The notes below the pieces were generated by a model that had not been told where the DNA came from, made no database searches, and was given only the letters and a program-made list of their open reading frames with translations. Both the position numbers and the translations under genes were made by a program. From the NCBI RefSeq assembly GCF_014695975.1, contig NZ_JACJPI010000074.1, positions 124,001-188,000 on the forward strand: a stretch of DNA of 64,000 nucleotides, written 5' to 3'. The stretch is from Leptolyngbya sp. FACHB-321 (lineage in GTDB: Bacteria; Cyanobacteriota; Cyanobacteriia; Leptolyngbyales; Leptolyngbyaceae). Shown here piece after piece: positions 1 through 64,000 of this stretch (position 1 is the first letter of the stretch; every line of letters begins with the position of its first letter).

Positions 1-328
1 CTAATAGAGCGTACGTTTGAATACAGCTTCAGTGCCTTCAAACTTCTAACATAGCTATACAGTGTTGCTTTATACAGTGTTAAGTAACAAAACAGCGTTA
101 ATTGACAAAACAGGGGCATCTTTACTGTAGTGCTTAGGCTCTACGGTCTTACAGATTTTTAAACAGCGGTTTCCGGTCGAGTGGAGTGCTGTTGCGATTA
201 GGTAAAGGCAGGGAACAGATGGCAGGAGCCTTGCTGCTTTCTCTTTCTCTCCAATGCTTTGTCTCATCTTTAAGCGACTCGAAAAAAATGTGATGCCCTT
301 TTGGACGAGTAACTCGCCCTAATTATTC
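1..328. other. Intergenic, no gene seen
   Basis: I see no convincing gene here. The stretch around 50-90 holds two close copies of the string TATACAGTGTT, which could be an operator-like direct repeat or chance. The last 80 bases precede the histidine kinase start at 329 and presumably hold its promoter, but I could not pick one out. Confidence 0.5.
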
Positions 329-2443
329 ATGCTGTCTGCCTTTTTTACCCTGCCTCGTGTGTTTCCTAAATTTCGTTTGGCTAAAGTATCACCAAGTAAT
401 TGGTTGGAGTATCCCGAAAAACAAAATGCCCAACTACGGCGGATTGTTGACCGTGTTCGCAATTCTCTAGAGTTGCGGGTTGTGCTGCAAACGGCAACCG
501 ATGAACTGGCAACCTTACTCAAGTTGGATCGCTGTAGTTTCTTGTGGTATTTTCACGACACTAAGCGGGTTCAGCTTGTCTGTGAGAGTGGTAATGTCGA
601 TCGCCTGCACCGAAAAGCTTTCGCACCAGGCTACTATCCGCTGGCTATGTTTGGCTTCACAGCGACCGCAATCGCCCGTGGCGAACTCAGCATCACTAGT
701 GGGTTGAGTAGTGGCACTTCGCTGGTGCGATCGCTCAGGCACTGGATACTACCCTGGCGCAAACGTGATGAACAACCGCCTCCGCTAGTATTGGGCGCGA
801 TCGCTAATTTGTTGGTGCCCGTCAACTCGCAGGGCGGCTCGAATGGGTTTATCGCTTGCCTGTCTGACAAGCCCCGCCACTGGTCACCCGGAGAAGTGGA
901 GTTTATTCAGTCGATCGCTCAGCAACTTGAGATTGCAATCCGGCAGGCGCAGCTTTATGAACAAACCCAAAAGCAGGCGCAGCGAGAGCGTTTGGTAAAC
1001 CAGATCACTGCCCAGACGCGCCAAAGCTTTGAACTAGGAACGATTCTCAGTGGCGCGATCGCTCAACTGCTAGAGGCGCTCAAGGTCGATCGCTGCCTGG
1101 TGCATCTGGTTGAAGATCCTGGCGATTACGAGAGCGAACCCGTTGTTGAAGCGGTGATGGATGAAACCAACGATCGTGCTGCCTTTCGGCTCCAGCATCT
1201 GTATGAAGTCTGCCGTCCACCCTTTACAGGCACCATTGATGCGTTTGACACTAATGGTCCGATTACCCGCTGGGTGATTCAAAATCGCCGTCGCGTTGTC
1301 ATTGCTGATGTGACTCAGGACGATCGCATTGGTCCCCACAACGAGGAGTATCAGCAGGCGGAAATTAAATCATCGCTGGTGGTGCCCGTGCAGAACAAGG
1401 AAAAACTGCACGCTATTCTCTATCTCAATCAGTGTTCTCACACGCGCTATTGGTCAAAGAACGACCAAAAACTGACACAAGCAGTGGCAGATCAGTTAGC
1501 AATTTCGATTCAGCAGGCGCATCTTTATGCTCAGACAAAGCAGCAGGCAGCAGAAAGTGCAGCACAGGCACACCATCTTGCAGAAACGCTGAACGAGCTA
1601 CGTTTAACCCAAGCACAGCTTATTCAGAGCGAAAAAATGTCTAGCCTAGGGCGCTTGGTGGCAGGAGTGGCTCACGAAATCAATAATCCGATCAACTTCA
1701 TCTACGGCAACGTGCCCTATGTCGAAACCTATATTCACGATCTGCTCCAGTTACTGAAGGAGTATGAGGCTCGCACACCAGAGCCAGATGAAGCTTTACA
1801 GGCAATGATTGCTGAAGTTGAACTCGATTTTTTGCGGGGCGATTTGCCTCGCATCCTCGACTCCATGCGATCGGGTGCCGAGCGCATTCGTCAAATCGTG
1901 CTCTCACTCCGCAACTTCTCGCGGTTGGATGAGGCACAGCGCAAACGGGTCAATCTCCACGAAGGCATTGAAAGTACGCTACTCGTACTCAAAACCCACT
2001 TCAAAGAAGACATCGAAATCATTCGTCAATATGGTGATTTGCCCCTGGTGGAATGCTATCCCGGCGACCTCAATCAGGTGTTTCTCAACCTGTTGCTGAA
2101 TGCGATCGAAGCATTGAGTACCTGGCAGGGCAAAAAGGCGATCGCCATTTGCACCGATATGATTGCAGCCACAAACAACCAACCCGAAATGGTTCGCGTT
2201 GTCATCACTGATACAGGACCGGGCATTCCCCACAACCTGCAACACCAAATTTTTGATCCATTCTTCACCACAAAAGAGGTGGGGCAGGGGGTTGGGTTAG
2301 GGCTAACGGTGAGCTATCAAACTATTGTCAACCAGCACCACGGCTACCTGAAGTTTTACTCTGAACCAAAATTTGGTGCCGAATTTATGATCGAAATTCC
2401 TGTCCATCATGCACCCGTCCATCATCCGGCAGACTCAAAGTAA
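329..2443 (+). CDS. GAF-GAF sensor histidine kinase
   Basis: This is a soluble two-component sensor kinase of 704 residues with no membrane segment. Two GAF domains lie at about residues 40-205 and 225-400; each contains the LKxDRC motif common in cyanobacterial GAFs, but neither shows an obvious bilin-binding context, so the ligand is unknown. A short coiled linker leads to the HisKA box (GRLVAGVAHEINNP, phospho-acceptor near His449). The HATPase_c domain follows, with an N box (FLNLLLNAIEAL), a G1 box (DTGPGIP) and a G2 box (GQGVGLGL). No receiver domain or partner regulator is adjacent. The ATG at 329 is taken as the start. The family is clear; the signal and target are unknown. Confidence 0.9.
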   Translation: MLSAFFTLPRVFPKFRLAKVSPSNWLEYPEKQNAQLRRIVDRVRNSLELRVVLQTATDELATLLKLDRCSFLWYFHDTKRVQLVCESGNVDRLHRKAFAPGYYPLAMFGFTATAIARGELSITSGLSSGTSLVRSLRHWILPWRKRDEQPPPLVLGAIANLLVPVNSQGGSNGFIACLSDKPRHWSPGEVEFIQSIAQQLEIAIRQAQLYEQTQKQAQRERLVNQITAQTRQSFELGTILSGAIAQLLEALKVDRCLVHLVEDPGDYESEPVVEAVMDETNDRAAFRLQHLYEVCRPPFTGTIDAFDTNGPITRWVIQNRRRVVIADVTQDDRIGPHNEEYQQAEIKSSLVVPVQNKEKLHAILYLNQCSHTRYWSKNDQKLTQAVADQLAISIQQAHLYAQTKQQAAESAAQAHHLAETLNELRLTQAQLIQSEKMSSLGRLVAGVAHEINNPINFIYGNVPYVETYIHDLLQLLKEYEARTPEPDEALQAMIAEVELDFLRGDLPRILDSMRSGAERIRQIVLSLRNFSRLDEAQRKRVNLHEGIESTLLVLKTHFKEDIEIIRQYGDLPLVECYPGDLNQVFLNLLLNAIEALSTWQGKKAIAICTDMIAATNNQPEMVRVVITDTGPGIPHNLQHQIFDPFFTTKEVGQGVGLGLTVSYQTIVNQHHGYLKFYSEPKFGAEFMIEIPVHHAPVHHPADSK

Positions 2444-2487
2444 CCGCGTACCGAGCTATCCTAGGAACGGTGTTTTAAACCACGATT

Positions 2488-3879
2488 GTGACCCAAAATC
2501 CTCGTCAGTTGGCTTTTTTGGCACTGCGATCGGTGCATCAGGGAGCCTTTGCCGACGTGGCGCTGGACAAAACGCTGCGGCAGGCAAAGCTCACTAATCT
2601 TCTCGATCGTCGCTTGCTGACCGAGCTAGTGTATGGCAGCGTTCGTAGGCAGCGGACGTTAGATGCGCTCATTGACCAACTGGCGAAAAAGCCTGCCCAT
2701 CAGCAACCGGCTGATCTCCGCACCATCCTCCATTTGGGACTCTACCAACTGCGCTTTTTGAATCAAATTCCAGCCTCTGCTGCGGTGAATACAACCGTTG
2801 ATCTGGCGAAGCAAAACGGCTTTGCTGGGTTAACAGGCTTTGTGAATGGCTTGTTGCGGCAGTATGTTCGTTTGAGGGAGGCAGAGGGAGCGGAGGGCGC
2901 AGGGGCGGCAGAGGGAGTAGGGGAAGCAAGGCAAAACTCCTCACTCCTCACCTCGCCCTCCCTCATTACCCGCCTTGGCATCCAACACAGTTATCCTGAT
3001 TGGCTGGTGGCGCTTTGGCTGGAGCAGTTGGGGGTAGAAGCAACAGAGCAACTGTGTCAATGGATGAACCAGCCGCCCCATATTGATTTGAGGGTGAATA
3101 CACTTAAGGCTTCGGTTGAAACGGTCGAGTCGGCAATGCAGACCGCAGGCGTTGCAGTAAGCCGTATTCCACACCTTCCACAGGCGTTGCGCTTGCCCGA
3201 AGCCGCAGGGGCAATTCAGCAGCTACCAGGCTTTGACGAGGGCTGGTGGATTGTGCAGGACAGTAGCGCTCAGTTAGTGGGCTATCTAGTCGATCCACAG
3301 CCTGGAGACGTGGTTATGGATGCGTGTGCAGCACCAGGCGGCAAAACCATGCATCTGGCAGAGTTGATGCACGATCGTGGTACGGTGTGGGCGTGTGATC
3401 GTGCTGCCTCTCGGTTAAGAAAGCTCAAGCAAAATGTCGATCGTCTGGGTTTGCAATCGATTCAACTGTGTGAGGGCGACAGCCGCAACCTGCCGCGATT
3501 TGTAGGGCAATGCGATCGTGTGCTGGTTGATGCTCCTTGCTCTGGCTTGGGCACACTCCATCGCCATGCTGATGCTCGTTGGCGACAAACGCCTGAAACT
3601 GTGCAGCAACTGACGCAATTACAAACAGAACTGTTGGATCAGGTAGCGTTATGGGTTAAGCCTGCTGGCAGTTTGGTTTATGCTACTTGCACCCTGCATC
3701 CGGCAGAAAATGAGGCGATCGTGCAGAGCTTTCTGGCTCGTCATCCTGACTGGGCGAGCGAGCCACCGCAACCGCATACGCCACCGGCGGCATTCGTCAC
3801 TTCAGACGGATGGATTAAGATTTGGTCGCAGGAACACGATATGGATGGCTTTTTTATGGCGCGCTTGAAGAAGCGTTAA
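2488..3879 (+). CDS. rsmB: 16S rRNA (cytosine(967)-C(5))-methyltransferase RsmB
   Basis: The product (463 aa, GTG start) methylates C967 of 16S rRNA using S-adenosylmethionine. The N-terminal third is the NusB-like RNA-binding domain. The C-terminal part is the Rossmann methyltransferase with the SAM loop DACAAPGGKT (about residue 278), the VDAPCSGLGT motif carrying one catalytic cysteine, and the ATCTLHPAENE motif with the other. Between the two domains, at about residues 129-155, lies an Ala/Gly/Glu-rich insert encoded by purine-rich short repeats. It looks like an in-frame repeat invasion rather than part of the family fold. The gene follows the histidine kinase by 44 bases on the same strand. 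Confidence 0.95.
   Translation: MTQNPRQLAFLALRSVHQGAFADVALDKTLRQAKLTNLLDRRLLTELVYGSVRRQRTLDALIDQLAKKPAHQQPADLRTILHLGLYQLRFLNQIPASAAVNTTVDLAKQNGFAGLTGFVNGLLRQYVRLREAEGAEGAGAAEGVGEARQNSSLLTSPSLITRLGIQHSYPDWLVALWLEQLGVEATEQLCQWMNQPPHIDLRVNTLKASVETVESAMQTAGVAVSRIPHLPQALRLPEAAGAIQQLPGFDEGWWIVQDSSAQLVGYLVDPQPGDVVMDACAAPGGKTMHLAELMHDRGTVWACDRAASRLRKLKQNVDRLGLQSIQLCEGDSRNLPRFVGQCDRVLVDAPCSGLGTLHRHADARWRQTPETVQQLTQLQTELLDQVALWVKPAGSLVYATCTLHPAENEAIVQSFLARHPDWASEPPQPHTPPAAFVTSDGWIKIWSQEHDMDGFFMARLKKR
2873..2962 (+). repeat. Purine-rich short repeat inside rsmB
   Basis: The segment is built from iterations of GAGGCAGAGGGAGCGGAGGG-like strings followed by a pyrimidine-rich stretch. It resembles the short tandem repeats scattered through cyanobacterial genomes. 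It keeps the rsmB frame open and codes for an Ala/Gly/Glu-rich linker between the NusB-like and methyltransferase domains. Confidence 0.6.
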
Positions 3880-3966
3880 GTAACGGTGGGTATGGGTAGG
3901 GTGCAGGGTGTAGGGTGTAGGAAGCCTGCTCAGGTTGCTTGGCTCATTTACCTTTGTACCAGACCT

Positions 3967-4392
3967 ATGACAACAGATCCTAAGGTTACAACGCTGCTAA
4001 AAATTCTCATTGGTGTCGCCTGGATTGATGGTCAAATTCAACCAGAAGAACGCGAGTATCTGCACCGCATTGCTGAAGAAAAGGGGTTAGAAAACGAGCC
4101 AGAGCTTCAGCCGTTGCTTCACGAATTTAGACCTGTAAAAGCAGCAGAATGCTATAGCTGGGTGAATGAATATCTGGGTGAACAGCCGACCTCAGAAGCT
4201 TGCCAGCAGCTTATCGAGGCTATTAGTGGGCTGATTTATAGTGATGGCACCGTAGATACCAGCGAGGCAAAACTGCTAACTGATCTCCAGCTTTTAGATA
4301 CATCGCACCCGCCCTCTGAATCAGTGAAAAATTCAGTGCTTACAGCGATTCGTAATATTTACCAACGCTGGGTAGCTACTCTAAATGCATAA
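3967..4392 (+). CDS. TerB-like tellurite resistance family protein
   Basis: This is a 141-residue all-helical acidic protein that matches the TerB/DjlA-like fold by pattern: two similar halves each carrying a D-G-x-I/V segment (GVAWIDGQIQPEE and GLIYSDGTVDTSE). That pattern is thought to bind metal in TerB. I use the ATG at 3967 (MTTDPKV). The open frame reaches further upstream, but it runs through GGGTGTAGGGT-type repeats and does not look coding. No ter operon is nearby, so a tellurite role is not implied. The cellular function is unknown. Confidence 0.75.
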   Translation: MTTDPKVTTLLKILIGVAWIDGQIQPEEREYLHRIAEEKGLENEPELQPLLHEFRPVKAAECYSWVNEYLGEQPTSEACQQLIEAISGLIYSDGTVDTSEAKLLTDLQLLDTSHPPSESVKNSVLTAIRNIYQRWVATLNA

Positions 4393-4463
4393 GTGATGTT
4401 ATTTCATAGACATTTTTTGTTTTAGCGATCAGCTATCAGCTTCAAAGCTAGAGCTAACGGCTG

Positions 4464-4487
4464 ACGGTTGAGAAGGCTCTCAACCGT
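4464..4487. terminator. Convergent hairpin terminator
   Basis: A perfect 10-bp stem (ACGGTTGAGA / TCTCAACCGT) with a 4-base loop lies between the TerB-like gene and the small membrane protein gene that run towards each other. A weak T-rich tail follows on the plus strand. Confidence 0.6.
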
Positions 4488-4512
4488 TGTCCTTATTGAT
4501 CGCCCAAAAACC

Positions 4513-4719
4513 TTACAACCCAGGAGTTTCCTCTTTCTTTACTTCAGGTACTGCATCAGGACGATCCTTGCCTTCCCAGCCAGGTGGACGCTTGGAGTTA
4601 TACCAGGCGATCGAACCGATCGAAACGGCTGCAATAAACCCAACAACATAAACCAACGTAAACGAAACTGGAAACTGCATACCCGTGCTTGCAGCATCCG
4701 CAACCATTAATATATTCAT
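4513..4719 (-). CDS. Small single-span thylakoid-type membrane protein
   Basis: This 68-residue protein has one membrane span (about residues 17-37, FTLVYVVGFIAAVSIGSIAW) followed by a charged tail with YNSKRPPGWEGKDRPD. It looks like a small photosystem II accessory subunit of cyanobacteria. From memory Psb35 (Ssl2148 type) is a candidate, but I cannot verify this and leave the symbol empty. The ATG at 4719 is chosen because GGAG sits 8 bases upstream; an in-frame GTG at 4728 is less likely. It is transcribed alone. Confidence 0.75.
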   Translation of the reverse strand: MNILMVADAASTGMQFPVSFTLVYVVGFIAAVSIGSIAWYNSKRPPGWEGKDRPDAVPEVKKEETPGL

Positions 4720-5023
4720 CAGCAACACTCCATATTATTTTGAAATTCTACAGCTAAGGATAGAACTGTGGATCAGTCAACACATCTTCCACAGGGTTAG
4801 TTCTTGCCATCGGCTATCAGATAGAGTTTGGCAAGTTCAATTGAGCTGTGAACATTAGTCAGACAGGCTTTAGGGCTAGTGCTTGCTGCTTGAAGGACAG
4901 ACTGAACACAATAAGCAAATCAATGGCAACGGTCATCTACTTGGTAAAGTGTGTGAACAATTGAGTAGCATTGGTGAACGTTAGAAAGACGCTTTACAAT
5001 CCCCACACTTTGCAATTTTTACT
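4720..5023. other. Divergent intergenic region
   Basis: This gap separates two divergent genes (the small membrane protein and the aminotransferase), so both promoters should lie here. I see no stable hairpin or small gene. TTCAATTGAGC and ACAATTGAGT around 4840 and 4960 are a loose repeat of unknown meaning. Confidence 0.4.
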
Positions 5024-6322
5024 ATGAAGCCTGCCCTGACTCAACTTGGCAACCAAATGACCCGCCTGACTGGTGTGCGGGCAATTATGAAAGATATTGC
5101 TGAAACGTTGCGATCGGGTGCAGGACAGGACTTTATCAATTTAAGCGCAGGCAATCCGTTGATTTTGCCCGAAGTTGAACAACTCTGGCGCGATTGCACT
5201 GCCGACCTGTTGGCGAGCGCTGAGTATGGTGATGTAGTGTGTCGTTATGGTGCAAGTCAGGGCTACCAACCGCTGATTGATGCCATTGTGCAGGATTTTA
5301 ATCGGCGCTATGGGTTGCAGTTGACCGAGCGCAACGTGCTGATTACACCTGGTAGCCAGAGCCTTTATTTTTACGCTACTAATGCGTTCGGTGGCTATAC
5401 CGAAAGCGGCACCTTAAAAAAAGTTGTTTTGCCTCTGAGTCCCGACTACACAGGCTATGGTGGCGTAGCGCTCGCTCCAGATTCACTGTTTGCCTACAAG
5501 CCGTCCTTAGATATTGATACGGCTGCCCATCGCTTTAAGTATCGCCCCAACTTTAGCCAGTTGACGATCGCAGAAGATACAGGCTGTGTCCTTTTCTCTC
5601 GCCCCTGTAACCCAACTGGTAACGTTCTGACTGATGACGAAGTGCAGAAAATTGCAGCCTTGGCGGCTCCTCATCATGTGCCTGTCCTGATTGATTCTGC
5701 CTATGCACCACCATTTCCGGCGCTCAACTTTACCGAGATGACTCCGCTGTTTGGCGAAAACATTTTGCACTGCATGAGCCTTTCTAAAGCGGGGCTTCCC
5801 GGCGAGCGCATTGGTATTGCGATCGGTAACGAACAACTCATTCAAGTGCTGGAATGCTTCCAGACCAATATGTGCATCCATTCACCTCGCTATGGGCAGG
5901 CGATCGCCGCTCGTGCCATCAACTCTGGCGCGTTGGCAGACATTGCGGCTCAGGTGATTCGTCCCTTCTATCAGAAGAAAGTTGCGATCGTTGAAACAAC
6001 GCTTGATCAGGCAATGCCTGCTGTGCCCTGGTTCTTACATCGCGGCGAAGGTGCTATTTTCACCTGGCTGTGGCTCAAAGATTTGCCCATCACTGACTGG
6101 GAGTTTTACCAAGAGCTAAAGCAGGTCGGCGTGATTGTTGTTCCTGGCAGTTCCTTCTTTCCGGGGCTGCATGAAGATTGGGAGCATACTCGTCAGTGCG
6201 TTCGCATTAGCCTGACTGGTAGCGATCAGGAGCTTGAAATAGCGATGCAGCGTTTAGCAGCAGTGGTCGAACGTGTGTATCAACAGTCCATAATCGGTAA
6301 GCAAGCAGTGGTGGCATCGTGA
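5024..6322 (+). CDS. avtA: Valine-pyruvate aminotransferase (AvtA family)
   Basis: This is a PLP-dependent class I aminotransferase of 432 residues. It is predicted to interconvert pyruvate and L-valine with alanine and 2-oxoisovalerate in the cytosol. The opening ([21 protein letters not shown]) and the INLSAGNP segment are characteristic of the AvtA group. [10 protein letters not shown] is the substrate-side motif, and [13 protein letters not shown] holds the PLP lysine (about residue 254). VRISLTG near the C-terminus contains the carboxylate-binding arginine. Its TGA overlaps the GTG start of rimM by 4 bases, so the two are likely cotranscribed and translationally coupled. Substrate range is inferred from family only. 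Confidence 0.9.
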
Positions 6323-7005
6323 GCGATCGCAATTTAGAACGTAAAGAACCCGTAGCGCCAGACAGCACCAGACAAAAGGCAAAAACTAAAAGTAAAAAGG
6401 CAGAAGGCAAACGGCAAAAGGCAGAAGGGCGAGCACAAAAGACAGATGCACTTCAACCTTCACTCCTACCTCCTCACTTCCTCCCCATCGGTAAAATTGT
6501 GGCAGCGCAGGGCATGAAGGGCGAAGTGCGCGTCTACCCAGAATCGGATTTTCCAGAGCGCTTTTTAATACCAGGAACGCGCTGGCTCCAGCGATCGCCG
6601 TCCACAGCACCAGAACCGATTGAGTTGGTGCGGGGACGCTACCTGGATGGCAAAGGGCTGTACGTAGTGCAATTTGCCGGAGTGATCGATCGCGACCAAG
6701 CTGAAGCCTTGCGAGATGGTCAACTGTTTGTACCAGAGGGCGATCGTCCCCCTTTAGAAGAAGGTGAATTTCACATACTCGATTTGATTGGGCTAGTAGT
6801 GTTCGATCAAGCTACACAAGTGCTCATTGGCACCGTGAGCAGCATCATTCAGGCAGGCAACACCCTTTTAGAAGTGCAACGCAATGCAGTAGAAGCAACG
6901 AAACAACCTACTGTGTTGATTCCCTTTGTGGAGGCGATCGTGCCGCTTGTCGATTTACAGCAGCGCCGCATTGAAATCACACCACCACCCGGATTGATTG
7001 AGTAG
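6319..7005 (+). CDS. rimM: 16S rRNA processing protein RimM
   Basis: RimM assists maturation of the 30S subunit head and binds ribosomal protein S19. The core begins at [19 protein letters not shown] (about residue 53), followed by the RimM N-domain and the PRC-barrel ([13 protein letters not shown], then [13 protein letters not shown]). The protein is 228 aa, against about 170-185 usual. The extra 50 N-terminal residues are Lys/Gln/Glu-rich and are encoded by AAAGGCAGAAGGC-type repeats. No in-frame ATG, GTG or TTG lies between them and the core, so the GTG at 6319, overlapping the avtA stop, is the only sensible start. Confidence 0.93.
6370..6442 (+). repeat. AAGGCAGAAGGC-type short repeat in rimM 5' end
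   Basis: Iterated GGCAGAAGG and GGCAAA/GGCAAAA strings encode the charged low-complexity N-terminal extension of RimM. The composition differs from the flanking gene and recalls repeats normally seen between cyanobacterial genes. Confidence 0.6.
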
Positions 7006-7082
7006 AGCGGCAGCGCTTCGACATTGAATTCCTATTGCACTGAATTTAGTAGCCAGGTACGCTCTGTTGACGATCGCCGTTG

Positions 7083-7757
7083 CTATGAGAAGTTAGTTGC
7101 CGTCACTAACTCTGCGGGGTCAGTGATCAGAAAATCGGGTTTTTGTGCTCCTAACACCTTGCAGGAGTTGAAGCCCCAACAAACCGCAATGACTTTAATG
7201 CCTATTTTGCGGGCGGCTTCAACATCTCTAGTTTCGTCTCCGACATAAATAGCGGTGGCAGGATCAATTCGGTTATGGCGCAGAATTTTTTGAATAATTC
7301 TGCCTTTGCCAAAGAGCGTCAAGCCAGAATCGACGAAATCAAAGACCTCTCTCATGTCTTGAGCTGCCAAAAAAGCGATGACATTCTGTCTGGAGTTAGA
7401 CGTAACAATACCTAGATGATGCCCCTGCCGTTTTAGTTCTAGCAACGCCTCTTTAATGCCAGCAATTGGTTGAAGTCCAGCAATCTCCTGGTTAAGTTCA
7501 AAGCGTAGCCGCCGCAATAAAAAGGGTAGTTTAACGAATGGTACGTTCGATCGCCTGAGAATTTCTTGAGAACTTAAATTCTTCAAAGCATCTACATCTT
7601 CTAACGGTGTGATTGGAAAACCAAACTCATCTGCCAATCGGTTGCTAATGGCAAACACAGTGTCAAAAGAATCAGCGATCGTGCCATCAAAGTCAAAAAT
7701 AACTGTCTTCGCAGTGTGATTTGGCACTAGCGGCAGGGATTGCTCTAAAGTCTGCAT
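7083..7757 (-). CDS. HAD-superfamily hydrolase (phosphoglycolate phosphatase-like)
   Basis: This is a 224-residue haloacid-dehalogenase phosphatase. Motif I is VIFDFDGTIADS (nucleophile Asp and acid/base Asp), motif II is GIVTSNS, the motif III lysine lies near LFGKGRIIQK, and motif IV is YVGDETRDVEAARK. A helical cap follows motif I, which fits the phosphoglycolate/beta-phosphoglucomutase-like subfamily. Phosphoglycolate phosphatase would suit a photorespiring cyanobacterium, but the substrate is not proven by sequence. It is convergent with rimM and transcribed alone. Confidence 0.85.
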   Translation of the reverse strand: MQTLEQSLPLVPNHTAKTVIFDFDGTIADSFDTVFAISNRLADEFGFPITPLEDVDALKNLSSQEILRRSNVPFVKLPFLLRRLRFELNQEIAGLQPIAGIKEALLELKRQGHHLGIVTSNSRQNVIAFLAAQDMREVFDFVDSGLTLFGKGRIIQKILRHNRIDPATAIYVGDETRDVEAARKIGIKVIAVCWGFNSCKVLGAQKPDFLITDPAELVTATNFS

Positions 7758-8083
7758 GTTTTATGAAAGTGAGTGCTAAAAGTGGATCGAAAGATAGAGA
7801 ACGGAGAAACAGTGAGCGATGATGTCTTTTTAATTAATACCTTTTTGATTTGATGTCTTTTGGATCATGACGGTCTGCAATAGACAATAGCGTACCCATA
7901 AGCTGCTTTTTACAAACTTATGTCATGCCGTCTTTGGCGATCGCTAACGTCAAGGAACGCGATCGTAACGTCTTGACCAACTTAGGATCATCAGTCTGAC
8001 GATTCAGGGTTTGCTACACGAATCACTCCTTTCACTCCTCCACAAGAACGATGGTTTACATTGCTAAAACGTGCTGTTGCACC
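7758..8083. other. Intergenic, nothing recognised
   Basis: The spacer lies between two minus-strand genes. It holds two loosely repeated GATGTCTTTT strings and some HIP1-like octamers. No small gene or clear terminator was found; the promoter of the HAD gene should lie at its left end. Confidence 0.4.
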
Positions 8084-9904
8084 TCACGTTTCCAACATTT
8101 GTAATTGATATAAGCTGGCGTAGAGTCCACCCTGACGGAGTAACTCGTCGTGGTTACCAGATTCGACAAGCTGACCGCGCTTGAGGACGAGAATGCGATC
8201 GCAGTTGCGAATTGTAGACAAACGGTGAGCAATGATAATTGCCGTGCGGTTTTTTAGTAAATGGTCAAGCGCATCTTGAATCAGTGCCTCGGTGCCTACA
8301 TCCAGACTAGCAGTTGCTTCATCTAATACGAGAATGCGCGGTTCGCGGATAGCCGCACGGGCAAACGCTAACAGTTGTTTTTGCCCACCTGAAAGATTAG
8401 TGCCTCGTTCGCGCAGAGGGGTATCGTAACCTTGTGGTAGTTGCTCAATCAGGGCAGAAACATTGGTGCGTTCAGCCGCAGATTGAATGGCTGCAAAGGG
8501 GTACGTTTCGCCCAAGGTAATGTTGCTCTTAACATCGCCTGCGAACACAAAGCCATCTTGCAGAATCACGCCCATGTGACGGCGTAGTTCCGTTTGTGGC
8601 AGATCGCGGACGTTCACCCCGTCTACCAAAATACAGCCTTCGGTGGCTTCATATAAACGGCTGAGTAGGCGAATGATGGAGCTTTTGCCTGCGCCTGTGG
8701 GTCCGACGAGCGCTACTTTTTCACCAGGACGAATCGTGAAGTTAAGGTCTCGCAGGACATAATCGCCTTCTTTGTAAGCAAACGAAACGTGCTCAAAGCG
8801 AATTTCGCCAGTGGTGGATTCGGGGCTGCTGTCTAGCGTTTTGGGGTGTTCGGGGTCACGAATGTCGATCGGCTCGTTAAAGATATCGCTGACTCGTTCC
8901 ACTGCTGTAAAGCCTGCCTGAATCGCCGTGAACTTTTCGGCAAACTGACGCAGCGGATCGAAGAGGCGTTGGGCAAAGAGGATGAACGTTGAGAGTTGTC
9001 CGAGGTTAAGGGTTTCTCTCAGAATTAGGTTGCCACCCAGCCACAGCACAGCAGCGATCGCGGCTAGTGAGATCCACTCCAGCGTGGCGGAGATTGCCGA
9101 ATCGTGAAAGATAGTTTTGTCAACTTCTTTGATGTAGCGCTTGTTAATCGTGCGAAACAGGTCAGCGTTGAAGGCTTCGCGGCGAAAAAGCTGCACAACA
9201 TTAATGCCGACAATGTTTTCTTGTAGGGTCGAGTTGAGTATCGATAGTTCTTCGCGCGCTTTGTAGTTGGCTTTGCGATACTGCTGCTGAAAGTAAATAA
9301 TTAGCGCTGTAGCGGGAACCAACATGGCTGTGAGCAAGAGCGCCAACTGCCACTGCAAAAGAAACATGGCGATCGCAATCACAATGATCGAAAAGAAATC
9401 GCCCAGAATGCCGATCGCACCGGTGGAAAAGACATCGCCTAACGCTTCTACATCGCTAGTGAGGCGGGTAATTAACCGTCCGACGGGCGTGCGATCAAAA
9501 AAGCGCATTGCTAACGACGTAACGTGGTGAAACAAATCTTGCCGAATATCTGCCGTGATGCGCTGCCCCATCTTTTGCACAAGGAATCCCTGCCGCGAAT
9601 CAAAGATGGTTCGCAACACCAGCGTCAAGAGCAGCAACCCTGCCAGCGTATTGATGCCATCTGTCAGAGGCATCTGCCGCAGAAACGTCCAGCCCGTTGG
9701 CTCTTGCCGAATAAGGGAAATAGCTTCGCCAATGAGGATGGGCTGCATCGCTCCCGCGATCGCCGTCGGCACTAGGAGCGCAAATGACCATGCCAGCAAC
9801 CGCTTATCGCGTAACCCGTACTCTGCCAAACGCATAAACAAGCGCCAGTCTGTCTCTCGCACGCGGCGATCGGGTTTCGTTTGGGGTGCGATCGAGCCAG
9901 TCAT
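8084..9904 (-). CDS. ABC exporter half-transporter (permease-ATPase fusion)
   Basis: The 606-residue protein carries a six-span type I exporter domain (about residues 25-335) followed by a nucleotide-binding domain. It shows Walker A GPTGAGKSS (about residue 400), the signature LSGGQKQ, Walker B ILVLDEATASLD and the switch histidine in IIAHRLSTI. It resembles the MsbA/MdlB/LmrA multidrug-lipid exporter group and would work as a dimer in the inner membrane. No second half-transporter, membrane fusion protein or substrate gene is adjacent, so the cargo cannot be named. Confidence 0.92.
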   Translation of the reverse strand: MTGSIAPQTKPDRRVRETDWRLFMRLAEYGLRDKRLLAWSFALLVPTAIAGAMQPILIGEAISLIRQEPTGWTFLRQMPLTDGINTLAGLLLLTLVLRTIFDSRQGFLVQKMGQRITADIRQDLFHHVTSLAMRFFDRTPVGRLITRLTSDVEALGDVFSTGAIGILGDFFSIIVIAIAMFLLQWQLALLLTAMLVPATALIIYFQQQYRKANYKAREELSILNSTLQENIVGINVVQLFRREAFNADLFRTINKRYIKEVDKTIFHDSAISATLEWISLAAIAAVLWLGGNLILRETLNLGQLSTFILFAQRLFDPLRQFAEKFTAIQAGFTAVERVSDIFNEPIDIRDPEHPKTLDSSPESTTGEIRFEHVSFAYKEGDYVLRDLNFTIRPGEKVALVGPTGAGKSSIIRLLSRLYEATEGCILVDGVNVRDLPQTELRRHMGVILQDGFVFAGDVKSNITLGETYPFAAIQSAAERTNVSALIEQLPQGYDTPLRERGTNLSGGQKQLLAFARAAIREPRILVLDEATASLDVGTEALIQDALDHLLKNRTAIIIAHRLSTIRNCDRILVLKRGQLVESGNHDELLRQGGLYASLYQLQMLET

Positions 9905-10281
9905 AGGTAGAGTCAGCTAAAAGGACGAGTGAAAAGAAACGTGTCTTCCAACTGTAGCGTAGTCAATTTTACTCGTACCAGGTAACGACTGCTACGTCTA
10001 CATTTGCCAGGAGAATCAGTCAAGTCTTTTAAGCAATAGTTCATCAAATCTACACATTAATAATTCAGTAGAATTACTGGCTTGTTAACGGTGCGTTAGA
10101 CCTGTCTTAAAGTCTCTGTGGGATTTATGGAGGGTGGTAGGCATCTACCTCCCCTTCTGTAAATGGATGAAGGCAGTTTAGCCATCAATGGCGGAAGGGG
10201 TGACACGAAGAACCTTTTACCTTCGTTTTGTTAGCGCGTCTACGATTCCGCACATCTACCTTCATCACATCTAAACGAACT
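9905..10281. other. Divergent intergenic region with hairpin
   Basis: This gap separates the divergent ABC exporter and phosphodiesterase genes. An imperfect hairpin (GGG-T-GGTAG / CTACC-T-CCC, loop GCAT) lies at about 10132-10153 and could sit in the 5' leader of the downstream gene. Nothing else was recognised. The reading frame of the downstream gene is open back to a TTG at 10228, but the ATG at 10282 is preferred. Confidence 0.4.
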
Positions 10282-13200
10282 ATGGCAGACGTAACACTTA
10301 AAGGTTTTGCATCGCTTCCAGCCGATACGTTTGCTGAGGGACCTCCAGCGGGTAAGGGCATTGTTGCTAATGGGCGCACGGGTCCTTTTCCTGGTCAGCC
10401 AGTACAGGGCTTTAGCAGCGTGCAGTTTGCCGATGAAAACCGCTTCTGGTTTCTGTCAGATAACGGCTTTGGCGCCAAGAACAACAGCGCTGATTTTCTG
10501 TTGAGAATCTATCAGGTAGACCCCAGCTTGCAGGGCGCAGAACCTTCTGGTGACGGCAGCGTGGCGGTTAGAAAATTCATTCAACTACGCGACCCAGACA
10601 ACAAAATTCCGTTTGAAATTACGAACGCTACAGGCGATCGCTTCCTGACAGGTGCAGACTTTGACGTTGAATCCTTTGTGATTGCCAAAGACGGCACCAT
10701 CTGGGTGGGCGAAGAATTTGGTCCCTTTTTGCTGCACTTCGACGCAACAGGTAAACTGCTGGATGCACCGATCGCCACGCCAAATCTAGTTAACCTCAAC
10801 ACACTGGACGGCAAGCAGCCGATCGTCATTGGGCATCGCGGTGCCAGCGGCGAACTGCCAGAGCATACGTTGGAAGCGTACAAACTGGCGATCGAGCGCG
10901 GTGCCGATTTTATTGAACCGGACTTGGTGGCGACCAAAGATGGTGTGTTGATTGCTCGCCACGAACCCATTTTGGGTGGCACGACTGATGTTGCCAACCG
11001 TCCAGAGTTTGCCGATCGCAAGCGCAGTGGTACGGTAGATGGCGTGCTCTACGAAAACGAGTTTTTTGCTTCTGACTTCACCCTGGCAGAGATCAAAACC
11101 CTGCGGGCAATCATGCCTCAAGGTTTCCGTACCCAGGCATTCAACGGTGTCTTTGAAATTCCCACGCTGCAAGAAGTGATTGAGCTGGTGCAGCAAGTTG
11201 AGAAAGACACAGGCAAAAAAATCGGCATCTATCCCGAAACCAAGCACCCAACCTATCACGATGATTTAGGGCTCTCGCTGGAAGAACCGCTGCTAGCAAC
11301 GCTAGAGCAAACAGGCTTCACCGACCCCAGCCGCGTCTACATCCAGTCGTTTGAAGTCTCCAACCTGAAGGAACTAAACACTAAGACCGACATCCCTCTG
11401 GTGCAATTGCTGGATGCTTATGATGTGGACTACAACACGGGCGAACTCCTTTATCAGGATGTCAATGCACGTCCTTATGATTTTGCAGTGGCAGGCGACA
11501 CTCGCACCTATGGCGATTTGCAAACTCCCGCAGGCTTGGCGGAAATTGCCACCTATGCAGATGGTATTGGTCCCTGGAAGCGAATGATTGTGTCGCTCAA
11601 GAATGTGGATGCCAACAAGGATGGGCAACCAGACGACCTGAATAACGATGGCACGATTAACGACGCTGATCGCGTGACCCTGACTCCTACCAGCTTGGTC
11701 TCAGACGCTCACACGGCTGGTCTCCTAGTGCATCCTTACACCTTCCGTAACGAAGGACGCTTTCTGGCTTCTAACTATCAGGGCAATCCAGCGAAAGAGT
11801 TTGAGCAATTCATCAACCTGGGCGTGGACGGCTACTTTACTGATTTCCCTGGTACGGGTGATTTAGTGCGCGATCAAATTACCAGTCCCTTTGTCCGATC
11901 GCCCCAAAATCCTGATGTTCTCGCTACTACCGAGTTCAACACATTGGATGGCAAGCCGCCGATCGTCATTGGTCATCGCGGCGCAAGTGGCGAACGTCCC
12001 GAACACACACTGGCGGCTTACAAAAAAGCGATCGCCGATGGTGCTGACTTTATCGAACCCGATTTAGTAGTTACCAAAGACGGCATTCTCATCGCCCGTC
12101 ACGAGCCAATGTTAGCCGTGTTGAATGCGAATGGCACTCTTAACACCACCGACACCAGCACCGATATTTACCTGCGTCCTGAGTTTGCCGATCGCAAAGC
12201 GACCAAAGTATTGGATGGCAACACAGTGACAGGCTGGTTTGCCGAAGACTTCACTCTGGCAGAGATCAAAACGCTGAACGCGATCGAGCGCATTCCAGCC
12301 ATTCGCGGTACAGCCTTCAACAACGATGGGCTAAAAGTACCGACCCTGGATGAAGTGATCGACCTTGTGCAGCAAGTGGAAGCCGAAACGGGACGCAAAA
12401 TTGGCATCTATCCCGAAACTAAGCACCCCACCTTCTTTACGGCGCAGGGCTTCAACACCAGCCAGTTACTCGTGGATACGCTGGTAGCGCAGAACTTCAC
12501 CGATCCATCACGGATCTACATTCAATCTTTTGAAGTCGCCAACCTGAAGGCATTGAACACAACGATTCTGCCAAACGCAGGCATCGACATCCCCCTGGTG
12601 CAACTGTTTGGCGGCTCTGGTCGCCCCTATGATTTTGTCGTGAGTGGCGACACACGCACCTACACCGACCTCTCGACCCCAACCGGACTGGCAGATATTG
12701 CCACCTATGCGCAGGGCATTGGTCCCAATAAGCAACGAATTGTGCCGCTAGCTACCGTCGATCGCAACAACGATGGTCGTCCCGATGATCTGAATGGCGA
12801 TGGGGCAATTAGCGACGGCGATCGCATCACAGGCACTCCAACCTCGCTTGTCACCGATGCTCACGCGGCTGGCTTGCTGGTGCATCCCTACACCTTCCGC
12901 AACGAGAGCTTCTTCTTGCCCAACAGCTACAACGGCGACCCGCTGGCGGAATTCAAGCAATTCATCGAACTGGGTGTAGATGGCTACTTCACCGACTTCC
13001 CCGGCACAGGCGAAGATGCCCGCAGCACCTTCATCACCCCACCAGCAGTCGCTAACCTTGGTCGCTCCCAAGGGTTTGAAGGCTTGGCAATCAGCCCTGA
13101 CAAGTCTACGCTATACCCCTTACTGGAAGGCACGGTCGTCGGTGATCCGGCAGGCTCACTGCGGATTTACGAGTTTGATATGGCAACCAAACAATACGAA

Positions 13201-14001
13201 GGCTTGGTCGGCTACTACAAGCTGGAAAATCCCGCAAATGCGATCGGCGATATCACCGTCGTTAACAGCAACGAATACCTGATCATCGAGCGTGATAACA
13301 ACCAGGCAGGTGCCGCCCAGTTCAAGAAGATCTTTAAGGTCGATTTTTCTCAGCAGGATGCCAACGGGTTTGTTGCCAAAACGGAAATTGCCAACTTGCT
13401 GGACATCAAAGACCCTGATGATCTCAACAAGGACGGTAGCACCAGTTTCAACTTCCCGTTCCAGACCATTGAAGATGTGTTGGTGCTTGATGCCAACACC
13501 ATTCTGGTAGCGAATGACAACAATTATCCGTTCTCAGTTGGTCGTCCGCCCGCGATAGACAACAACGAAATCATCGTCCTGCAACTGGAGCAACCCCTCA
13601 AGCTCGACCCACGCATGGGTGTGGCAGGGTTAAATGTCAGATCCTATGAAGGCACCGAGGAGAACGATCGCCTGCGGGGAACGAAACGCAATGACTACAT
13701 CGAAGGTGGTGCAGGCAATGATTTTCTAAGCGGCGTCAAAGGCAACAACTTCCTCGTTGGCGGTGAAGGACGAGATCTTTTCGTACTCGCGAAGGGTGGT
13801 ACACAAACGATTGCCGACTTTGAGAACGGCACAGATCTCATTGCGCTGCCAGCGGGCTTGGGCTTTAACAGGCTCTCGATTCTGCAAGGCACTGAACTGA
13901 ATGCTAATGACACACTGATCAAACGTCAGGGTGCAACGTTGGCAGTACTGTCGGATGTGCAGGCAAACAGTCTCACCGCCAGCAACTTCATCTCGATCTA
14001 A
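10282..14001 (+). CDS. Exported double-GDPD / esterase-like phytase with RTX tail
   Basis: This 1239-residue protein is predicted to cleave glycerophosphodiesters and perhaps other phosphoesters outside the cell, yielding phosphate. Residues 1-170 and about 920-1115 look like two parts of one esterase-like phytase domain ([20 protein letters not shown], then [12 protein letters not shown]). Between them are two GDPD domains (about 175-545 and 555-915). Each has [12 protein letters not shown] with the catalytic HR and E, FIEPDLV and an ARHEP segment. Each also ends with an Asp-rich EF-hand-like loop ([20 protein letters not shown]). The C-terminus has RTX-like GGxGxD repeats and no N-terminal signal, consistent with type I secretion. 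It is transcribed alone. Confidence 0.88.
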
Positions 14002-14013
14002 ACGATCGAGTAA

Positions 14014-14056
14014 TAAAAAAGTGGGGCAGAGCGTAAATTCTCTGTCCCACTTTTTT
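14014..14056. terminator. Bidirectional rho-independent terminator
   Basis: A strong stem (AAAAAAGTGGG-ACAGAG and its complement, one bulge) is flanked by runs of A on the left and T on the right. It lies between the convergent phosphodiesterase and CADD-like genes, so it can stop transcription from both sides. Confidence 0.85.
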
Positions 14057-14084
14057 ATCATCAAAGCGACGGAAGTGAACTGGC

Positions 14085-14789
14085 TTACGCTGCTACAGGC
14101 TCAGGCATGATGTCCTGGCAGTAGGTTTCGTACACGCCATCTAGGAATTGCCAGAGCGCATCGGCGGCTTTTTCAGCTACTTTCAGTGCTTCAGCTTGCT
14201 TTTCAGGTGTATCGGCGTACTGCTCAATGAGCTTCTGTGAGGTTGCGGTGTGCCACACGTCTGCCTGCTGATGCACCGTGAAAAACTGATAGTCGTCAGG
14301 GTTCGTCATGCCATAGAACTGTTTGAGTCCATCCACTTTGACGGCTGCAATGTCGGGAATTTGTGACTCGTAGGCATAGAGTGCTGCCAAGCCTGCGTAG
14401 AAGGGCGATGTCAGGCAAAGCTGACGGAAGGTCTCTACCAGGTTCGTTGTTGTTGCCAAGGCAGACGTTGCTGCTAGGTCAGCTTCCGTTGCACCAAGGG
14501 CTTCCGCAAACCGCTTCCATAAGGCAGGATGGTTGGTTTCGCCACGCTCTTCTTCGATCAGGTTTTCGAGAATTTCTTGGCGAACGGCAATTGCGTTGTC
14601 AAAGGAGGGCGTGTTGAAATGCACTGCACTCAGATAGGTCGGAAACGCCAGCACATTCTGAAAATACTGGATCGCGTAATGCTTCAGGTGTGTGCGAGTG
14701 AGCTTACCTTCTGTCCAGGCAATGTAAAAGGGATGGGTCAAAAGATGCTTGCGATCGACGATCGACTTCAGGTCTTCACAAAATGCCAT
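14085..14789 (-). CDS. CADD-like diiron protein (TenA/PqqC fold; probable pABA synthesis)
   Basis: The 234-residue helical protein belongs to the TenA/PqqC-like oxygenase fold and most resembles the CADD 'folate-related' family. Chlamydial CADD is a diiron enzyme that makes p-aminobenzoate from one of its own tyrosines. The metal ligands appear in the right order and spacing: Glu80, His87 (EEERGETNH), Glu141, and the H-x3-D-x2-H set His173, Asp177, His180 (HQQADVWH). Tyr22 and Tyr38 and a lysine at 151 are candidates for the self-sacrificed residues. The start at 14789 has a GGTGGAAG ribosome site; an upstream in-frame start is less likely. No folate gene is adjacent. Confidence 0.85.
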   Translation of the reverse strand: MAFCEDLKSIVDRKHLLTHPFYIAWTEGKLTRTHLKHYAIQYFQNVLAFPTYLSAVHFNTPSFDNAIAVRQEILENLIEEERGETNHPALWKRFAEALGATEADLAATSALATTTNLVETFRQLCLTSPFYAGLAALYAYESQIPDIAAVKVDGLKQFYGMTNPDDYQFFTVHQQADVWHTATSQKLIEQYADTPEKQAEALKVAEKAADALWQFLDGVYETYCQDIMPEPVAA

Positions 14790-14919
14790 ATAGCTTCCAC
14801 CAGCTAGAATATGACTGGAGTTTACCTCACTCAGCCGCCATTTTGAGCCATCCAAACACCTGATTCGCGGTTGTAAGAGTTGTGTTGGCGATCACTCTGT
14901 TCTTCGTGTAGTGCTACAT

Positions 14920-15447
14920 ATGTACTTAGATCAAGCAAAAGCACGTTTCTCAGAGTTTTATCAAACCATCCCCGAAAAGCACAAGCCTGCCTCTCCTTAC
15001 GTTGCAGTACCAAGCAGCGAAGCTGAAATCAAAGCAATGGAGAAGGCCCTGAAGCTGTCTTTCCCTGCTGCTTATCAAGAATTTCTGCTGTGGATGGGAA
15101 AGGACATTCCTTCTTTTATGAATTCTGAGGTTTTTAGCCTCCGTACTTTGCCCCGCAATCGAGAGGATGCGATCGAATTGCTAGAGGAAAATGAGTGCAA
15201 TGACAGTCTGCCCGATGATGCAATTGTTTTTGCCTGGTATCACTAGGGGGGAAGTTTTCACTTTATCCGAGCCTCTGAGGGAGATAATCCACCTGTTCAC
15301 TTTTACTACGAAGGTAAAGATGATGGTAAAAGCATCACTTGGAATGCTTCTCCAAACTTGGAGGCTTTTGTCATTCTTTATATGGATAACTTCCTGTCCA
15401 ACATAGCGCGATGGGAAGAGTGGAGCCGATCATTGAATAATGGTTAA
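14920..15447 (+). pseudogene. SMI1/KNR4 family gene interrupted by one amber codon
   Basis: The frame reads as an SMI1/KNR4 (SUKH) protein: AMEKALKLSFPAAYQEFLLWMG early, then a TAG at 15244-15246 after FAWYH. After the TAG the same frame continues for 66 codons (GGSFHFIRASEG, then VHFYYEG, then FVILYMDNFL) to a TAA at 15445. Those are the conserved C-terminal SUKH segments. The family normally has Gln after His here (HQG), so one C-to-T change of CAG to TAG explains the break. SUKH proteins often act as immunity proteins or regulators of cell-wall functions. Whether the product is lost, truncated (108 aa) or read through is unknown. Confidence 0.8.
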
Positions 15448-15616
15448 TGTGCTTGCGTCGTGAGTCAGCGCGTCTACTAACTTCTCCTCAAGCATCTTCA
15501 TTACCAACTGTCTTTTACTTGTAAGCACAAATTCCCAGTGAGCAAGGGCGATGTTTTACACTCAAGAAACGAATCGCTCTCGGCTCAAACGCGAAATACT
15601 CAAATGTGAGGTCAGC

Positions 15617-15862
15617 ATGGTACAGGCAGTTTATCAAGTTGATGCCCTCTGGGATAACGATGCGGCTGTTTGGGTGGCAACCAGCGACGATGTACCAGGA
15701 TTAGCAACAGAAGCTGACACACTTGAGGCATTGAGCCAAAAGCTGCGGAATATGGTGCCTGAATTGCTGCGCCTCAACCATGTCATTACGGCTGATTATG
15801 TTGGTGCGATCGCGATTCAACTCACTAGCCAGCGACAGGAACTCATCGAGGTTGCATCATAA
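15617..15862 (+). CDS. HicB-like antitoxin (DUF1902)
   Basis: An 81-residue protein with the HicB partial RNase-H-like fold: YQVDALWDNDAAVWVATSDDVPGLATEA matches the DUF1902 family found next to HicA. It should bind and neutralise the HicA toxin encoded directly downstream. The ATG at 15617 is chosen because GAGG lies just upstream; the frame opens earlier at 15551, but those residues look non-coding. The stop TAA abuts the GTG of hicA with no gap, so the two are translationally coupled. There is no added DNA-binding domain, so autoregulation would have to act through the fold itself or another factor. Confidence 0.82.
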   Translation: MVQAVYQVDALWDNDAAVWVATSDDVPGLATEADTLEALSQKLRNMVPELLRLNHVITADYVGAIAIQLTSQRQELIEVAS

Positions 15863-16060
15863 GTGGCTGTATCGCTCACGCCATTGCTCAAGAAACTATT
15901 GTCAGAATCTGGTTGTTTCTTTGAACGTCAAGGCAAAGGCGATCACGAAATTTGGTACAGCCCTATCACAGAGCGTCGATTTGTGGTGGATAGTGCAATC
16001 AAATCGCGTCACACAGCTAATGCAGTGCTAAAGCAAGCAGGCTTACCGAAGACGTTTTAG
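15863..16060 (+). CDS. hicA: HicA-family toxin
   Basis: This 65-residue protein has the HicA double-stranded RNA-binding fold: LLKKLLSESGCFFERQGKGDHEIWYSP, then RHTANAVLKQAGL. HicA toxins cleave mRNA using a conserved histidine; here it sits in GKGDHEIW, where many homologues have GSHH. The GTG start directly follows the antitoxin stop. The antitoxin-first order is the reverse of the classic E. coli hicAB order but common for the DUF1902 type. It is complete and shows no damage. Confidence 0.85.
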   Translation: MAVSLTPLLKKLLSESGCFFERQGKGDHEIWYSPITERRFVVDSAIKSRHTANAVLKQAGLPKTF

Positions 16061-16085
16061 CGTTCTGACGTGCTGTTTATACTGC

Positions 16086-16733
16086 TCAAGTAGCCACGAT
16101 CGTTACCTGCGATCGCAGTTTTTCAATCCACTCGCTTAAACCATCGGTGTTGAGACGGTAACTCAGGGGATGCGCGATCAGGCGGGCAGTCGTTTCAAAG
16201 AGGATATCGGTTTCAATCAAGCCGTTTTCGCGGAGAGTCGTGCCTGTAGCGACCAAATCAACGATCGCCTCAGACATCCCTGTAATCGGTCCCAGTTCCA
16301 CCGAGCCGTTGAGTGGCACAATCTCGACGGGCAAATCCAAACTGTCGAAATATTCGCGGGCACAGTGGACAAATTTGGAGGCTACTCGCCCATACAACGG
16401 TAAGTCTAATGCCGATCGATAGGGGCTAGACTGCTTCACCGCTACAGACATCCGACATTTGCCAAAGCCAAGATCAGCAAGATGCGCGACCTGAGGGACT
16501 TTCTCTCGCAGTACGTCATAGCCAATGATTCCTAGCTGCGCCTGACCGTATTCCACATACACTGGCACGTCGTAGTTCCGCACCAGGAATGCTTTTGCCG
16601 TTCCAGTGGGGTCAGTAATTTGCAGCAAGCGGTTGGCTGGATCGAGAAACACGCTGAAATCTAGTCCCACTGCCTTCAACAGTCGAATGCTGTCTGGTAG
16701 GAGAGCGCCTTTGGGGAGTACAACAGTCAGCAT
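16086..16733 (-). CDS. hisG: ATP phosphoribosyltransferase, short form
   Basis: HisG condenses ATP with PRPP, the first step of histidine synthesis. The protein starts with [19 protein letters not shown] and has the PRPP loop region [13 protein letters not shown] and the GIIGYDVL segment. At 215 aa it is the short form, which lacks the C-terminal regulatory domain and therefore needs HisZ (a HisRS-like subunit) in the hetero-octamer; hisZ is not in this window. It is monocistronic here, convergent with hicA and divergent from the response regulator 74 bases away. Confidence 0.93.
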
Positions 16734-16807
16734 AAACAGTCTTCAGTGATCGGCAATCAGCACGATAATAATAGCTGAAAGCTGATGGCTAGAGGCTAAT
16801 CGCGCTG

Positions 16808-17500
16808 ATGCGGATTCTTTTGGTGGATGACGAAGTAGAAATGGCAGACCCGTTAAGCCTCCTTTTGACCCGTGAAGGCTATGCAGTGGATGTGGCGTAT
16901 GACGGCGATCGTGGCAATCAGTTGGCACAGCAGGAGCACTACGATCTGCTGATTCTAGACTGGATGTTGCCCTGCTATTCGGGGTTAGAGATTTGTCAGC
17001 AAGTGCGATCGCGCGGTGATACGACACCCGTTCTGTTTTTGACGGCAAAGGACACTATCGACGATCGGGTAGAGGGGTTGGATGCTGGAGCCGATGATTA
17101 TCTCATCAAACCGTTTGAGCTGCGAGAACTGCTTGCTAGAGTCCGGGCATTGCTGCGCCGTCCCGCCACCTTAGAGCCTGTTGCACCAACTCAACGGTTG
17201 CAGGTGGATGATTTAGAACTCGACATCAGCAATCAGCTTGCCTACCGTCAGGGGCGGGCGATCGAGCTTTCCGAAAAAGAAGCACAATTGCTGGCATACC
17301 TGATGCGCCTGCCTAACCAACTTCTCACCCACGAGCAAATCCACCAGCATCTCTGGGGCGACAGCGTAGAAAAACCTACCAGCAACGCTCTTGCCGCTCA
17401 GATTCGGCTCCTACGGCGCAAAATTGAAGCCAATGGTGAACCGCCCTTAATCACCACCGTCTACGGAAAAGGCTATCGGTTTGGCGTTTCGGCTGAGTAA
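16808..17500 (+). CDS. OmpR/PhoB-type response regulator (RppA/NrsR-like)
   Basis: A 230-residue regulator with an N-terminal receiver (acidic pair DDE at 7-9, phospho-acceptor in LILDWMLP, FLTAKD with the conserved Thr, IKPF with the conserved Lys). A C-terminal winged helix (ELSEKEAQLLAYLM to TVYGKGYRFG) follows. It resembles cyanobacterial RppA/NrsR regulators, involved in redox or metal responses, but that is a similarity call only. No histidine kinase is adjacent, so its partner must be elsewhere. Confidence 0.88.
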   Translation: MRILLVDDEVEMADPLSLLLTREGYAVDVAYDGDRGNQLAQQEHYDLLILDWMLPCYSGLEICQQVRSRGDTTPVLFLTAKDTIDDRVEGLDAGADDYLIKPFELRELLARVRALLRRPATLEPVAPTQRLQVDDLELDISNQLAYRQGRAIELSEKEAQLLAYLMRLPNQLLTHEQIHQHLWGDSVEKPTSNALAAQIRLLRRKIEANGEPPLITTVYGKGYRFGVSAE

Positions 17501-17767
17501 CCGTTGGTATGTAGAGCAGACATCTGCTCTGAAAGAGGACTGGGAATGACCCTTTGGCACTGTCTTAGTGCCCTCTGCTAAAGGCTTTCGCCCTTATCGC
17601 TTATAACGTTCACAAATCCCTAATTTCCTAAAATAAGTCTGTTTACTGGGTCACCTTCACGATAATTATCCCTGGGGTAGAGATTTAAAGGTTTGATGAA
17701 AGGTAAGATAAAATCCCGTTTTTGATTTTGTAGTGCATACTACCGTTCACTAAACCACAGATTATTC

Positions 17768-18970
17768 ATGCCAATTTTCGGACTTGTATGGGTTGCCTCG
17801 TGGGTTGGTTGCTTTTTTTCGTCTAGCCAAGACCTCTTACGAGCGCCTGCTGCTTTAGCCCGTGTTCTACCACTTCAAGCCGTTTACAGGGTAAGTGGTG
17901 CTCGTGACGAACGATCAGTTGCTGCCAGCCGCGATCAGGTCATCTCCGTGCTGCCCTCGCAGCAAGTGCAACCATTTGGCTCCATGATGCCAACTGTGCC
18001 TCAGGCTCAAGCCCTTTCTTTAGCGCTGGCGTTTGATGCCAGTAGTATTCTGTCAGCCCCAGTTGATTTTCTAGGCGCGTTTAAGAACCTCTTCTCAAGC
18101 TTTCAGAAATTTACAGCGTCTCGCTCTACTCCACCTGTCGTTGTGGTTCAGGCAGAACCTAAGAGAGAGACCAAAACGAGCATTAAGCAGGTCAGCTCTG
18201 GGCTAGGCTTTGGTCACTGTCTGTCGATCGCTCAACGTAATGCCAAAGGTGGTACAAACCCCCGCCTTAAGCATCAGACCAAAAGCCTGTTTCAGGTCAA
18301 GATTAAAGACTCTATTGTTGGCTCTGTCTTTAGTCAACGGCAGGCAAAGCAACTTGCTAATCACCTTGAGCAGGCTTTGGACAGTGCCACTGCAAGTGAG
18401 GCTAAAGTCCCCTTTGACCAGTTGCAGCCTGGTTTAATCAATGGTGTGCCTGGTGGAAAATTGGGCGATCGCATATTGTTTACTGTGGATCAGCAGATGG
18501 CTAACCAGTGGGACTGTCACCCCGAAGTTTTAGCAATTCAGTGGGTTAACGCTTTGCGAACAGCGTTAGCCGAGCCGCCTCTGGCACTTGCCGACGCGCA
18601 GGCAAAAATGCGTGGCTTGCAAGCAACTGGGGAGCGATTGGAAGGTATTGCCTCCTGGTATGGTCCCTATTTTCATGGGCGGCAAACAGCGACAGGCGAA
18701 CGGTTTAACCAAAATGACTTCACCGCCGCTCATCCATCGCTGCCCTTTGATACCTATCTGAAAGTAACCAACCGCAACAATGGAAAAGCTGTCATTGTAC
18801 GAGTCAACGATCGCGGTCCTTACTTTGACAACCGTACGTTGGACCTGTCTCGGGAAGCTGCTCGGTCTCTGGATAGCGAAACTAATGGTGTTGTACCAGT
18901 AGAAGCTGAAATCATGCAGCCCGCCACGTCAACTGCTGACCTAAGTAAGTCGATCGCTCGCAGGCTATAG
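17768..18970 (+). CDS. rlpA: RlpA-like septal ring lytic transglycosylase
   Basis: The 400-residue protein ends in a double-psi beta-barrel of the RlpA family: EGIASWYGPYFHGRQTATGE, then AHPSLPFDTYLKVTN, then VRVNDRGPYFDNRTLDLS, which carries the catalytic Asp. RlpA cleaves naked glycan strands of peptidoglycan. The first 20 residues are hydrophobic, which suggests export, but a clean signal peptidase site is not seen. The middle (about 100-285) is low in recognisable features and may be a cyanobacterial extension. Its last codons overlap the convergent Crp/Fnr gene by 6 bases. Confidence 0.88.
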   Translation: MPIFGLVWVASWVGCFFSSSQDLLRAPAALARVLPLQAVYRVSGARDERSVAASRDQVISVLPSQQVQPFGSMMPTVPQAQALSLALAFDASSILSAPVDFLGAFKNLFSSFQKFTASRSTPPVVVVQAEPKRETKTSIKQVSSGLGFGHCLSIAQRNAKGGTNPRLKHQTKSLFQVKIKDSIVGSVFSQRQAKQLANHLEQALDSATASEAKVPFDQLQPGLINGVPGGKLGDRILFTVDQQMANQWDCHPEVLAIQWVNALRTALAEPPLALADAQAKMRGLQATGERLEGIASWYGPYFHGRQTATGERFNQNDFTAAHPSLPFDTYLKVTNRNNGKAVIVRVNDRGPYFDNRTLDLSREAARSLDSETNGVVPVEAEIMQPATSTADLSKSIARRL

Positions 18971-19597
18971 CGTTGCGCTGAGCGGCAAAATAATATGGCG
19001 GTTTGCATCAATGATCAGCCGCCCTTCGCTACGAAGCTGACCCAGTAGCCGAGTGACAGTGACGCGAGTGGTACCGATGGCACTTGCTAGGTGTTGATGG
19101 GTTAGCCGTACGCTGAGGCGAGTGCCACCAGCAACTGGCTGCCCGACTTCCATTTGTAGCAACAGCAGCAATTGCCGTAGCCGATCTTCCACCCGTCGAT
19201 AGCCTGCCATTGCTAGCATTGCTTCGGTTTGCCGCAGTCGGCGTACTGTATGACGACCCACTTCTTGAGCTAGTATGGGGGATTGATCGATTTCGGTGAT
19301 CGTCAGACCCATGACATCAACATCTGACAGCGCTGTTGCTTGGTAGGGATAAATGAGCGTTAGCGGCAATCCGAACGGCATAGAAGGACCTGCTAACCCT
19401 AGCAAGGCATCGTCACCATTTTGATACAGGGTACTAAGCTGCACTACACCCCGGCAGACAACCCACACATCCTGAGGATTCATGGGAACTGTTTGTCCGG
19501 CTCGGAAGGAACTCAGGCTTCGCCCTTGATAGAGTTCTTCCAGAAAATGACGCAGATCAGGCTGAACAGCATCTCTAGAAGCGTAGGCTTGCAGCAT
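18965..19597 (-). CDS. Crp/Fnr family transcriptional regulator
   Basis: This 210-residue regulator has an N-terminal cyclic-nucleotide-like beta barrel (FRAGQTVPMNPQDVWVVCRG, PFGLPLTL) and a C-terminal winged helix-turn-helix with LTHQHLASAIGTTRVTVTRLLGQL as recognition region. The barrel lacks the usual cAMP phosphate-binding signature, so the effector is unknown, as in NtcA-like proteins. The ATG at 19597 is preferred over a GTG at 19627. It is convergent with and overlaps rlpA. Confidence 0.85.
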   Translation of the reverse strand: MLQAYASRDAVQPDLRHFLEELYQGRSLSSFRAGQTVPMNPQDVWVVCRGVVQLSTLYQNGDDALLGLAGPSMPFGLPLTLIYPYQATALSDVDVMGLTITEIDQSPILAQEVGRHTVRRLRQTEAMLAMAGYRRVEDRLRQLLLLLQMEVGQPVAGGTRLSVRLTHQHLASAIGTTRVTVTRLLGQLRSEGRLIIDANRHIILPLSATL

Positions 19598-19807
19598 AGA
19601 GCTTATAAATGTGATGAGGAGCACCACAAGCCTAGAACCTGTATTTCAAGGGAAGTTAATTAGAAGGTTGGCTTTAGGTTAAGTTTTGCTGATGGGGCAC
19701 GATTGCCAGCAGCCCATAGCGTAATGAAGCTGACACTGTTACAGACCTACTCCTCACTCCGTTCGGTTGAGCGCTTACGTCGAAGCCCTAGTCCCTATCT
19801 CCATTCC

Positions 19808-20290
19808 TTACTCCCTTTCCTTCCACGCATCAATCAACTCATCCATTGACAGACCCAAAATGCGTGCCAACGGGTTAAGTTGGTTATTCTCAATATCTTC
19901 GTTTCGATAAATCGCTTGTAGCTCAGCGCGGGACAGTCGAAACGTATCGCAGAACTTGGCAAACTCCTCATCGTTTAAGTCCAAGTCTTCCTGGCGTTGT
20001 TTTAATAACAGAGCGACTAAAGCCGTACCACTTGTGGGGCTTACTGCTTTAGCCATGTACTGCTGCACTAGCTCGCCAACACCCATTGCACTACCACCCG
20101 ATCGTGCTGTCAAGTCATAGCAAGCCAACTCTAGCGCTTTATACAACTGTTCTCCCTCAGTCAACTGTTTCACGATATAACGAGCATAGGCTGGCTGGCA
20201 AAAGCCAACCACCTTACCCTTATGCGTCAGAGGAATGAAAGATTCATGGTCATTAAAAGCCCAGGACGACGGCTGTGGTGTCTTCGCCAT
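19808..20290 (-). CDS. Conserved hypothetical protein
   Basis: I do not recognise this 160-residue protein. It is soluble and mostly helical. The N-terminal part carries FIPLTHKGKVVGFCQPAYARYIV and the C-terminal part is acidic with NPLARILGLSMDELIDAW, which could be a helix-turn-helix-like or protein-binding module. The ATG at 20290 has a GGAG ribosome site 8 bases upstream; the longer frame from 20335 is rejected. It lies 96 bases downstream of the aminotransferase gene on the same strand and could share its transcript. Confidence 0.7.
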   Translation of the reverse strand: MAKTPQPSSWAFNDHESFIPLTHKGKVVGFCQPAYARYIVKQLTEGEQLYKALELACYDLTARSGGSAMGVGELVQQYMAKAVSPTSGTALVALLLKQRQEDLDLNDEEFAKFCDTFRLSRAELQAIYRNEDIENNQLNPLARILGLSMDELIDAWKERE

Positions 20291-20386
20291 GTAATTCTCC
20301 GAGAAGCATAAAGGATGATAAATGGTGAGTGGCACTCATTGAGCCATTTTATTGCTTCACCCACTATTTATTCATCCTTCACCGAA

Positions 20387-21715
20387 TTACGGTAGCGCTT
20401 TAAGCACTTTTGTAAGCTGTTCAATCAGTTGATCAATGTGGCTTGTCTCGATCGTGAGTGGTGGCGACAGGGCAATAATATCGCCGGTTGTGCGGATCAA
20501 CAACCCTTGCTCAAAGCAGTTGACGAGGCATTCGTAGCCACGGGCACCGGGAGTGCCAGACGATGCCAATTCAACACCAGCGACCAAACCCATATTGCGA
20601 ACATCAATCACGTGGGGTAAGCCTTTAAGCGAATGAACAGCGTTTTCCCACTCGCTAGAGAGCCGACGGGCGCGATCGAACAAGCCCTCTTTTTCGTAGA
20701 TGTCCAGTGTCGCTTCAGCAGCAGCACAGGCAACAGGATGACCAGAGTAGGTGTAGCCGTGGAAGAGTTCGATCGCGCTGTCGGGTCCATGCATAAAGGC
20801 ATCATGAATGCCCTGCCGTGCAAACACTGCACCCATCGGGACGGTGCCATTGGTAATGCCTTTTGCTACCGTCACCAGATCGGGCATCACGCCAAAATGC
20901 TCGGTTGCAAAGCCCGAACCCAAGCGCCCAAAGCCCGTAATTACTTCATCAAAAATCAACAGAATACCGTATTTGTCGCAGATGGCTCGCAAGCGTTCGA
21001 GATAACCTTTGGGGGGCACTAGCACTCCTGTTGAGCCAGCCAGCGGTTCGACAATCACAGCGGCGATCGTGGAGGCATCATGCAGCGTTACAATGCGTTC
21101 CAGTTCATCTGCCAAATGTGCGCCCCACTCAGGCTGACCACGAGTAAACGCGTTGTGTTCCAGATTATGCGTGTGCGGCAAGTGATCCACACCAGGAATC
21201 AGGCTACCAAAAAACCTACGGTTGGGTGCAATACCACCCACTGAGATACCACCAAAACCAACGCCATGATAGCCACGCTCTCGCCCAATCAACCGGGTAC
21301 GCGCGCCTTCTCCCCGCACACGATGGTACGCCAGCGCTATTTTGAGGGCAGTATCTACCGACTCAGAACCAGAATTGGTAAAAAAGACGTGGTTTAGATC
21401 GCCCGGAAGCATTTTAACCAGTCGATCGGCAAGGGCAAAAGGACCTGGATGCCCCATCTGAAACGTCGGTGCAAAATCCAGTTCCATCACTTGGGCGTGT
21501 ACGGCTGCCGCAATCTCTTCGCGACCATGCCCTGCATTGACGCACCACAAGCCAGCAGTGCCATCCAACACTTCACGCCCATCGACTGTTGTGTAATACA
21601 TCCCTTTTGCTGCCGCCATCAATCGGGGCTTGGCTTTGAACTGCCGATTGGCGGTAAAGGGCATCCAAAACGCATCAAGGGATGCAGGGTGAGTGGTCGG
21701 TTGCTCTGGTTGCAT
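20387..21715 (-). CDS. Omega-amino acid:pyruvate aminotransferase (class III)
   Basis: A 442-residue PLP enzyme of the class III aminotransferases, closest in pattern to beta-alanine/omega-amino acid:pyruvate transaminase. It shows FWMPFTANRQFK at the start, FFTNSGSESVDTALKIA (cofactor phosphate site), RERGYHGVGFGGISVGG, LLIFDEVITGFGR (Asp to PLP nitrogen) and LVTVAKGITNG with the PLP lysine near residue 285. It would move an amino group from beta-alanine or a related amine to pyruvate. No linked catabolic genes help to fix the substrate. Confidence 0.9.
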   Translation of the reverse strand: MQPEQPTTHPASLDAFWMPFTANRQFKAKPRLMAAAKGMYYTTVDGREVLDGTAGLWCVNAGHGREEIAAAVHAQVMELDFAPTFQMGHPGPFALADRLVKMLPGDLNHVFFTNSGSESVDTALKIALAYHRVRGEGARTRLIGRERGYHGVGFGGISVGGIAPNRRFFGSLIPGVDHLPHTHNLEHNAFTRGQPEWGAHLADELERIVTLHDASTIAAVIVEPLAGSTGVLVPPKGYLERLRAICDKYGILLIFDEVITGFGRLGSGFATEHFGVMPDLVTVAKGITNGTVPMGAVFARQGIHDAFMHGPDSAIELFHGYTYSGHPVACAAAEATLDIYEKEGLFDRARRLSSEWENAVHSLKGLPHVIDVRNMGLVAGVELASSGTPGARGYECLVNCFEQGLLIRTTGDIIALSPPLTIETSHIDQLIEQLTKVLKALP

Positions 21716-21858
21716 AGCGGTAACTAAGGGCGATCGGCTTCCATCAGCTTACCTTGGAAGCAGCCATCCAATTAGGTGAGCGATCGTTGGCTTCTGTCCA
21801 CCTTCAGCCTACGCTTCAAGAAGCAAGCCACAGCTTGAAAGCGCACGCTGGCAGTTTG

Positions 21859-22050
21859 CTAGTGATAGAACGCTGCGAACGCAAAGGCAGCTAGTAACGG
21901 TATAAGGATGGGTACTGTGACGACAAGCCCCCATTTACCCAGCCGAATGGGTTGACCGTCTGCCTTCATGAGAGCAATCACAGCCGCTCCTCCCATGACG
22001 ACCCAGAGCAAGCCAAAGGCAAGAAAAATAGCGTAAGTAGAATCTTCCAT
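21859..22050 (-). CDS. Small two-span membrane protein
   Basis: This 63-residue protein consists of two hydrophobic spans (about residues 7-28 and 40-60) joined by a short polar loop (KADGQPIRLGKWG). I do not recognise the family. Start ATG at 22050 is preceded by an AAGAAG stretch. It is short but the composition and clean hydrophobic pattern support a real gene. Confidence 0.6.
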   Translation of the reverse strand: MEDSTYAIFLAFGLLWVVMGGAAVIALMKADGQPIRLGKWGLVVTVPILIPLLAAFAFAAFYH

Positions 22051-22605
22051 CTTCTTGTTTTAGCGCATGAGTAGAATTATCACTAGCATAAATTTATGCA
22101 AGAGGGAAAGGTTCAATATTGGCGATCGCCTTCTTAATTGCAGCACCCATCAGGATAAGTGATCAGTTGCTTCGTTGGCTTGGCAGTTACTAAGAGCGAT
22201 CGCGTTTCAACCGATGGCATTAAGTTTCAAAAGATAAACTTTGATTTCAACCCTAGAAATCACAATAGAAGGGGAGTATTCTAAAAACAAGAAGCAAAGA
22301 AAGGAGGCTTCTTAATTCAAAATAAATGGTTCAGCTTACGTTAAACAGGAGGTTTTTATCGTTTTAACGTCTGAATCGATCTCGTCAATATGTGCAGCAT
22401 TCAACCAGGTTGTTGATACCTCTTCATCTGCAACATCGAGAGTAATGCAATAGATACCTAAATACCCAAAAACAACTCAACGACGGTATCGCAGCAGCTC
22501 TAATTATGATCGTCATAAGCGAGGAGATCCCTCATCTTAGCCGTTCTAAGTGCTGTACAACCTTTAATTTGTTGCTTTTGATCCATTGATTGAAAGCCTA
22601 GATAG

Positions 22606-22633
22606 CCCCGACTATAGCAATATATGGTCGGGG
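22606..22633. terminator. Hairpin, possible terminator
   Basis: The stem CCCCGAC / GTCGGGG encloses an AT-rich loop and is followed on the plus strand by TTACCTTTTG. It may end an unrecognised transcript in this gap, or be a small RNA element. Confidence 0.4.
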
Positions 22634-22825
22634 TTACCTTTTGTTTGTGTTGCGCTGCATCCTCGAACCACGATCGCAGACGTAACCTCTAACTCAGTGC
22701 CAACGCTTTGCAACCATCCGCTGCAAAAACTTCGTTCTAAGGGTGCGATCGCTCAATCTGATGAAATTAGGATTGCTTCATCATTTGCAGAAGCCTCGTC
22801 GCAGAAACGTACGAAAATCTCAAAA

Positions 22826-22853
22826 TGGAGCGGCGGTGAATGCATTGCCGCTC
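22826..22853 (-). terminator. Terminator of the alpha-2-macroglobulin gene
   Basis: A stem TGGAGCGGC / GCCGCTCCA lies 33 bases beyond the stop of the minus-strand macroglobulin gene and is followed on that strand by ATTTTGAGATTTT. Confidence 0.7.
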
Positions 22854-22885
22854 CACAATTAGGTTGAAGCATCAACTCAAGCGGT

Positions 22886-25800
22886 TTACTTCTCCGTCAC
22901 GACAAGGCTTGAGGAAGCTGATCGCCCGAATTCTTCTGGGGCGTATTGCAGATGTGCCTCAGCACCAGGATAGACGAACGTGCCGGGCGTCACGGAGCGC
23001 ACTAGATAATGCAGGGTGTACACGCCTGGATCAAGCTTATCACCAAAGGCAACCACGCGATCGTGGTAAATCGTTTGATAGGCAAGCTGCCAGCTATCAC
23101 CTTGTGACTGGAAGTAGGGTGTCGTTGTCTGGAAACTGTCATCCACCGCTTCAAAGCCTGCAGGTAGCGGATCAGTGACGACCACATGATCCACTGAATG
23201 ATCGGCAATGATCTCTAGCCCAATGTCGTAGACTTGCCCCACTGGAACAGTCAGTGGTTCTGGTGCATAAAGCCCGGTTTTGTATACCACTTTGTCTTCG
23301 TTGGCAGGACGAATAGTGCGGGTGATTCTTAACCCGTTAAGTTTACCGGGTTGGTTGCCCTGTAGACGATAGCGGTAGGCAACAAGGTAATGCAGAGTGC
23401 CCTGGCCCGTCTTAGTGAGGATCAGGTCATTGCGATCGCGCGGTAACGCAGCCATTTCTACTTTTTCGGTCGTGCTGGGAGTACGGTAGCCTGAAAATTT
23501 AGCAGTGGCGATCGGTTTACCCGCAAGTGCAGCGGTAGCTTCAAACGTGGGTGGTGTCGGTTGGAGTTGGCTATATGCCACCAGAGCCGTGAGCGCTTCG
23601 GCGTTATCGTGGGTGCTTTGCCAGGTGCCGTTACGCCGCTGAGATAGTAGCCCTTGCAGGAGTCGATCGGTGTCCTCAGCTTTAGCTTTTTGAGCGACAA
23701 AGAGCCGTAATGCCTGAGCCTGAGCCGTTGTAGGAGAGTTGAGCCAGCGCCAGTTAGACGGCAAGTTGACGGTGGCGTTACGTCCCGTTTGGTAAATCGT
23801 TTCCTGAAGCTGATTCACCATGGTGGTGGCTTCTTGCTGCCAGTCGGGAAACTGAGACAGATACCGCGCTAGCTTGATCTGGCTAACGGGGTCAAACTGG
23901 CTCCGCTGGCTGTAGAGGTCAGCAAGGAAGTCGTTGCGTCGATCGCCCAGGTCTGCAAGAGCAATCAACGTTTCCAGACGAACCTGATTTTTGCACAACG
24001 CTTGTTTGCAGAAATCGTACTGTCCGGGGTCGGCAAGAAGCTTCTTGAGATAGGCGGTGAGAGGGGAGAGGAGTGAGGGGGAAGGAGTGAGGGGAGAGGA
24101 GTCAGTTTTACTAAAGGCACGATCAGCAAGGGCGATCGCTTGGGCAGCGTGGGGAGTGATAAACGGATCAGAGGTCTCCTGTCCAGGGTAGGCGGCGAAA
24201 CCGCCATCGGGTTTTTGGAGGGTTTGCAGGCGATCGAGCGCTTGGGTTGCCTGCTGAGTGGGGTTAAAGCTGGCAAAGGTTTGCCCATAGGTTTGGGTAA
24301 GAGTTTGCAGGTTGGCGGCGATCGCGAGCTGACTGGCAGCAGGCTCCAAGAAGGGTAGGTTGGTTTCGTCTAGCACTTGCCTTGCGGGAGCAACCAGGGT
24401 GGGAATCAAACTGCTGGCAAGGGAAATGTCCAGTCCACCTGCATCAGGCGCTACATTTTTATCTACGTTCAGGGGAATGGTCGCGCGATCAGTCGTGGTG
24501 CCTGCTTCCACCACTTGTTCGGTTACGTCTAGCGGCTTCACGTCTAGCGGCAGTTCAAAGACATCGGTGGCGCTGCCAAGCTGAGTAGTGAATTTCACCA
24601 TTGCTTCGCCTGCTGACTGCACGACAACTGGAAAACGATACGCCTTCGTGCCAGCTTCCACCTGCGCTTGCTGCTGTCCTGAGTTATCTAGCTTGAGCGG
24701 CTCGGTAACGGTGCCATTTACTGACAGGTTACCGTTTTGTCCCGTGTTGTTGGTGACAGAAACGCCTGCCTGAAAGCGATCGCCCGGTCGAGCAAACTGT
24801 GGCAGCAAGGGATTTGCTAGCAGCGGTTTAGTCGTCACAAAGGTGGCATCGCCGTTGCCAAAATGCATATTCTCATCGGTAGCGACTGCCATCACGCGCC
24901 AGGTGGTCAGGTCATCCGGCAGCTTGAATTTGACTATAGCGTTGCCGATCGCATCTGTTTTCACCGAGCCGTTGTAGTATGCCAGCGCTTTGAAGTTGGT
25001 GCGAATTCGCGTATTGCCAGCGCCTGCCGACGAACCACCGCCATAGCCCCAGCCTTTTTGTAAGGGCGATGCCTGTGGTTGCAGCACTACGTCGGGTCGA
25101 TTGTCGCTCAAGCGGACTGAGACGGGTTGTTCCGCATAGACGGTCTTCACCAGATCAGGCGGACGGTAGCCGGTCAGTTGCAGAACGGCTTCATTCACGA
25201 CCATCAGTGTGACTTGCCCTTTCGCCGGTTGGTCTTGTGCAGAGACTCGTACCTGCACCGTTTGTTCGTCTCCCGGCTGCAATGAGGGCGCAACGGTAGC
25301 TTCTACCTTCAAATACTGAGGAGCAAGGCTCGTTTCAAAGGGTGCGAAGCCAATGCGAACGAGTTGATCCAGGCTACCAGGTTCCACCTGTTCTAACGGT
25401 TTGCCCTGACGCACCAGCACAGCTTCGATCGCTGCATTGGGCAGCATTTCGGGTGTCACCTGAAACTGCACTTTAGGCGCACCACCCTGTACTTTTGTCA
25501 GTGTTTTGTAAAGGGTGTTGTGGCGCACGACAGCAAAGTAAAGTTCACCATCGGCATAGGGCGACTGGATCAGCGCTGTAGCCGTTTCGCCGACTTGGTA
25601 CTGCTTTTTGTCAAGCTTGATTTCAAGTCGATTGTTGCGGTAGCGGTTGCCCCATGCAGCCGCATCCCCCGTTGCCCAAAGCTGTACTTCGGTAGCGCTG
25701 ACCACGTTACTGCCTGCAAACGTTGCCTGTAGGCGATAAGCACCAGCGGTAGTAGGCTTGAGGGTTGCACCTTTCGGACTGACATCAGACTGGATATCCG

Positions 25801-28702
25801 CAGTGGCGACGGTTTTGTACTCGACCTGATCTTGCTGAGTGCGGCTGCCTTCCACCAGTTTCGACACGCGGCTGTAGTTCATCTGCTGGAGTTCCAGATG
25901 CACTTTTTGATTCAACACTGGCGCACCTGCGGGGTCGGTAACGATGACTTTGACAGGGAAATCCTGCCCTGCGGTCGCTACAAAATCGCTTTGCAGCCCA
26001 ATGAATTTGTCTGTCGGTAATGCCAGAAAGGTCTTGGAGTCAGAAACCGAGAGGTTTGACACATCCGATACCTGGGCATCAACGCGATACGCCATCGGGT
26101 AGGGCAACTCTTTTTCAACCGTGACGGTCTGACTGCTATCCCCGTTTTGACTCAACACTTGATTGGTTTGCAGTACGTCGCTGGTGACGGTGGGCGCTTC
26201 TTCGGGCCAGAACCACTGCCGCCCAAAGGCAAAGCCATCCCAGCCCTTGGGTACGAACTCTGCTTGCTTGCGGGTGACATAGTAATTAACCTTGCCGCCC
26301 TCTACAGGCGAGCCAAAGAGGTAGTTGCTCTGGGTCTTGGCGGTGATGGTTTGACCAACGGTGGCGATCGCATCAAAGTTTTGAGTTTCGGCTGGTGAGT
26401 TTTGCGTTGCATTTGATGGCTCAACAGGTTTACTACCTTCTAACGTCAACGCCACTTTGAAGTTAGGTGGCTTAAATTCGGCAACGCGGAATTCGCCTGT
26501 AATTTCAACGCCACGATCGTTTTTGGCAAGAATCGCATAGTAACCAAGGGGCTGGTTTTTGGCGACTGTCCACTCCTTAGAAAACGTGCCGAATTCATTG
26601 GTCGTCTGAGTGCCCAGGCTGGTTTCCTGTCCGTTGGAGTCCCGCAGTGTGAGGGTATAGCGGGCGTTTTTGTCTTGCTTTAAAGCACCGTTTTGCAGGT
26701 AGTAGGCGGCTCCGGTAAACCAGGCAGTTTCACCCGGTTGATAGAGATTGCGATCGGAGAAAACTACACCCCGTGACTCAGGGGCGCTGCCCTGCCAGCC
26801 AGCATCAATCCCGTACCCATAGGCACCGCTATATTCCGTCGTGCGGGTAAACGCCCAGTCCTTGCCTTCTTGCGCCACAACTAGCAGGTTAGGTGCATTG
26901 GCAAAGCGTCCGGCTCCACCCATGCAGGTTTGTAAGGTTGAGCGATCGAGCAATAAGGTGCCGGTCTTGTCGGTTTTGCCAGTTGCACAGGCGCTTGGAG
27001 TGGGCTGGTCTTTCGCCTCCAGTTTCGATTGATAAACTTGCACAGCGGCATTTGCAACAGCCGATCCGTCTGAGAGATGGCTGACTCGCACCATGCCCGA
27101 TTCAGGGAACCATTGGGCAAATACGCCCAAATTGGTCAACTGCACCAAGCCATAGGTGGTCGGTTCGCGCCACTTTTGCTGTTTGCCGTCTTGATATTGA
27201 TTAGTGCGTGCCTGAACGCCATAGGCCAGCATCCCAGTAGTGCTGCCCAATTGTTGTTGCAGCGGTATAGTTGTGTCGATCGCCTGATTCTTTTGCCCCT
27301 TCAAGGACGCACGTTTCCACGCAGAGGGACTGGGCAACAGGCTGCCACCATTGGCGTTGGGGTAGGCAGAGTCGGTATAGACCAGATCCGTCGGCTGGAC
27401 GATCGCAAAGGCAGCTTTGTAACTGGGAAGATTAACCGTTGAGAGATTTAGTTGAAGATTCTTGCCTGTCGGGAAAATATTTAGCCCAGAGGGTGCCCAC
27501 AGGTCAGCCCCAACATCGCCAGTTTGGTAGTCTACCGTCATTGGCTTGCCGAGGGTTTGCCCAAATTTATCCTTTAGGTCAGCACCCAGTTTGATCGTGT
27601 ATTTGGTCGCTGGCTCCAGTGCCCAGGGATTAAGGTTGACCAGACGCTCGCCCTCGTAGACCCGCACTAGGGGCACATCTTTTTTCGGGGGCGGTTCAAC
27701 GGAAATGTTGGCGATCGCGGCTTCTGCATCTAGTTCGTTATTGAACTCCAACTGACCACTGCCATTGACAAAGCGTCCCGTTGTCCCGCCTGCATCGGGT
27801 TGCCCGTAGTAGTTTAGTTTCTGAAATGCTAGCGGTGCGTAGGTTTCCACCTGGCTAGCAAACATACTCTCGCTAGCCAGATTGCCTTTTGCTGCCGCTA
27901 ATCCTGGCGTGATTTCCAGACGATAACGAGTGGCTTTGGCAAGTGCTTGCTGGGGTTCCAGTGTATAAATCCAGTCGCGGGCGGAGGGATCAAATTGCGC
28001 ATCGGGTGTACTTTCGGGGTACTGCTCCTTTGACTGTTCTTCACTCTTCTCCAACGCCGCATTCATCGTTACGCCCTTGTTCGCCTTTGGCTCGTTGGCT
28101 GGAACCAACTTGACGCGCTCTTTCAGCGATGCCAGATTTAGCTCAACGTTGGAGGTAAATTTGAGGACAGGCTTGAGATCTAGTGGTCTTGCTGCCTCTG
28201 CCGCCTCTCCGGGAACAGACATCCCGGGCAAGTTAGATAATTTAATGGCTTCAGTATTGAATGTCCAGGCAAGATCCTGATCTAGTCGATGATTTTTTAG
28301 ATCTGCCAACCCAGCTTTAAGCTTGACTTGAACACGAGTCGCTTTTGGTATTGCCTGATCACCCTGGAAGCCAACCATGCGAGGGGTAAGAAAACGAAAC
28401 GTTCCCGGCAGCGGTGGCACAACCTCAAATTTCTTCAGCAGTTCCTGTGACCCGTTCTCCAGGTTTTCCAGTGGAATGATTGGTTCCTTAAAGCGAATGC
28501 GGATCTGTGCGGTTGTAGCAGCGTCTCCGAGCGGGCTAATCTGCTCAATCCAGTCTGGCAATTTAGGCACTGGTAAGGCGGCAACCAATGGCTGCGGGCT
28601 GGTATTGGAGGTGATGTTGGCGAAGCTACAGCCTTTGATGGTAAGGGCAACGCATAGAGCCAGCAAAACAAACCAGGGCTTAACGCCACTGCCACTTCTC
28701 AT
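22886..28702 (-). CDS. Bacterial alpha-2-macroglobulin family lipoprotein
   Basis: The 1938-residue product looks like a periplasmic protease-trapping macroglobulin (YfhM/YfaS group). The N-terminus is a lipoprotein signal ending in TIKGC, though Lys at -2 is unusual. Macroglobulin-type beta domains follow (FSDRNLYQPGETAWFTG is the MG1-like marker, then FRVAEFKPPNFKV). The centre contains MVVNEAVLQLTGYRPPDLV and LPDDLTTWRVMAVATDE. In the expected thioester position (about residue 1450) the sequence reads DETNLPFLEPAASQ: the CxEQ thioester is absent, so covalent trapping is not expected. ATG 28702 is chosen because GGAG sits 7 bases upstream. No PbpC gene is adjacent. Confidence 0.9.
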   Translation of the reverse strand: MRSGSGVKPWFVLLALCVALTIKGCSFANITSNTSPQPLVAALPVPKLPDWIEQISPLGDAATTAQIRIRFKEPIIPLENLENGSQELLKKFEVVPPLPGTFRFLTPRMVGFQGDQAIPKATRVQVKLKAGLADLKNHRLDQDLAWTFNTEAIKLSNLPGMSVPGEAAEAARPLDLKPVLKFTSNVELNLASLKERVKLVPANEPKANKGVTMNAALEKSEEQSKEQYPESTPDAQFDPSARDWIYTLEPQQALAKATRYRLEITPGLAAAKGNLASESMFASQVETYAPLAFQKLNYYGQPDAGGTTGRFVNGSGQLEFNNELDAEAAIANISVEPPPKKDVPLVRVYEGERLVNLNPWALEPATKYTIKLGADLKDKFGQTLGKPMTVDYQTGDVGADLWAPSGLNIFPTGKNLQLNLSTVNLPSYKAAFAIVQPTDLVYTDSAYPNANGGSLLPSPSAWKRASLKGQKNQAIDTTIPLQQQLGSTTGMLAYGVQARTNQYQDGKQQKWREPTTYGLVQLTNLGVFAQWFPESGMVRVSHLSDGSAVANAAVQVYQSKLEAKDQPTPSACATGKTDKTGTLLLDRSTLQTCMGGAGRFANAPNLLVVAQEGKDWAFTRTTEYSGAYGYGIDAGWQGSAPESRGVVFSDRNLYQPGETAWFTGAAYYLQNGALKQDKNARYTLTLRDSNGQETSLGTQTTNEFGTFSKEWTVAKNQPLGYYAILAKNDRGVEITGEFRVAEFKPPNFKVALTLEGSKPVEPSNATQNSPAETQNFDAIATVGQTITAKTQSNYLFGSPVEGGKVNYYVTRKQAEFVPKGWDGFAFGRQWFWPEEAPTVTSDVLQTNQVLSQNGDSSQTVTVEKELPYPMAYRVDAQVSDVSNLSVSDSKTFLALPTDKFIGLQSDFVATAGQDFPVKVIVTDPAGAPVLNQKVHLELQQMNYSRVSKLVEGSRTQQDQVEYKTVATADIQSDVSPKGATLKPTTAGAYRLQATFAGSNVVSATEVQLWATGDAAAWGNRYRNNRLEIKLDKKQYQVGETATALIQSPYADGELYFAVVRHNTLYKTLTKVQGGAPKVQFQVTPEMLPNAAIEAVLVRQGKPLEQVEPGSLDQLVRIGFAPFETSLAPQYLKVEATVAPSLQPGDEQTVQVRVSAQDQPAKGQVTLMVVNEAVLQLTGYRPPDLVKTVYAEQPVSVRLSDNRPDVVLQPQASPLQKGWGYGGGSSAGAGNTRIRTNFKALAYYNGSVKTDAIGNAIVKFKLPDDLTTWRVMAVATDENMHFGNGDATFVTTKPLLANPLLPQFARPGDRFQAGVSVTNNTGQNGNLSVNGTVTEPLKLDNSGQQQAQVEAGTKAYRFPVVVQSAGEAMVKFTTQLGSATDVFELPLDVKPLDVTEQVVEAGTTTDRATIPLNVDKNVAPDAGGLDISLASSLIPTLVAPARQVLDETNLPFLEPAASQLAIAANLQTLTQTYGQTFASFNPTQQATQALDRLQTLQKPDGGFAAYPGQETSDPFITPHAAQAIALADRAFSKTDSSPLTPSPSLLSPLTAYLKKLLADPGQYDFCKQALCKNQVRLETLIALADLGDRRNDFLADLYSQRSQFDPVSQIKLARYLSQFPDWQQEATTMVNQLQETIYQTGRNATVNLPSNWRWLNSPTTAQAQALRLFVAQKAKAEDTDRLLQGLLSQRRNGTWQSTHDNAEALTALVAYSQLQPTPPTFEATAALAGKPIATAKFSGYRTPSTTEKVEMAALPRDRNDLILTKTGQGTLHYLVAYRYRLQGNQPGKLNGLRITRTIRPANEDKVVYKTGLYAPEPLTVPVGQVYDIGLEIIADHSVDHVVVTDPLPAGFEAVDDSFQTTTPYFQSQGDSWQLAYQTIYHDRVVAFGDKLDPGVYTLHYLVRSVTPGTFVYPGAEAHLQYAPEEFGRSASSSLVVTEK
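24055..24112 (-). repeat. GAGGGGAGAGGAGTGAGG-type repeat in macroglobulin gene
   Basis: Iterated purine-rich strings on the plus strand give a Ser/Pro/Leu-rich insert (SSPLTPSPSLLSPLTAYL) in the helical thioester-type domain at about residue 1540. It is in frame and looks like another short-repeat invasion. Confidence 0.5.
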
Positions 28703-29003
28703 CACCATTCTCCCCGCTTCCCTACTCTATGAATGATCGCTGCTAACAAACAATTTGTTACCACAACCATTCCTACTCGCAAGGATAGGTCGATTCCGAT
28801 GTTGACTATAAATCTTTACGATTTGACAAGCTGGACGGTAGCAGGGACAGCAGTCAAAACGGTTGTTGGCTTGTCTTGTTTGAACACCAACCTACAGTTC
28901 ATCTAGCGTTACGAAAAGGCGAATCTCATCCTAGTTATTTATACTGATGAGTAGGGTGACTAGCTGATAGGACGTAACCAGCAATAAGTAGGAGTCACGT
29001 AAG
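28703..29003. other. Divergent intergenic region
   Basis: This spacer lies between the divergent macroglobulin and small secreted protein genes. It ends with an AGGAG ribosome site at about 28990 for the latter. I saw no hairpin or small gene. Confidence 0.4.
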
Positions 29004-29360
29004 ATGTTTCGTACTGCTCTGTCTTTAATTTGCGCGATCGCCATTGCAGCACCTACAGGGGTACTGGCTGGCGAACGGTATGAGCGTGGCTACTCCCGCG
29101 ATGGGGGCTACAATCGTGGCTACTCCCGCGATGGGGGCTACAACCGTCGAGTCATTCAACGAGTTTATACGCTTGATGGCTACGACCGTAATCGTTCCGT
29201 TCTTAGACGCGATCGCCGCAGTTGGGATCGTCGTGATTGGGAACGGGAACGCTACTTGCGTGATCGTCGTGACTACCGCGATTACGGCGATCGTCGTGAC
29301 TATAAGCGCGATCGGTACAGCCGTCCCAGCATTATTATCATTCCGCGCATCTCGTTCTAA
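29004..29360 (+). CDS. Small secreted Arg/Tyr/Asp-rich protein
   Basis: A 118-residue protein with a good signal peptide (MFRTALSLICAIAIAAPTGVLA, cleavage after Ala22). The mature part is dominated by Arg, Tyr, Asp and Gly, with two exact 10-residue repeats RGYSRDGGYN and then RDRRDYRDYGDRRDY-type sequence. It ends with the hydrophobic SIIIIPRISF. It is very basic and probably disordered; it could bind the cell envelope, nucleic acid or polysaccharide. I do not recognise a characterised family. AGGAG precedes the ATG by about 9 bases. Confidence 0.75.
   Translation: MFRTALSLICAIAIAAPTGVLAGERYERGYSRDGGYNRGYSRDGGYNRRVIQRVYTLDGYDRNRSVLRRDRRSWDRRDWERERYLRDRRDYRDYGDRRDYKRDRYSRPSIIIIPRISF
29085..29144 (+). 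repeat. 30-bp tandem repeat, two copies
   Basis: Two adjacent 30-base copies differ by one base at the end and encode the duplicated RGYSRDGGYN segment of the secreted protein. Confidence 0.9.
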
Positions 29361-29448
29361 GAAAAGCGTGATTGCTTCAAGTCGTGGCGTAGAGGTGCAG
29401 GCGCTTCCCTATGCTCTATGAAGAGATCAATGCTTACATCAGGGGCAA

Positions 29449-30183
29449 CTACTTTGATGGCGCAAGCGGTGGGCAGGTTTTGTATGCAGGCGATAGTTTG
29501 TCAAAGTTGCATTGGTAAATCGTGCTTTTCTGCCAGCTTGGCGGGATTTCTAGAAGGTCGCGGGTGCCTGTGATTCCTTGACCCACAAAGAGCAATAGTG
29601 CGACGCCGTTCAACACAATATGGGTAGTACGCCAGCGGTTTGCCCGATCCTGGTAGATGTCACGGACGATCGCCAGTGAAAAAATCATCAGCAACGCTGC
29701 TATTAACCCATAGTAAAAGTGAGACAAAAACCAGTATTTATCAAGACGATACACGCCATCCTGACAGCCGAGAACCACTAGTCCAATCCCGGTCAGAGTA
29801 GCGAAAACGCCACGCCAAAGCTTTTCTTGCGCGCGGTACAAAAAGACAAGTGAGGCGATCGTCGCAATATAGAAGAGCACAATCAAAATGACTTGCTGTG
29901 GTGCTTTAGCAAAACCCTCTTCCTTCTGGATTTGTTCAAAAATCGGGAATGTGATGCCAAGAAAGTAGATACCAACCACGGCACCTGTGAGCCAGCGACC
30001 GAGTTGAAGATGCTCTTGCCCAACTGCTGACGGGATTTTACTCTTGTTGTCTGCCTTCACTTCCAGGCGACGTGCCCGTGTCTGCCATGCCAGTCTTACA
30101 ACCATGCCAATCAGAGGAAACACGACTGTTACTGCGATCGCTGGATGCAGTAAAAGAACAATATCCTCAAAATTAAGATCCAT
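29449..30183 (-). CDS. DUF4079-type polytopic membrane protein
   Basis: This 244-residue protein has about six to seven hydrophobic spans, beginning with LLLHPAIAVTVVFPLIGMVV. It matches the cyanobacterial DUF4079 pattern, related in shape to cytochrome b561-like membrane proteins, with histidines in or near spans (HPAIAV, SHFYYG, THIVLNG). Its function is unknown; heme binding is possible but unproven. ATG at 30183 has GAGAG upstream; the longer frame from 30231 is less likely. It lies downstream of the ferritin-like gene on the same strand with a 334-base gap. Confidence 0.75.
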   Translation of the reverse strand: MDLNFEDIVLLLHPAIAVTVVFPLIGMVVRLAWQTRARRLEVKADNKSKIPSAVGQEHLQLGRWLTGAVVGIYFLGITFPIFEQIQKEEGFAKAPQQVILIVLFYIATIASLVFLYRAQEKLWRGVFATLTGIGLVVLGCQDGVYRLDKYWFLSHFYYGLIAALLMIFSLAIVRDIYQDRANRWRTTHIVLNGVALLLFVGQGITGTRDLLEIPPSWQKSTIYQCNFDKLSPAYKTCPPLAPSK

Positions 30184-30517
30184 ACTGCTTCTCTCAAGTT
30201 GAGCGTAGAACAGCTTGAGATGCAAAAGCATCCAAGAATGCTAGTAGATTATCAGGTCAAACTAAGAGTCTGCTGAGTTACAGCAAATTTTCAACGGGTA
30301 AGCCACTGTCTCTGACAGTACGTGAAGAGGTTAAAAAGTGAAGGGTGGAAAAGTTTGGCTTTTGCAAACGGAAATGCTTGTAAGCTGTGGCTTGCAGCAA
30401 TCCTCCAAAAAAGAGGGGTAAGCTTGCTTGCCTTAACTTCGAGTGCTAAGTACAACATTCAAAGCCCAAGCATTGCCGCATCCCCTTTACTAATTGCTCA
30501 AACGTCTAAGCTGCAAC

Positions 30518-31204
30518 TTATACCTTCAGTACCCAGTTACTGCGCGTATCAGCGCTGATAAAGGGAACAGGTATAACCGCCAGGTCAACCCCCAAGGCTT
30601 TGAAAGCAGAGCGAATCAAGGTCGCATGAGACGCTTCGACTGCTCCAATGCTGGCTCCGGCTGTGATGAGCGCTGGAGTTTTGAGTTTAGCTGCCTCTTG
30701 ACCATAGGCGATCGCCGCATCGGTTTCGAGCGCCAACGCTAACTTTGCAATGTTGACATCAGAGTCGAGTGCGCCCTCACCTGCCTTCAAATAAGACGAT
30801 AAATCGTACTGCTTTTGAGCTGCAACAGGAGTCCCACCCAATTGCTTGATGACGGTTACCAGAGTATCACGATGTTTTTGGTGGTCTGCCTGGTTCGCCA
30901 AGGCAACAGCCAGCACTGCTTTACCCACATCTGTACTGGTCAGCTTAGTTGCTGCAAAACTGTATGCCCAGATTGCTTGATGCTCATAAAACAGCGCTCC
31001 GTTTAGCACCTTAGCATCGTTGGCATTGTTCGCGTTTTTGGGTTTTTGGGCTGGGGCAGCATCAACCTGCTTCACTATTGCGGGAATGCTGATCGCGGTA
31101 GCAGCAGCACCGACAACAGCGCCTGTTCGTAGCAGATTGCGGCGCGACCAATGCTTGGCACGGCGGGCGCTTACGTCAGACAGCATCTCTCTTTCCTGAT
31201 CCAT
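30518..31204 (-). CDS. Tat-exported ferritin-like domain protein
   Basis: A 228-residue protein with a twin-arginine signal (SRRNLLRTG followed by a hydrophobic stretch ending in VDAAPA). The mature part is a four-helix ferritin-like bundle of the DUF4439 kind: NGALFYEHQAIWAY, DHQKHRDTLV, ETDAAIAYGQEA and VEASHATLIRSAF supply Glu and His residues suited to a dimetal site. It is predicted to fold in the cytoplasm and act in the periplasm or thylakoid lumen, perhaps in metal or oxidant handling. No operon partner is obvious. Confidence 0.85.
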   Translation of the reverse strand: MDQEREMLSDVSARRAKHWSRRNLLRTGAVVGAAATAISIPAIVKQVDAAPAQKPKNANNANDAKVLNGALFYEHQAIWAYSFAATKLTSTDVGKAVLAVALANQADHQKHRDTLVTVIKQLGGTPVAAQKQYDLSSYLKAGEGALDSDVNIAKLALALETDAAIAYGQEAAKLKTPALITAGASIGAVEASHATLIRSAFKALGVDLAVIPVPFISADTRSNWVLKV

Positions 31205-31603
31205 GTTGGTGTTCTCCCAAGTAGTGTACGAATCGGCTCACGTGCAACTCACGTCTGAACGTCTAACGGCAGCACCAACTTTGGTTGCAAACAAAGCGTT
31301 CACAACCAGAGCAATCGCCCTGACACTCAAATAATTCATCGCCGAACGGTGCTTAAACCCGTTTAGCCTGCTTCTTCAGAGCCAATAATGCACACGCAAT
31401 CTGCTTTGATAGATAACCAGATTGACGCATAAGCACTTGCATTCAAAAGGTGATACGCAATCCCTTTGAATTCGGATCTGTTACACACAAAACCGAACTT
31501 AGCTTTCGTTCTATAGGAGCTTTGATCAGGCTCTTGCTGCATTCAAAAACGAAGGTTCCGTAAGGCGGGAGGCTGGTTACTGCATCACGCTAGGCACACT
31601 GAA
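31205..31603. other. Intergenic between two minus-strand genes
   Basis: About 400 bases with no gene seen. An imperfect inverted repeat (ATTCAAAAGG ... CCCTTTGAAT, 31441-31471) could be a hairpin ending the prenyltransferase transcript or an operator of the ferritin-like gene. Nothing else was recognised. Confidence 0.4.
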
Positions 31604-32596
31604 TTAAGCCAATAAACACGCGATCGGAAACATCAAATACTCAAGGAAAAACAGCTTCCAGATAAATTGGTAATAAGAGCTGATAGATGATTGCGTAGTT
31701 AGATCGACTTGAGTGCTACGGAGCCACAGCAACCCCAACGCAACAAGATGAAAGACCACCAAAACTAAATGATTGCTGCCAGGAAGCCCTAATAGTCCTG
31801 CCAGAACCATGCCTAAGTAGCTGCTTGTAATGACCCAAAGCGCAAGACGAAAAACAGCCCCTTGCCCCAGACGCAGCGTAAAGGTCTTAATGTTGTACTG
31901 GCGATCGCCCTCCATGTCGGGAATATCTTTAAAGATGGCGATCGCAAACGTGAAAACCAGCACAAAAAGGGTCAGTGCCCAAACCGAGGGCAAAATCGGT
32001 AAGCGACCTTGAAAATGCAGAAAGAGTCCGAGATTGACGATCATCCCTCGCACTGTGAAAATGCAAAGCGAAGCCCAAACTGGAAACCGCTTGAGCCGGA
32101 TGGGTGGCAGCGAATAGGCAGTGCCAATCAACACGCTTATCCCCACCGTTGCCAGCAAAAACAGACCTTGTGAGAGTGCCAACAGCAGCGCTAATACACC
32201 CGCAATCGCCACAATAATGCTGCCCTGCCGACGCGAAAACTCTCCCGATGCTAGCGGCAGGTCTGGTTTGTTGATGCGATCGATCTCAATATCTTCAAGC
32301 TGGTTCAGTCCCACAATGTACACGTTGCCGCACAAACAGGCGAGCAGAGGCGGCAAAAGTACCGTTACAGCAGAAAAAAAGTCGGCAGGGACTAAGCTCG
32401 TTGCAGTGCCGAGCGCCGTGTCACTACCTGCAACAGCCAGCAAATACAGCCCGAGGACACTTAGACTAGTGCCGATAATAGTGTGTGGACGTGAAAACTT
32501 CCAGAACGCATACAGCCAGGGGGCATAGCGCTGAAGCAAACTATGCTTTTTAAACTGACGCGAGGTAAGAGAAGGTTTTGAGACAGTCCGGCTCAT
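31604..32596 (-). CDS. hpt: Homogentisate phytyltransferase
   Basis: The enzyme joins phytyl diphosphate to homogentisate, the committed step of tocopherol synthesis. It is a 330-residue membrane prenyltransferase of the UbiA superfamily with about eight spans. The two Mg-diphosphate motifs are visible: NQLEDIEIDRINKP and KDIPDMEGDRQYNIKTF, the second typical of homogentisate prenyltransferases. The opening YAFWKFSRPHTIIGT is also family-typical. ATG 32596 is chosen with AGGG upstream. It is transcribed alone. A solanesyl-type relative is less likely. Confidence 0.9.
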   Translation of the reverse strand: MSRTVSKPSLTSRQFKKHSLLQRYAPWLYAFWKFSRPHTIIGTSLSVLGLYLLAVAGSDTALGTATSLVPADFFSAVTVLLPPLLACLCGNVYIVGLNQLEDIEIDRINKPDLPLASGEFSRRQGSIIVAIAGVLALLLALSQGLFLLATVGISVLIGTAYSLPPIRLKRFPVWASLCIFTVRGMIVNLGLFLHFQGRLPILPSVWALTLFVLVFTFAIAIFKDIPDMEGDRQYNIKTFTLRLGQGAVFRLALWVITSSYLGMVLAGLLGLPGSNHLVLVVFHLVALGLLWLRSTQVDLTTQSSISSYYQFIWKLFFLEYLMFPIACLLA

Positions 32597-32736
32597 GTGT
32601 ACCCTTAAAAGAAGCAACTTTAAACTCTGGACTGTAGACGTTTCGTTACGCAAAGTCTAGTAGCTTCAGTCTGGTCATACTGGTAGCAGGCGTACAGCAC
32701 CATACGTACTGTTGGAGAACCTGCTGGCAGCCCGCG

Positions 32737-33131
32737 ATGCGCTTCCATCTTGACCCCCTACTTAGCTGCAATATCCCGGTCACAACAAGGGGTTATGAAA
32801 GCCAGTTGGTGCTAGCAGGCGGCACCTTTATCGACGGCAGCACCTCCAAATTTTCCGCTGATGTCTACTCCGAGAACCCTACGTTGTTTTTCGTCAGGGT
32901 GGCACTACTTGGACGTATGGAGCGATCGCCCTGGAAGCCACGATTGACGCGATCTAACTGTTGAGGGAGTGCAAAGAATTAGGCGAAATTGATGAACTAG
33001 AAGCATTACACCCAGTTAACAAATCCTACGTAAAGGGCACTATAGGAGAAATCATACTGCGCTCAGTAACACTACACGGAATCAGTCCTGATAATAGAAA
33101 CCCTTCAGTGTTATACGGAAAAAACCATTAG
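32737..33131 (+). pseudogene. Decayed C-terminal fragment of methionine gamma-lyase (YnbB/Alr) family
   Basis: Residues GYESQLVLAGGTFIDGSTS in one frame and YVVFRQGGTTWTYGAIALEA in another match, from memory, the C-terminal end of the PLP-dependent methionine gamma-lyase/aluminium-resistance family (GTFIxGxSxELSADGPxRxPYVxYxQGG). The expected ADGPxREPY is garbled at about 32865-32885, where the frame shifts. A TAA at 32955 then interrupts a segment where Gln (CAA) would fit. The second frame reopens after the TAA and runs to 33131 with sequence I do not recognise. Nothing of the PLP-binding N-terminal two thirds is seen. Confidence 0.6.
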
Positions 33132-33260
33132 CCGCTGATTCCAATTGTACAGCGAGGTTCTGATAACCTTCTTGGTCAAGTTCTTTTGGAAGAAGCCCGA
33201 TGTATCAACAGTTAGGGTTGCAGCTAAAGTGCTGAATCTGTTCTCAACTGAGGTTAAACG

Positions 33261-33968
33261 ATGAAATCAGTCGATCCAATGAAACTAGTTAAATATACTT
33301 TCCTGGCAACTGGTATTGGTATGCTAGCAGGCACAGTCTTTCTATACTTAAATACTAGTGCGTTCCTCAAAAATGCCATAAAAGCAGAAGGAACGGTGAT
33401 AGAGCTGATACCATCTTACTCGGATGGCTCCACGACATATCGACCAGCCGTACGTTTTATTAACCAACAAGGTAAAGAAATCAAGTTTGCATCGTCGTCA
33501 AGCTCTAACCCACCAAGTTACTCAGAGGGTCAAACGGTAGAGATTCTTTATCGACCAGAAGAGCCACAGAAAGCAGAGATTAATAGCTTTTTTTCACTAT
33601 GGGGTGCTCCGACCATTTTGGGCGGTTTAGGTAGTGCTTTCTTCACAGTTGGTGCTGTTCTCCTCGCTGTGCCTAAGCTTAAAGGACGTGAAGAAAAATA
33701 TTTGAAACAGCAAGGAACCCCCATTGAGGCTGAATTTCAGAGTGTAGAGATCAACACTATGCTGTCAGTGAATGACAGGCATCCTTTCCAGGTCATAACG
33801 CAGTGGAAGAACCCGTCTACTTCGGAAATACATGTCTTTGAAAGCGGCAATATATGGTACGACCCATCAGAATTTATTACAAACCAGAAAATTACGGTCT
33901 ACATCGAGAAAGAAAATCCTAATAAATACTGGGTTGATCTTTCGTTTCTTCCCAGGATGGCTGAATAA
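33261..33968 (+). CDS. DUF3592-type membrane protein
   Basis: A 235-residue protein with two membrane spans (about 12-32 and 115-137). The loop between them and the C-terminal part are beta-rich repeats typical of DUF3592: TYRPAVRFINQQGKEIKF with VEILYRPEEP, then FQVITQWKNP with VYIEKENPNKYWVDLSFLP. Function is unknown; the family often sits near secretion or immunity genes, but nothing here supports that. Base composition is more AT-rich than the neighbours, which may hint at recent acquisition. Confidence 0.8.
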   Translation: MKSVDPMKLVKYTFLATGIGMLAGTVFLYLNTSAFLKNAIKAEGTVIELIPSYSDGSTTYRPAVRFINQQGKEIKFASSSSSNPPSYSEGQTVEILYRPEEPQKAEINSFFSLWGAPTILGGLGSAFFTVGAVLLAVPKLKGREEKYLKQQGTPIEAEFQSVEINTMLSVNDRHPFQVITQWKNPSTSEIHVFESGNIWYDPSEFITNQKITVYIEKENPNKYWVDLSFLPRMAE

Positions 33969-34284
33969 TAAGCCACACAGTGAGTTAGCTAATAAAAACA
34001 CTAGAGTGATCGCCTTCTGCATAGCGATCGCTCTAGAAGCCGCGATCCAATATGCATAGGTAAATAGAGCATTCTATATAAGGGGTGATCGTGCTGCATC
34101 TGTACTGCAATGTTTAAGAAAGCTGCCGAAAAGTGGATACTATACGAAAACTTTTAGATCATCGTTTCAGAAAGTATTTATTCCGCAGCTTTCAGGTATA
34201 AATGCCGAGAAATAAGGGTTCTATTGGAAATTTTAGTAAAACAAACTTTTGTATATAGCCAAACTATGAAGTGTTTCTAATTGG
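33969..34284. other. Convergent intergenic, nothing firm
   Basis: An AT-rich spacer between convergent genes. A short string encoding AIALEAA around 34020-34045 recalls the lyase remnant upstream but is too short to call. No clear terminator was found. Confidence 0.35.
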
Positions 34285-35100
34285 TTACTTGGGCAATCCT
34301 TCGATCGCATCCAGAAGAGGTATGACAGATTTGGAATAAAAGCGCGCTCGATGAACACCACCTGCTTCAATGACCCGAAAATAGCCTGTTATACAGTTTC
34401 GTTGGACAATATGGCCATTAAGGTGGCGTAGATCATCCCAGTCTCCTGTGTTACCAATTGCGATCGGCTGCCAGGGTTTCTTCGCCTTTTCAGAACTTTT
34501 AGTCCCTTGAGGATGAGCAAGAAGTCCAACAATACCTGGGATTAAACGTGAATATCCGGTATATCCGCTATGAGTGCAGTTCACTTTCATATTCTCAAAA
34601 ACACCAGCATTCAAAAGCCCATTGGTTCCAACTGCGGTACAGCCCTTTGCATTGAAATAGACTTGATTCAACACTAAATCCCATCTAGGGGCATGATAGT
34701 TTAAGGCGTAATACCGAGGGGCTATATGCTGAACCTGAGAGAGTGTATTTTTTTGAGGATAAGCTACACCTAATAGAATTACGCTATGAAGCTTTGAGAA
34801 GTTGGGATGGAGTTCTAATGCTTCTAGTAGGATGGCACCGCCAAGACTATGACCAGATAGTATAACTTCTTCTTTTTCGACTGCAACTGCCTCTACTAGG
34901 CGAACCGCAACTTCTTTAATGCGACGCTCAGACTCATGGAAATTGGCAACTAGTTTAGTTGGATTTCCTTCTAAGGTGTTCCACTTAAACTCTTGGATCT
35001 CCAAATCCCAATGAAGTTCCTTAGCAAATTTCCGATATTGATTGGTGATAAGTGATTCCTGCCCAAGTTCTGAAAACCCATGAACATGAATTAGCTTCAT
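34285..35100 (-). CDS. Alpha/beta hydrolase (lipase/esterase-like)
   Basis: A 271-residue protein with the alpha/beta hydrolase nucleophile elbow GHSLGG (EEVILSGHSLGGAILLEAL) and an N-terminal strand KLIHVHGFSE with an HG oxyanion-type motif. There is no signal peptide, so it should be cytosolic. The catalytic acid and histidine are not certain; DLRHLNGHIVQ and GGVHRARF near the end hold candidate histidines. Substrate is unknown. ATG at 35100 is preferred to the upstream in-frame ATG at 35121. AT-richer than most neighbours. Confidence 0.8.
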   Translation of the reverse strand: MKLIHVHGFSELGQESLITNQYRKFAKELHWDLEIQEFKWNTLEGNPTKLVANFHESERRIKEVAVRLVEAVAVEKEEVILSGHSLGGAILLEALELHPNFSKLHSVILLGVAYPQKNTLSQVQHIAPRYYALNYHAPRWDLVLNQVYFNAKGCTAVGTNGLLNAGVFENMKVNCTHSGYTGYSRLIPGIVGLLAHPQGTKSSEKAKKPWQPIAIGNTGDWDDLRHLNGHIVQRNCITGYFRVIEAGGVHRARFYSKSVIPLLDAIEGLPK

Positions 35101-35160
35101 AGCGGTTCTTCTGTTTGTCAAACTAGCTCACCTAGATTGCCCGCATGAGTCACAAAAACT

Positions 35161-35346
35161 TCAAATTTCCTCGGAATCAAACAATGAAGCCAGTTGTACA
35201 GTCTTCCCGCGATATGAACTTACCACTTTCTTGCTAAGTACTCCTCCAACTTTGCCAAAGTGATCGCCGCTCACTACAGTTTGAAGTAACACGATCGTCC
35301 CTAACTCAAGTCCATTGCAATGCCTCAACTCAACCGATAAAACCAT
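35161..35346 (-). CDS. Possible small protein, unknown
   Basis: A 61-codon frame (LGTIVLLQTVVSGDHFGKVGGVLSKKV) with plausible composition and no overlap with other genes. It sits just upstream of the hydrolase on the same strand. I do not recognise it and see no good ribosome site, so it may be a chance frame or a gene fragment. Confidence 0.3.
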   Translation of the reverse strand: MVLSVELRHCNGLELGTIVLLQTVVSGDHFGKVGGVLSKKVVSSYRGKTVQLASLFDSEEI

Positions 35347-35412
35347 TAAAGCGATCGCAAATACGTTTTACGATCGCTCCCTGAAACGGTGGTTCAACAA
35401 ATAAAAGCAAGA

Positions 35413-35432
35413 GCTAAAGGACAAGCTTTAGC
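35413..35432 (-). terminator. Terminator of the nfeD-SPFH operon
   Basis: A 7-bp stem (GCTAAAG / CTTTAGC) lies 13 bases beyond the stop of the SPFH gene and is followed on the minus strand by TCTTGCTTTTATTTG. Confidence 0.65.
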
Positions 35433-35445
35433 CCTTAGCCTTTCT

Positions 35446-36396
35446 CTAAGCCTCTTTTCCGTTGTCTACGATCGACAACATCCCTTGCAACGTGGCGGGA
35501 ATGCTGCGCGGATCCATAAACATCACCTTACTGCTGTCACTCTTCCCGATCGTGGTTCCCATATCCAAATAATTCAGCGCCAGGAGCATCTTGCCTGCTT
35601 CAGGGGCGCTGGCATCGGCTTTGAGAGATTGATTCACAATCTGAATCGCTTCAGCGGTTGCCTGTGCCTTCAAGACTTGATTTTGCCGTTCTGCCTGAGC
35701 ACGCAGGACGATCGCCTTTTGTTCTGCTTCTGCCTGCAAAATAACTGATTTCTGACGGGCTTCGGCATCAAGGACTTGCGCTTCTGCCTTGCCTTTAGCA
35801 GAGTTTACAGCCGCTTCGCGTTCGCCTTCAGAGTTTAGAATGGCAGCTCGTTTGCGTCGTTCTGCCGACATTTGGAGTTCCATCGATTCTTGTACAGCTT
35901 GCGACGGAATAATGTCACGTAATTCTACCCGTGTTACCTTCACGCCCCAAGGATCGGTAGCTTCGTCTAGCTCTTGCAGCAAGAGATCGTTGATCTGCGA
36001 GCGAGCAGTAAAGGTTTCGTCCAGCTCCAGCTTACCCATTTCGGCACGAATTTGAGTTAGCACAAGATTGACCATCGCAGACTGCAAGTCCTGTACTTTG
36101 TAGTACGCTTTCGCCATATCAATAATGCGCCAGTAAACCACAGCGTCTACTGTAATGGACACGTTATCGCGTGTGATGGAGGGTTGGGGTGGAATATCCA
36201 GGACTCGCTCCCGGATGGTTCCCTGGTAAGCAACTCGCTCCAGCACTGGTATGACGAACTTCAGTCCGGGTTCCAGTTTGCGATCGTACACACCAAGACG
36301 CTCAACCAGAGCTTCATTTCCTTGCTGAATGACTTTGGCGGACGAGAGCGCTACACCGCCACCACCAATTAATAGGGCTAAAAACCAACCAAACAT
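35446..36396 (-). CDS. SPFH/band 7 stomatin-like protein (QmcA/paraslipin type)
   Basis: The 316-residue protein has an N-terminal hydrophobic anchor ([15 protein letters not shown]) and a band 7 domain ([20 protein letters not shown], then [16 protein letters not shown]). A long Ala/Glu/Gln-rich coiled coil follows (about 185-265). Such proteins form large ring oligomers at membranes and scaffold proteases or lipid domains. It lies 75 bases downstream of an NfeD-type gene on the same strand, the usual partner of this family, which supports a shared membrane-quality role. Confidence 0.9.
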
Positions 36397-36471
36397 TGCA
36401 GGTGTCTCCTCTTTTGTGATTGTGAGTTGAAATGGTTACTTGTACGTTCGCCAACGTTGGCTATTGGTACT

Positions 36472-36897
36472 TCAGGAATGCAGCAGATGTTGTGGCATGA
36501 CAATCAACGTCGTGCCCTGTCGTGCTACCACGTAGACTTTTTGGTTTGGGGCGATCGTCACTTCATCATCTTCACAGCGCGCTGCCCAGGAATTGCCCTC
36601 ATAGCGCACCCGCCCGCTTTGCCCCGGTAGAATTTCGGTCAGCGTTTCGGCTTCAGTCGCATCAAACTTACGGGCGGCTCTGTGTTGCACCAGTCGGCGA
36701 GAGTAGAACACAAGCGACAGGGATAATACCATCCAGAGCACCACCTGCAAGCCTAATGGCATAAGGTGTGCAACAGCAGCGACGACTAACGCGCTAATGC
36801 CTAGTACACAAGCAACGAACGCAGTGGGCACAACCACTTCGACGAGACAAAGAACTGTTCCAACGATGAGCCAGATGATAGTAGGAGTCAGCGCCAT
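36472..36897 (-). CDS. NfeD family membrane protein
   Basis: A 141-residue NfeD-like protein: two to three membrane spans (about 4-65), then a short OB-fold domain (TLTEILPGQSGRVRYEGNSWAARCED). This is the short NfeD form without the ClpP-like protease domain. It is first gene of the operon with the SPFH protein. The start is set at ATG 36897 because AGGAA lies 9-10 bases upstream; an in-frame ATG at 36915 has no ribosome site. Confidence 0.88.
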   Translation of the reverse strand: MALTPTIIWLIVGTVLCLVEVVVPTAFVACVLGISALVVAAVAHLMPLGLQVVLWMVLSLSLVFYSRRLVQHRAARKFDATEAETLTEILPGQSGRVRYEGNSWAARCEDDEVTIAPNQKVYVVARQGTTLIVMPQHLLHS

Positions 36898-37325
36898 AGA
36901 ACCATTTCCTGACAAAGTGAGTGAAATTGAACGCGATCGCTACTTTTAGATCCAAGCTGTAAAGACTGCATTTCGGATGGAGCAAAGCGATAAATTTCTT
37001 AAGCCAAATTTCTTAAGAAACCGATTGAGTCCGTTTGCCGATTCAACCCTATAGTTGATAGGCAATTAGTCTAAATTGGTCTACGATGCGCTACTTGTAG
37101 AGTGCCTTGTTATAAAATTCCCCGAAACGTATAGCAGTGACCAGAACGCTCAATTTCTTTACGCTCCGTTATTTTCTGCCCTGTGCTTATAGATTCAATG
37201 ACGCTCTGAAACGATGTCTTTGCTAGCGCTATAACCAGTGCAATCCTACCCATAGCGAACTGTTTGAGCGATTGCACCTTTCCATCCCCGTCTCTTGACC
37301 AGCACGTACCATCTGCCGTAAACGT
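36898..37325. other. Divergent intergenic region
   Basis: A 428-base gap between divergent nfeD and PP2C genes. AAATTTCTTAAGCC is followed directly by AAATTTCTTAAGAA (36991-37019), a short tandem repeat that could be an operator. No small gene or RNA was recognised. Confidence 0.4.
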
Positions 37326-39254
37326 ATGAGTGATTCCAAACCACAGCTTTGCTGCCCTAACCCAAACTGTGCTGCGCCCCTAAACGCGGTCGGGCTTGAG
37401 AGCTGCGAATCGTGCCAAACACCATTGATTTACCGCTACTTCTGGGCAGTTGGGCAGGGCATAGAACAGTTTCCCGTAGGGTCGCAGGTTGCAGGTAGGT
37501 ATGTCGTCACTGCACCACAGGTTTGGCTAGAGACACAGCCCAGTTTGCCGCCAGAGCTTCCCCTTGACTGGTCAGAGGCGGTGTTGCCGTATCTGCATCT
37601 TTATCCCAATCGGCTACACGTGCCAGAGGTGTATGGCTTTTGCCCAGAGACAGAGTCAGTCCAGCCAGGTACGTTGTTGTTGCTAGAAAACGTGCCATTA
37701 GATGGGAAGGGTACGCTTTATACTGCGATCGCCCATGCCTGGAAGGACGCAACGGCAGTACGTCAAGTCTACTGGCTGTGGCAACTACTCGAACTCTGGA
37801 CACCGCTGCTTGAACAGGGCGTTGCTTCCAGTCTGCTGGCAGCCAATAATATTCGGGTCGAAGGCTGGCGTGTGCGCTTGTGTCAACTCTTTAACGATGC
37901 AGACGTGCTGACTGCATCAGATGCAACAACACCTACTACCGCTCCAGAGTTGGCTGATCTAGCAAATCGCTGGCTAGAATGGGTGGCTCATACTAAGCCA
38001 GACGTGGCAGAGTCGTTGCGGGCATTGTGCCATCAAATGCGAGACGGCGTGGCACTTAGTACGATCGCGACTCAACTTAATCAATTGCTTATGATGCAGG
38101 CTGCCCAATTGCCATTGCGGGTGCAGCTTGCGGGTGCAACCGATACAGGACCGCAGCGCTCGCACAACGAAGATGCTTGCTATCCCGTTACTATCACGGG
38201 CAGGGATCGAGCAGAGGCATTAGCGTTGCAGTTGGCGATCGTCTGTGATGGCATTGGTGGGCATGAAGGCGGTGAAGTTGCCAGTCAAACAGCTGTGCGA
38301 ACGCTCAAGCTTCAGGCACAGGCACTGCTAGCGGAGGTTGCAGAACAAACAGAGTTGGTCGCCCCCGACTTACTGATACAACAGCTAGAAGCCTCAGTGC
38401 GCGTGGTTAATAACTTGATTGCTAGCCAGAATGATACTCAAGGGCGAGCCGATCGTCGCCGCATGGGCACCACGCTGGTCATGGCACTTCATGTCGCACA
38501 GCGTCTGCCATTAGAGGAACAGACGACAGACGGAGCCGACACCGGACACGAACTTTATCTCGTTAATGTGGGCGATAGCCGTGCCTACTGGATGACCCCT
38601 CGCTACTGCCATCGGTTGACAGTAGATGATGATGTGGCAGCGCGAGAAGTGCGACTGGGACGATCGCTCTATCGCGAAGCACTACAACGACCCGATGCTG
38701 GGGCACTGACCCAGGCGATTGGTACCCGTGATGCCGAATTTCTTCGACCAACCGTACAGCGCTTTATTCTGGAAGAGGATGGCGTGTTGCTGCTTTGCTC
38801 TGATGGACTCAGCGACAACGAACTAGTTGAACAAGCATGGGCAGAATATACGGATGCCACTCTTAAAGGCAAATATTCTCTAGATTCAGCTGTAAAAAAC
38901 TGGATTAGCTTAGCAAATCAAAAGAACGGTCACGACAACACATCTGTTGTCATCCTCCGCTGCAACGTTTCGTCTGCCTTGCCAGAACCCTCCTTACCAA
39001 GCTCCGGCACCAGTAGAACCGAGTCTGAATGGTCGCCTGCCTCAAGGGCGCTGCTAGAGGATGAACCGTCAGCAACCAGCCACCCCGTTAGCTCAAACGC
39101 TGCGCCCTCAAACGGTAAACGTCGATCGTTAGTTGTGAGCGCTGGATTAATTGCTCTCTTGTTGCTTGGCGGCGGTATCGGGTTAGCTGCCTGGTCACAG
39201 CTCAACCCCACCAGCTTTCAGCAATTTCGTGAGCGAGTGTTTCCACAGACGTAG
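37326..39254 (+). CDS. PP2C-type Ser/Thr phosphatase with zinc ribbon and degenerate kinase-like region
   Basis: A 642-residue membrane-anchored phosphatase. Residues 9-34 form a four-cysteine zinc ribbon (CPNPNCAAPL, CESCQTPL). About 45-255 resembles a protein-kinase lobe (GRYVV, LLLENVPLDGKGTL, AANNIRVEG), but the VAIK lysine, HRD and DFG are not present. The PP2C domain (265-545) is intact: RSHNEDA, IVCDGIGGHEGGEVAS, MGTTLV, VGDSRAY, LCSDGLSDN and GHDNTSV carry the metal-binding aspartates. A single span near 598-620 anchors the C-terminus. It should remove phosphate from Ser/Thr proteins; the target is unknown. Confidence 0.9.
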   Translation: MSDSKPQLCCPNPNCAAPLNAVGLESCESCQTPLIYRYFWAVGQGIEQFPVGSQVAGRYVVTAPQVWLETQPSLPPELPLDWSEAVLPYLHLYPNRLHVPEVYGFCPETESVQPGTLLLLENVPLDGKGTLYTAIAHAWKDATAVRQVYWLWQLLELWTPLLEQGVASSLLAANNIRVEGWRVRLCQLFNDADVLTASDATTPTTAPELADLANRWLEWVAHTKPDVAESLRALCHQMRDGVALSTIATQLNQLLMMQAAQLPLRVQLAGATDTGPQRSHNEDACYPVTITGRDRAEALALQLAIVCDGIGGHEGGEVASQTAVRTLKLQAQALLAEVAEQTELVAPDLLIQQLEASVRVVNNLIASQNDTQGRADRRRMGTTLVMALHVAQRLPLEEQTTDGADTGHELYLVNVGDSRAYWMTPRYCHRLTVDDDVAAREVRLGRSLYREALQRPDAGALTQAIGTRDAEFLRPTVQRFILEEDGVLLLCSDGLSDNELVEQAWAEYTDATLKGKYSLDSAVKNWISLANQKNGHDNTSVVILRCNVSSALPEPSLPSSGTSRTESEWSPASRALLEDEPSATSHPVSSNAAPSNGKRRSLVVSAGLIALLLLGGGIGLAAWSQLNPTSFQQFRERVFPQT

Positions 39255-39346
39255 TAAGGGGTGCAGTCTTATGCAAAGATAAGAGACTGTCGAGAGTATT
39301 GAATGCACTGACAGCCGAGATGGCTGTTATCCAGGAAGCCTTAGTT

Positions 39347-39586
39347 ATGCAAGTTGGTGAAACGTTCCCAGTTGGAAATCGTGTCCGCGTGGTGGCATCA
39401 GTTGTTGTCTACCATCATCCAGAGCATCGCAATGAAGCGTTTGACTTAAAGGGGCAAGAAGGGGAAGTGATCCAGGTGCTTCAGGAATTGCACGGTAGAC
39501 CGATCAGCGCCAACCTGCCATATATCGTTAAGTTTGACAAAAAATTCCGCGCCCATTTTCATCAGAGTGAGCTAGAGCAGGTTTAA
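39347..39586 (+). CDS. ftrV: Ferredoxin-thioredoxin reductase, variable chain
   Basis: The variable subunit of ferredoxin-thioredoxin reductase clamps the catalytic [4Fe-4S] subunit and passes light-derived reducing power to thioredoxins. The 79-residue beta-barrel is recognised by VGNRVRVVASVVVYHHPEHR, FDLKGQEGEVI and FRAHFHQSELE. ATG 39347 is selected because AGGAA lies 10-15 bases upstream and the size then matches the family (about 75 aa). The catalytic subunit gene is not in the window. Confidence 0.92.
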   Translation: MQVGETFPVGNRVRVVASVVVYHHPEHRNEAFDLKGQEGEVIQVLQELHGRPISANLPYIVKFDKKFRAHFHQSELEQV

Positions 39587-39727
39587 CAGTTGTTAGTAGC
39601 TGTGGGTACTGATCGTTAACGATCGCTCAAAAGTGCAAAACCTTCTGTCGGTGACGTTATACATAACATCCCCACTGCTGCTCTATTGCAAGAAAAACAC
39701 CTTTGAAGGCTATGTCCGATCGTGGTG

Positions 39728-39952
39728 CTAGCTTTGCCGTCGATTGAACCAGCCGAAGAAATTGAAATCGCCCTGCATCTTTTGCAGTTCTGCCTGATTT
39801 GCTGCTGCCGTGCGGTAGTACCAATCGCAGTAGTCCTCAAATTCGGTGCGGTACTCTACTTCACGATAAAAATCGCGGGTCAACGCATAAGCGACAATCG
39901 CCTCTGAAACGGATGGAGGGGCGAGCGTAAACCAGCGAATATGCTTAAACAT
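39728..39952 (-). CDS. Small conserved-looking hypothetical protein
   Basis: A 74-residue protein rich in aromatic residues (FKHIRWFTLAPP, YREVEYRTEFEDYCDWYY) ending with FFGWFNRRQS. I do not recognise the family. It is soluble by composition and stands alone between ftrV and the next minus-strand gene. Confidence 0.55.
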   Translation of the reverse strand: MFKHIRWFTLAPPSVSEAIVAYALTRDFYREVEYRTEFEDYCDWYYRTAAANQAELQKMQGDFNFFGWFNRRQS

Positions 39953-39995
39953 AGTTGTTTGTAACAGAGGAAAATTACTGTCTCTAGCTATTGCG

Positions 39996-40487
39996 TTAGT
40001 GACACCTTAGATCAAGAACTGTAGTATGTTCAAAGTCTCCAACCATTGTGTAAACCAGATACAGTCCCTTCTCGTCTACCGCAGATGTAGACCAATTAGC
40101 AAGCTGTTTCAAGCCGCTTGGGATAACGCCACCAATTTTGCCATTCTGTACAAACGCCACTTGTGCTTTGTCATTGTAAAAAGCCTGGATGCTAGCTCTT
40201 GTTCCTTGATAGCGTCTTAGCTCTCCCACAAAGTAAAAACAGTGCTGTCCGTTACCAGGGGGGCGAGTTACTCTGCTCTGAAGCATTACTGATGACGTGT
40301 TAGGCGAATGTTCGGTCGCTCGAAGGTCGTTTTCGTATTCGCTAAGTACACGGTTGTTAGCAAGATATGAATCAGCACTCGTCACAAGGAGCAAAAATAG
40401 AGTGCCACCAACCGCTAAACAGATTGCTACTAAAGGAATGAACAAAAGACTGTGGGTTAAATGCTTCCAGGCTGTTTTTGATGCCAT
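39996..40487 (-). CDS. Single-span membrane protein, unknown function
   Basis: A 163-residue protein with one N-terminal span (LLFIPLVAICLAVGGTLFLLLV) and an extracytoplasmic domain of mixed structure with two cysteines (QHCFYFVGELRRY and the terminal LRCH). No family was recognised. ATG 40487 is chosen over 40508. It lies just downstream of the chemotaxis operon but beyond a hairpin. Confidence 0.55.
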   Translation of the reverse strand: MASKTAWKHLTHSLLFIPLVAICLAVGGTLFLLLVTSADSYLANNRVLSEYENDLRATEHSPNTSSVMLQSRVTRPPGNGQHCFYFVGELRRYQGTRASIQAFYNDKAQVAFVQNGKIGGVIPSGLKQLANWSTSAVDEKGLYLVYTMVGDFEHTTVLDLRCH

Positions 40488-40516
40488 ACGGCTTTGACGG
40501 TCAAGCAATTCAGTTC

Positions 40517-40554
40517 GCTGAGGTACGGCTCTCCATTAAAACCCATACCTCAGC
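40517..40554. terminator. Inverted repeat at end of the pil/hmp operon
   Basis: A perfect 9-bp inverted repeat (GCTGAGGTA / TACCTCAGC) with a 20-base spacer lies 33 bases after the CheA stop. It lacks a clear U-run, so it may be a terminator, an mRNA 3' stabiliser or a binding site. Confidence 0.45.
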
Positions 40555-40586
40555 AATCTCTACCCTATTAAACAGTGTACTCAAGC

Positions 40587-43500
40587 TTAAGCATTACTGT
40601 TGGAGATGAGAACTTCACCTTTCAGCATCCGTTGGGCAGCATCCAGAAGTGCTTCTTCCAGGTAGGGTTTAGTGAAGTAACCACTGGCTCCAAGAGAGAC
40701 TGCCATCTGACGGTGACGATCGGCACCGCGAGAGGTCAGCATTGCGATCGGTAGGTGCGTAAGGTTGGGGTCTTTCTGGATACGGGAGAGCAGTTCCAGA
40801 CCATCCATGCGAGGCATCTCGATGTCGCAGAACACGATATCGCACGGTAGTCCAGCGCGGAGTTTCTCCCATGCTTCCTGACCGTCGCGTGCCTGCTCTA
40901 CCCGGTAGCCAACCTTGTTGAAGGTCATAGATAGCAGTTCGCGTACTGTGATGGAGTCGTCCACAATGAGTACGGTTGGCTCGGTCTTGGCGATCGGCGC
41001 TTCCTGAATCATGCTCACGCCGTCTTGTTCCCACAGCGAGCCGCCTACATCCTTGCGAATGCGACCCAGCGAGAGGTCAATCAGCTCCAATACGTCAGCG
41101 ATCGGCATGATCCGACCATCCCCTAACACGGTTGCCCCTGCAACACCAACAGGCTTAGGAATCGGTCCTTCTAGCTGCTTGATTACAATTTCCTGTTCGC
41201 CCAGTACTTGATCCACTTGAAGCGCCAGGAAGTTGCCAGCACTGCGTAGAACGACGATCGACACAATATCGTCTTCCTGGTTACCGCCATACACATTACC
41301 TCGACTGAGGTGACGGCTGTACGATAACAATTCACTCAGAGGACGCAGGGGCAACAATGAATCACGCCAGGGAATGCAGGCTTGTCCGTCGGCATTGGTT
41401 TGAATGCGTTCTTTCGGCACGTCGAGCATATCTTCTACCCCATCCATTGGGAAGGCGATACGGGCACGATCGCTAATACAGCACAGTGCTTTGGAAATAC
41501 TCAGCGTCAGCGGTAGCCGAATCGTGAATGTTGTACCTTTGCCATAAGTGGAGTCAGTGTTAATGGCACCACGAATTTCACTCAGGCTGGTACGAACCAC
41601 ATCCATGCCTACTCCCCGACCGGAGAAGTCATCAGCTTGATCCTTCGTGCTAAAGCCTGCATGGAAGAGTAAGTCGTAGACATCTAACCGTGCCATGTTT
41701 CTGGCTTCGGTTGCGGTAATCAGTCCTTTTTCGATTGCTTTCGCTTTAACGCGATCGATGTCGATTCCTGCACCGTCATCAGAGACCGAAATGATGGTCT
41801 GGTTCCCCTGGTGAAATGCACGAATGGTAATGCGTCCAGAAGGCGGTTTGCCGGCAGCACGGCGCACTTCAGGCGACTCAATGCCGTGGGTAATTGCGTT
41901 GTTCACCAGATGGGTCATTGGATCATAAAGCTGTTCCAAAATCATCTTGTCGATCAACGTTTCACGCCCTTCGACGTTCAGTTCTGCCTGCTTACCAACT
42001 TTCATCGCAATGTCACGTACGGCACGCGGCAGCCGATCGGCAGTTTGAGCAAAGGGCACCATGCGCGATCGGGTTAGCCCTTCCTGCAACTGAGTGGTTA
42101 CCTGACGGAACATCCGCGTCACCTGATCCGTTTCATCCACAATGAACTCAATGTCAGACGACGACTCACGCACTCGCACAATCAGCTCAATCATTTCTTG
42201 TGAGAGGCTGTGGAAACCCGTAAAGCGATCCATTTCTAAGGGATCGTATTCAATCCCAGTTGCATTAGCCGTTTGAGCAAAGACTCCACTCTCACGCGCT
42301 GACGCTGATGCCCCAAAGGCGCTGCGGTGGCTCTGGCGGCTAGCAAGAAGCGAACTTTCAAGGAGCGATCGTTCATACAAATCTTGCATCCGTTGCCCCA
42401 CATCGCTAAGTTGCTGCACCTGATACAGCAAGTTATCGAGCGACTGACGAAGACGTTCCTGGTCTTCCTCCAGGCTGTTACGGTTTACCACCAGTTCCCC
42501 AACAAGGTTACTGAGATTATCCAAATGCTTGACTGGTACCCGCATGGTCTGCTCACTAAAGACTCGACCGGGGCGGGTAGGGCGGCGATTCTGAGCCGCT
42601 ACGCCACTACGGGCAATCTTTACCGTTGGCGAGCCGCCCATCTTTTCTTCAGCATCTTTCAGCAGGTCGTCCAGCTCATCAAACTCAGAGATGCGAGTGA
42701 CGGTTGTATCACCTCGTTGATTGCCAGTATCGGACACTTCAAACGAATCATCTTGTAACAGGGATTCGAGTTCAGCAAAGTCATCTACTGATGACGCAGA
42801 TTCCCCTGCGCTTGATGTATTCCCCAATCCTGATAAGCCAGCAGAGAAATCTGAACTAGAGTCATCTGCTAAGAAAGCGTCTAACTCCGTTAAAGCATCG
42901 GCTGAAGAGTCTTGATCAAGAAACGTCTCTAAGCTTGAAAACTCATCTTCTGCGGCATTATCTGATGCTAATAGGCTGTCCAGGTCATTAAACGCATCAG
43001 TTTCTTCGCCGAGTAGATTATCAAAAGCTGACAGTTCTCCAACACCTGCTGGTTGGCTTTCATTAATAAGTAGGTCATCAAACTCGTCAAGGGCATTCGT
43101 TGAGGCAGGCGCGCTTGATTCATCCATCAAGCGATCGAATTCGGTAATGCTATCGCTGGTGCTGTTATCGTCGCTCGTGCCTTCCCAATCAAAATCGAAT
43201 GCAGCGGCTTCTGGCGTTGCTGCCTCTGGTGGTGCGGCTTCAAAGAGTGAGTCTGTTGCAGCAGTGTTATCAGCAGGCAAGGCATCAAAATCAAGTGCAT
43301 CGAAACCAGAATTCTCCAAGTCGAGTGCAAAGTCTTCACTCTCAGCATTTTCTGTGGCAGTGCTGTCGCTCGTGCCTTCCCAATCAAAATCGAATGCAGT
43401 AGCTTCCGGTGCTGCCTCTAAGGGTGCAGTGTCAAAGAGTGAGTCTGTAGCAGCAGCGTTATCAGCAGGCAAGGCATCGAAATCAAGTGCGTCGACATTA

Positions 43501-46500
43501 GAATTCTCTAAGTCGAGTGCAAAGTCTCCACTCCCAGCATTTTCTGCGGCAGTGCTGTCGCTGGTGCCTTCCCAATCAAAATCGAATGCTGCCGCCTCGG
43601 GTAGTGTGGCTTCAAAGAGTGAGTCTGTTGCAGCAGCATTATCAGCAGGCAAGGCATCGAAATCAAGTGCATCGAAACCAGAATTCTCTAAGTCGAGTGC
43701 AAAGTCTTCACTCTCAGCATTTTCTGTGGCAGTGCTGTCGCTGGTGCCTTCCCAATCAAAATCGAATGCAGTAGCTTCCGGTGCTGCTGCCTCTAAGGGT
43801 GCAGTGTCAAAGAGTGAGTCTGTTGCAGCAGCGTTATCAGCAGGCAAGGCATCAAAATCAAGTGCATCGAAACCAGAATTCTCGAAATCGAGTGCAAAGT
43901 CTTCACTCTCAGTGCTTTCTGTAACAGTGCTGTCGCTGGCGATATTTTCGTCGCTGGTGCCTTCCCAATCAAAATCGAATGCAGTAGCTTCCGGTGCTGC
44001 TGCCTCTAAGGGTGCAGTGTCAAAGAGTGAGCCTGTAGCAGCGTTATCAGCAGGCAAAGCATCGAAATCGAGTGCAAAGTCTTCACTCTGAGTGCTTTCT
44101 GCGGCAGTGTTGTCTAGAGCCGTGCTATCGCTCGTGCCTTCCCAATCAAAATCAAATGCATTGGCTTCTGGTGTTGCTGCCTCTGGTGGTGCGGCTTCAA
44201 AGAGTGAGTCCGTAGCAGCAGCGTTATCAGCAGGCAAGGCATCAAAATCGAGTACGTCGACATTAGAATTCTCGAAGTCGAGTGCAAAGTCTTCACTCCC
44301 AGCGTTTTCTGTGGCAGTGCTATCGCTGGTGTCTTCCCAATCAAAATCAAATGCAGCGGCTTCTGACGGTGCTGCGTCTGACGGTGCTGTCTCTGGTGGT
44401 GCGGCTTCAAAGAGTGAGTCTGTTGCAGCAGCGTTATCAGCAGGCAAGGTATCAAAATCAAGTGCATCGAAACCAGAATTCTCGAAATCGAGTGCAAAGT
44501 TTTCACTCTCAGCATTTTCTGTAGCAAGACCGTTAGTGCCGTTTTGATCGCTGAGATCAAATGACAACGCATCGCCAAAGTTTAAGCTCTCCGTAGCTGG
44601 CGAAGTAGGGGAGAGGTTAATGTCAACGTTTTCAGGAGCATTAGAGGCAAATAAATCATCACCAAAGCTTAGACTGGCTTCAGCCGTTGAGTCTTGAGAA
44701 GGAACAGTATTGTCTAGAGCATCGCTCTCAAACAAGTCGAAGTTTAGGCTCCCATCATCAAAACTGGCTTCACTAGCATTCGTAGCAGGTTCAGTAACGT
44801 CTTCACCAAACGCCGCGATCGCATCAAGCTCGGTGCTAGTAGCGTCAGTGTCAGTTGATGCAAACAGGTCAAAATCCATAGCATCATGATCAGGCTCTGG
44901 TTGTTGACCCGCACCATTAGTCAGCACAGGCTCATCTAACTCAAACAGATCATCGTTTAGAGCAAGATTCTCATCTAAGGGCGCGATCGGCTCCAGACCA
45001 TTCAGATTATTCAAATCATCCAGATCATCTAGACCATTCAAATCAGTAAGACCAAGTAATTCGTCGCTGAGTGTGTCAGCTGTCTCACTAGATTGCGGTT
45101 CCGATGAGACGCCGATGGTCAGCAGATCGTCTGGCAGATCGAAGCTCTCATCCGATTGATTTGGCTGGTCAAAGAAATCACCCAAGGCATCCGTTGGTTC
45201 CAGTGGCTGCGTTACTGAAAGGTCATCTAGCGAGATAGATTGCGGTTCTGATGAGGCATCAAAAGCAAAGGCAGTAATATCAGGCCCGTCTAAAGAGCGA
45301 TCGAGCAAGGACTCACTGAGCAAGTCGGCTGAATCGGCGATCGTGTCTGGTGCTTCACCAAACGGATCTCCAAGGGCTTCTACTGGGTCAGTTGGCTGCT
45401 CTGAAGGCTCCGAAACCAGCCAGGAGTCTGATGTATCCAACAGATTTGTATTCAGAGCGCTATCTGTGCCAAAGCTACCAAAATCAATGTCCAGCCCGGT
45501 CTCTAAGTCAGCCGCTTCTGAAGTGCTGCTGCCAGCAGTGCCAAAGTCAGACTCGTTGAAGTCAAATTCGTCGAAGGCAAGGCTCCCTGCATCCGTTGCT
45601 AAGTCATCTGCTATTGGTAGTTCAACCGTTTCAGCATCTAACTCTGAAGCATCTAGATTAAAAGCATCTGAAGTATTAGGAGCTTCCTGAGCCGAAGGCA
45701 CTGCCCATGGGTCAGAAAAATCGGTCTCGAATGCTGTATCGGCTTGCGGTGTCGGTGCTTCCCCAGAGGGTAAGGACCAATCTAAAGATTCAAGATCAGC
45801 ATCGGCTGAAAGAGTTTCGGGTAATGTCTCATCAACTGGCGGTATGTCATCAGTGAGCCAAGACGCGATCGATGGCTCAAGCCCGTCATCCGTCAGTTCT
45901 TCTAGTGCTAAATCTTCTACCAGCTCAAGTTGAGGGTCGCTCGGCGGCTGTTCAGCCGTTGAACTCAGCAGACTGCTAAAGTCCAGATCATCCTGTTCAG
46001 ACAATCCCTCAAGTGATTCCAGCATAAAGCCGTCATCGCTCAACTGATTACCGAAGTCCTCTGTGTCAGTTGGGCTTGTGGCAAGATCTTCGTCACCGAG
46101 TGGTAGCACAGGCTGCTCGTCAAACGATAAAGCTGGATCAGCAACAGCCGCGTCAGGTTCGCCCCAGGGATCAACGATCGTGGTTTCAAGCAGGGTTGGA
46201 ACTGGGGGGAGCTCAAACATTTGCTCATCCAGTTCCGTGGTGAAGGGGTCATCCACATCGTCCAGATTCAGCTCTACAGGCTGAAGCTCTGAATTAGTTT
46301 GGAACTCTGAGAAGGTAAGGTCTGGCTCGGCATCCATGCCAGTAAAGAGTCCACCTAAATCCTCCAGGTGGGGAGCGGACTCAGGTGCATCATCAAACGT
46401 AAGTCCGGCAAGGTCTGATTCAACAGCATCCGGTGAACCCATCTCAGAGTCTAGGTTCAAGTCGCCAAAAATATTGTCAAAGGCAGTGCTGCTCTGCTCT

Positions 46501-48071
46501 GCTGGTGTATCCGTTACGCCCAATTCACCCCAATCTTCGGCACTTGAGTCAGCCAACAAATCGTCTAGATCAGCTTGAGCTTCGCTGGTAGTATCAAAGA
46601 GACTGCTGGCTTGATCTGTAGACGTGTCCGTTAGCGCTGAAACACTCAAGTCTGTAGAGTCCAAGCCCGTAAACAGAGCGTCCAAATCAGCTTGGGCATC
46701 GCTACTGGTGGGAAGGGCGCGATCGTCAATCAATTCGCTTGGTAGCGCGTCTGGTTGCAGCAGATCATCGCTGAACAAGTCGGTGAGCGCATCCTGAGAG
46801 GAGGTCGAAGCCTCTTCCTGACCAATTTCTGACTCATCAAATAGGAGATCAGAAAAGTCGGCAGCCGTATCAATATCGGTCGTATCATTAGCGCTGACGA
46901 CCCGCACATCTGCAGGAAGAGCAATGACCTCTTCCTCTTGCCAGGTTGAACCGAGGTCGGGCATCTCGCCTTCAAACAGGTCTGCCAGGCTATTGAGTTC
47001 TGCCATGCCTACTTCGGGACCATTTTGGTCAGCGTGATCGGCTTCAGCAGGTACTGTGCCGAAACTGTCATTCAGGTCAAAGCTATCGCCAAAATCGATT
47101 TCAGGCGCAGCGTCATCCATTTCAGCAAACAAAGCATCGTCAGCCGTTGCAGTGGATGGCTCTGTGAGCCAATCAGCATCATCTGTAGCCGCTAGCAGAT
47201 CAGCAAAGTCGTCAATCGCAGGTTCAACAGTTGGTGCCGATGGCTGTAGCGCTTGCAGTTGAGCGCACGGCACAATTTCGGACGCACGCCCCGAGAGAAC
47301 TAGTTCTTGTGCCTGCTTAATGTCTTTGATGACAATTGGAGCCAGCATTCGATAGGCATTATCACGATGAGCAATCGCGGCTCTTGACAGCTCGATCAAG
47401 GCACACCAATCAGGCAGGTCAAACTGCTCACCAATGCTGATCAAGTGACGACAGAGATCCTGCAGCTGTTGGCGGTTGGCATCATCCAACTCCGACTGTT
47501 TAAACAGTTGCAGCATCTCGCGCAGACGCAGAGGAATGTCGTTTTGGAACAGTAAAACGAACGCACTATCCTGTTGGGCGGAAGAAACAGCAGGACTGCT
47601 GACGGCGATCGGGCGACTAGCAGCGGTAGCCGCAGTTGCTGGAGCAGCATTACTTGCCAGCACATTCAAATGTGTTTCTAGCGCGTTAAAGACTGGCTCA
47701 ACGCCAGCTACAGTCGCTTTAGCCGTTTCATCAGTTAATCCAAACGGTCCTTGGAGCTGTCCAACCAACTCTTGCAAGGCATCAAAGACTTGCAAAAACA
47801 AACCTTCGAGCTTTTGATCGACCTTGACAGGGGACTCTTTAAGAATCTTGAAGTAGTCTTCGAGCCGATGGGATACTTGCTGGATGCTGCTTAAGCCCAG
47901 CATTGCTGCACCACCCTTAACAGAGTGTGCCGCCCGAAACAGTTCGTTGACCATTTCCTGGTCTTCGATGGTGCTTTGCAGATTGAGCACACCTTGCTCG
48001 ATCGTATTGAGGTGGTCTTTTGCCTCCTCAATGAAGTAGCCCATGATTCGCTGTTGCTGTTCAGGCTGCAT
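40587..48071 (-). CDS. Giant CheA-type hybrid histidine kinase (PilL/HmpE-like)
   Basis: The 2494-residue kinase is the last gene of the chemotaxis operon. Domains: Hpt at 1-105 (AAHSVKGGAAMLGL, phospho-His about 49); a second helical segment to about 285; roughly 1500 residues of acidic Asp/Ala/Ser/Leu-rich sequence with seven tandem repeats; dimerisation domain from about 1840 (VPVKHLDNLSNLVGELVVNR); HATPase (HLVNNAITHGIE, DDGAGID, GRGVGMDVV) from about 2045; CheW-like 2195-2335; receiver 2365-2480 (DDS, FCDIEMPRMDG, TSR, KPY). All catalytic motifs are intact. It should phosphorylate its own receiver and the PilG/PilH-like proteins to control type IV pili. Confidence 0.93.
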   Translation of the reverse strand: MQPEQQQRIMGYFIEEAKDHLNTIEQGVLNLQSTIEDQEMVNELFRAAHSVKGGAAMLGLSSIQQVSHRLEDYFKILKESPVKVDQKLEGLFLQVFDALQELVGQLQGPFGLTDETAKATVAGVEPVFNALETHLNVLASNAAPATAATAASRPIAVSSPAVSSAQQDSAFVLLFQNDIPLRLREMLQLFKQSELDDANRQQLQDLCRHLISIGEQFDLPDWCALIELSRAAIAHRDNAYRMLAPIVIKDIKQAQELVLSGRASEIVPCAQLQALQPSAPTVEPAIDDFADLLAATDDADWLTEPSTATADDALFAEMDDAAPEIDFGDSFDLNDSFGTVPAEADHADQNGPEVGMAELNSLADLFEGEMPDLGSTWQEEEVIALPADVRVVSANDTTDIDTAADFSDLLFDESEIGQEEASTSSQDALTDLFSDDLLQPDALPSELIDDRALPTSSDAQADLDALFTGLDSTDLSVSALTDTSTDQASSLFDTTSEAQADLDDLLADSSAEDWGELGVTDTPAEQSSTAFDNIFGDLNLDSEMGSPDAVESDLAGLTFDDAPESAPHLEDLGGLFTGMDAEPDLTFSEFQTNSELQPVELNLDDVDDPFTTELDEQMFELPPVPTLLETTIVDPWGEPDAAVADPALSFDEQPVLPLGDEDLATSPTDTEDFGNQLSDDGFMLESLEGLSEQDDLDFSSLLSSTAEQPPSDPQLELVEDLALEELTDDGLEPSIASWLTDDIPPVDETLPETLSADADLESLDWSLPSGEAPTPQADTAFETDFSDPWAVPSAQEAPNTSDAFNLDASELDAETVELPIADDLATDAGSLAFDEFDFNESDFGTAGSSTSEAADLETGLDIDFGSFGTDSALNTNLLDTSDSWLVSEPSEQPTDPVEALGDPFGEAPDTIADSADLLSESLLDRSLDGPDITAFAFDASSEPQSISLDDLSVTQPLEPTDALGDFFDQPNQSDESFDLPDDLLTIGVSSEPQSSETADTLSDELLGLTDLNGLDDLDDLNNLNGLEPIAPLDENLALNDDLFELDEPVLTNGAGQQPEPDHDAMDFDLFASTDTDATSTELDAIAAFGEDVTEPATNASEASFDDGSLNFDLFESDALDNTVPSQDSTAEASLSFGDDLFASNAPENVDINLSPTSPATESLNFGDALSFDLSDQNGTNGLATENAESENFALDFENSGFDALDFDTLPADNAAATDSLFEAAPPETAPSDAAPSEAAAFDFDWEDTSDSTATENAGSEDFALDFENSNVDVLDFDALPADNAAATDSLFEAAPPEAATPEANAFDFDWEGTSDSTALDNTAAESTQSEDFALDFDALPADNAATGSLFDTAPLEAAAPEATAFDFDWEGTSDENIASDSTVTESTESEDFALDFENSGFDALDFDALPADNAAATDSLFDTAPLEAAAPEATAFDFDWEGTSDSTATENAESEDFALDLENSGFDALDFDALPADNAAATDSLFEATLPEAAAFDFDWEGTSDSTAAENAGSGDFALDLENSNVDALDFDALPADNAAATDSLFDTAPLEAAPEATAFDFDWEGTSDSTATENAESEDFALDLENSGFDALDFDALPADNTAATDSLFEAAPPEAATPEAAAFDFDWEGTSDDNSTSDSITEFDRLMDESSAPASTNALDEFDDLLINESQPAGVGELSAFDNLLGEETDAFNDLDSLLASDNAAEDEFSSLETFLDQDSSADALTELDAFLADDSSSDFSAGLSGLGNTSSAGESASSVDDFAELESLLQDDSFEVSDTGNQRGDTTVTRISEFDELDDLLKDAEEKMGGSPTVKIARSGVAAQNRRPTRPGRVFSEQTMRVPVKHLDNLSNLVGELVVNRNSLEEDQERLRQSLDNLLYQVQQLSDVGQRMQDLYERSLLESSLLASRQSHRSAFGASASARESGVFAQTANATGIEYDPLEMDRFTGFHSLSQEMIELIVRVRESSSDIEFIVDETDQVTRMFRQVTTQLQEGLTRSRMVPFAQTADRLPRAVRDIAMKVGKQAELNVEGRETLIDKMILEQLYDPMTHLVNNAITHGIESPEVRRAAGKPPSGRITIRAFHQGNQTIISVSDDGAGIDIDRVKAKAIEKGLITATEARNMARLDVYDLLFHAGFSTKDQADDFSGRGVGMDVVRTSLSEIRGAINTDSTYGKGTTFTIRLPLTLSISKALCCISDRARIAFPMDGVEDMLDVPKERIQTNADGQACIPWRDSLLPLRPLSELLSYSRHLSRGNVYGGNQEDDIVSIVVLRSAGNFLALQVDQVLGEQEIVIKQLEGPIPKPVGVAGATVLGDGRIMPIADVLELIDLSLGRIRKDVGGSLWEQDGVSMIQEAPIAKTEPTVLIVDDSITVRELLSMTFNKVGYRVEQARDGQEAWEKLRAGLPCDIVFCDIEMPRMDGLELLSRIQKDPNLTHLPIAMLTSRGADRHRQMAVSLGASGYFTKPYLEEALLDAAQRMLKGEVLISNSNA
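43162..44545 (-). repeat. Seven tandem coding repeats of 177-213 bp in the CheA gene
   Basis: The marker CTTCCCAATC on the plus strand recurs at 43181, 43376, 43568, 43748, 43961, 44138 and 44333, giving unit lengths of 195, 192, 180, 213, 177 and 195 bases, all multiples of three. Each unit encodes a block running from ENAESEDFALDLENSGFDAL through DFDALPADNAAATDSLF to AFDFDWEGTSDST. One copy lacks the ENSGFDALDF part. Confidence 0.95.
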
Positions 48072-48334
48072 GGCAGTATCCTATCTCTCTGGAAAGTATG
48101 ATGATTGCTACCGAAAGGCATGGTACGCTCTACCAAATCGATCGCACTCAGGGTTTTAATCAGGAAACCTTAGTCGTGGTGTGTCTAGCTTGAGGCTTTG
48201 TGAGCCGCTATCCAGGCTGACAGCAACGATATAACGAGGCTTATATAAGCCAGTTCGCATAACACACCTGAATTGCTCTACTGTACCTGATACATCTGAA
48301 ATTGACACCTGACGCCGAGCGCTGTGGTCTAACG

Positions 48335-51226
48335 CTATTTGCGCTCGATCGTTTCAACGCGGAACCGTTCTACAGATGTAAGTAGATCGCGGGCAACACC
48401 CACCAGGTTTTGCAGCGAACCAGACACTCTTTGCGCCTCCTGAGAGGTTTCCTGAGCGGTCAACTCAACCGATTGCATGACCTGAGCGACCGCGCGTGAG
48501 GTCTCAGTTTGCTCAACAGTGTCTGCTGTAATCGAACGCACTAGTACGTCGATTCGATTAGAAACCTGAATGATATCTTCGAGCGATCGCTTTGCCTGTT
48601 CTGCTAATCGAGTGCCTTCAATAACCTGCTGCGTCCCTTCCTCCATCGCGGTCATTACAGAGCCTGTTTCACCCTGAATTTGCAATACGATTTGTTCGAT
48701 TTCTTTCGAGGCTTTGGCGGCACGGTCAGCTAACTGTCGCACCTCGTCAGCAACGATCGCGAACCCACGACCCGCTTCGCCTGCCCGTGCTGCTTCAATA
48801 CTGGCGTTAAGTGCCAGCAAGTTGGTACGAGAGGCAATTTGCGAAATCAAAGCGACGATCTTAGAAATCTCTTGCGATGATTCTGCAAGGCGTTTCACCT
48901 TGCGCGTGGTTTCTGCCACCGTTTCGCGGATTTCGAGGATACCTGCCACAGTCCGTTCTACTGCTTCCCCACCCTTAAGCGCGGTTGCCGATGCCGATCG
49001 TGCGACTTCCTCCGCTTCCCGGGCGCTTTCTGCCACCCGTTGAATCGAGTCGGTCATCACCTGCACCGAGTTCAACGTGACTGCAAGCTCTTCTGCCTGT
49101 CGGAGTGCATCAGACGACAAACTACGGGCAAACATTTCATTGTCGGTCGAGCCTTTACTAACCTGCCGCGCTGCTACTTTCACCTGTTGCACAATTTCTC
49201 GCAGGTTTTGGATCGTCAGGTTGAACGAGTCAGCAACGGCACCCAGCACGTCTGCCGTTACCTCTGCCTGCACCGTCAAGTCACCACGAGCTGCGCCTTC
49301 CACATCGTCTAGCAGTCGAATCACCTGACGCTGCAAATCTTCCTTCGCTTGCTCTTGCTCTTCTGCCTTGCGTTGCGCTTCACTGGTAGTGGTAAGAATG
49401 ACCCGTGCCATCTGGTTGAAGCCCGATGAGAGATGACCAAATTCATCTTCGGTATAAACCGTAGCACGAGCATTCAAGTTGCCCTGACAAACCGAATTAA
49501 ATTGCGCTTGCAAATCATCCGTCGATTGCTTGATTTTCTTGGCAGTAAATTGCCCTACAGCAAAGGCTGCCATCCCACCCGACAAACCGCCCACTAAAGC
49601 CATCGCCCAGCCAGTGCCCTGAAGTCGCGAAATGACCGCACTGGAGAGTTCCTTTTCTCGAGGTGTGGCATTCTCACCCGTGCCAGGTAAGGTGCTAGTA
49701 GAGATAAGATTCACCACAGCCACAGCCACTGCTGAAAAGATCCCCGCTGTGACCGCAGTGTAGAACTGCTTACGTTCAATAGGCGCATTCTCTAAAAACG
49801 CTAGTGCCCCTTGTTCAACGCTAGGACTAGGTTCAACTCCTTGCTGGTCAGACTGGGTAAATGTTGGTACTTGCTCAGACGTACTGGAGATGCTGAAGAC
49901 TTCATCATCGGAGATGGTAGAACGGGTGCCGTTACTGCCAAAGCCCATGGAGTCAAAGTCACCAGCAGTACTACTACTTGCTAAAGCACCGCTTCCTGGT
50001 AAATCAAAACTAGCATTGACAGAGGGGCTTGTAAAGCCAGCAGAATTTTCTGAAAGATCAAAATCGGCGAGATTGCCAAGATCATCAAATTCGTCAAACT
50101 CATCTAGAAAGTCGGCGCTGGTTTGCCTGCTGCTACCAGAATCTGCATTAGCACGGTCACTGTAGAGGGAGTCTGCTGGCTCTTGTGTAAAGCCGCTGGC
50201 TGCCCCAAACTGATCACTCTCATACACCCCCGTACTACCCATAAACAGGGTCTCATCTTCGGTGATGCGGTGATTGCTGCTGTTACGAGCTGTATCTAAA
50301 GGGGGCGTGGAGTGATCGTTTTCAATCGTGTAGGATGGCTGATCGATCGGTGATGCGCCTGGCAGATCCAGTGGTGCAAACGCATCATCAAACTCGTCTA
50401 AAGCGGCAGCAAACTGGTCATTGTTGGGAGTGGATAGTGTGCCGTAGCTCGACGTACTAAAGTCCGACGTGCCGTAATCAGGCGTACTGAAATCGGGTAC
50501 ATCGAAGTCGATCGCACCAGGTGTACTATTAGTGTCAAAGTTCAGCGGTTCTGCTGGCAGCTGCGAGAATGCGTCATCTTGCGGATGATCCAGTGCTGCA
50601 TCAACCGAGAATGGATCAGAGAGAGAATCAAAACTGTCTAAGGCACTGGCTTCCTGTAACTGCGTACCATTATCAAATGGGCTAGCGAACGGCTCGTTTG
50701 CTAACGACGCAAAATCCTGCCCGTATGTGTCTGATGCAGAGTTAAAGCTGGAGTCGAAGTTTGAGTCAAAATTGGGGTCAAAGCTAAGGTCATCAGCACC
50801 GAACGCATTGTCAAACTCATTACTTAAATCCAGATTGTTGAAGCTCAGGTTATCATCCTGGTCCCAATCCGTAGACGGAATAGCTGGTTCGGATGACGCA
50901 TAGACATCAGACGCGATCGCTCCACCAAAATTATCTTCACCCGCATCGCCTGCCTGGCTATCAATGTAAGCTAGACCATCGTTAGCGTAGTTGATAAACT
51001 CCTGATCGGTTGTCAGCCCCAGCACTGATTGGTATTGGTCTCTAGCGATCGCGAACTGCTGTAGCCCGTAGCAATAGACATGACCACGTAGCAACGATGC
51101 GCTGGGATCTTCAGGAAATTCTTTAATAAGGCGATCAACGATTTCCGCCGCCTCCTCATAGTTGCCCTGCACATATGCCTTTTGCGCTTGCTGATATTCT
51201 TGTGCGTATTCAGTGCCAGTTGCCAT
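48335..51226 (-). CDS. Methyl-accepting chemotaxis protein (PilJ/HmpD-like)
   Basis: A 963-residue receptor. The N-terminus is a TPR-like helical repeat ([35 protein letters not shown]). Residues about 115-480 are acidic, Asp/Phe/Asn/Ser-rich and probably disordered. Two membrane spans follow (about 512-534 and 562-585), then HAMP-type segments and the signalling hairpin with the conserved tip [32 protein letters not shown] split over about 815-850. No GAF or other sensory domain is present, unlike PixJ, so this is the Pil/Hmp type. ATG 51226 has a strong GGGAGGAGG ribosome site. Confidence 0.93.
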
Positions 51227-51381
51227 TTGCCTCCTCCCAGTTGCGTATTGAGTGCTGTAGCTTAGGCATAGCGGAGGTTCTGCGACGTACGGCTTGGCTC
51301 TGACCGACACCGCACTCAATCCGCGTGACTTGTTTCTCAGTTTTACCGCTAGTTCGTGTTTTTTTCACGTCAATTTCTCTC

Positions 51382-51912
51382 CTAGGCTGCCCATCGAGCA
51401 GATCGCAGAATGGCAATCTGATCTAATAGTCGGAGAAACTTATTTGCTTGTGCATCTAAAACCCACTCACCACGTAGAAACGGAGCAACGCTATCGGGCA
51501 CATTGGTAGACATCTGCACCTCCTCAATATCCAGCCAGTCCATACCAACGATGCGATCGACCGCTAAACCTAGCATAATGTCTTGGTCTTCAACAGCAAT
51601 AACTTGAACTTCTGGTTTATCTGTATTCAATGGCGTTGGATCGCCCAAGAATTGACCAAGATCGGCAACCCAAACGACACGTCCGCGTACATTAAGAGTA
51701 CCCAAAAGCAGTGGTGAAACATTCGGCACGGGCGTAATCCGATCGGGTGATGGCGACAATACCTCTCGAATCCCCATCGCTGGTAGCGCAAATTCACTGC
51801 CGGATGTGATGTAAAACCGCAAGTGCAGCTCACCTTCAGGACTTTCCAACTCCTGAAATTCGGGTGCCTGATCTTGCCCCCTGCCCGTTAAAAAATCTGG
51901 ATTGCCGACCAT
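51382..51912 (-). CDS. CheW-like adaptor (PilI/HmpC-like)
   Basis: A 176-residue CheW-domain protein that should couple the receptor to the CheA kinase. The domain runs from LHLRFYITSGSEFALPAMGIRE through LGTLNVRGRVVWVADLGQFLG to VDRIVGMDWLDIEE. It starts 9 bases after the PilH-like stop and is followed by the receptor gene, so it is plainly part of one transcript. Confidence 0.93.
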   Translation of the reverse strand: MVGNPDFLTGRGQDQAPEFQELESPEGELHLRFYITSGSEFALPAMGIREVLSPSPDRITPVPNVSPLLLGTLNVRGRVVWVADLGQFLGDPTPLNTDKPEVQVIAVEDQDIMLGLAVDRIVGMDWLDIEEVQMSTNVPDSVAPFLRGEWVLDAQANKFLRLLDQIAILRSARWAA

Positions 51913-51921
51913 TGCTTTTGC

Positions 51922-52287
51922 TTAACCCCGCAACAATTGCTTGACTGTTCCCACTAATTCGGTCGGCTGAAAAGGTTTGGCAATATAAGCATCAGCGCCC
52001 TGTTTCATGCCCCAGTAGCGATCGAACTCTTCCCCTTTGGATGAACACATGACAACGGGCACATCTTGAGTCTTAGGATCGGCTTTGAGGCGACGGCAGA
52101 CTTCATAACCATTCATGCGCGGCATGACAATATCTAGCACCACTAGATCAGGTCGATGTCCTTGAATTTTCTCTAATGCCTCAACGCCGTCACCAGCTAC
52201 CGTCACACTTAAACCACTCCCCTTTAAGAGATCGGTAATCATCTCTCGTTGAGTCACACTATCTTCCACGACCAGAACTGTACTCAT
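51922..52287 (-). CDS. CheY-like response regulator (PilH/HmpB-like)
   Basis: A 121-residue single receiver domain: VLVVEDSVTQRE (acidic pair), LVVLDIVMPRMNGYE (phospho-acceptor Asp about 52), VVMCSSKGEE and AKPFQ (conserved Lys). It carries no output domain. In this operon type it is the second CheY, thought to act as phosphate sink or motor regulator alongside the PatA/PilG-like protein. Confidence 0.93.
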   Translation of the reverse strand: MSTVLVVEDSVTQREMITDLLKGSGLSVTVAGDGVEALEKIQGHRPDLVVLDIVMPRMNGYEVCRRLKADPKTQDVPVVMCSSKGEEFDRYWGMKQGADAYIAKPFQPTELVGTVKQLLRG

Positions 52288-52395
52288 ATTCCTTTCCCTG
52301 CTTGCCGGCTGAAACGTTAACGGGAAGACCCAACGCTATTCACCTTAGTATTCACCCTAAAACTATGTAATCCATAAAGTATCCTCGATTTAGCG

Positions 52396-53712
52396 CTAAA
52401 CGGATGTCAATGTTGAGTCAGCATCTGTCCAATCAATTTCCAGATCATTGTCTACATTATTGAGTGCATCGTTGTGCTGGCTACTATATTGTTCGCCTGC
52501 ACCAATGTACTTTTCAACCAACATTAAAAGCTCACTTTCACCAAAGGGTTTTGTTAAGTAATCAGTTGCACCGACCATTTTGGCTTTCACGCGATCAATA
52601 AAGCCATCCTTGCCTGTCAGCATCACGATCGGAATTTGGCGAAATGCGGTGGACTTCCGCAGCATGGCGCAGATTTCATACCCGTCCAATTCAGGCATTG
52701 CAATATCGCAAAGAATCAAATCAGGCTTGAGCTGAAAGACAAGACTAAGTGCCTTCAACGGGTTGCCGATCGCTGTTGCTTCATAGCTATGTTGCCGCAA
52801 AATGTGCTCCACCGTTTCTCGTACCGTTACGCCATCGTCAATGCAAACAACTCTCAACGGTCTAGGTTCGGGCAGTCGTCCAAATTCTCTAGAACGCACG
52901 GGCTTGACACCGCTACCCGACTCATTTTCTTTGGTAGTACCATAAATAAGTTGAATTACACCCTTCTGTACATAAGGATAGATTGCCCGCGCTACGGTTA
53001 AACTATCGCGATTCAAATAACGTGCAATTTGACGAATCGACGTTTTACCGTCAGCATAGCGGTCTAAGGTTGCCAACGTGCGTTTAGACAGCGTGTCTTG
53101 AAGCATGGCAAGGTCTGCGATCACTGGGCATTGGTCGGGCGATTGAATATGGGGATGAAACTGCTTCCATTCCTGCACCTGCTTCATAATTTTTGCCAGT
53201 AGAGGTGTCATCTCTAGCGTGGTCAACTGTGGTGAAAGCGCTGGTCCCAACTCAAAGATGAACGAGCCTTGATGCAGGCTTAACAGGTCAAACAGCGTCT
53301 CATGCACCATGCTTTGAATAATGCTGCGACCCTGTGCTGGGGTTAGGATATGGTTTTCAAGCAGTGCCCATAAATAGCCGTACTCTGGTGCATTGGTGGT
53401 TGCGATCGACGGCACCACTAGACTACTCAGCGTCGCCTCTGCCCGATAGCGCCGAAGGTAATCTGACAGCCGCGATAAACTGGTGGCGCGATCAGCTGCA
53501 TAGACAATCTCTCCATTTAGGAAAAAAACAAACCAATACTGCTCTGCCAGTGCTTTTGACGCACGCACATCTTGCACATAAACCATGCCAGGGTTGCCCA
53601 TGCCGCTTGGTTGCGATGGATACGCTTCGACAAAAAGCTCACCCGTTCGCTGCCCCAACTCAATGAGTTGCAGAATGCTACGAATGTCAATTTCATTCAA
53701 CTTCCCCTGCAT
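52396..53712 (-). CDS. PatA/PilG-like response regulator (HmpA-like)
   Basis: The 438-residue protein starts with a PATAN/DUF4388 domain (MQGKLNEIDIRSILQLIELG, to about 170). A winged-helix-like middle (ALDRYADGKTSIRQIARYLN type, about 205-265) follows, and it ends with a receiver (about 285-405: VVCIDDG, LILCDIAMPELDG, MLTGKDG, TKPFGE). PatA/PixG/PilG proteins regulate type IV pilus extension or cell differentiation in cyanobacteria. It is the first gene of the operon, with 108 bases before the next gene. A GGAG precedes the ATG. Confidence 0.92.
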   Translation of the reverse strand: MQGKLNEIDIRSILQLIELGQRTGELFVEAYPSQPSGMGNPGMVYVQDVRASKALAEQYWFVFFLNGEIVYAADRATSLSRLSDYLRRYRAEATLSSLVVPSIATTNAPEYGYLWALLENHILTPAQGRSIIQSMVHETLFDLLSLHQGSFIFELGPALSPQLTTLEMTPLLAKIMKQVQEWKQFHPHIQSPDQCPVIADLAMLQDTLSKRTLATLDRYADGKTSIRQIARYLNRDSLTVARAIYPYVQKGVIQLIYGTTKENESGSGVKPVRSREFGRLPEPRPLRVVCIDDGVTVRETVEHILRQHSYEATAIGNPLKALSLVFQLKPDLILCDIAMPELDGYEICAMLRKSTAFRQIPIVMLTGKDGFIDRVKAKMVGATDYLTKPFGESELLMLVEKYIGAGEQYSSQHNDALNNVDNDLEIDWTDADSTLTSV

Positions 53713-54626
53713 GAAACTCCAGCCTTTTCCTCAAACGCTTGGAACTTGTTTCGATTCAGGCATCTTTTGCAGCAGTAGTCGCTTGGCAAAGAATCTCTGA
53801 TGTACCAGCCGCTGACTGGCTAAGACAACGGGCTGATACAACTTTTATACTCCCCCTTGATACCTTTATTGATCGAATCTCTCAGTTTTTCCAACTTATG
53901 GCTGTTGCAACTAGCGATCGCATAGGTCATCGCGTGACTGTCTATCTGCGTTAACATCGCGTAATAGGAGCACTCTTCGCTTTCCGTCGGCGTTAAGAAC
54001 AGAGATGTCTGAAGGTAGAGACTTACCGTTTCCTACGTTACAGTTCTTTACTGTTCGTACCTGGGGGGGAATTATGTGTAATACCTTAACCTGTCTGAAA
54101 AGCTGCTAGCTTTACGGATGGCAAAATGGCATACTCAGGGACTAGAGTGCTAATGGGTGCGATTGACGTTATCTTTGAAAGTACGTCTAAGAGAAAAATT
54201 GGTGCCTGGAAGGGGCGTCTAACCTGGAGTAGCAGGGTAAAGACTGACTAGTCTGTTGACAAAGATGGTCTGTCTTAGCTTTCAGCAGTGCTAGTCTGTG
54301 GTAGAGATACTTTGATGCAGGCATAATTCGTAGAACTACAATGCTGTAGTTCTTGATTTGAGCATTGCAGTCAACATCGTGCGTTATAAACTAGGTTGAA
54401 GACAAAGGTATACGGTAGCTGATGACGTTGATTAAACGTTGGCGCACTGGCATTAAGCAACTAGATTTGCACGATCGCGACTAGATATAAGGATTGTTCT
54501 GATAGGGTTGTCTGATTACACTAGGTTTAGTGGCTTTGGTCAGACTATCCCAAACTAGTCTATTGGACACCAGATTGCTTAAGTGGCGATCGAGATTGGG
54601 CACAGACACAGAAGAGGATTATCAGC
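53713..54626. other. Long divergent gap between hmpA-like and hmpF
   Basis: 914 bases without a supported gene. It must hold promoters for both the chemotaxis operon and hmpF. Features seen: a run of seven G followed by AATTATG at 54063-54076; TTGACA at about 54257; a perfect 9-bp hairpin at 54332-54353; and two tiny frames (32 codons from 54153, 20 codons from 54421) without convincing ribosome sites. The length leaves room for a small RNA or a long 5' leader. Confidence 0.5.
54332..54353 (+). other. Hairpin in the hmpF upstream region
   Basis: A perfect inverted repeat AGAACTACA / TGTAGTTCT with a 4-base loop (ATGC), followed by TGATTTG. It could be an attenuator, a small-RNA terminator or a protein-binding palindrome about 275 bases before hmpF. 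Confidence 0.6.
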
Positions 54627-56384
54627 GTGCTGTATCTTGCAGAAGTACAAAAAAAGAGCGGTGGCTTGCTGGGTGGCGGCAAGGCAGAGTTGAAGCTGCT
54701 TGCTTGCCAGCGGTCTGAACAAAGCTGGAGTGCAGTAACTAGTGAAGAAGTCGTTGGTTGCGATGAGGCAAACAACTACAACGGTGGCGCTCTAGTACTG
54801 GTTGACCTTACAGCCAATAAGCAAGTGCAGCGTGTCCAGGAAGCCGGACGGCAACTGGTTAGCATTCTCCAGAACTTTTCGCGACTGCAAGAAAAGTTTA
54901 AGACACAAGAAGAAGAGATTGAACAATGGAAGCAGTCTCTGACGTATCAGAGTCAGGAACTCAATCGTCGGGAAATGGAGATGGAAACCCGACGTGAGCA
55001 ACTCCAGCAGATGGAGGACGACTTTGAACAGCTAGAGCAGCAGCGTCAGGAGTTTGAAACCCTACGTGATGAAGTGAACCAGCAGCGCGATGAATTTGAG
55101 CGCAACCGTCAGGAGTTAGAAGGAGCTTGGAATCATCTGCGTGGCGAGATGAGTCGTCTAGAAGAGCGGCAGGCAGAGTTTCAGCAGACTGCCTTTCTCG
55201 ACGATGAGCAGGCACGCATTATTCAAGACTTGCTGAATCGGTTGGCAGGTGCAGTACCCTCTACAGATGTGGTACGAGACCAACTGAATGCTTCGGTAGA
55301 AATTTTGGTGCAGCAGCAAAACACGCTCAATCAGCAGTGGCAGAATTTGGAGCAACAGCGATCCACCGCGCAGCAGTTGCAAGACGAAGCCGATCGCCAA
55401 ACTCAAGACATTCACCAGCGCTGGCACGAGTGGAACCAGGCGCAAGAGTCGCTAGAACAAGGGCGGGCAGAACTGAAGGTACAACAAACGTCGCTCAACG
55501 TGCGGCAAGAGTATGCCCGGATGCTAGGTATACAAATCCAAAACCAAGAGGATCTACATCAGCAGCTTTACGGCTTGGCAGACAGCTCTGATAAGGTCAA
55601 GATTGGGCAAAAAGTGGATGTTGAAGCCCTTGAGAAGCTGCCGATCGACGAACTGCAAAAGGTCGTCAGCGATCTAGAGCGCGATTTGCAGAAGCTCTCT
55701 CAGTTTGTGGAAAGCCAAGAAGAGGAACTGCGTTACAAGCAGCAGGAAATTAACGACCTACAAGCAAAGATCCAGGCAGCCAATGAGTATGATCGTCTTA
55801 ACTTGGAAAACGAACTGGCAGATGAGCAAGACGGCTACCAGATGCTCAACGAAACTCTGGTTGGTCAGCGCCGTAACCTGCGAGAACGCGATGGTCTGTT
55901 GAGCCAGCACCGCACTGTGCTGTTACGTCGTCAGGGCAATACTGATTCAGCGATACAAGAAAACGATATCGATCTGGGACCCATTCTGAGCCAAATTGAA
56001 GCCCAACGGCAGCAGCAAGTCGAAGAACTGCAAAAGCTGGAGAGCCAAATCGAACAAATGCGCGGCGCGATCGATCAGGCACAGGGCATGGTCAATACAC
56101 AAGCAACGGAACAAGAAAACAAGCGCAACGAACTCAAACAGTTAGAACAAGCCCTGCTCGATCGCCGTTCTGCCGCCGCTGAAACCTGGGGGCGCGTGAA
56201 CCTCTATCAGGAAATGCTTCAGCCGATTCAGGATAATGTAGACAGTTTGCGGCAACGGCTTGACGGTATTTCAGGCACAATCACTCAGTTTCAGGAAACA
56301 GGAGAACATCAAGGGCAGGCGATCGCCGAAATGCGCCAAATCCTCGCCAACCTTACCAGCACGCCAGAACTCGCTGCATCTTAA
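54627..56384 (+). CDS. hmpF: Pilus motility taxis protein HmpF
   Basis: A 585-residue coiled-coil protein matching HmpF of filamentous cyanobacteria. HmpF accumulates dynamically at the leading pole and is needed for type IV pilus gliding. The globular N-terminus (MLYLAEVQKKSGGLLGGGKA, LLACQRSEQSWSAV, NYNGGALVLVDL) is the family signature. Residues about 80-560 are nearly continuous Gln/Glu-rich coiled coil, broken near 195-215 by QARIIQDLLNRLAGAVPSTD. The GTG start has AGAGGA about 10 bases upstream. Its position opposite the pilG-L operon supports a common motility role. Confidence 0.92.
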   Translation: MLYLAEVQKKSGGLLGGGKAELKLLACQRSEQSWSAVTSEEVVGCDEANNYNGGALVLVDLTANKQVQRVQEAGRQLVSILQNFSRLQEKFKTQEEEIEQWKQSLTYQSQELNRREMEMETRREQLQQMEDDFEQLEQQRQEFETLRDEVNQQRDEFERNRQELEGAWNHLRGEMSRLEERQAEFQQTAFLDDEQARIIQDLLNRLAGAVPSTDVVRDQLNASVEILVQQQNTLNQQWQNLEQQRSTAQQLQDEADRQTQDIHQRWHEWNQAQESLEQGRAELKVQQTSLNVRQEYARMLGIQIQNQEDLHQQLYGLADSSDKVKIGQKVDVEALEKLPIDELQKVVSDLERDLQKLSQFVESQEEELRYKQQEINDLQAKIQAANEYDRLNLENELADEQDGYQMLNETLVGQRRNLRERDGLLSQHRTVLLRRQGNTDSAIQENDIDLGPILSQIEAQRQQQVEELQKLESQIEQMRGAIDQAQGMVNTQATEQENKRNELKQLEQALLDRRSAAAETWGRVNLYQEMLQPIQDNVDSLRQRLDGISGTITQFQETGEHQGQAIAEMRQILANLTSTPELAAS

Positions 56385-56432
56385 GAACTAACTTTGGGTA
56401 GTAAACTACTTTGATCTTGGTTATGCGTTTCT

Positions 56433-57473
56433 TCAGCCGCAACTGTCATTGTAGTGCTTGAGCCAGATCCAGTTAGCTTCGACGTGAGCGATCGCACCGC
56501 CTGGAAAGGGATCGGTTTGTGATCGATTCGGTGCTGTAATTAAGCTCACCAGTTTCTCGATGTGGTCAAAGTTGGGAGCGGAGGGTAAGGCTTGCTGGAG
56601 AAATTGACGGGCAGTGCGGCGTTGGAGTGCAAGGGGAGCGTGTTTTAGAAGAGAGCGATCGAGTCCTGGGCGAGCAGGATGTTGTGCCTGCTGAAGTAAC
56701 GCTGCTGCTTGTGCTTCAAGGTACTCTACGTCTGCCTGGAGTAGTTCTGCTGTTTGGGACAAAGCATATTCTACTTGTGGATTGAAGTGATGCAAGGAAG
56801 GCAAGAGTTCTTGACGAATGCGGTTACGGGCATAGGTCAGGTCGTCGTTCGTTGTGTCGTCCCAAACTTGTAACTGAGCATCATGGCAAAACTGCCCTGT
56901 TGCAGCACGAGTCATGCTTAAAAGGGGGCGCACTAACTGAATAGCAGGGGTGAGGAGACGTTTCCAGACAAGCGCTTGCAAGCCATCAGCGCCACTACCG
57001 CGCATCAGGTTGTAGAGGAGGGTTTCTGCACGATCGCTGGCAGTATGTCCTGTCGCAATGCAGGAATAGTCGTGCTGTTGGGCAATCGTTGTCAAAGCTT
57101 CATAGCGCCACTGCCGTGCCGTTGCCTCGCTGATCGTGCTGCTTTCAGCAGTCTGTTGGTAGTAAGGGATTTGCCAGTTGCACGCAAGTTGACTCACATA
57201 AACAGCGTTTGCATCAGAGTCTAACCGCCAGCGATGGTTACAGTGAGCGATCGCCAAATGCCATCCCCATTTAGGTTGCAGGTCTAAGAGCAGTTTGACC
57301 AGACAAAGCGAATCTTGACCACCCGAAACGGCAACTAGCACACGTTGTTTCTGTACTAACAATTGCCGTTCTTTTAGCGTTCGATGCAGGTGTGCATGCA
57401 GGGGTATCCAACCCTGATTAGAAGAGCCTTGCGAATGCCGAGCATTAGAGCGATCGAAGGCTGCCTCTGGCAT
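56433..57473 (-). CDS. tilS: tRNA(Ile)-lysidine synthase
   Basis: TilS attaches lysine to C34 of the AUA-reading tRNA-Ile using ATP. The 346-residue protein has the PP-loop SGGQDSLCLVK (about residue 49), IAHCNHRWR, and GHTASDRAETLLYNLMRGSGADG, all TilS hallmarks. It is of the shorter cyanobacterial type. Its ATG overlaps the stop of the KGK-domain gene (TAATG), so translation is coupled. Confidence 0.95.
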   Translation of the reverse strand: MPEAAFDRSNARHSQGSSNQGWIPLHAHLHRTLKERQLLVQKQRVLVAVSGGQDSLCLVKLLLDLQPKWGWHLAIAHCNHRWRLDSDANAVYVSQLACNWQIPYYQQTAESSTISEATARQWRYEALTTIAQQHDYSCIATGHTASDRAETLLYNLMRGSGADGLQALVWKRLLTPAIQLVRPLLSMTRAATGQFCHDAQLQVWDDTTNDDLTYARNRIRQELLPSLHHFNPQVEYALSQTAELLQADVEYLEAQAAALLQQAQHPARPGLDRSLLKHAPLALQRRTARQFLQQALPSAPNFDHIEKLVSLITAPNRSQTDPFPGGAIAHVEANWIWLKHYNDSCG

Positions 57474-57838
57474 TAGTAATCGTCATCAATATCGTTATAA
57501 ACATCATCAAATTTGGGGTCTGGCTTCTCAGGGCGGCGTGTTCGTTCACGAGGCACATCTAGCATTTTAGGTTTGCTGGCGTCTGGGACAAACTCTAGAC
57601 GAATGCGAACCCGACCACGCTGCCAGCCTTGAGTGCCAAAGCGGAGCGCTTCGCAGGGTAAACCCTCACCAAACCAGCCTTCGTTATCGTCAGACCAGTC
57701 AGTTTCGCGATCGCTAATAGCCTGAGCCAGGGCATCAATAAATTCGCCCACTTTAAATGTGGGATTCACCATCAATACCCGACCTACGTTGATAAACAGC
57801 ACCTCGTCATTATTCAGCGGTTCAAATTGGTTATCCAT
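57473..57838 (-). CDS. KGK-domain protein
   Basis: This acidic 121-residue protein matches the cyanobacterial KGK family: VLFINVGRVLMVNPTFKVGEFIDALA, then EALRFGTQGWQRGRVRIRLEF, where the name-giving Lys-Gly-Lys is here Arg-Gly-Arg. The tail is disordered and very acidic (DDVYNDIDDDY). Function is unknown. It overlaps tilS by one base and is probably cotranscribed with it. Confidence 0.85.
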   Translation of the reverse strand: MDNQFEPLNNDEVLFINVGRVLMVNPTFKVGEFIDALAQAISDRETDWSDDNEGWFGEGLPCEALRFGTQGWQRGRVRIRLEFVPDASKPKMLDVPRERTRRPEKPDPKFDDVYNDIDDDY

Positions 57839-57985
57839 CGTCTACTGTTAAACGTCAATTACAGGGAGTGAGGTGAGAGGAAATGAGAACGTAGTTTTGA
57901 GCTTTGAGCTGAACGCTAGGAGTGCATTGACTCTAATCACCCTTTTAGCTTTTATCCCTCATCTTGTATCTCTCATCCTTCCCAC

Positions 57986-59017
57986 TTAAAGAAACCACCC
58001 ATAGCTATGAAGTCCCTTGCCCAACAAATTTACACCCAGGTAGCAAACCCAGACGACTACGAACCCAACGGTTGCTAAAAGGGCTGGACGACGACCTTGC
58101 CAACCTTTGGTAATGCGAGAGTGCAGGTAAGCGGCAAAGACCAGCCAGGTGATGAGTGCCCAAGTTTCTTTAGGGTCCCAACTCCAGTAAGAACCCCATG
58201 CTTCGTTTGCCCAAACACCACCAGCAATAATACCGATCGTCAGTAGCGGAAAGCCTAGCCCAATAATGCGATAGCTAATATTGTCTAGCGTATCGGCAAG
58301 ACTCAGGCGTTGGGGTGAGAGCGGCATTGCAACAGGGGCTACAGTCGGAGCATTGAGTACTGCCGTAGCGGTGCTACCATTTAGCTCTGTTTGCGGATTC
58401 GTTGATGTGCTGGAAAGCGCTGTTGCAGGTATCACCAGTTCGCCGTCACGTCGCAGTTGATACGTACGATCGCGATACGCCCCTGTACCCACTGAACTGC
58501 CACGTAGCTCAATTTTTTGACCCCGTGTAACCACTAAAAAGGCGATCGACAGCAGCGATCCCACCATGAGCGTGGCGTAACTCAACATCATCACGCTAAC
58601 GTGCATCATTAGCCAATTGGATTTCAACGCAGGCACCAGAGGCGCAGAGGCTTGCATATCCTTCGGTAGCGTCAGTGCTGCAAAAGCAGTGATGCCTGTT
58701 GCAACTGGAGCCGTTACTACACCAACAAGGCGGCTGTCGCTCATGTTCTCGGCAACCAAATGAATGGCGGTGATGCCCCATGTGAGAAAAAAGAGCGACT
58801 CATACAAGTTGCTGAGGGGAAAGTAGCCAGCTTCTAGCCAGCGTGCGCCCAAAAGAGCAGCGATACAGAGGTTGGCGATCGCCATGCCCGTTGTGCCTAA
58901 CAGCGACAGGTAGGGTACACGAGGAAAGGCTGCCCCAACCCAATACACCAGCGCTGTCGCAAACAGAATTGCAAAGGACGCATTATCAAAAATAGTTTGC
59001 AGTCTAACCAAATCCAT
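57986..59017 (-). CDS. ccsA: Cytochrome c maturation protein CcsA/CcsB type
   Basis: This 343-residue, roughly eight-span membrane protein belongs to system II cytochrome c biogenesis. It is called CcsA in chloroplasts and CcsB in some bacterial family names. It carries the tryptophan-rich heme-handling motif [18 protein letters not shown] on the lumenal side, plus conserved histidines ([17 protein letters not shown]). It works with Ccs1/ResB to deliver heme to apocytochromes f and c6. Residues about 175-235 are a variable linker. It stands alone on the minus strand. Confidence 0.92.
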
Positions 59018-59093
59018 GCCGTATTTTTCTCCAGGCTTTGAACCAATGCCCTTTCTCTATCCTACGATTCTTGAGAATAGTTAGGAAGTTTTG

Positions 59094-60848
59094 TTAGGGG
59101 GATGGAACAGCACCAGGAAGCTCGAGCGCTGGGCTATTAGTTGGCGATGGAGTATTAGCAGGCACTGTAGGGCTAGGCAGAGGGGCAGGTTTGCCAGCCT
59201 TTTGCAACAACACGGTGACATCGTAGCGCGTGGTGCGAGCGTCGCTAATACCTGCTGTGACACCGATCGAGCGAATAGCATCAAGCAGATTTTGATTGCC
59301 AAGCGGCAGTTGCGGTAGCGGTAGGTTCTTCGCTTTGTAGGCATCCACATTCACGAAGAAATTGCCGTTGTTAGGAGTGGGACCAGATGGGACACTGGTT
59401 TTAAAGGCTTGACTATCGGCTAGCGAGGCAGAGGGTTTCGGCAAGATTTCGTTCACCACTGAAACGGTTGGCGAACCAAGCGCAATAAACGCCACATTGT
59501 CGGTCAGCCAACCGTGGGAGGCAGTAAACCCAAGTGCTGGCAACGACCAGTTAGTAAGGGGTTGATCGCCTGCCTTAGCCGCTTCAACCTTGAACTTATA
59601 CTTCTCTGCCATTGTCTGGTCTAGCTGTTTGAATGTGGCTTCCGTTGCTCGTCGATCGTTCGACTGCACCATAAACAAGAGGTTGAACGGTAAACCAGCG
59701 GGACTACCATCGGGTGTCGCAACCAGTGCTAGTGAAAATTCACCCTGCATCCACGTCAGAAAGTCCTGCTCTAGATCCAGGTTAACGGTTGATTTCAAAG
59801 CGTTTGGCAACCAATCTGGTGACGCGGGTACTGCAAGGTTAATGGCTGTTGCGCCCTGGCTGTAATTCTGCCAGAACTGCCTCAAGTTGCCGCCTGATGC
59901 CATCAAGAGCGTGCTGGCTGGCAGACGACCCGGCATACTTTTGCCCTTGTTCTCCACTTGAAAGGTTTTTTGGCTATCGGGCTTGTACCAGGTTACACCT
60001 TTAAACTGAACGCCCTCGGTCTCCAAGCTTAACGTCGCTGCCACACCTTGCGTCTGTGTCTGTGCCAGGTTCGGTGGTGCTGCCTTGCCTGTATTGGCTG
60101 CCGTAAAGGCAGTAGCGGCTGGAAAGTTGAGGTAAAGCTTACCAAACGTTTGTGCTGTCTGGATCTTACTAACCGCTTGGGCATAGCCTGGAGTTGCCTT
60201 CAGCGCTGCTTGCCCTTGTTCACCTTTATAGGTATCGATCGCTCGATCCATTGCTTTGGGATCGGTGGTGACCACCAGTAATCTGCCGTCAAACACCGTT
60301 GCCGAAATATTCTCTGCCTTGCCCTGCGTCTCTTTAATCTGGAAACCTTTGTAGGTGCGGTCTACTAGCTTGCCTGCCTGGGGTCTCGGCTGCTCCAAAA
60401 GCTGCTTTGCCTGTAGCGGGTTTTGAATCGGCAGTACCACGATCGCTAAAGGCTTAGGAGCCGCAGGTGCAGGGGTATTTGGCGCAGCGGCAAGGGGCTG
60501 TGGTGACAACAAGGCAATGCTTGCTTCTTTGCCAATCCAGGGTTGAATATCTTTTGCATAATCGTAGCCATTGGCAGTCAAGAGTCGATCGCGCAGTTGC
60601 GCCAGGTTCTTGTCAAAGGCTGCCTGACTTTGAGGTGTACCAAACTCGCGCAGTTGTTGCCATTGCCCAGGGTCAGTCGAGACCGAGAGCGTCATCAGTG
60701 CATCTTGCGGAATCACTTCAGCACCGATCGGCAGGTCTCCTGGGCCGCCCCGCTGATTTAGAAACCAGTAGGCAGTAGCACCTCCACCCACTAACAGTAC
60801 AGCAGCACCTACGGGCAATAATAGGGACGGCTTTTTTTTCTTAGTCAT
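59094..60848 (-). CDS. DUF3352-type secreted/anchored protein
   Basis: A 584-residue protein with an N-terminal span (LLPVGAAVLLVGGGATAYWF) that anchors or exports it. The body matches the cyanobacterial DUF3352 pattern: GAEVIPQDALMTLSVSTDPG, GYDYAKDIQPWIGKEASIAL, LLMASGGNLRQFWQNY, DFLTWMQGEFSLALV. It ends with a Pro/Thr/Ser-rich tail. Enzymatic function is unknown. It lies between ccsA and the LptD-like gene on the same strand but with gaps of 76 and 177 bases, so operon membership is uncertain. Confidence 0.82.
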   Translation of the reverse strand: MTKKKKPSLLLPVGAAVLLVGGGATAYWFLNQRGGPGDLPIGAEVIPQDALMTLSVSTDPGQWQQLREFGTPQSQAAFDKNLAQLRDRLLTANGYDYAKDIQPWIGKEASIALLSPQPLAAAPNTPAPAAPKPLAIVVLPIQNPLQAKQLLEQPRPQAGKLVDRTYKGFQIKETQGKAENISATVFDGRLLVVTTDPKAMDRAIDTYKGEQGQAALKATPGYAQAVSKIQTAQTFGKLYLNFPAATAFTAANTGKAAPPNLAQTQTQGVAATLSLETEGVQFKGVTWYKPDSQKTFQVENKGKSMPGRLPASTLLMASGGNLRQFWQNYSQGATAINLAVPASPDWLPNALKSTVNLDLEQDFLTWMQGEFSLALVATPDGSPAGLPFNLLFMVQSNDRRATEATFKQLDQTMAEKYKFKVEAAKAGDQPLTNWSLPALGFTASHGWLTDNVAFIALGSPTVSVVNEILPKPSASLADSQAFKTSVPSGPTPNNGNFFVNVDAYKAKNLPLPQLPLGNQNLLDAIRSIGVTAGISDARTTRYDVTVLLQKAGKPAPLPSPTVPANTPSPTNSPALELPGAVPSP

Positions 60849-61025
60849 GGGGGAGGGCTTTCCTATCTAGACAGCGCGAGCAATGCCCCTGCCACTTTAG
60901 CAAACCTGACACGCAACCGGGGAAGAAGATGACATGAAAGTTAGAGCGGCAAGAATAAAGAAGTAATGGACTAGATTCTGTAGAAGTGACAAACGCTCAA
61001 AGGAATACTTGCTTAACGCTTTCTT

Positions 61026-63827
61026 CTATTCATCGCGACGCAAGATCACACCACCTTCAACTGGGGTAATGTCTGCTCCTTCAAACGTATCGGTGCCACC
61101 CGTCCAGTTAAAGTCACTAATTCGCAAGCCTAAGGAGCCAATGGACAGGATTGGGTTGTAGCGTACGATGATCGCGTAGGTGCGGCGGCTGTATTCCAAA
61201 AAGTAGTCAGTGCTGATCTGATTGTTTGTATCTAAACTGATAGCAGTTTGAAAGCCAACTCGAAACGGACCGTAGATCTGTTGGGTGATGCCAAGACTAA
61301 GAATGCGATTATCAACTGTGCGATCGAAGAGAAAAGGCGATTGCCCGCTTCCAATGTATTGAATGTAGGCAATATTGAACGCAGTATAGTCAAAGAATTT
61401 GCGGGAAAAATGCCCAAACTGACCGCTCAGACCTACACTAGCAATGAGGTTTTGCTGAGTATCACCGCTTGTATAGGCACTGGCAACCCCTCTCAGCGTC
61501 ACCCCCAAACCAACGTAGGGCGTGAGGGGTACTGGGCTATAGCGTAAACCTTCTGTTGGGGTTGGCGGTAGCGCAGTCCCCTGCCAGAGGGTAAAACCAC
61601 GCGCTAGCTGCACCGTTCCCTCAAACCGACCCAGGCTAATCCGGTTGTTGCTGCGATCGGCGCTTAAAAGGTCAAGGCGATCAGTATCCGCATTCACGTA
61701 CTGAGCACCAACCTGGTACGTTAGCTCAATGCCAGACTTGCCCAAAATAATTCTGGGTGAGATTAATACGGCTCCCAGGCTACTTTGCACCGTCTGGAAC
61801 CCTAGCGAGCCGTTAAACAGGCGATCGCGATAGCTATACTCAAACGCTAACGTGTGATCGCCTACCAATTGCTGTGCCCGTAGGCTGGCTCTGACATTAT
61901 CTTCAAGATCGTTCAAATCCAGGCTTGTAAAAGATACCCTGCCTCGAATACTGGTCAATGGACCGGGGTTAACCTCCAAAGACCCTCGCAAGCCAAAGTT
62001 TTCTGCCTTGAAGGGGCTACCACCGTTAAGGATGGCTTGCTGCACAAAAAACTGCGGTGACAGAGTAAACCGAACGGTATCAGACGATAGCACTCTGAAC
62101 GGACGTTCGATAAACAAGCCGCCCCGATCTTCGTCATCGTAACCAAACTGAAAGAGAGCCGGCGATCGCTGCCGCCGGTCTAAAGCAACTACAGGTAGGA
62201 AGAAGGGCAGGGTCAGACGCTGGTCAAACACCAGCCGGGGGCGTTTTGTCCGCACCTCATCCCGTAATGGCGAAACGCGGGTAAACGTCGCCTGTTCTGC
62301 TTTTAAGACTAGCTCTGGAGGCGAAAAAGGGTCGTTGGTGATCTGAATGTTCTGGGCAACCCAGCCATCTGGGGTGAACTCAATTTGATCCGCTTCAAAG
62401 CGCAACCGTCGGACTGCCCCCCCTTGAGGCACACCACCAGGAATCCGGGCTGCATCTCGTCCAAAGCCGACGCCGACACCGAGGCTGCCGGGGCTACTGA
62501 CATTTTGCGTCGGTTGGGCAGATGTTACTCGATCGCTCACAGAACGTGCGATCGTCACGCCTTCATTTCGTGACCCTAGCGCCAGATCGGTACCTGTATT
62601 GGGAAGAAAAATTTCACCCCTGGCATTCAACAGTGTGCCAGCACCCTGAACAAAGTTATAGTCGAGCCGTTGTCCACGCAAAACCTGGCTGCCACGGGTC
62701 AACGCTACGTTGCCCTCTGCCACTGCTAGCCGATTGTCCAAATTGACCTGGATACGATCGGCATCTAGCAACGCACCCTGAAACCGCATCAGAACATTGC
62801 CTTCAGCCGTAAAAATCTTGCGTTGCTCATCATATTCCTGACGGTCTGCGGTTAGCTCAATCACCGATCCAACATCCGGAGTTGTCCCAGGAGTCGGTGA
62901 ACCACCAGTGGTCGGTGAATCACCAGAGGGTGGTGAACCAGTGCTCGGCGGAGCTTGCGTTGGTTCTGGTTGCGTTGGTGGCTGAGTCGGAATCTCTAGT
63001 TGAACGGGTGGTTGCTCAGTTGTTGGGGTTGGCACTGGATTGCCCGCTGGTTGATCCAACGTTGGCATCGGTAAGAGTAGCGGCGTTTGATCAGGCGCTT
63101 GAGCACGGATCACCAGCCCTGGCTTACCAGACATGCCCGTTTCTTCCTGTGCCAAGGTCTCTTGGGCAAACTCGTCCAGGATAATTGCGTCACTCAGCCC
63201 TGAGATAACAGCCGATTCACGGGTTGACTGGTTTGGCTGCGTTGTCCCTGAGAGAGAGTACACCACAGACTCACCGGAGTCTGTGGCACCTGAAACAGGC
63301 AGCGATCGCTCTACAGCAGTACGTTTATTGCGAGTCGCTGGAGCGCTAACTGGTGGAACGGCGATCGGCGGTATCTGTCTAGGCAATGGGCTGGGCAACG
63401 GGGCTCCATTAGCTAAACGCTGCCTTCCTACGGGCTGTTGCTTCCATTCCGTGACCGTATCAGCCTTGTCAGGCGTTTCTTTAGGCTTGACAGCCTTTGA
63501 TTGAGGGTTAGAAACGCTCGCTTGTTGATCATTTTTAAGCTGGGCATCCTTCAACAAATAACCAGTTGTTGTTGAGGTGCCAAGGAGCGACGCTTGCGAC
63601 ACCCCCGACTGCTCAATAAAAGTCGCTGCTGTCGGCAAGCTTTCCGTTTCAGGAGCCGCTGGGCTAGGAGCTACAGCATTCTCTTGGCGGAGCTGCGTCA
63701 GTGGTACCGTCTGTTGGGTTGCTGCTGGTGCTGAAACAACCAATGGAGCGTGTGGTGAGTGCCTAACGTCTTGAGACGGAGTAGCGATGAGGGCAGGAGG
63801 AGTCGGTGGCGAAACCGGATAGGGCAT
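61026..63827 (-). CDS. DUF3769 LptD-like outer-membrane protein
   Basis: The 933-residue protein resembles cyanobacterial LptD homologues, which insert lipopolysaccharide in the outer membrane. Residues 1-310 are Pro/Thr/Ser-rich and disordered. An OstA/LptA-like beta-jellyroll follows (about 318-400: IELTADRQEYDEQRKIFTAEG, LLDADRIQVNLDNRLAVAEGNV). The rest is a long series of amphipathic strands expected to form the barrel, ending near FEGADITPVEGGVILRRDE. No standard signal peptide is visible at the N-terminus, which is odd for an outer-membrane protein. The ATG at 63827 lacks a ribosome site and lies 23 bases after the psbI terminator. Confidence 0.85.
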   Translation of the reverse strand: MPYPVSPPTPPALIATPSQDVRHSPHAPLVVSAPAATQQTVPLTQLRQENAVAPSPAAPETESLPTAATFIEQSGVSQASLLGTSTTTGYLLKDAQLKNDQQASVSNPQSKAVKPKETPDKADTVTEWKQQPVGRQRLANGAPLPSPLPRQIPPIAVPPVSAPATRNKRTAVERSLPVSGATDSGESVVYSLSGTTQPNQSTRESAVISGLSDAIILDEFAQETLAQEETGMSGKPGLVIRAQAPDQTPLLLPMPTLDQPAGNPVPTPTTEQPPVQLEIPTQPPTQPEPTQAPPSTGSPPSGDSPTTGGSPTPGTTPDVGSVIELTADRQEYDEQRKIFTAEGNVLMRFQGALLDADRIQVNLDNRLAVAEGNVALTRGSQVLRGQRLDYNFVQGAGTLLNARGEIFLPNTGTDLALGSRNEGVTIARSVSDRVTSAQPTQNVSSPGSLGVGVGFGRDAARIPGGVPQGGAVRRLRFEADQIEFTPDGWVAQNIQITNDPFSPPELVLKAEQATFTRVSPLRDEVRTKRPRLVFDQRLTLPFFLPVVALDRRQRSPALFQFGYDDEDRGGLFIERPFRVLSSDTVRFTLSPQFFVQQAILNGGSPFKAENFGLRGSLEVNPGPLTSIRGRVSFTSLDLNDLEDNVRASLRAQQLVGDHTLAFEYSYRDRLFNGSLGFQTVQSSLGAVLISPRIILGKSGIELTYQVGAQYVNADTDRLDLLSADRSNNRISLGRFEGTVQLARGFTLWQGTALPPTPTEGLRYSPVPLTPYVGLGVTLRGVASAYTSGDTQQNLIASVGLSGQFGHFSRKFFDYTAFNIAYIQYIGSGQSPFLFDRTVDNRILSLGITQQIYGPFRVGFQTAISLDTNNQISTDYFLEYSRRTYAIIVRYNPILSIGSLGLRISDFNWTGGTDTFEGADITPVEGGVILRRDE

Positions 63828-63850
63828 ATAGCGACAGTCTCAAACGAATA

Positions 63851-63870
63851 AGCAACCCCTGGGGGTTGCT
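63851..63870 (-). terminator. Rho-independent terminator downstream of psbI
   Basis: A perfect 9-bp stem (AGCAACCCC / GGGGTTGCT) with a 2-base loop, followed on the minus strand by TATTCGTTTG. It lies 62 bases beyond the psbI stop. Confidence 0.8.
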
Positions 63871-63932
63871 TTACTGGCAAATGGCGGGTAGCCCACGCCA
63901 CCCCCACCATAATGTTGCAATGCAGGCTCAGT

Positions 63933-64000
63933 CTACTCTAAATCGCGCTGCTTCGGGTTACGGGCAGGGTCATTAGACAAAAAGCCAAAGATAAACAGCG
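63933..64000 (-). CDS. psbI: Photosystem II protein I, 3' part
   Basis: Reading leftwards from the window edge, the frame gives LFIFGFLSNDPARNPKQRDL then Glu and a TAG. This is the C-terminal 21 residues of PsbI, a 38-residue one-span subunit next to D1 in photosystem II. The preceding incomplete codon (xCG) fits the alanine found there in PsbI. The first 17 or so residues lie outside the window. Confidence 0.92.
   Translation of the reverse strand, partial: LFIFGFLSNDPARNPKQRDLE

Follow-up and report, generated by a model that had tools for sequence, protein, structure and literature searches.

HmpE is the CheA-type kinase of a chemotaxis-like system which, according to PMC9239167, is conserved more widely in cyanobacteria than any other. 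In Nostoc punctiforme and Leptolyngbya boryana it belongs to the same hmp gene set as the kinase reported here, and the accessible part of the report on these species describes no tandem array in the linker of either protein (PMC10581220). On that description, the seven-unit linker array of Leptolyngbya sp. FACHB-321 sets its kinase apart. A pilus-related chemotaxis-like system of Synechocystis likewise combines an Hpt part with a CheA core (PilL-N/PilL-C, Hik36/Hik43, tax3); orthology is not assumed here. The cheA homologue of this tax3/pilG cluster is divided between two genes, so that PilL-N and PilL-C are without a covalent spacer (PMC7656254). In the CheA proteins of E. coli and Salmonella, long disordered linkers connect P1 with the core (PMC10653900).

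The window analyzed in this study is a stretch of 64,000 nucleotides of the FACHB-321 genome, and all coordinates refer to it. The host cyanobacterium shares its genus with Stenomitos frigidus ULC18 and S. rutilans HA7619-LM2. The kinase gene is the hmpE gene of an hmpA-E/hmpF locus, and its product carries an N-terminal Hpt with a phosphorylatable histidine followed by P3, P4, P5 and REC in this order. The genes run hmpA-B-C-D-E with a divergent hmpF, which is the order implied by the Nostoc punctiforme locus tags in the accessible part of PMC10581220 (hmpA to hmpE, Npun_F5960-F5964; hmpF, Npun_R5959). The CheY-like and HmpF proteins that the sequence-only reading had named as possible partners of the kinase are thus encoded in the adjoining locus:

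48335..51319, minus strand: HmpD-type MCP with an acidic-aromatic segment (Pfam; orthologue composition)
51382..51912, minus strand: HmpC-type CheW (Pfam)
51922..52287, minus strand: HmpB-type CheY-like receiver, 121 aa
52396..53712, minus strand: HmpA-type DUF4388-REC protein (Pfam)
54627..56384, plus strand: HmpF, divergent (NF038350, 763 bits)

The kinase itself is laid out as follows:

40587..48071, minus strand: HmpE-type CheA, 2494 aa (ORF with ATG start; Pfam)
47646..48071, minus strand: Hpt (P1) domain, residues 1-142, phospho-His H49 (PF01627; fold match to Salmonella CheA P1)
47286..47582, minus strand: second helical bundle, residues 164-262, HPt-like in shape (model, fold comparison, column counts)
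42672..47234, minus strand: acidic linker, residues 280-1800, net charge -393 (composition; partial disorder models)
40590..42554, minus strand: P3, HATPase, CheW-like and REC core, residues 1840-2494 (Pfam; 44 orthologues)

Pfam places the Hpt at residues 9-101 (PF01627, E 5.6e-17), P3 at 1840-1897 (PF02895), the HATPase domain at 2052-2189 (PF02518), the CheW-like domain at 2196-2332 (PF01584) and a C-terminal REC at 2367-2479 (PF00072); no P2 domain was matched by Pfam between P1 and P3. Column counts show that H49 is invariant in 44/44 orthologues, and the core is conserved across the same 44 proteins. The N-terminal model contains two well-predicted bundles. The Hpt matches Salmonella P1 (1i5n) with Z 17.2 and rmsd 2.2, and the bundle at about 164-262 resembles HPt folds (AHP1, Z 10.6; YojN, Z 10.1; overall Z about 9-10.6). 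The latter likeness may reflect only a common helical-bundle arrangement, and this bundle has no conserved histidine (S, A, H or Q in column 209).

Compared with CheA of E. coli and Salmonella, the linker of FACHB-321 HmpE is about 1500 residues long, strongly acidic and prone to repeats, and contains no Pfam P2. Its charge bias is strong (net charge -393 over 1521 aa), and the stretch from Hpt to P3 is 24.7% D+E and 1.5% K+R. Pseudomonas aeruginosa ChpA, the CheA in a pilus-linked chemotaxis-like system, is likewise very large, owing to its many phosphotransfer domains, whereas HmpE owes its size to a low-complexity linker.

Within this linker, C-terminal to the Hpt (9-101) and N-terminal to the P3 dimerization domain (1840-1897), lie seven in-frame tandem units (residues 1182-1634; 43170-44528, minus strand; 177-213 nt each). 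The sequence-only reading had reported seven in-frame units of this size between the Hpt and the catalytic core of a 2494-residue CheA, and the present analysis confirms this, with coordinates within 20 nt. Tandem Repeats Finder (TRF) gives a single array at 43170-44526 (7.0 copies, score 1095) and also reports a period of 372 nt. With unit borders set by cutting after each TSD, the units are:

44322..44528, minus strand: repeat unit U1, 69 aa, 207 nt
44127..44321, minus strand: repeat unit U2, 65 aa, 195 nt
43950..44126, minus strand: repeat unit U3, 59 aa, 177 nt
43737..43949, minus strand: repeat unit U4, 71 aa, 213 nt
43557..43736, minus strand: repeat unit U5, 60 aa, 180 nt
43365..43556, minus strand: repeat unit U6, 64 aa, 192 nt
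43170..43364, minus strand: repeat unit U7, 65 aa, 195 nt

The units are highly similar, with pairwise nucleotide identities of 81-93%, although the earlier wording "near-identical" was slightly strong. Some non-adjacent units are closely similar (U3-U6, 93.1%; U1-U7, 92.7%), and together with the 372 nt period this suggests multi-unit recombination or conversion. No further copy of the unit was found elsewhere in the FACHB-321 genome. Two plus-strand ORFs (43147-44091 and 44092-44547) were set aside as incidental antisense frames over the repetitive coding array, being without independent support.

The copy number rests on the assembly of a draft genome of 91 contigs, and a true number other than seven would make the array an artefact. 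We regard this as very improbable. No exact internal repeat exceeds 82 nt and the units diverge by 7-19%, so ordinary short reads can reach across each of these repeats and tell the copies apart, which makes collapse or inflation of the array unlikely. Moreover, similar arrays lie on single large contigs in orthologues (e.g. L067, L077).

Six congeners, each species being represented by one genome, were compared with FACHB-321. In five of them the position of the array aligns to one segment, as in G002 (FESSDFDALGFD...ADFDWETSS); in the sixth, the Centralia MAG L043, the DFDW block lies at another alignment position and the correspondence is unclear. A search with one unit plus its flanks gave 40-51% identity in four congeners and no match in the remaining two. 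The amplification is directly visible in this comparison and happened in the species of FACHB-321, in line with the earlier proposal of an expansion by recombination. The pooled between-unit pS is 0.254 and pN 0.079, while the kinase core differs from that of the congeners by a pS of 0.51-0.63 and a pN of 0.013-0.029. Since the unit pS is about half of the core value, the amplification postdates the species split. Judged from these substitution levels, the array is younger than that split yet not brand new; the expansion is thus "recent", as had been claimed, in the relative sense of following the genus-level divergence. Gene conversion between units may mask a greater age.

The frame is preserved across all seven units. 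Between units pN/pS is about 0.31, and the units are under purifying constraint, weaker than that on the kinase core; gene conversion could contribute to the lowered pN and pS. In blocks of ten codons, which are short and give noisy figures, pN is lowest (about 0.02) in DFDALPADNA and WEGTSD and highest (about 0.21) at the unit's N-terminal end. Drift of the unit sequence is therefore restricted, and the sequence itself may have a specific role.

The family was surveyed in 73 distinct orthologues, a few of which end early at the C terminus because of contig ends. The stretch from Hpt to P3, second bundle included, ranges from 818 to 1873 aa (median 1110) and has the same bias in all 73 (D+E 21-32%, K+R 1.5-5.3%). 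Tandem DNA arrays were found in 41/73 orthologues, 59 in total, all with a period divisible by three, as coding sequence demands anyway. Arrays scoring at least 150 fall into 35 sequence clusters, so the units of different orthologues are mostly unrelated. Per 100 kb, the linkers hold 22.7 arrays, the MCP segment 6.3 and flanking DNA 2.5, with none in the folded portions of CheA; the linker value is about nine times that of flanking DNA. Both the composition and the recurrence of arrays are thus direct observations. Together with the split Synechocystis kinase, this survey indicates that linker sequence and length vary freely across the class and composition does not. The hydrophobic residues of the linker are spaced non-randomly.

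These data bear on the suggestion of the sequence-only reading that each FDFDWEGTSD block is a docking site, the seven copies giving CheY-like proteins or HmpF more places to bind locally. The low pN of WEGTSD, among the lowest of the unit blocks, is in line with this idea, as are the DFDW block present once in each of the six congeners and the HmpF and receiver genes of the same locus. However, D[FL]DW occurs in only 15/73 orthologue linkers, mostly once in each, so a block of the FDFDWEGTSD type is not conserved across the 73 proteins; the arrays of other species are built mostly from unrelated units; and U7 is predicted to be disordered. The operon partners of HmpE are all net negative, which leaves no electrostatic reason for them to bind an acidic chain, and electrostatic docking onto them was rejected on this ground. 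The C-terminal tail of HmpA (LEIDWTDAD) was also considered as a copy of FDFDWEGTSD and dismissed, the 22 recovered orthologue tails having no IDW or FDW block. In addition, the conserved words of the linker lie outside the array:

42642..42779, minus strand: last two conserved F-x-x-L-x-x-L-L helices ahead of P3, within residues 1765-1810 (conservation; model)
46938..47024, minus strand: conserved linker motif GPEVGMAELNSLADLFEGEMPDLGSTWQE, about residues 350-378 (word and column counts)

Words of the F-x-x-L-x-x-L-L type occur in 73/73 linkers, at a mean of 5.04 per linker against 0.28 in shuffled sequences. In the last two, the F and L columns are invariant or nearly so, and the model folds these words into short helices (about 1766-1773 and 1796-1810). 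Near the Hpt (about 350-378), the SLADLFE word of GPEVGxAELNSLADLFEGE...W is present in 56/73, and no other copy of the SLADLFEGE motif was found in the FACHB-321 genome. By conservation, the helices beside the kinase core and the motif beside the Hpt are the better docking candidates. The array looks more like a flexible spacer that has lengthened than a series of sites dedicated to docking, and docking through its repeated blocks is unlikely.

The sequence-only reading had also taken the linker to be open and acidic, and the models agree with this for the parts they cover. Structure was modelled up to residue 400 and from residue 1561 on; pLDDT is below 50 at 1561-1766, which includes U7, and for much of 308-347. 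From their composition and the modelled U7, U1-U6 are probably disordered as well. Unfolded chains follow the standard scaling Rg 0.1927 N^0.598 nm. With this relation, the ends of a linker with seven units would lie about 38 nm apart, at an effective Hpt concentration of about 10 micromolar, compared with about 31 nm and 18 micromolar for one unit; so strongly charged a chain would be expected to extend further. The estimate suggests that the array has a small effect, at most about two-fold, on the encounter of Hpt and kinase within one molecule; exchange of the Hpt among neighboring kinases is plausible.

It had been proposed that the length of the tether changes how the Hpt reaches the kinase domain. 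An effect of this kind is plausible, but by the polymer estimate it is only modest. A stronger version, in which the seven units adaptively lengthen the tether and so alter the reach of the Hpt to kinase domains and receivers, would account for the retention of seven in-frame copies and has the computed difference in distance and concentration in its favor. We nevertheless consider it improbable, since this difference is less than two-fold, orthologue linkers range from almost none to 1873 aa and the Synechocystis tax3 kinase does without a covalent link (PMC7656254).

We put at about 0.6 the probability that the array is a species-specific tandem amplification, from one segment to seven, inside a flexible HmpE spacer selected for its composition. 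The linker joins the Hpt and the HPt-like bundle to the P3-P4-P5-REC core, and most likely serves as a flexible spacer, soluble and self-repelling, along which the Hpt is free to travel between the kinase domains of the signaling array and the receivers HmpA, HmpB and REC. Selection would preserve the acidic, K/R-poor composition, the regular hydrophobic spacing and the frame rather than the sequence or the exact length. In-frame duplications by recombination would then be tolerated and recur. From the evidence above we infer both the spacer role and the near-neutrality of copy number. The between-unit constraint, strongest in DFDALPADNA and WEGTSD, and the non-random hydrophobic spacing count against this reading.

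The MCP encoded next to hmpE raises another reading, in which the linker of HmpE and the acidic-aromatic HmpD segment build a multivalent assembly and so concentrate the motility signaling proteins, with the repeats as additional contact points. HmpD orthologues also bear an acidic, F/W/Y-rich segment, and FDxLD-type words exceed shuffled sequences 8.5-fold in the MCP and 3.7-fold in the CheA. On the other hand, repulsion is expected between two acidic chains, the F-x-x-L-x-x-L-L word of CheA was not found in the MCP segment, and a limited literature search, which covered few subscription papers, returned nothing relevant on repeat-bearing or condensate-forming CheA linkers. We therefore hold such multivalent assembly to be improbable. 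A related and similarly improbable idea is that the matched acidic-aromatic flexible chains of HmpE and HmpD assemble a hub by many weak contacts, which tandem expansion in HmpE recurrently tunes.

The seven-unit array is accordingly one instance of a recurrent expansion of HmpE linkers by mostly unrelated acidic units, and this family-wide process is of greater interest than the FACHB-321 array alone. The same limited search found no earlier description of it and no functional work on the HmpE linker. The linkers, from almost none to about 1900 residues, form a natural series for studying how tether length and composition control phosphotransfer. At the short end, the G048 kinase has an acidic stretch of about 267 aa ahead of P3, and the 928-aa kinase of G045, after subtraction of a core of about 655 aa, is estimated to have almost no linker. 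G010, considered as a split gene, was left out, its homologue being broken over frames by sequencing error or as a pseudogene. The most striking array is that of Symplocastrum torsivum, in which TRF reports 17.8 copies of a 37-aa unit.

The HmpE linker carries a conserved motif that is a candidate docking peptide; no further copy was found when the genome was searched. This motif and the other features considered here within the hmpE gene region are as follows.

46938-47024 (-): conserved linker motif GPEVGxAELNSLADLFEGE...W
47286-47582 (-): second HPt-like helical bundle, HmpE residues 164-262
43147-44091 and 44092-44547 (+): long open frames that run antisense to the array

The second bundle follows the Hpt and has no conserved histidine; it may be an HPt that has degenerated, or else a domain used for docking. 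The antisense frames are probably a by-product of the repetitive codon content of the array. In HmpE of Symplocastrum torsivum (L107), the same linker holds about 18 copies of a 37-aa acidic unit, which is unrelated to the array unit of the window.

A 351-aa stand-alone paralogue of the HmpE N-terminal module (loci L002 and L185, G000:C41) is without the acidic linker, and many relatives possess similar frames of 300-400 aa.

The HmpD-type MCP (48335-51319, -) also contains an acidic, F/W/Y-rich segment. Across orthologues, this segment is composed of approximately 16-27% D+E and 7-13% F/W/Y, and a 12-residue word recurs in it in about 30 of them. Elsewhere in the window, 22886-28708 (-) encodes a bacterial alpha-2-macroglobulin-type protein of 1940 aa with a Big_5 domain.
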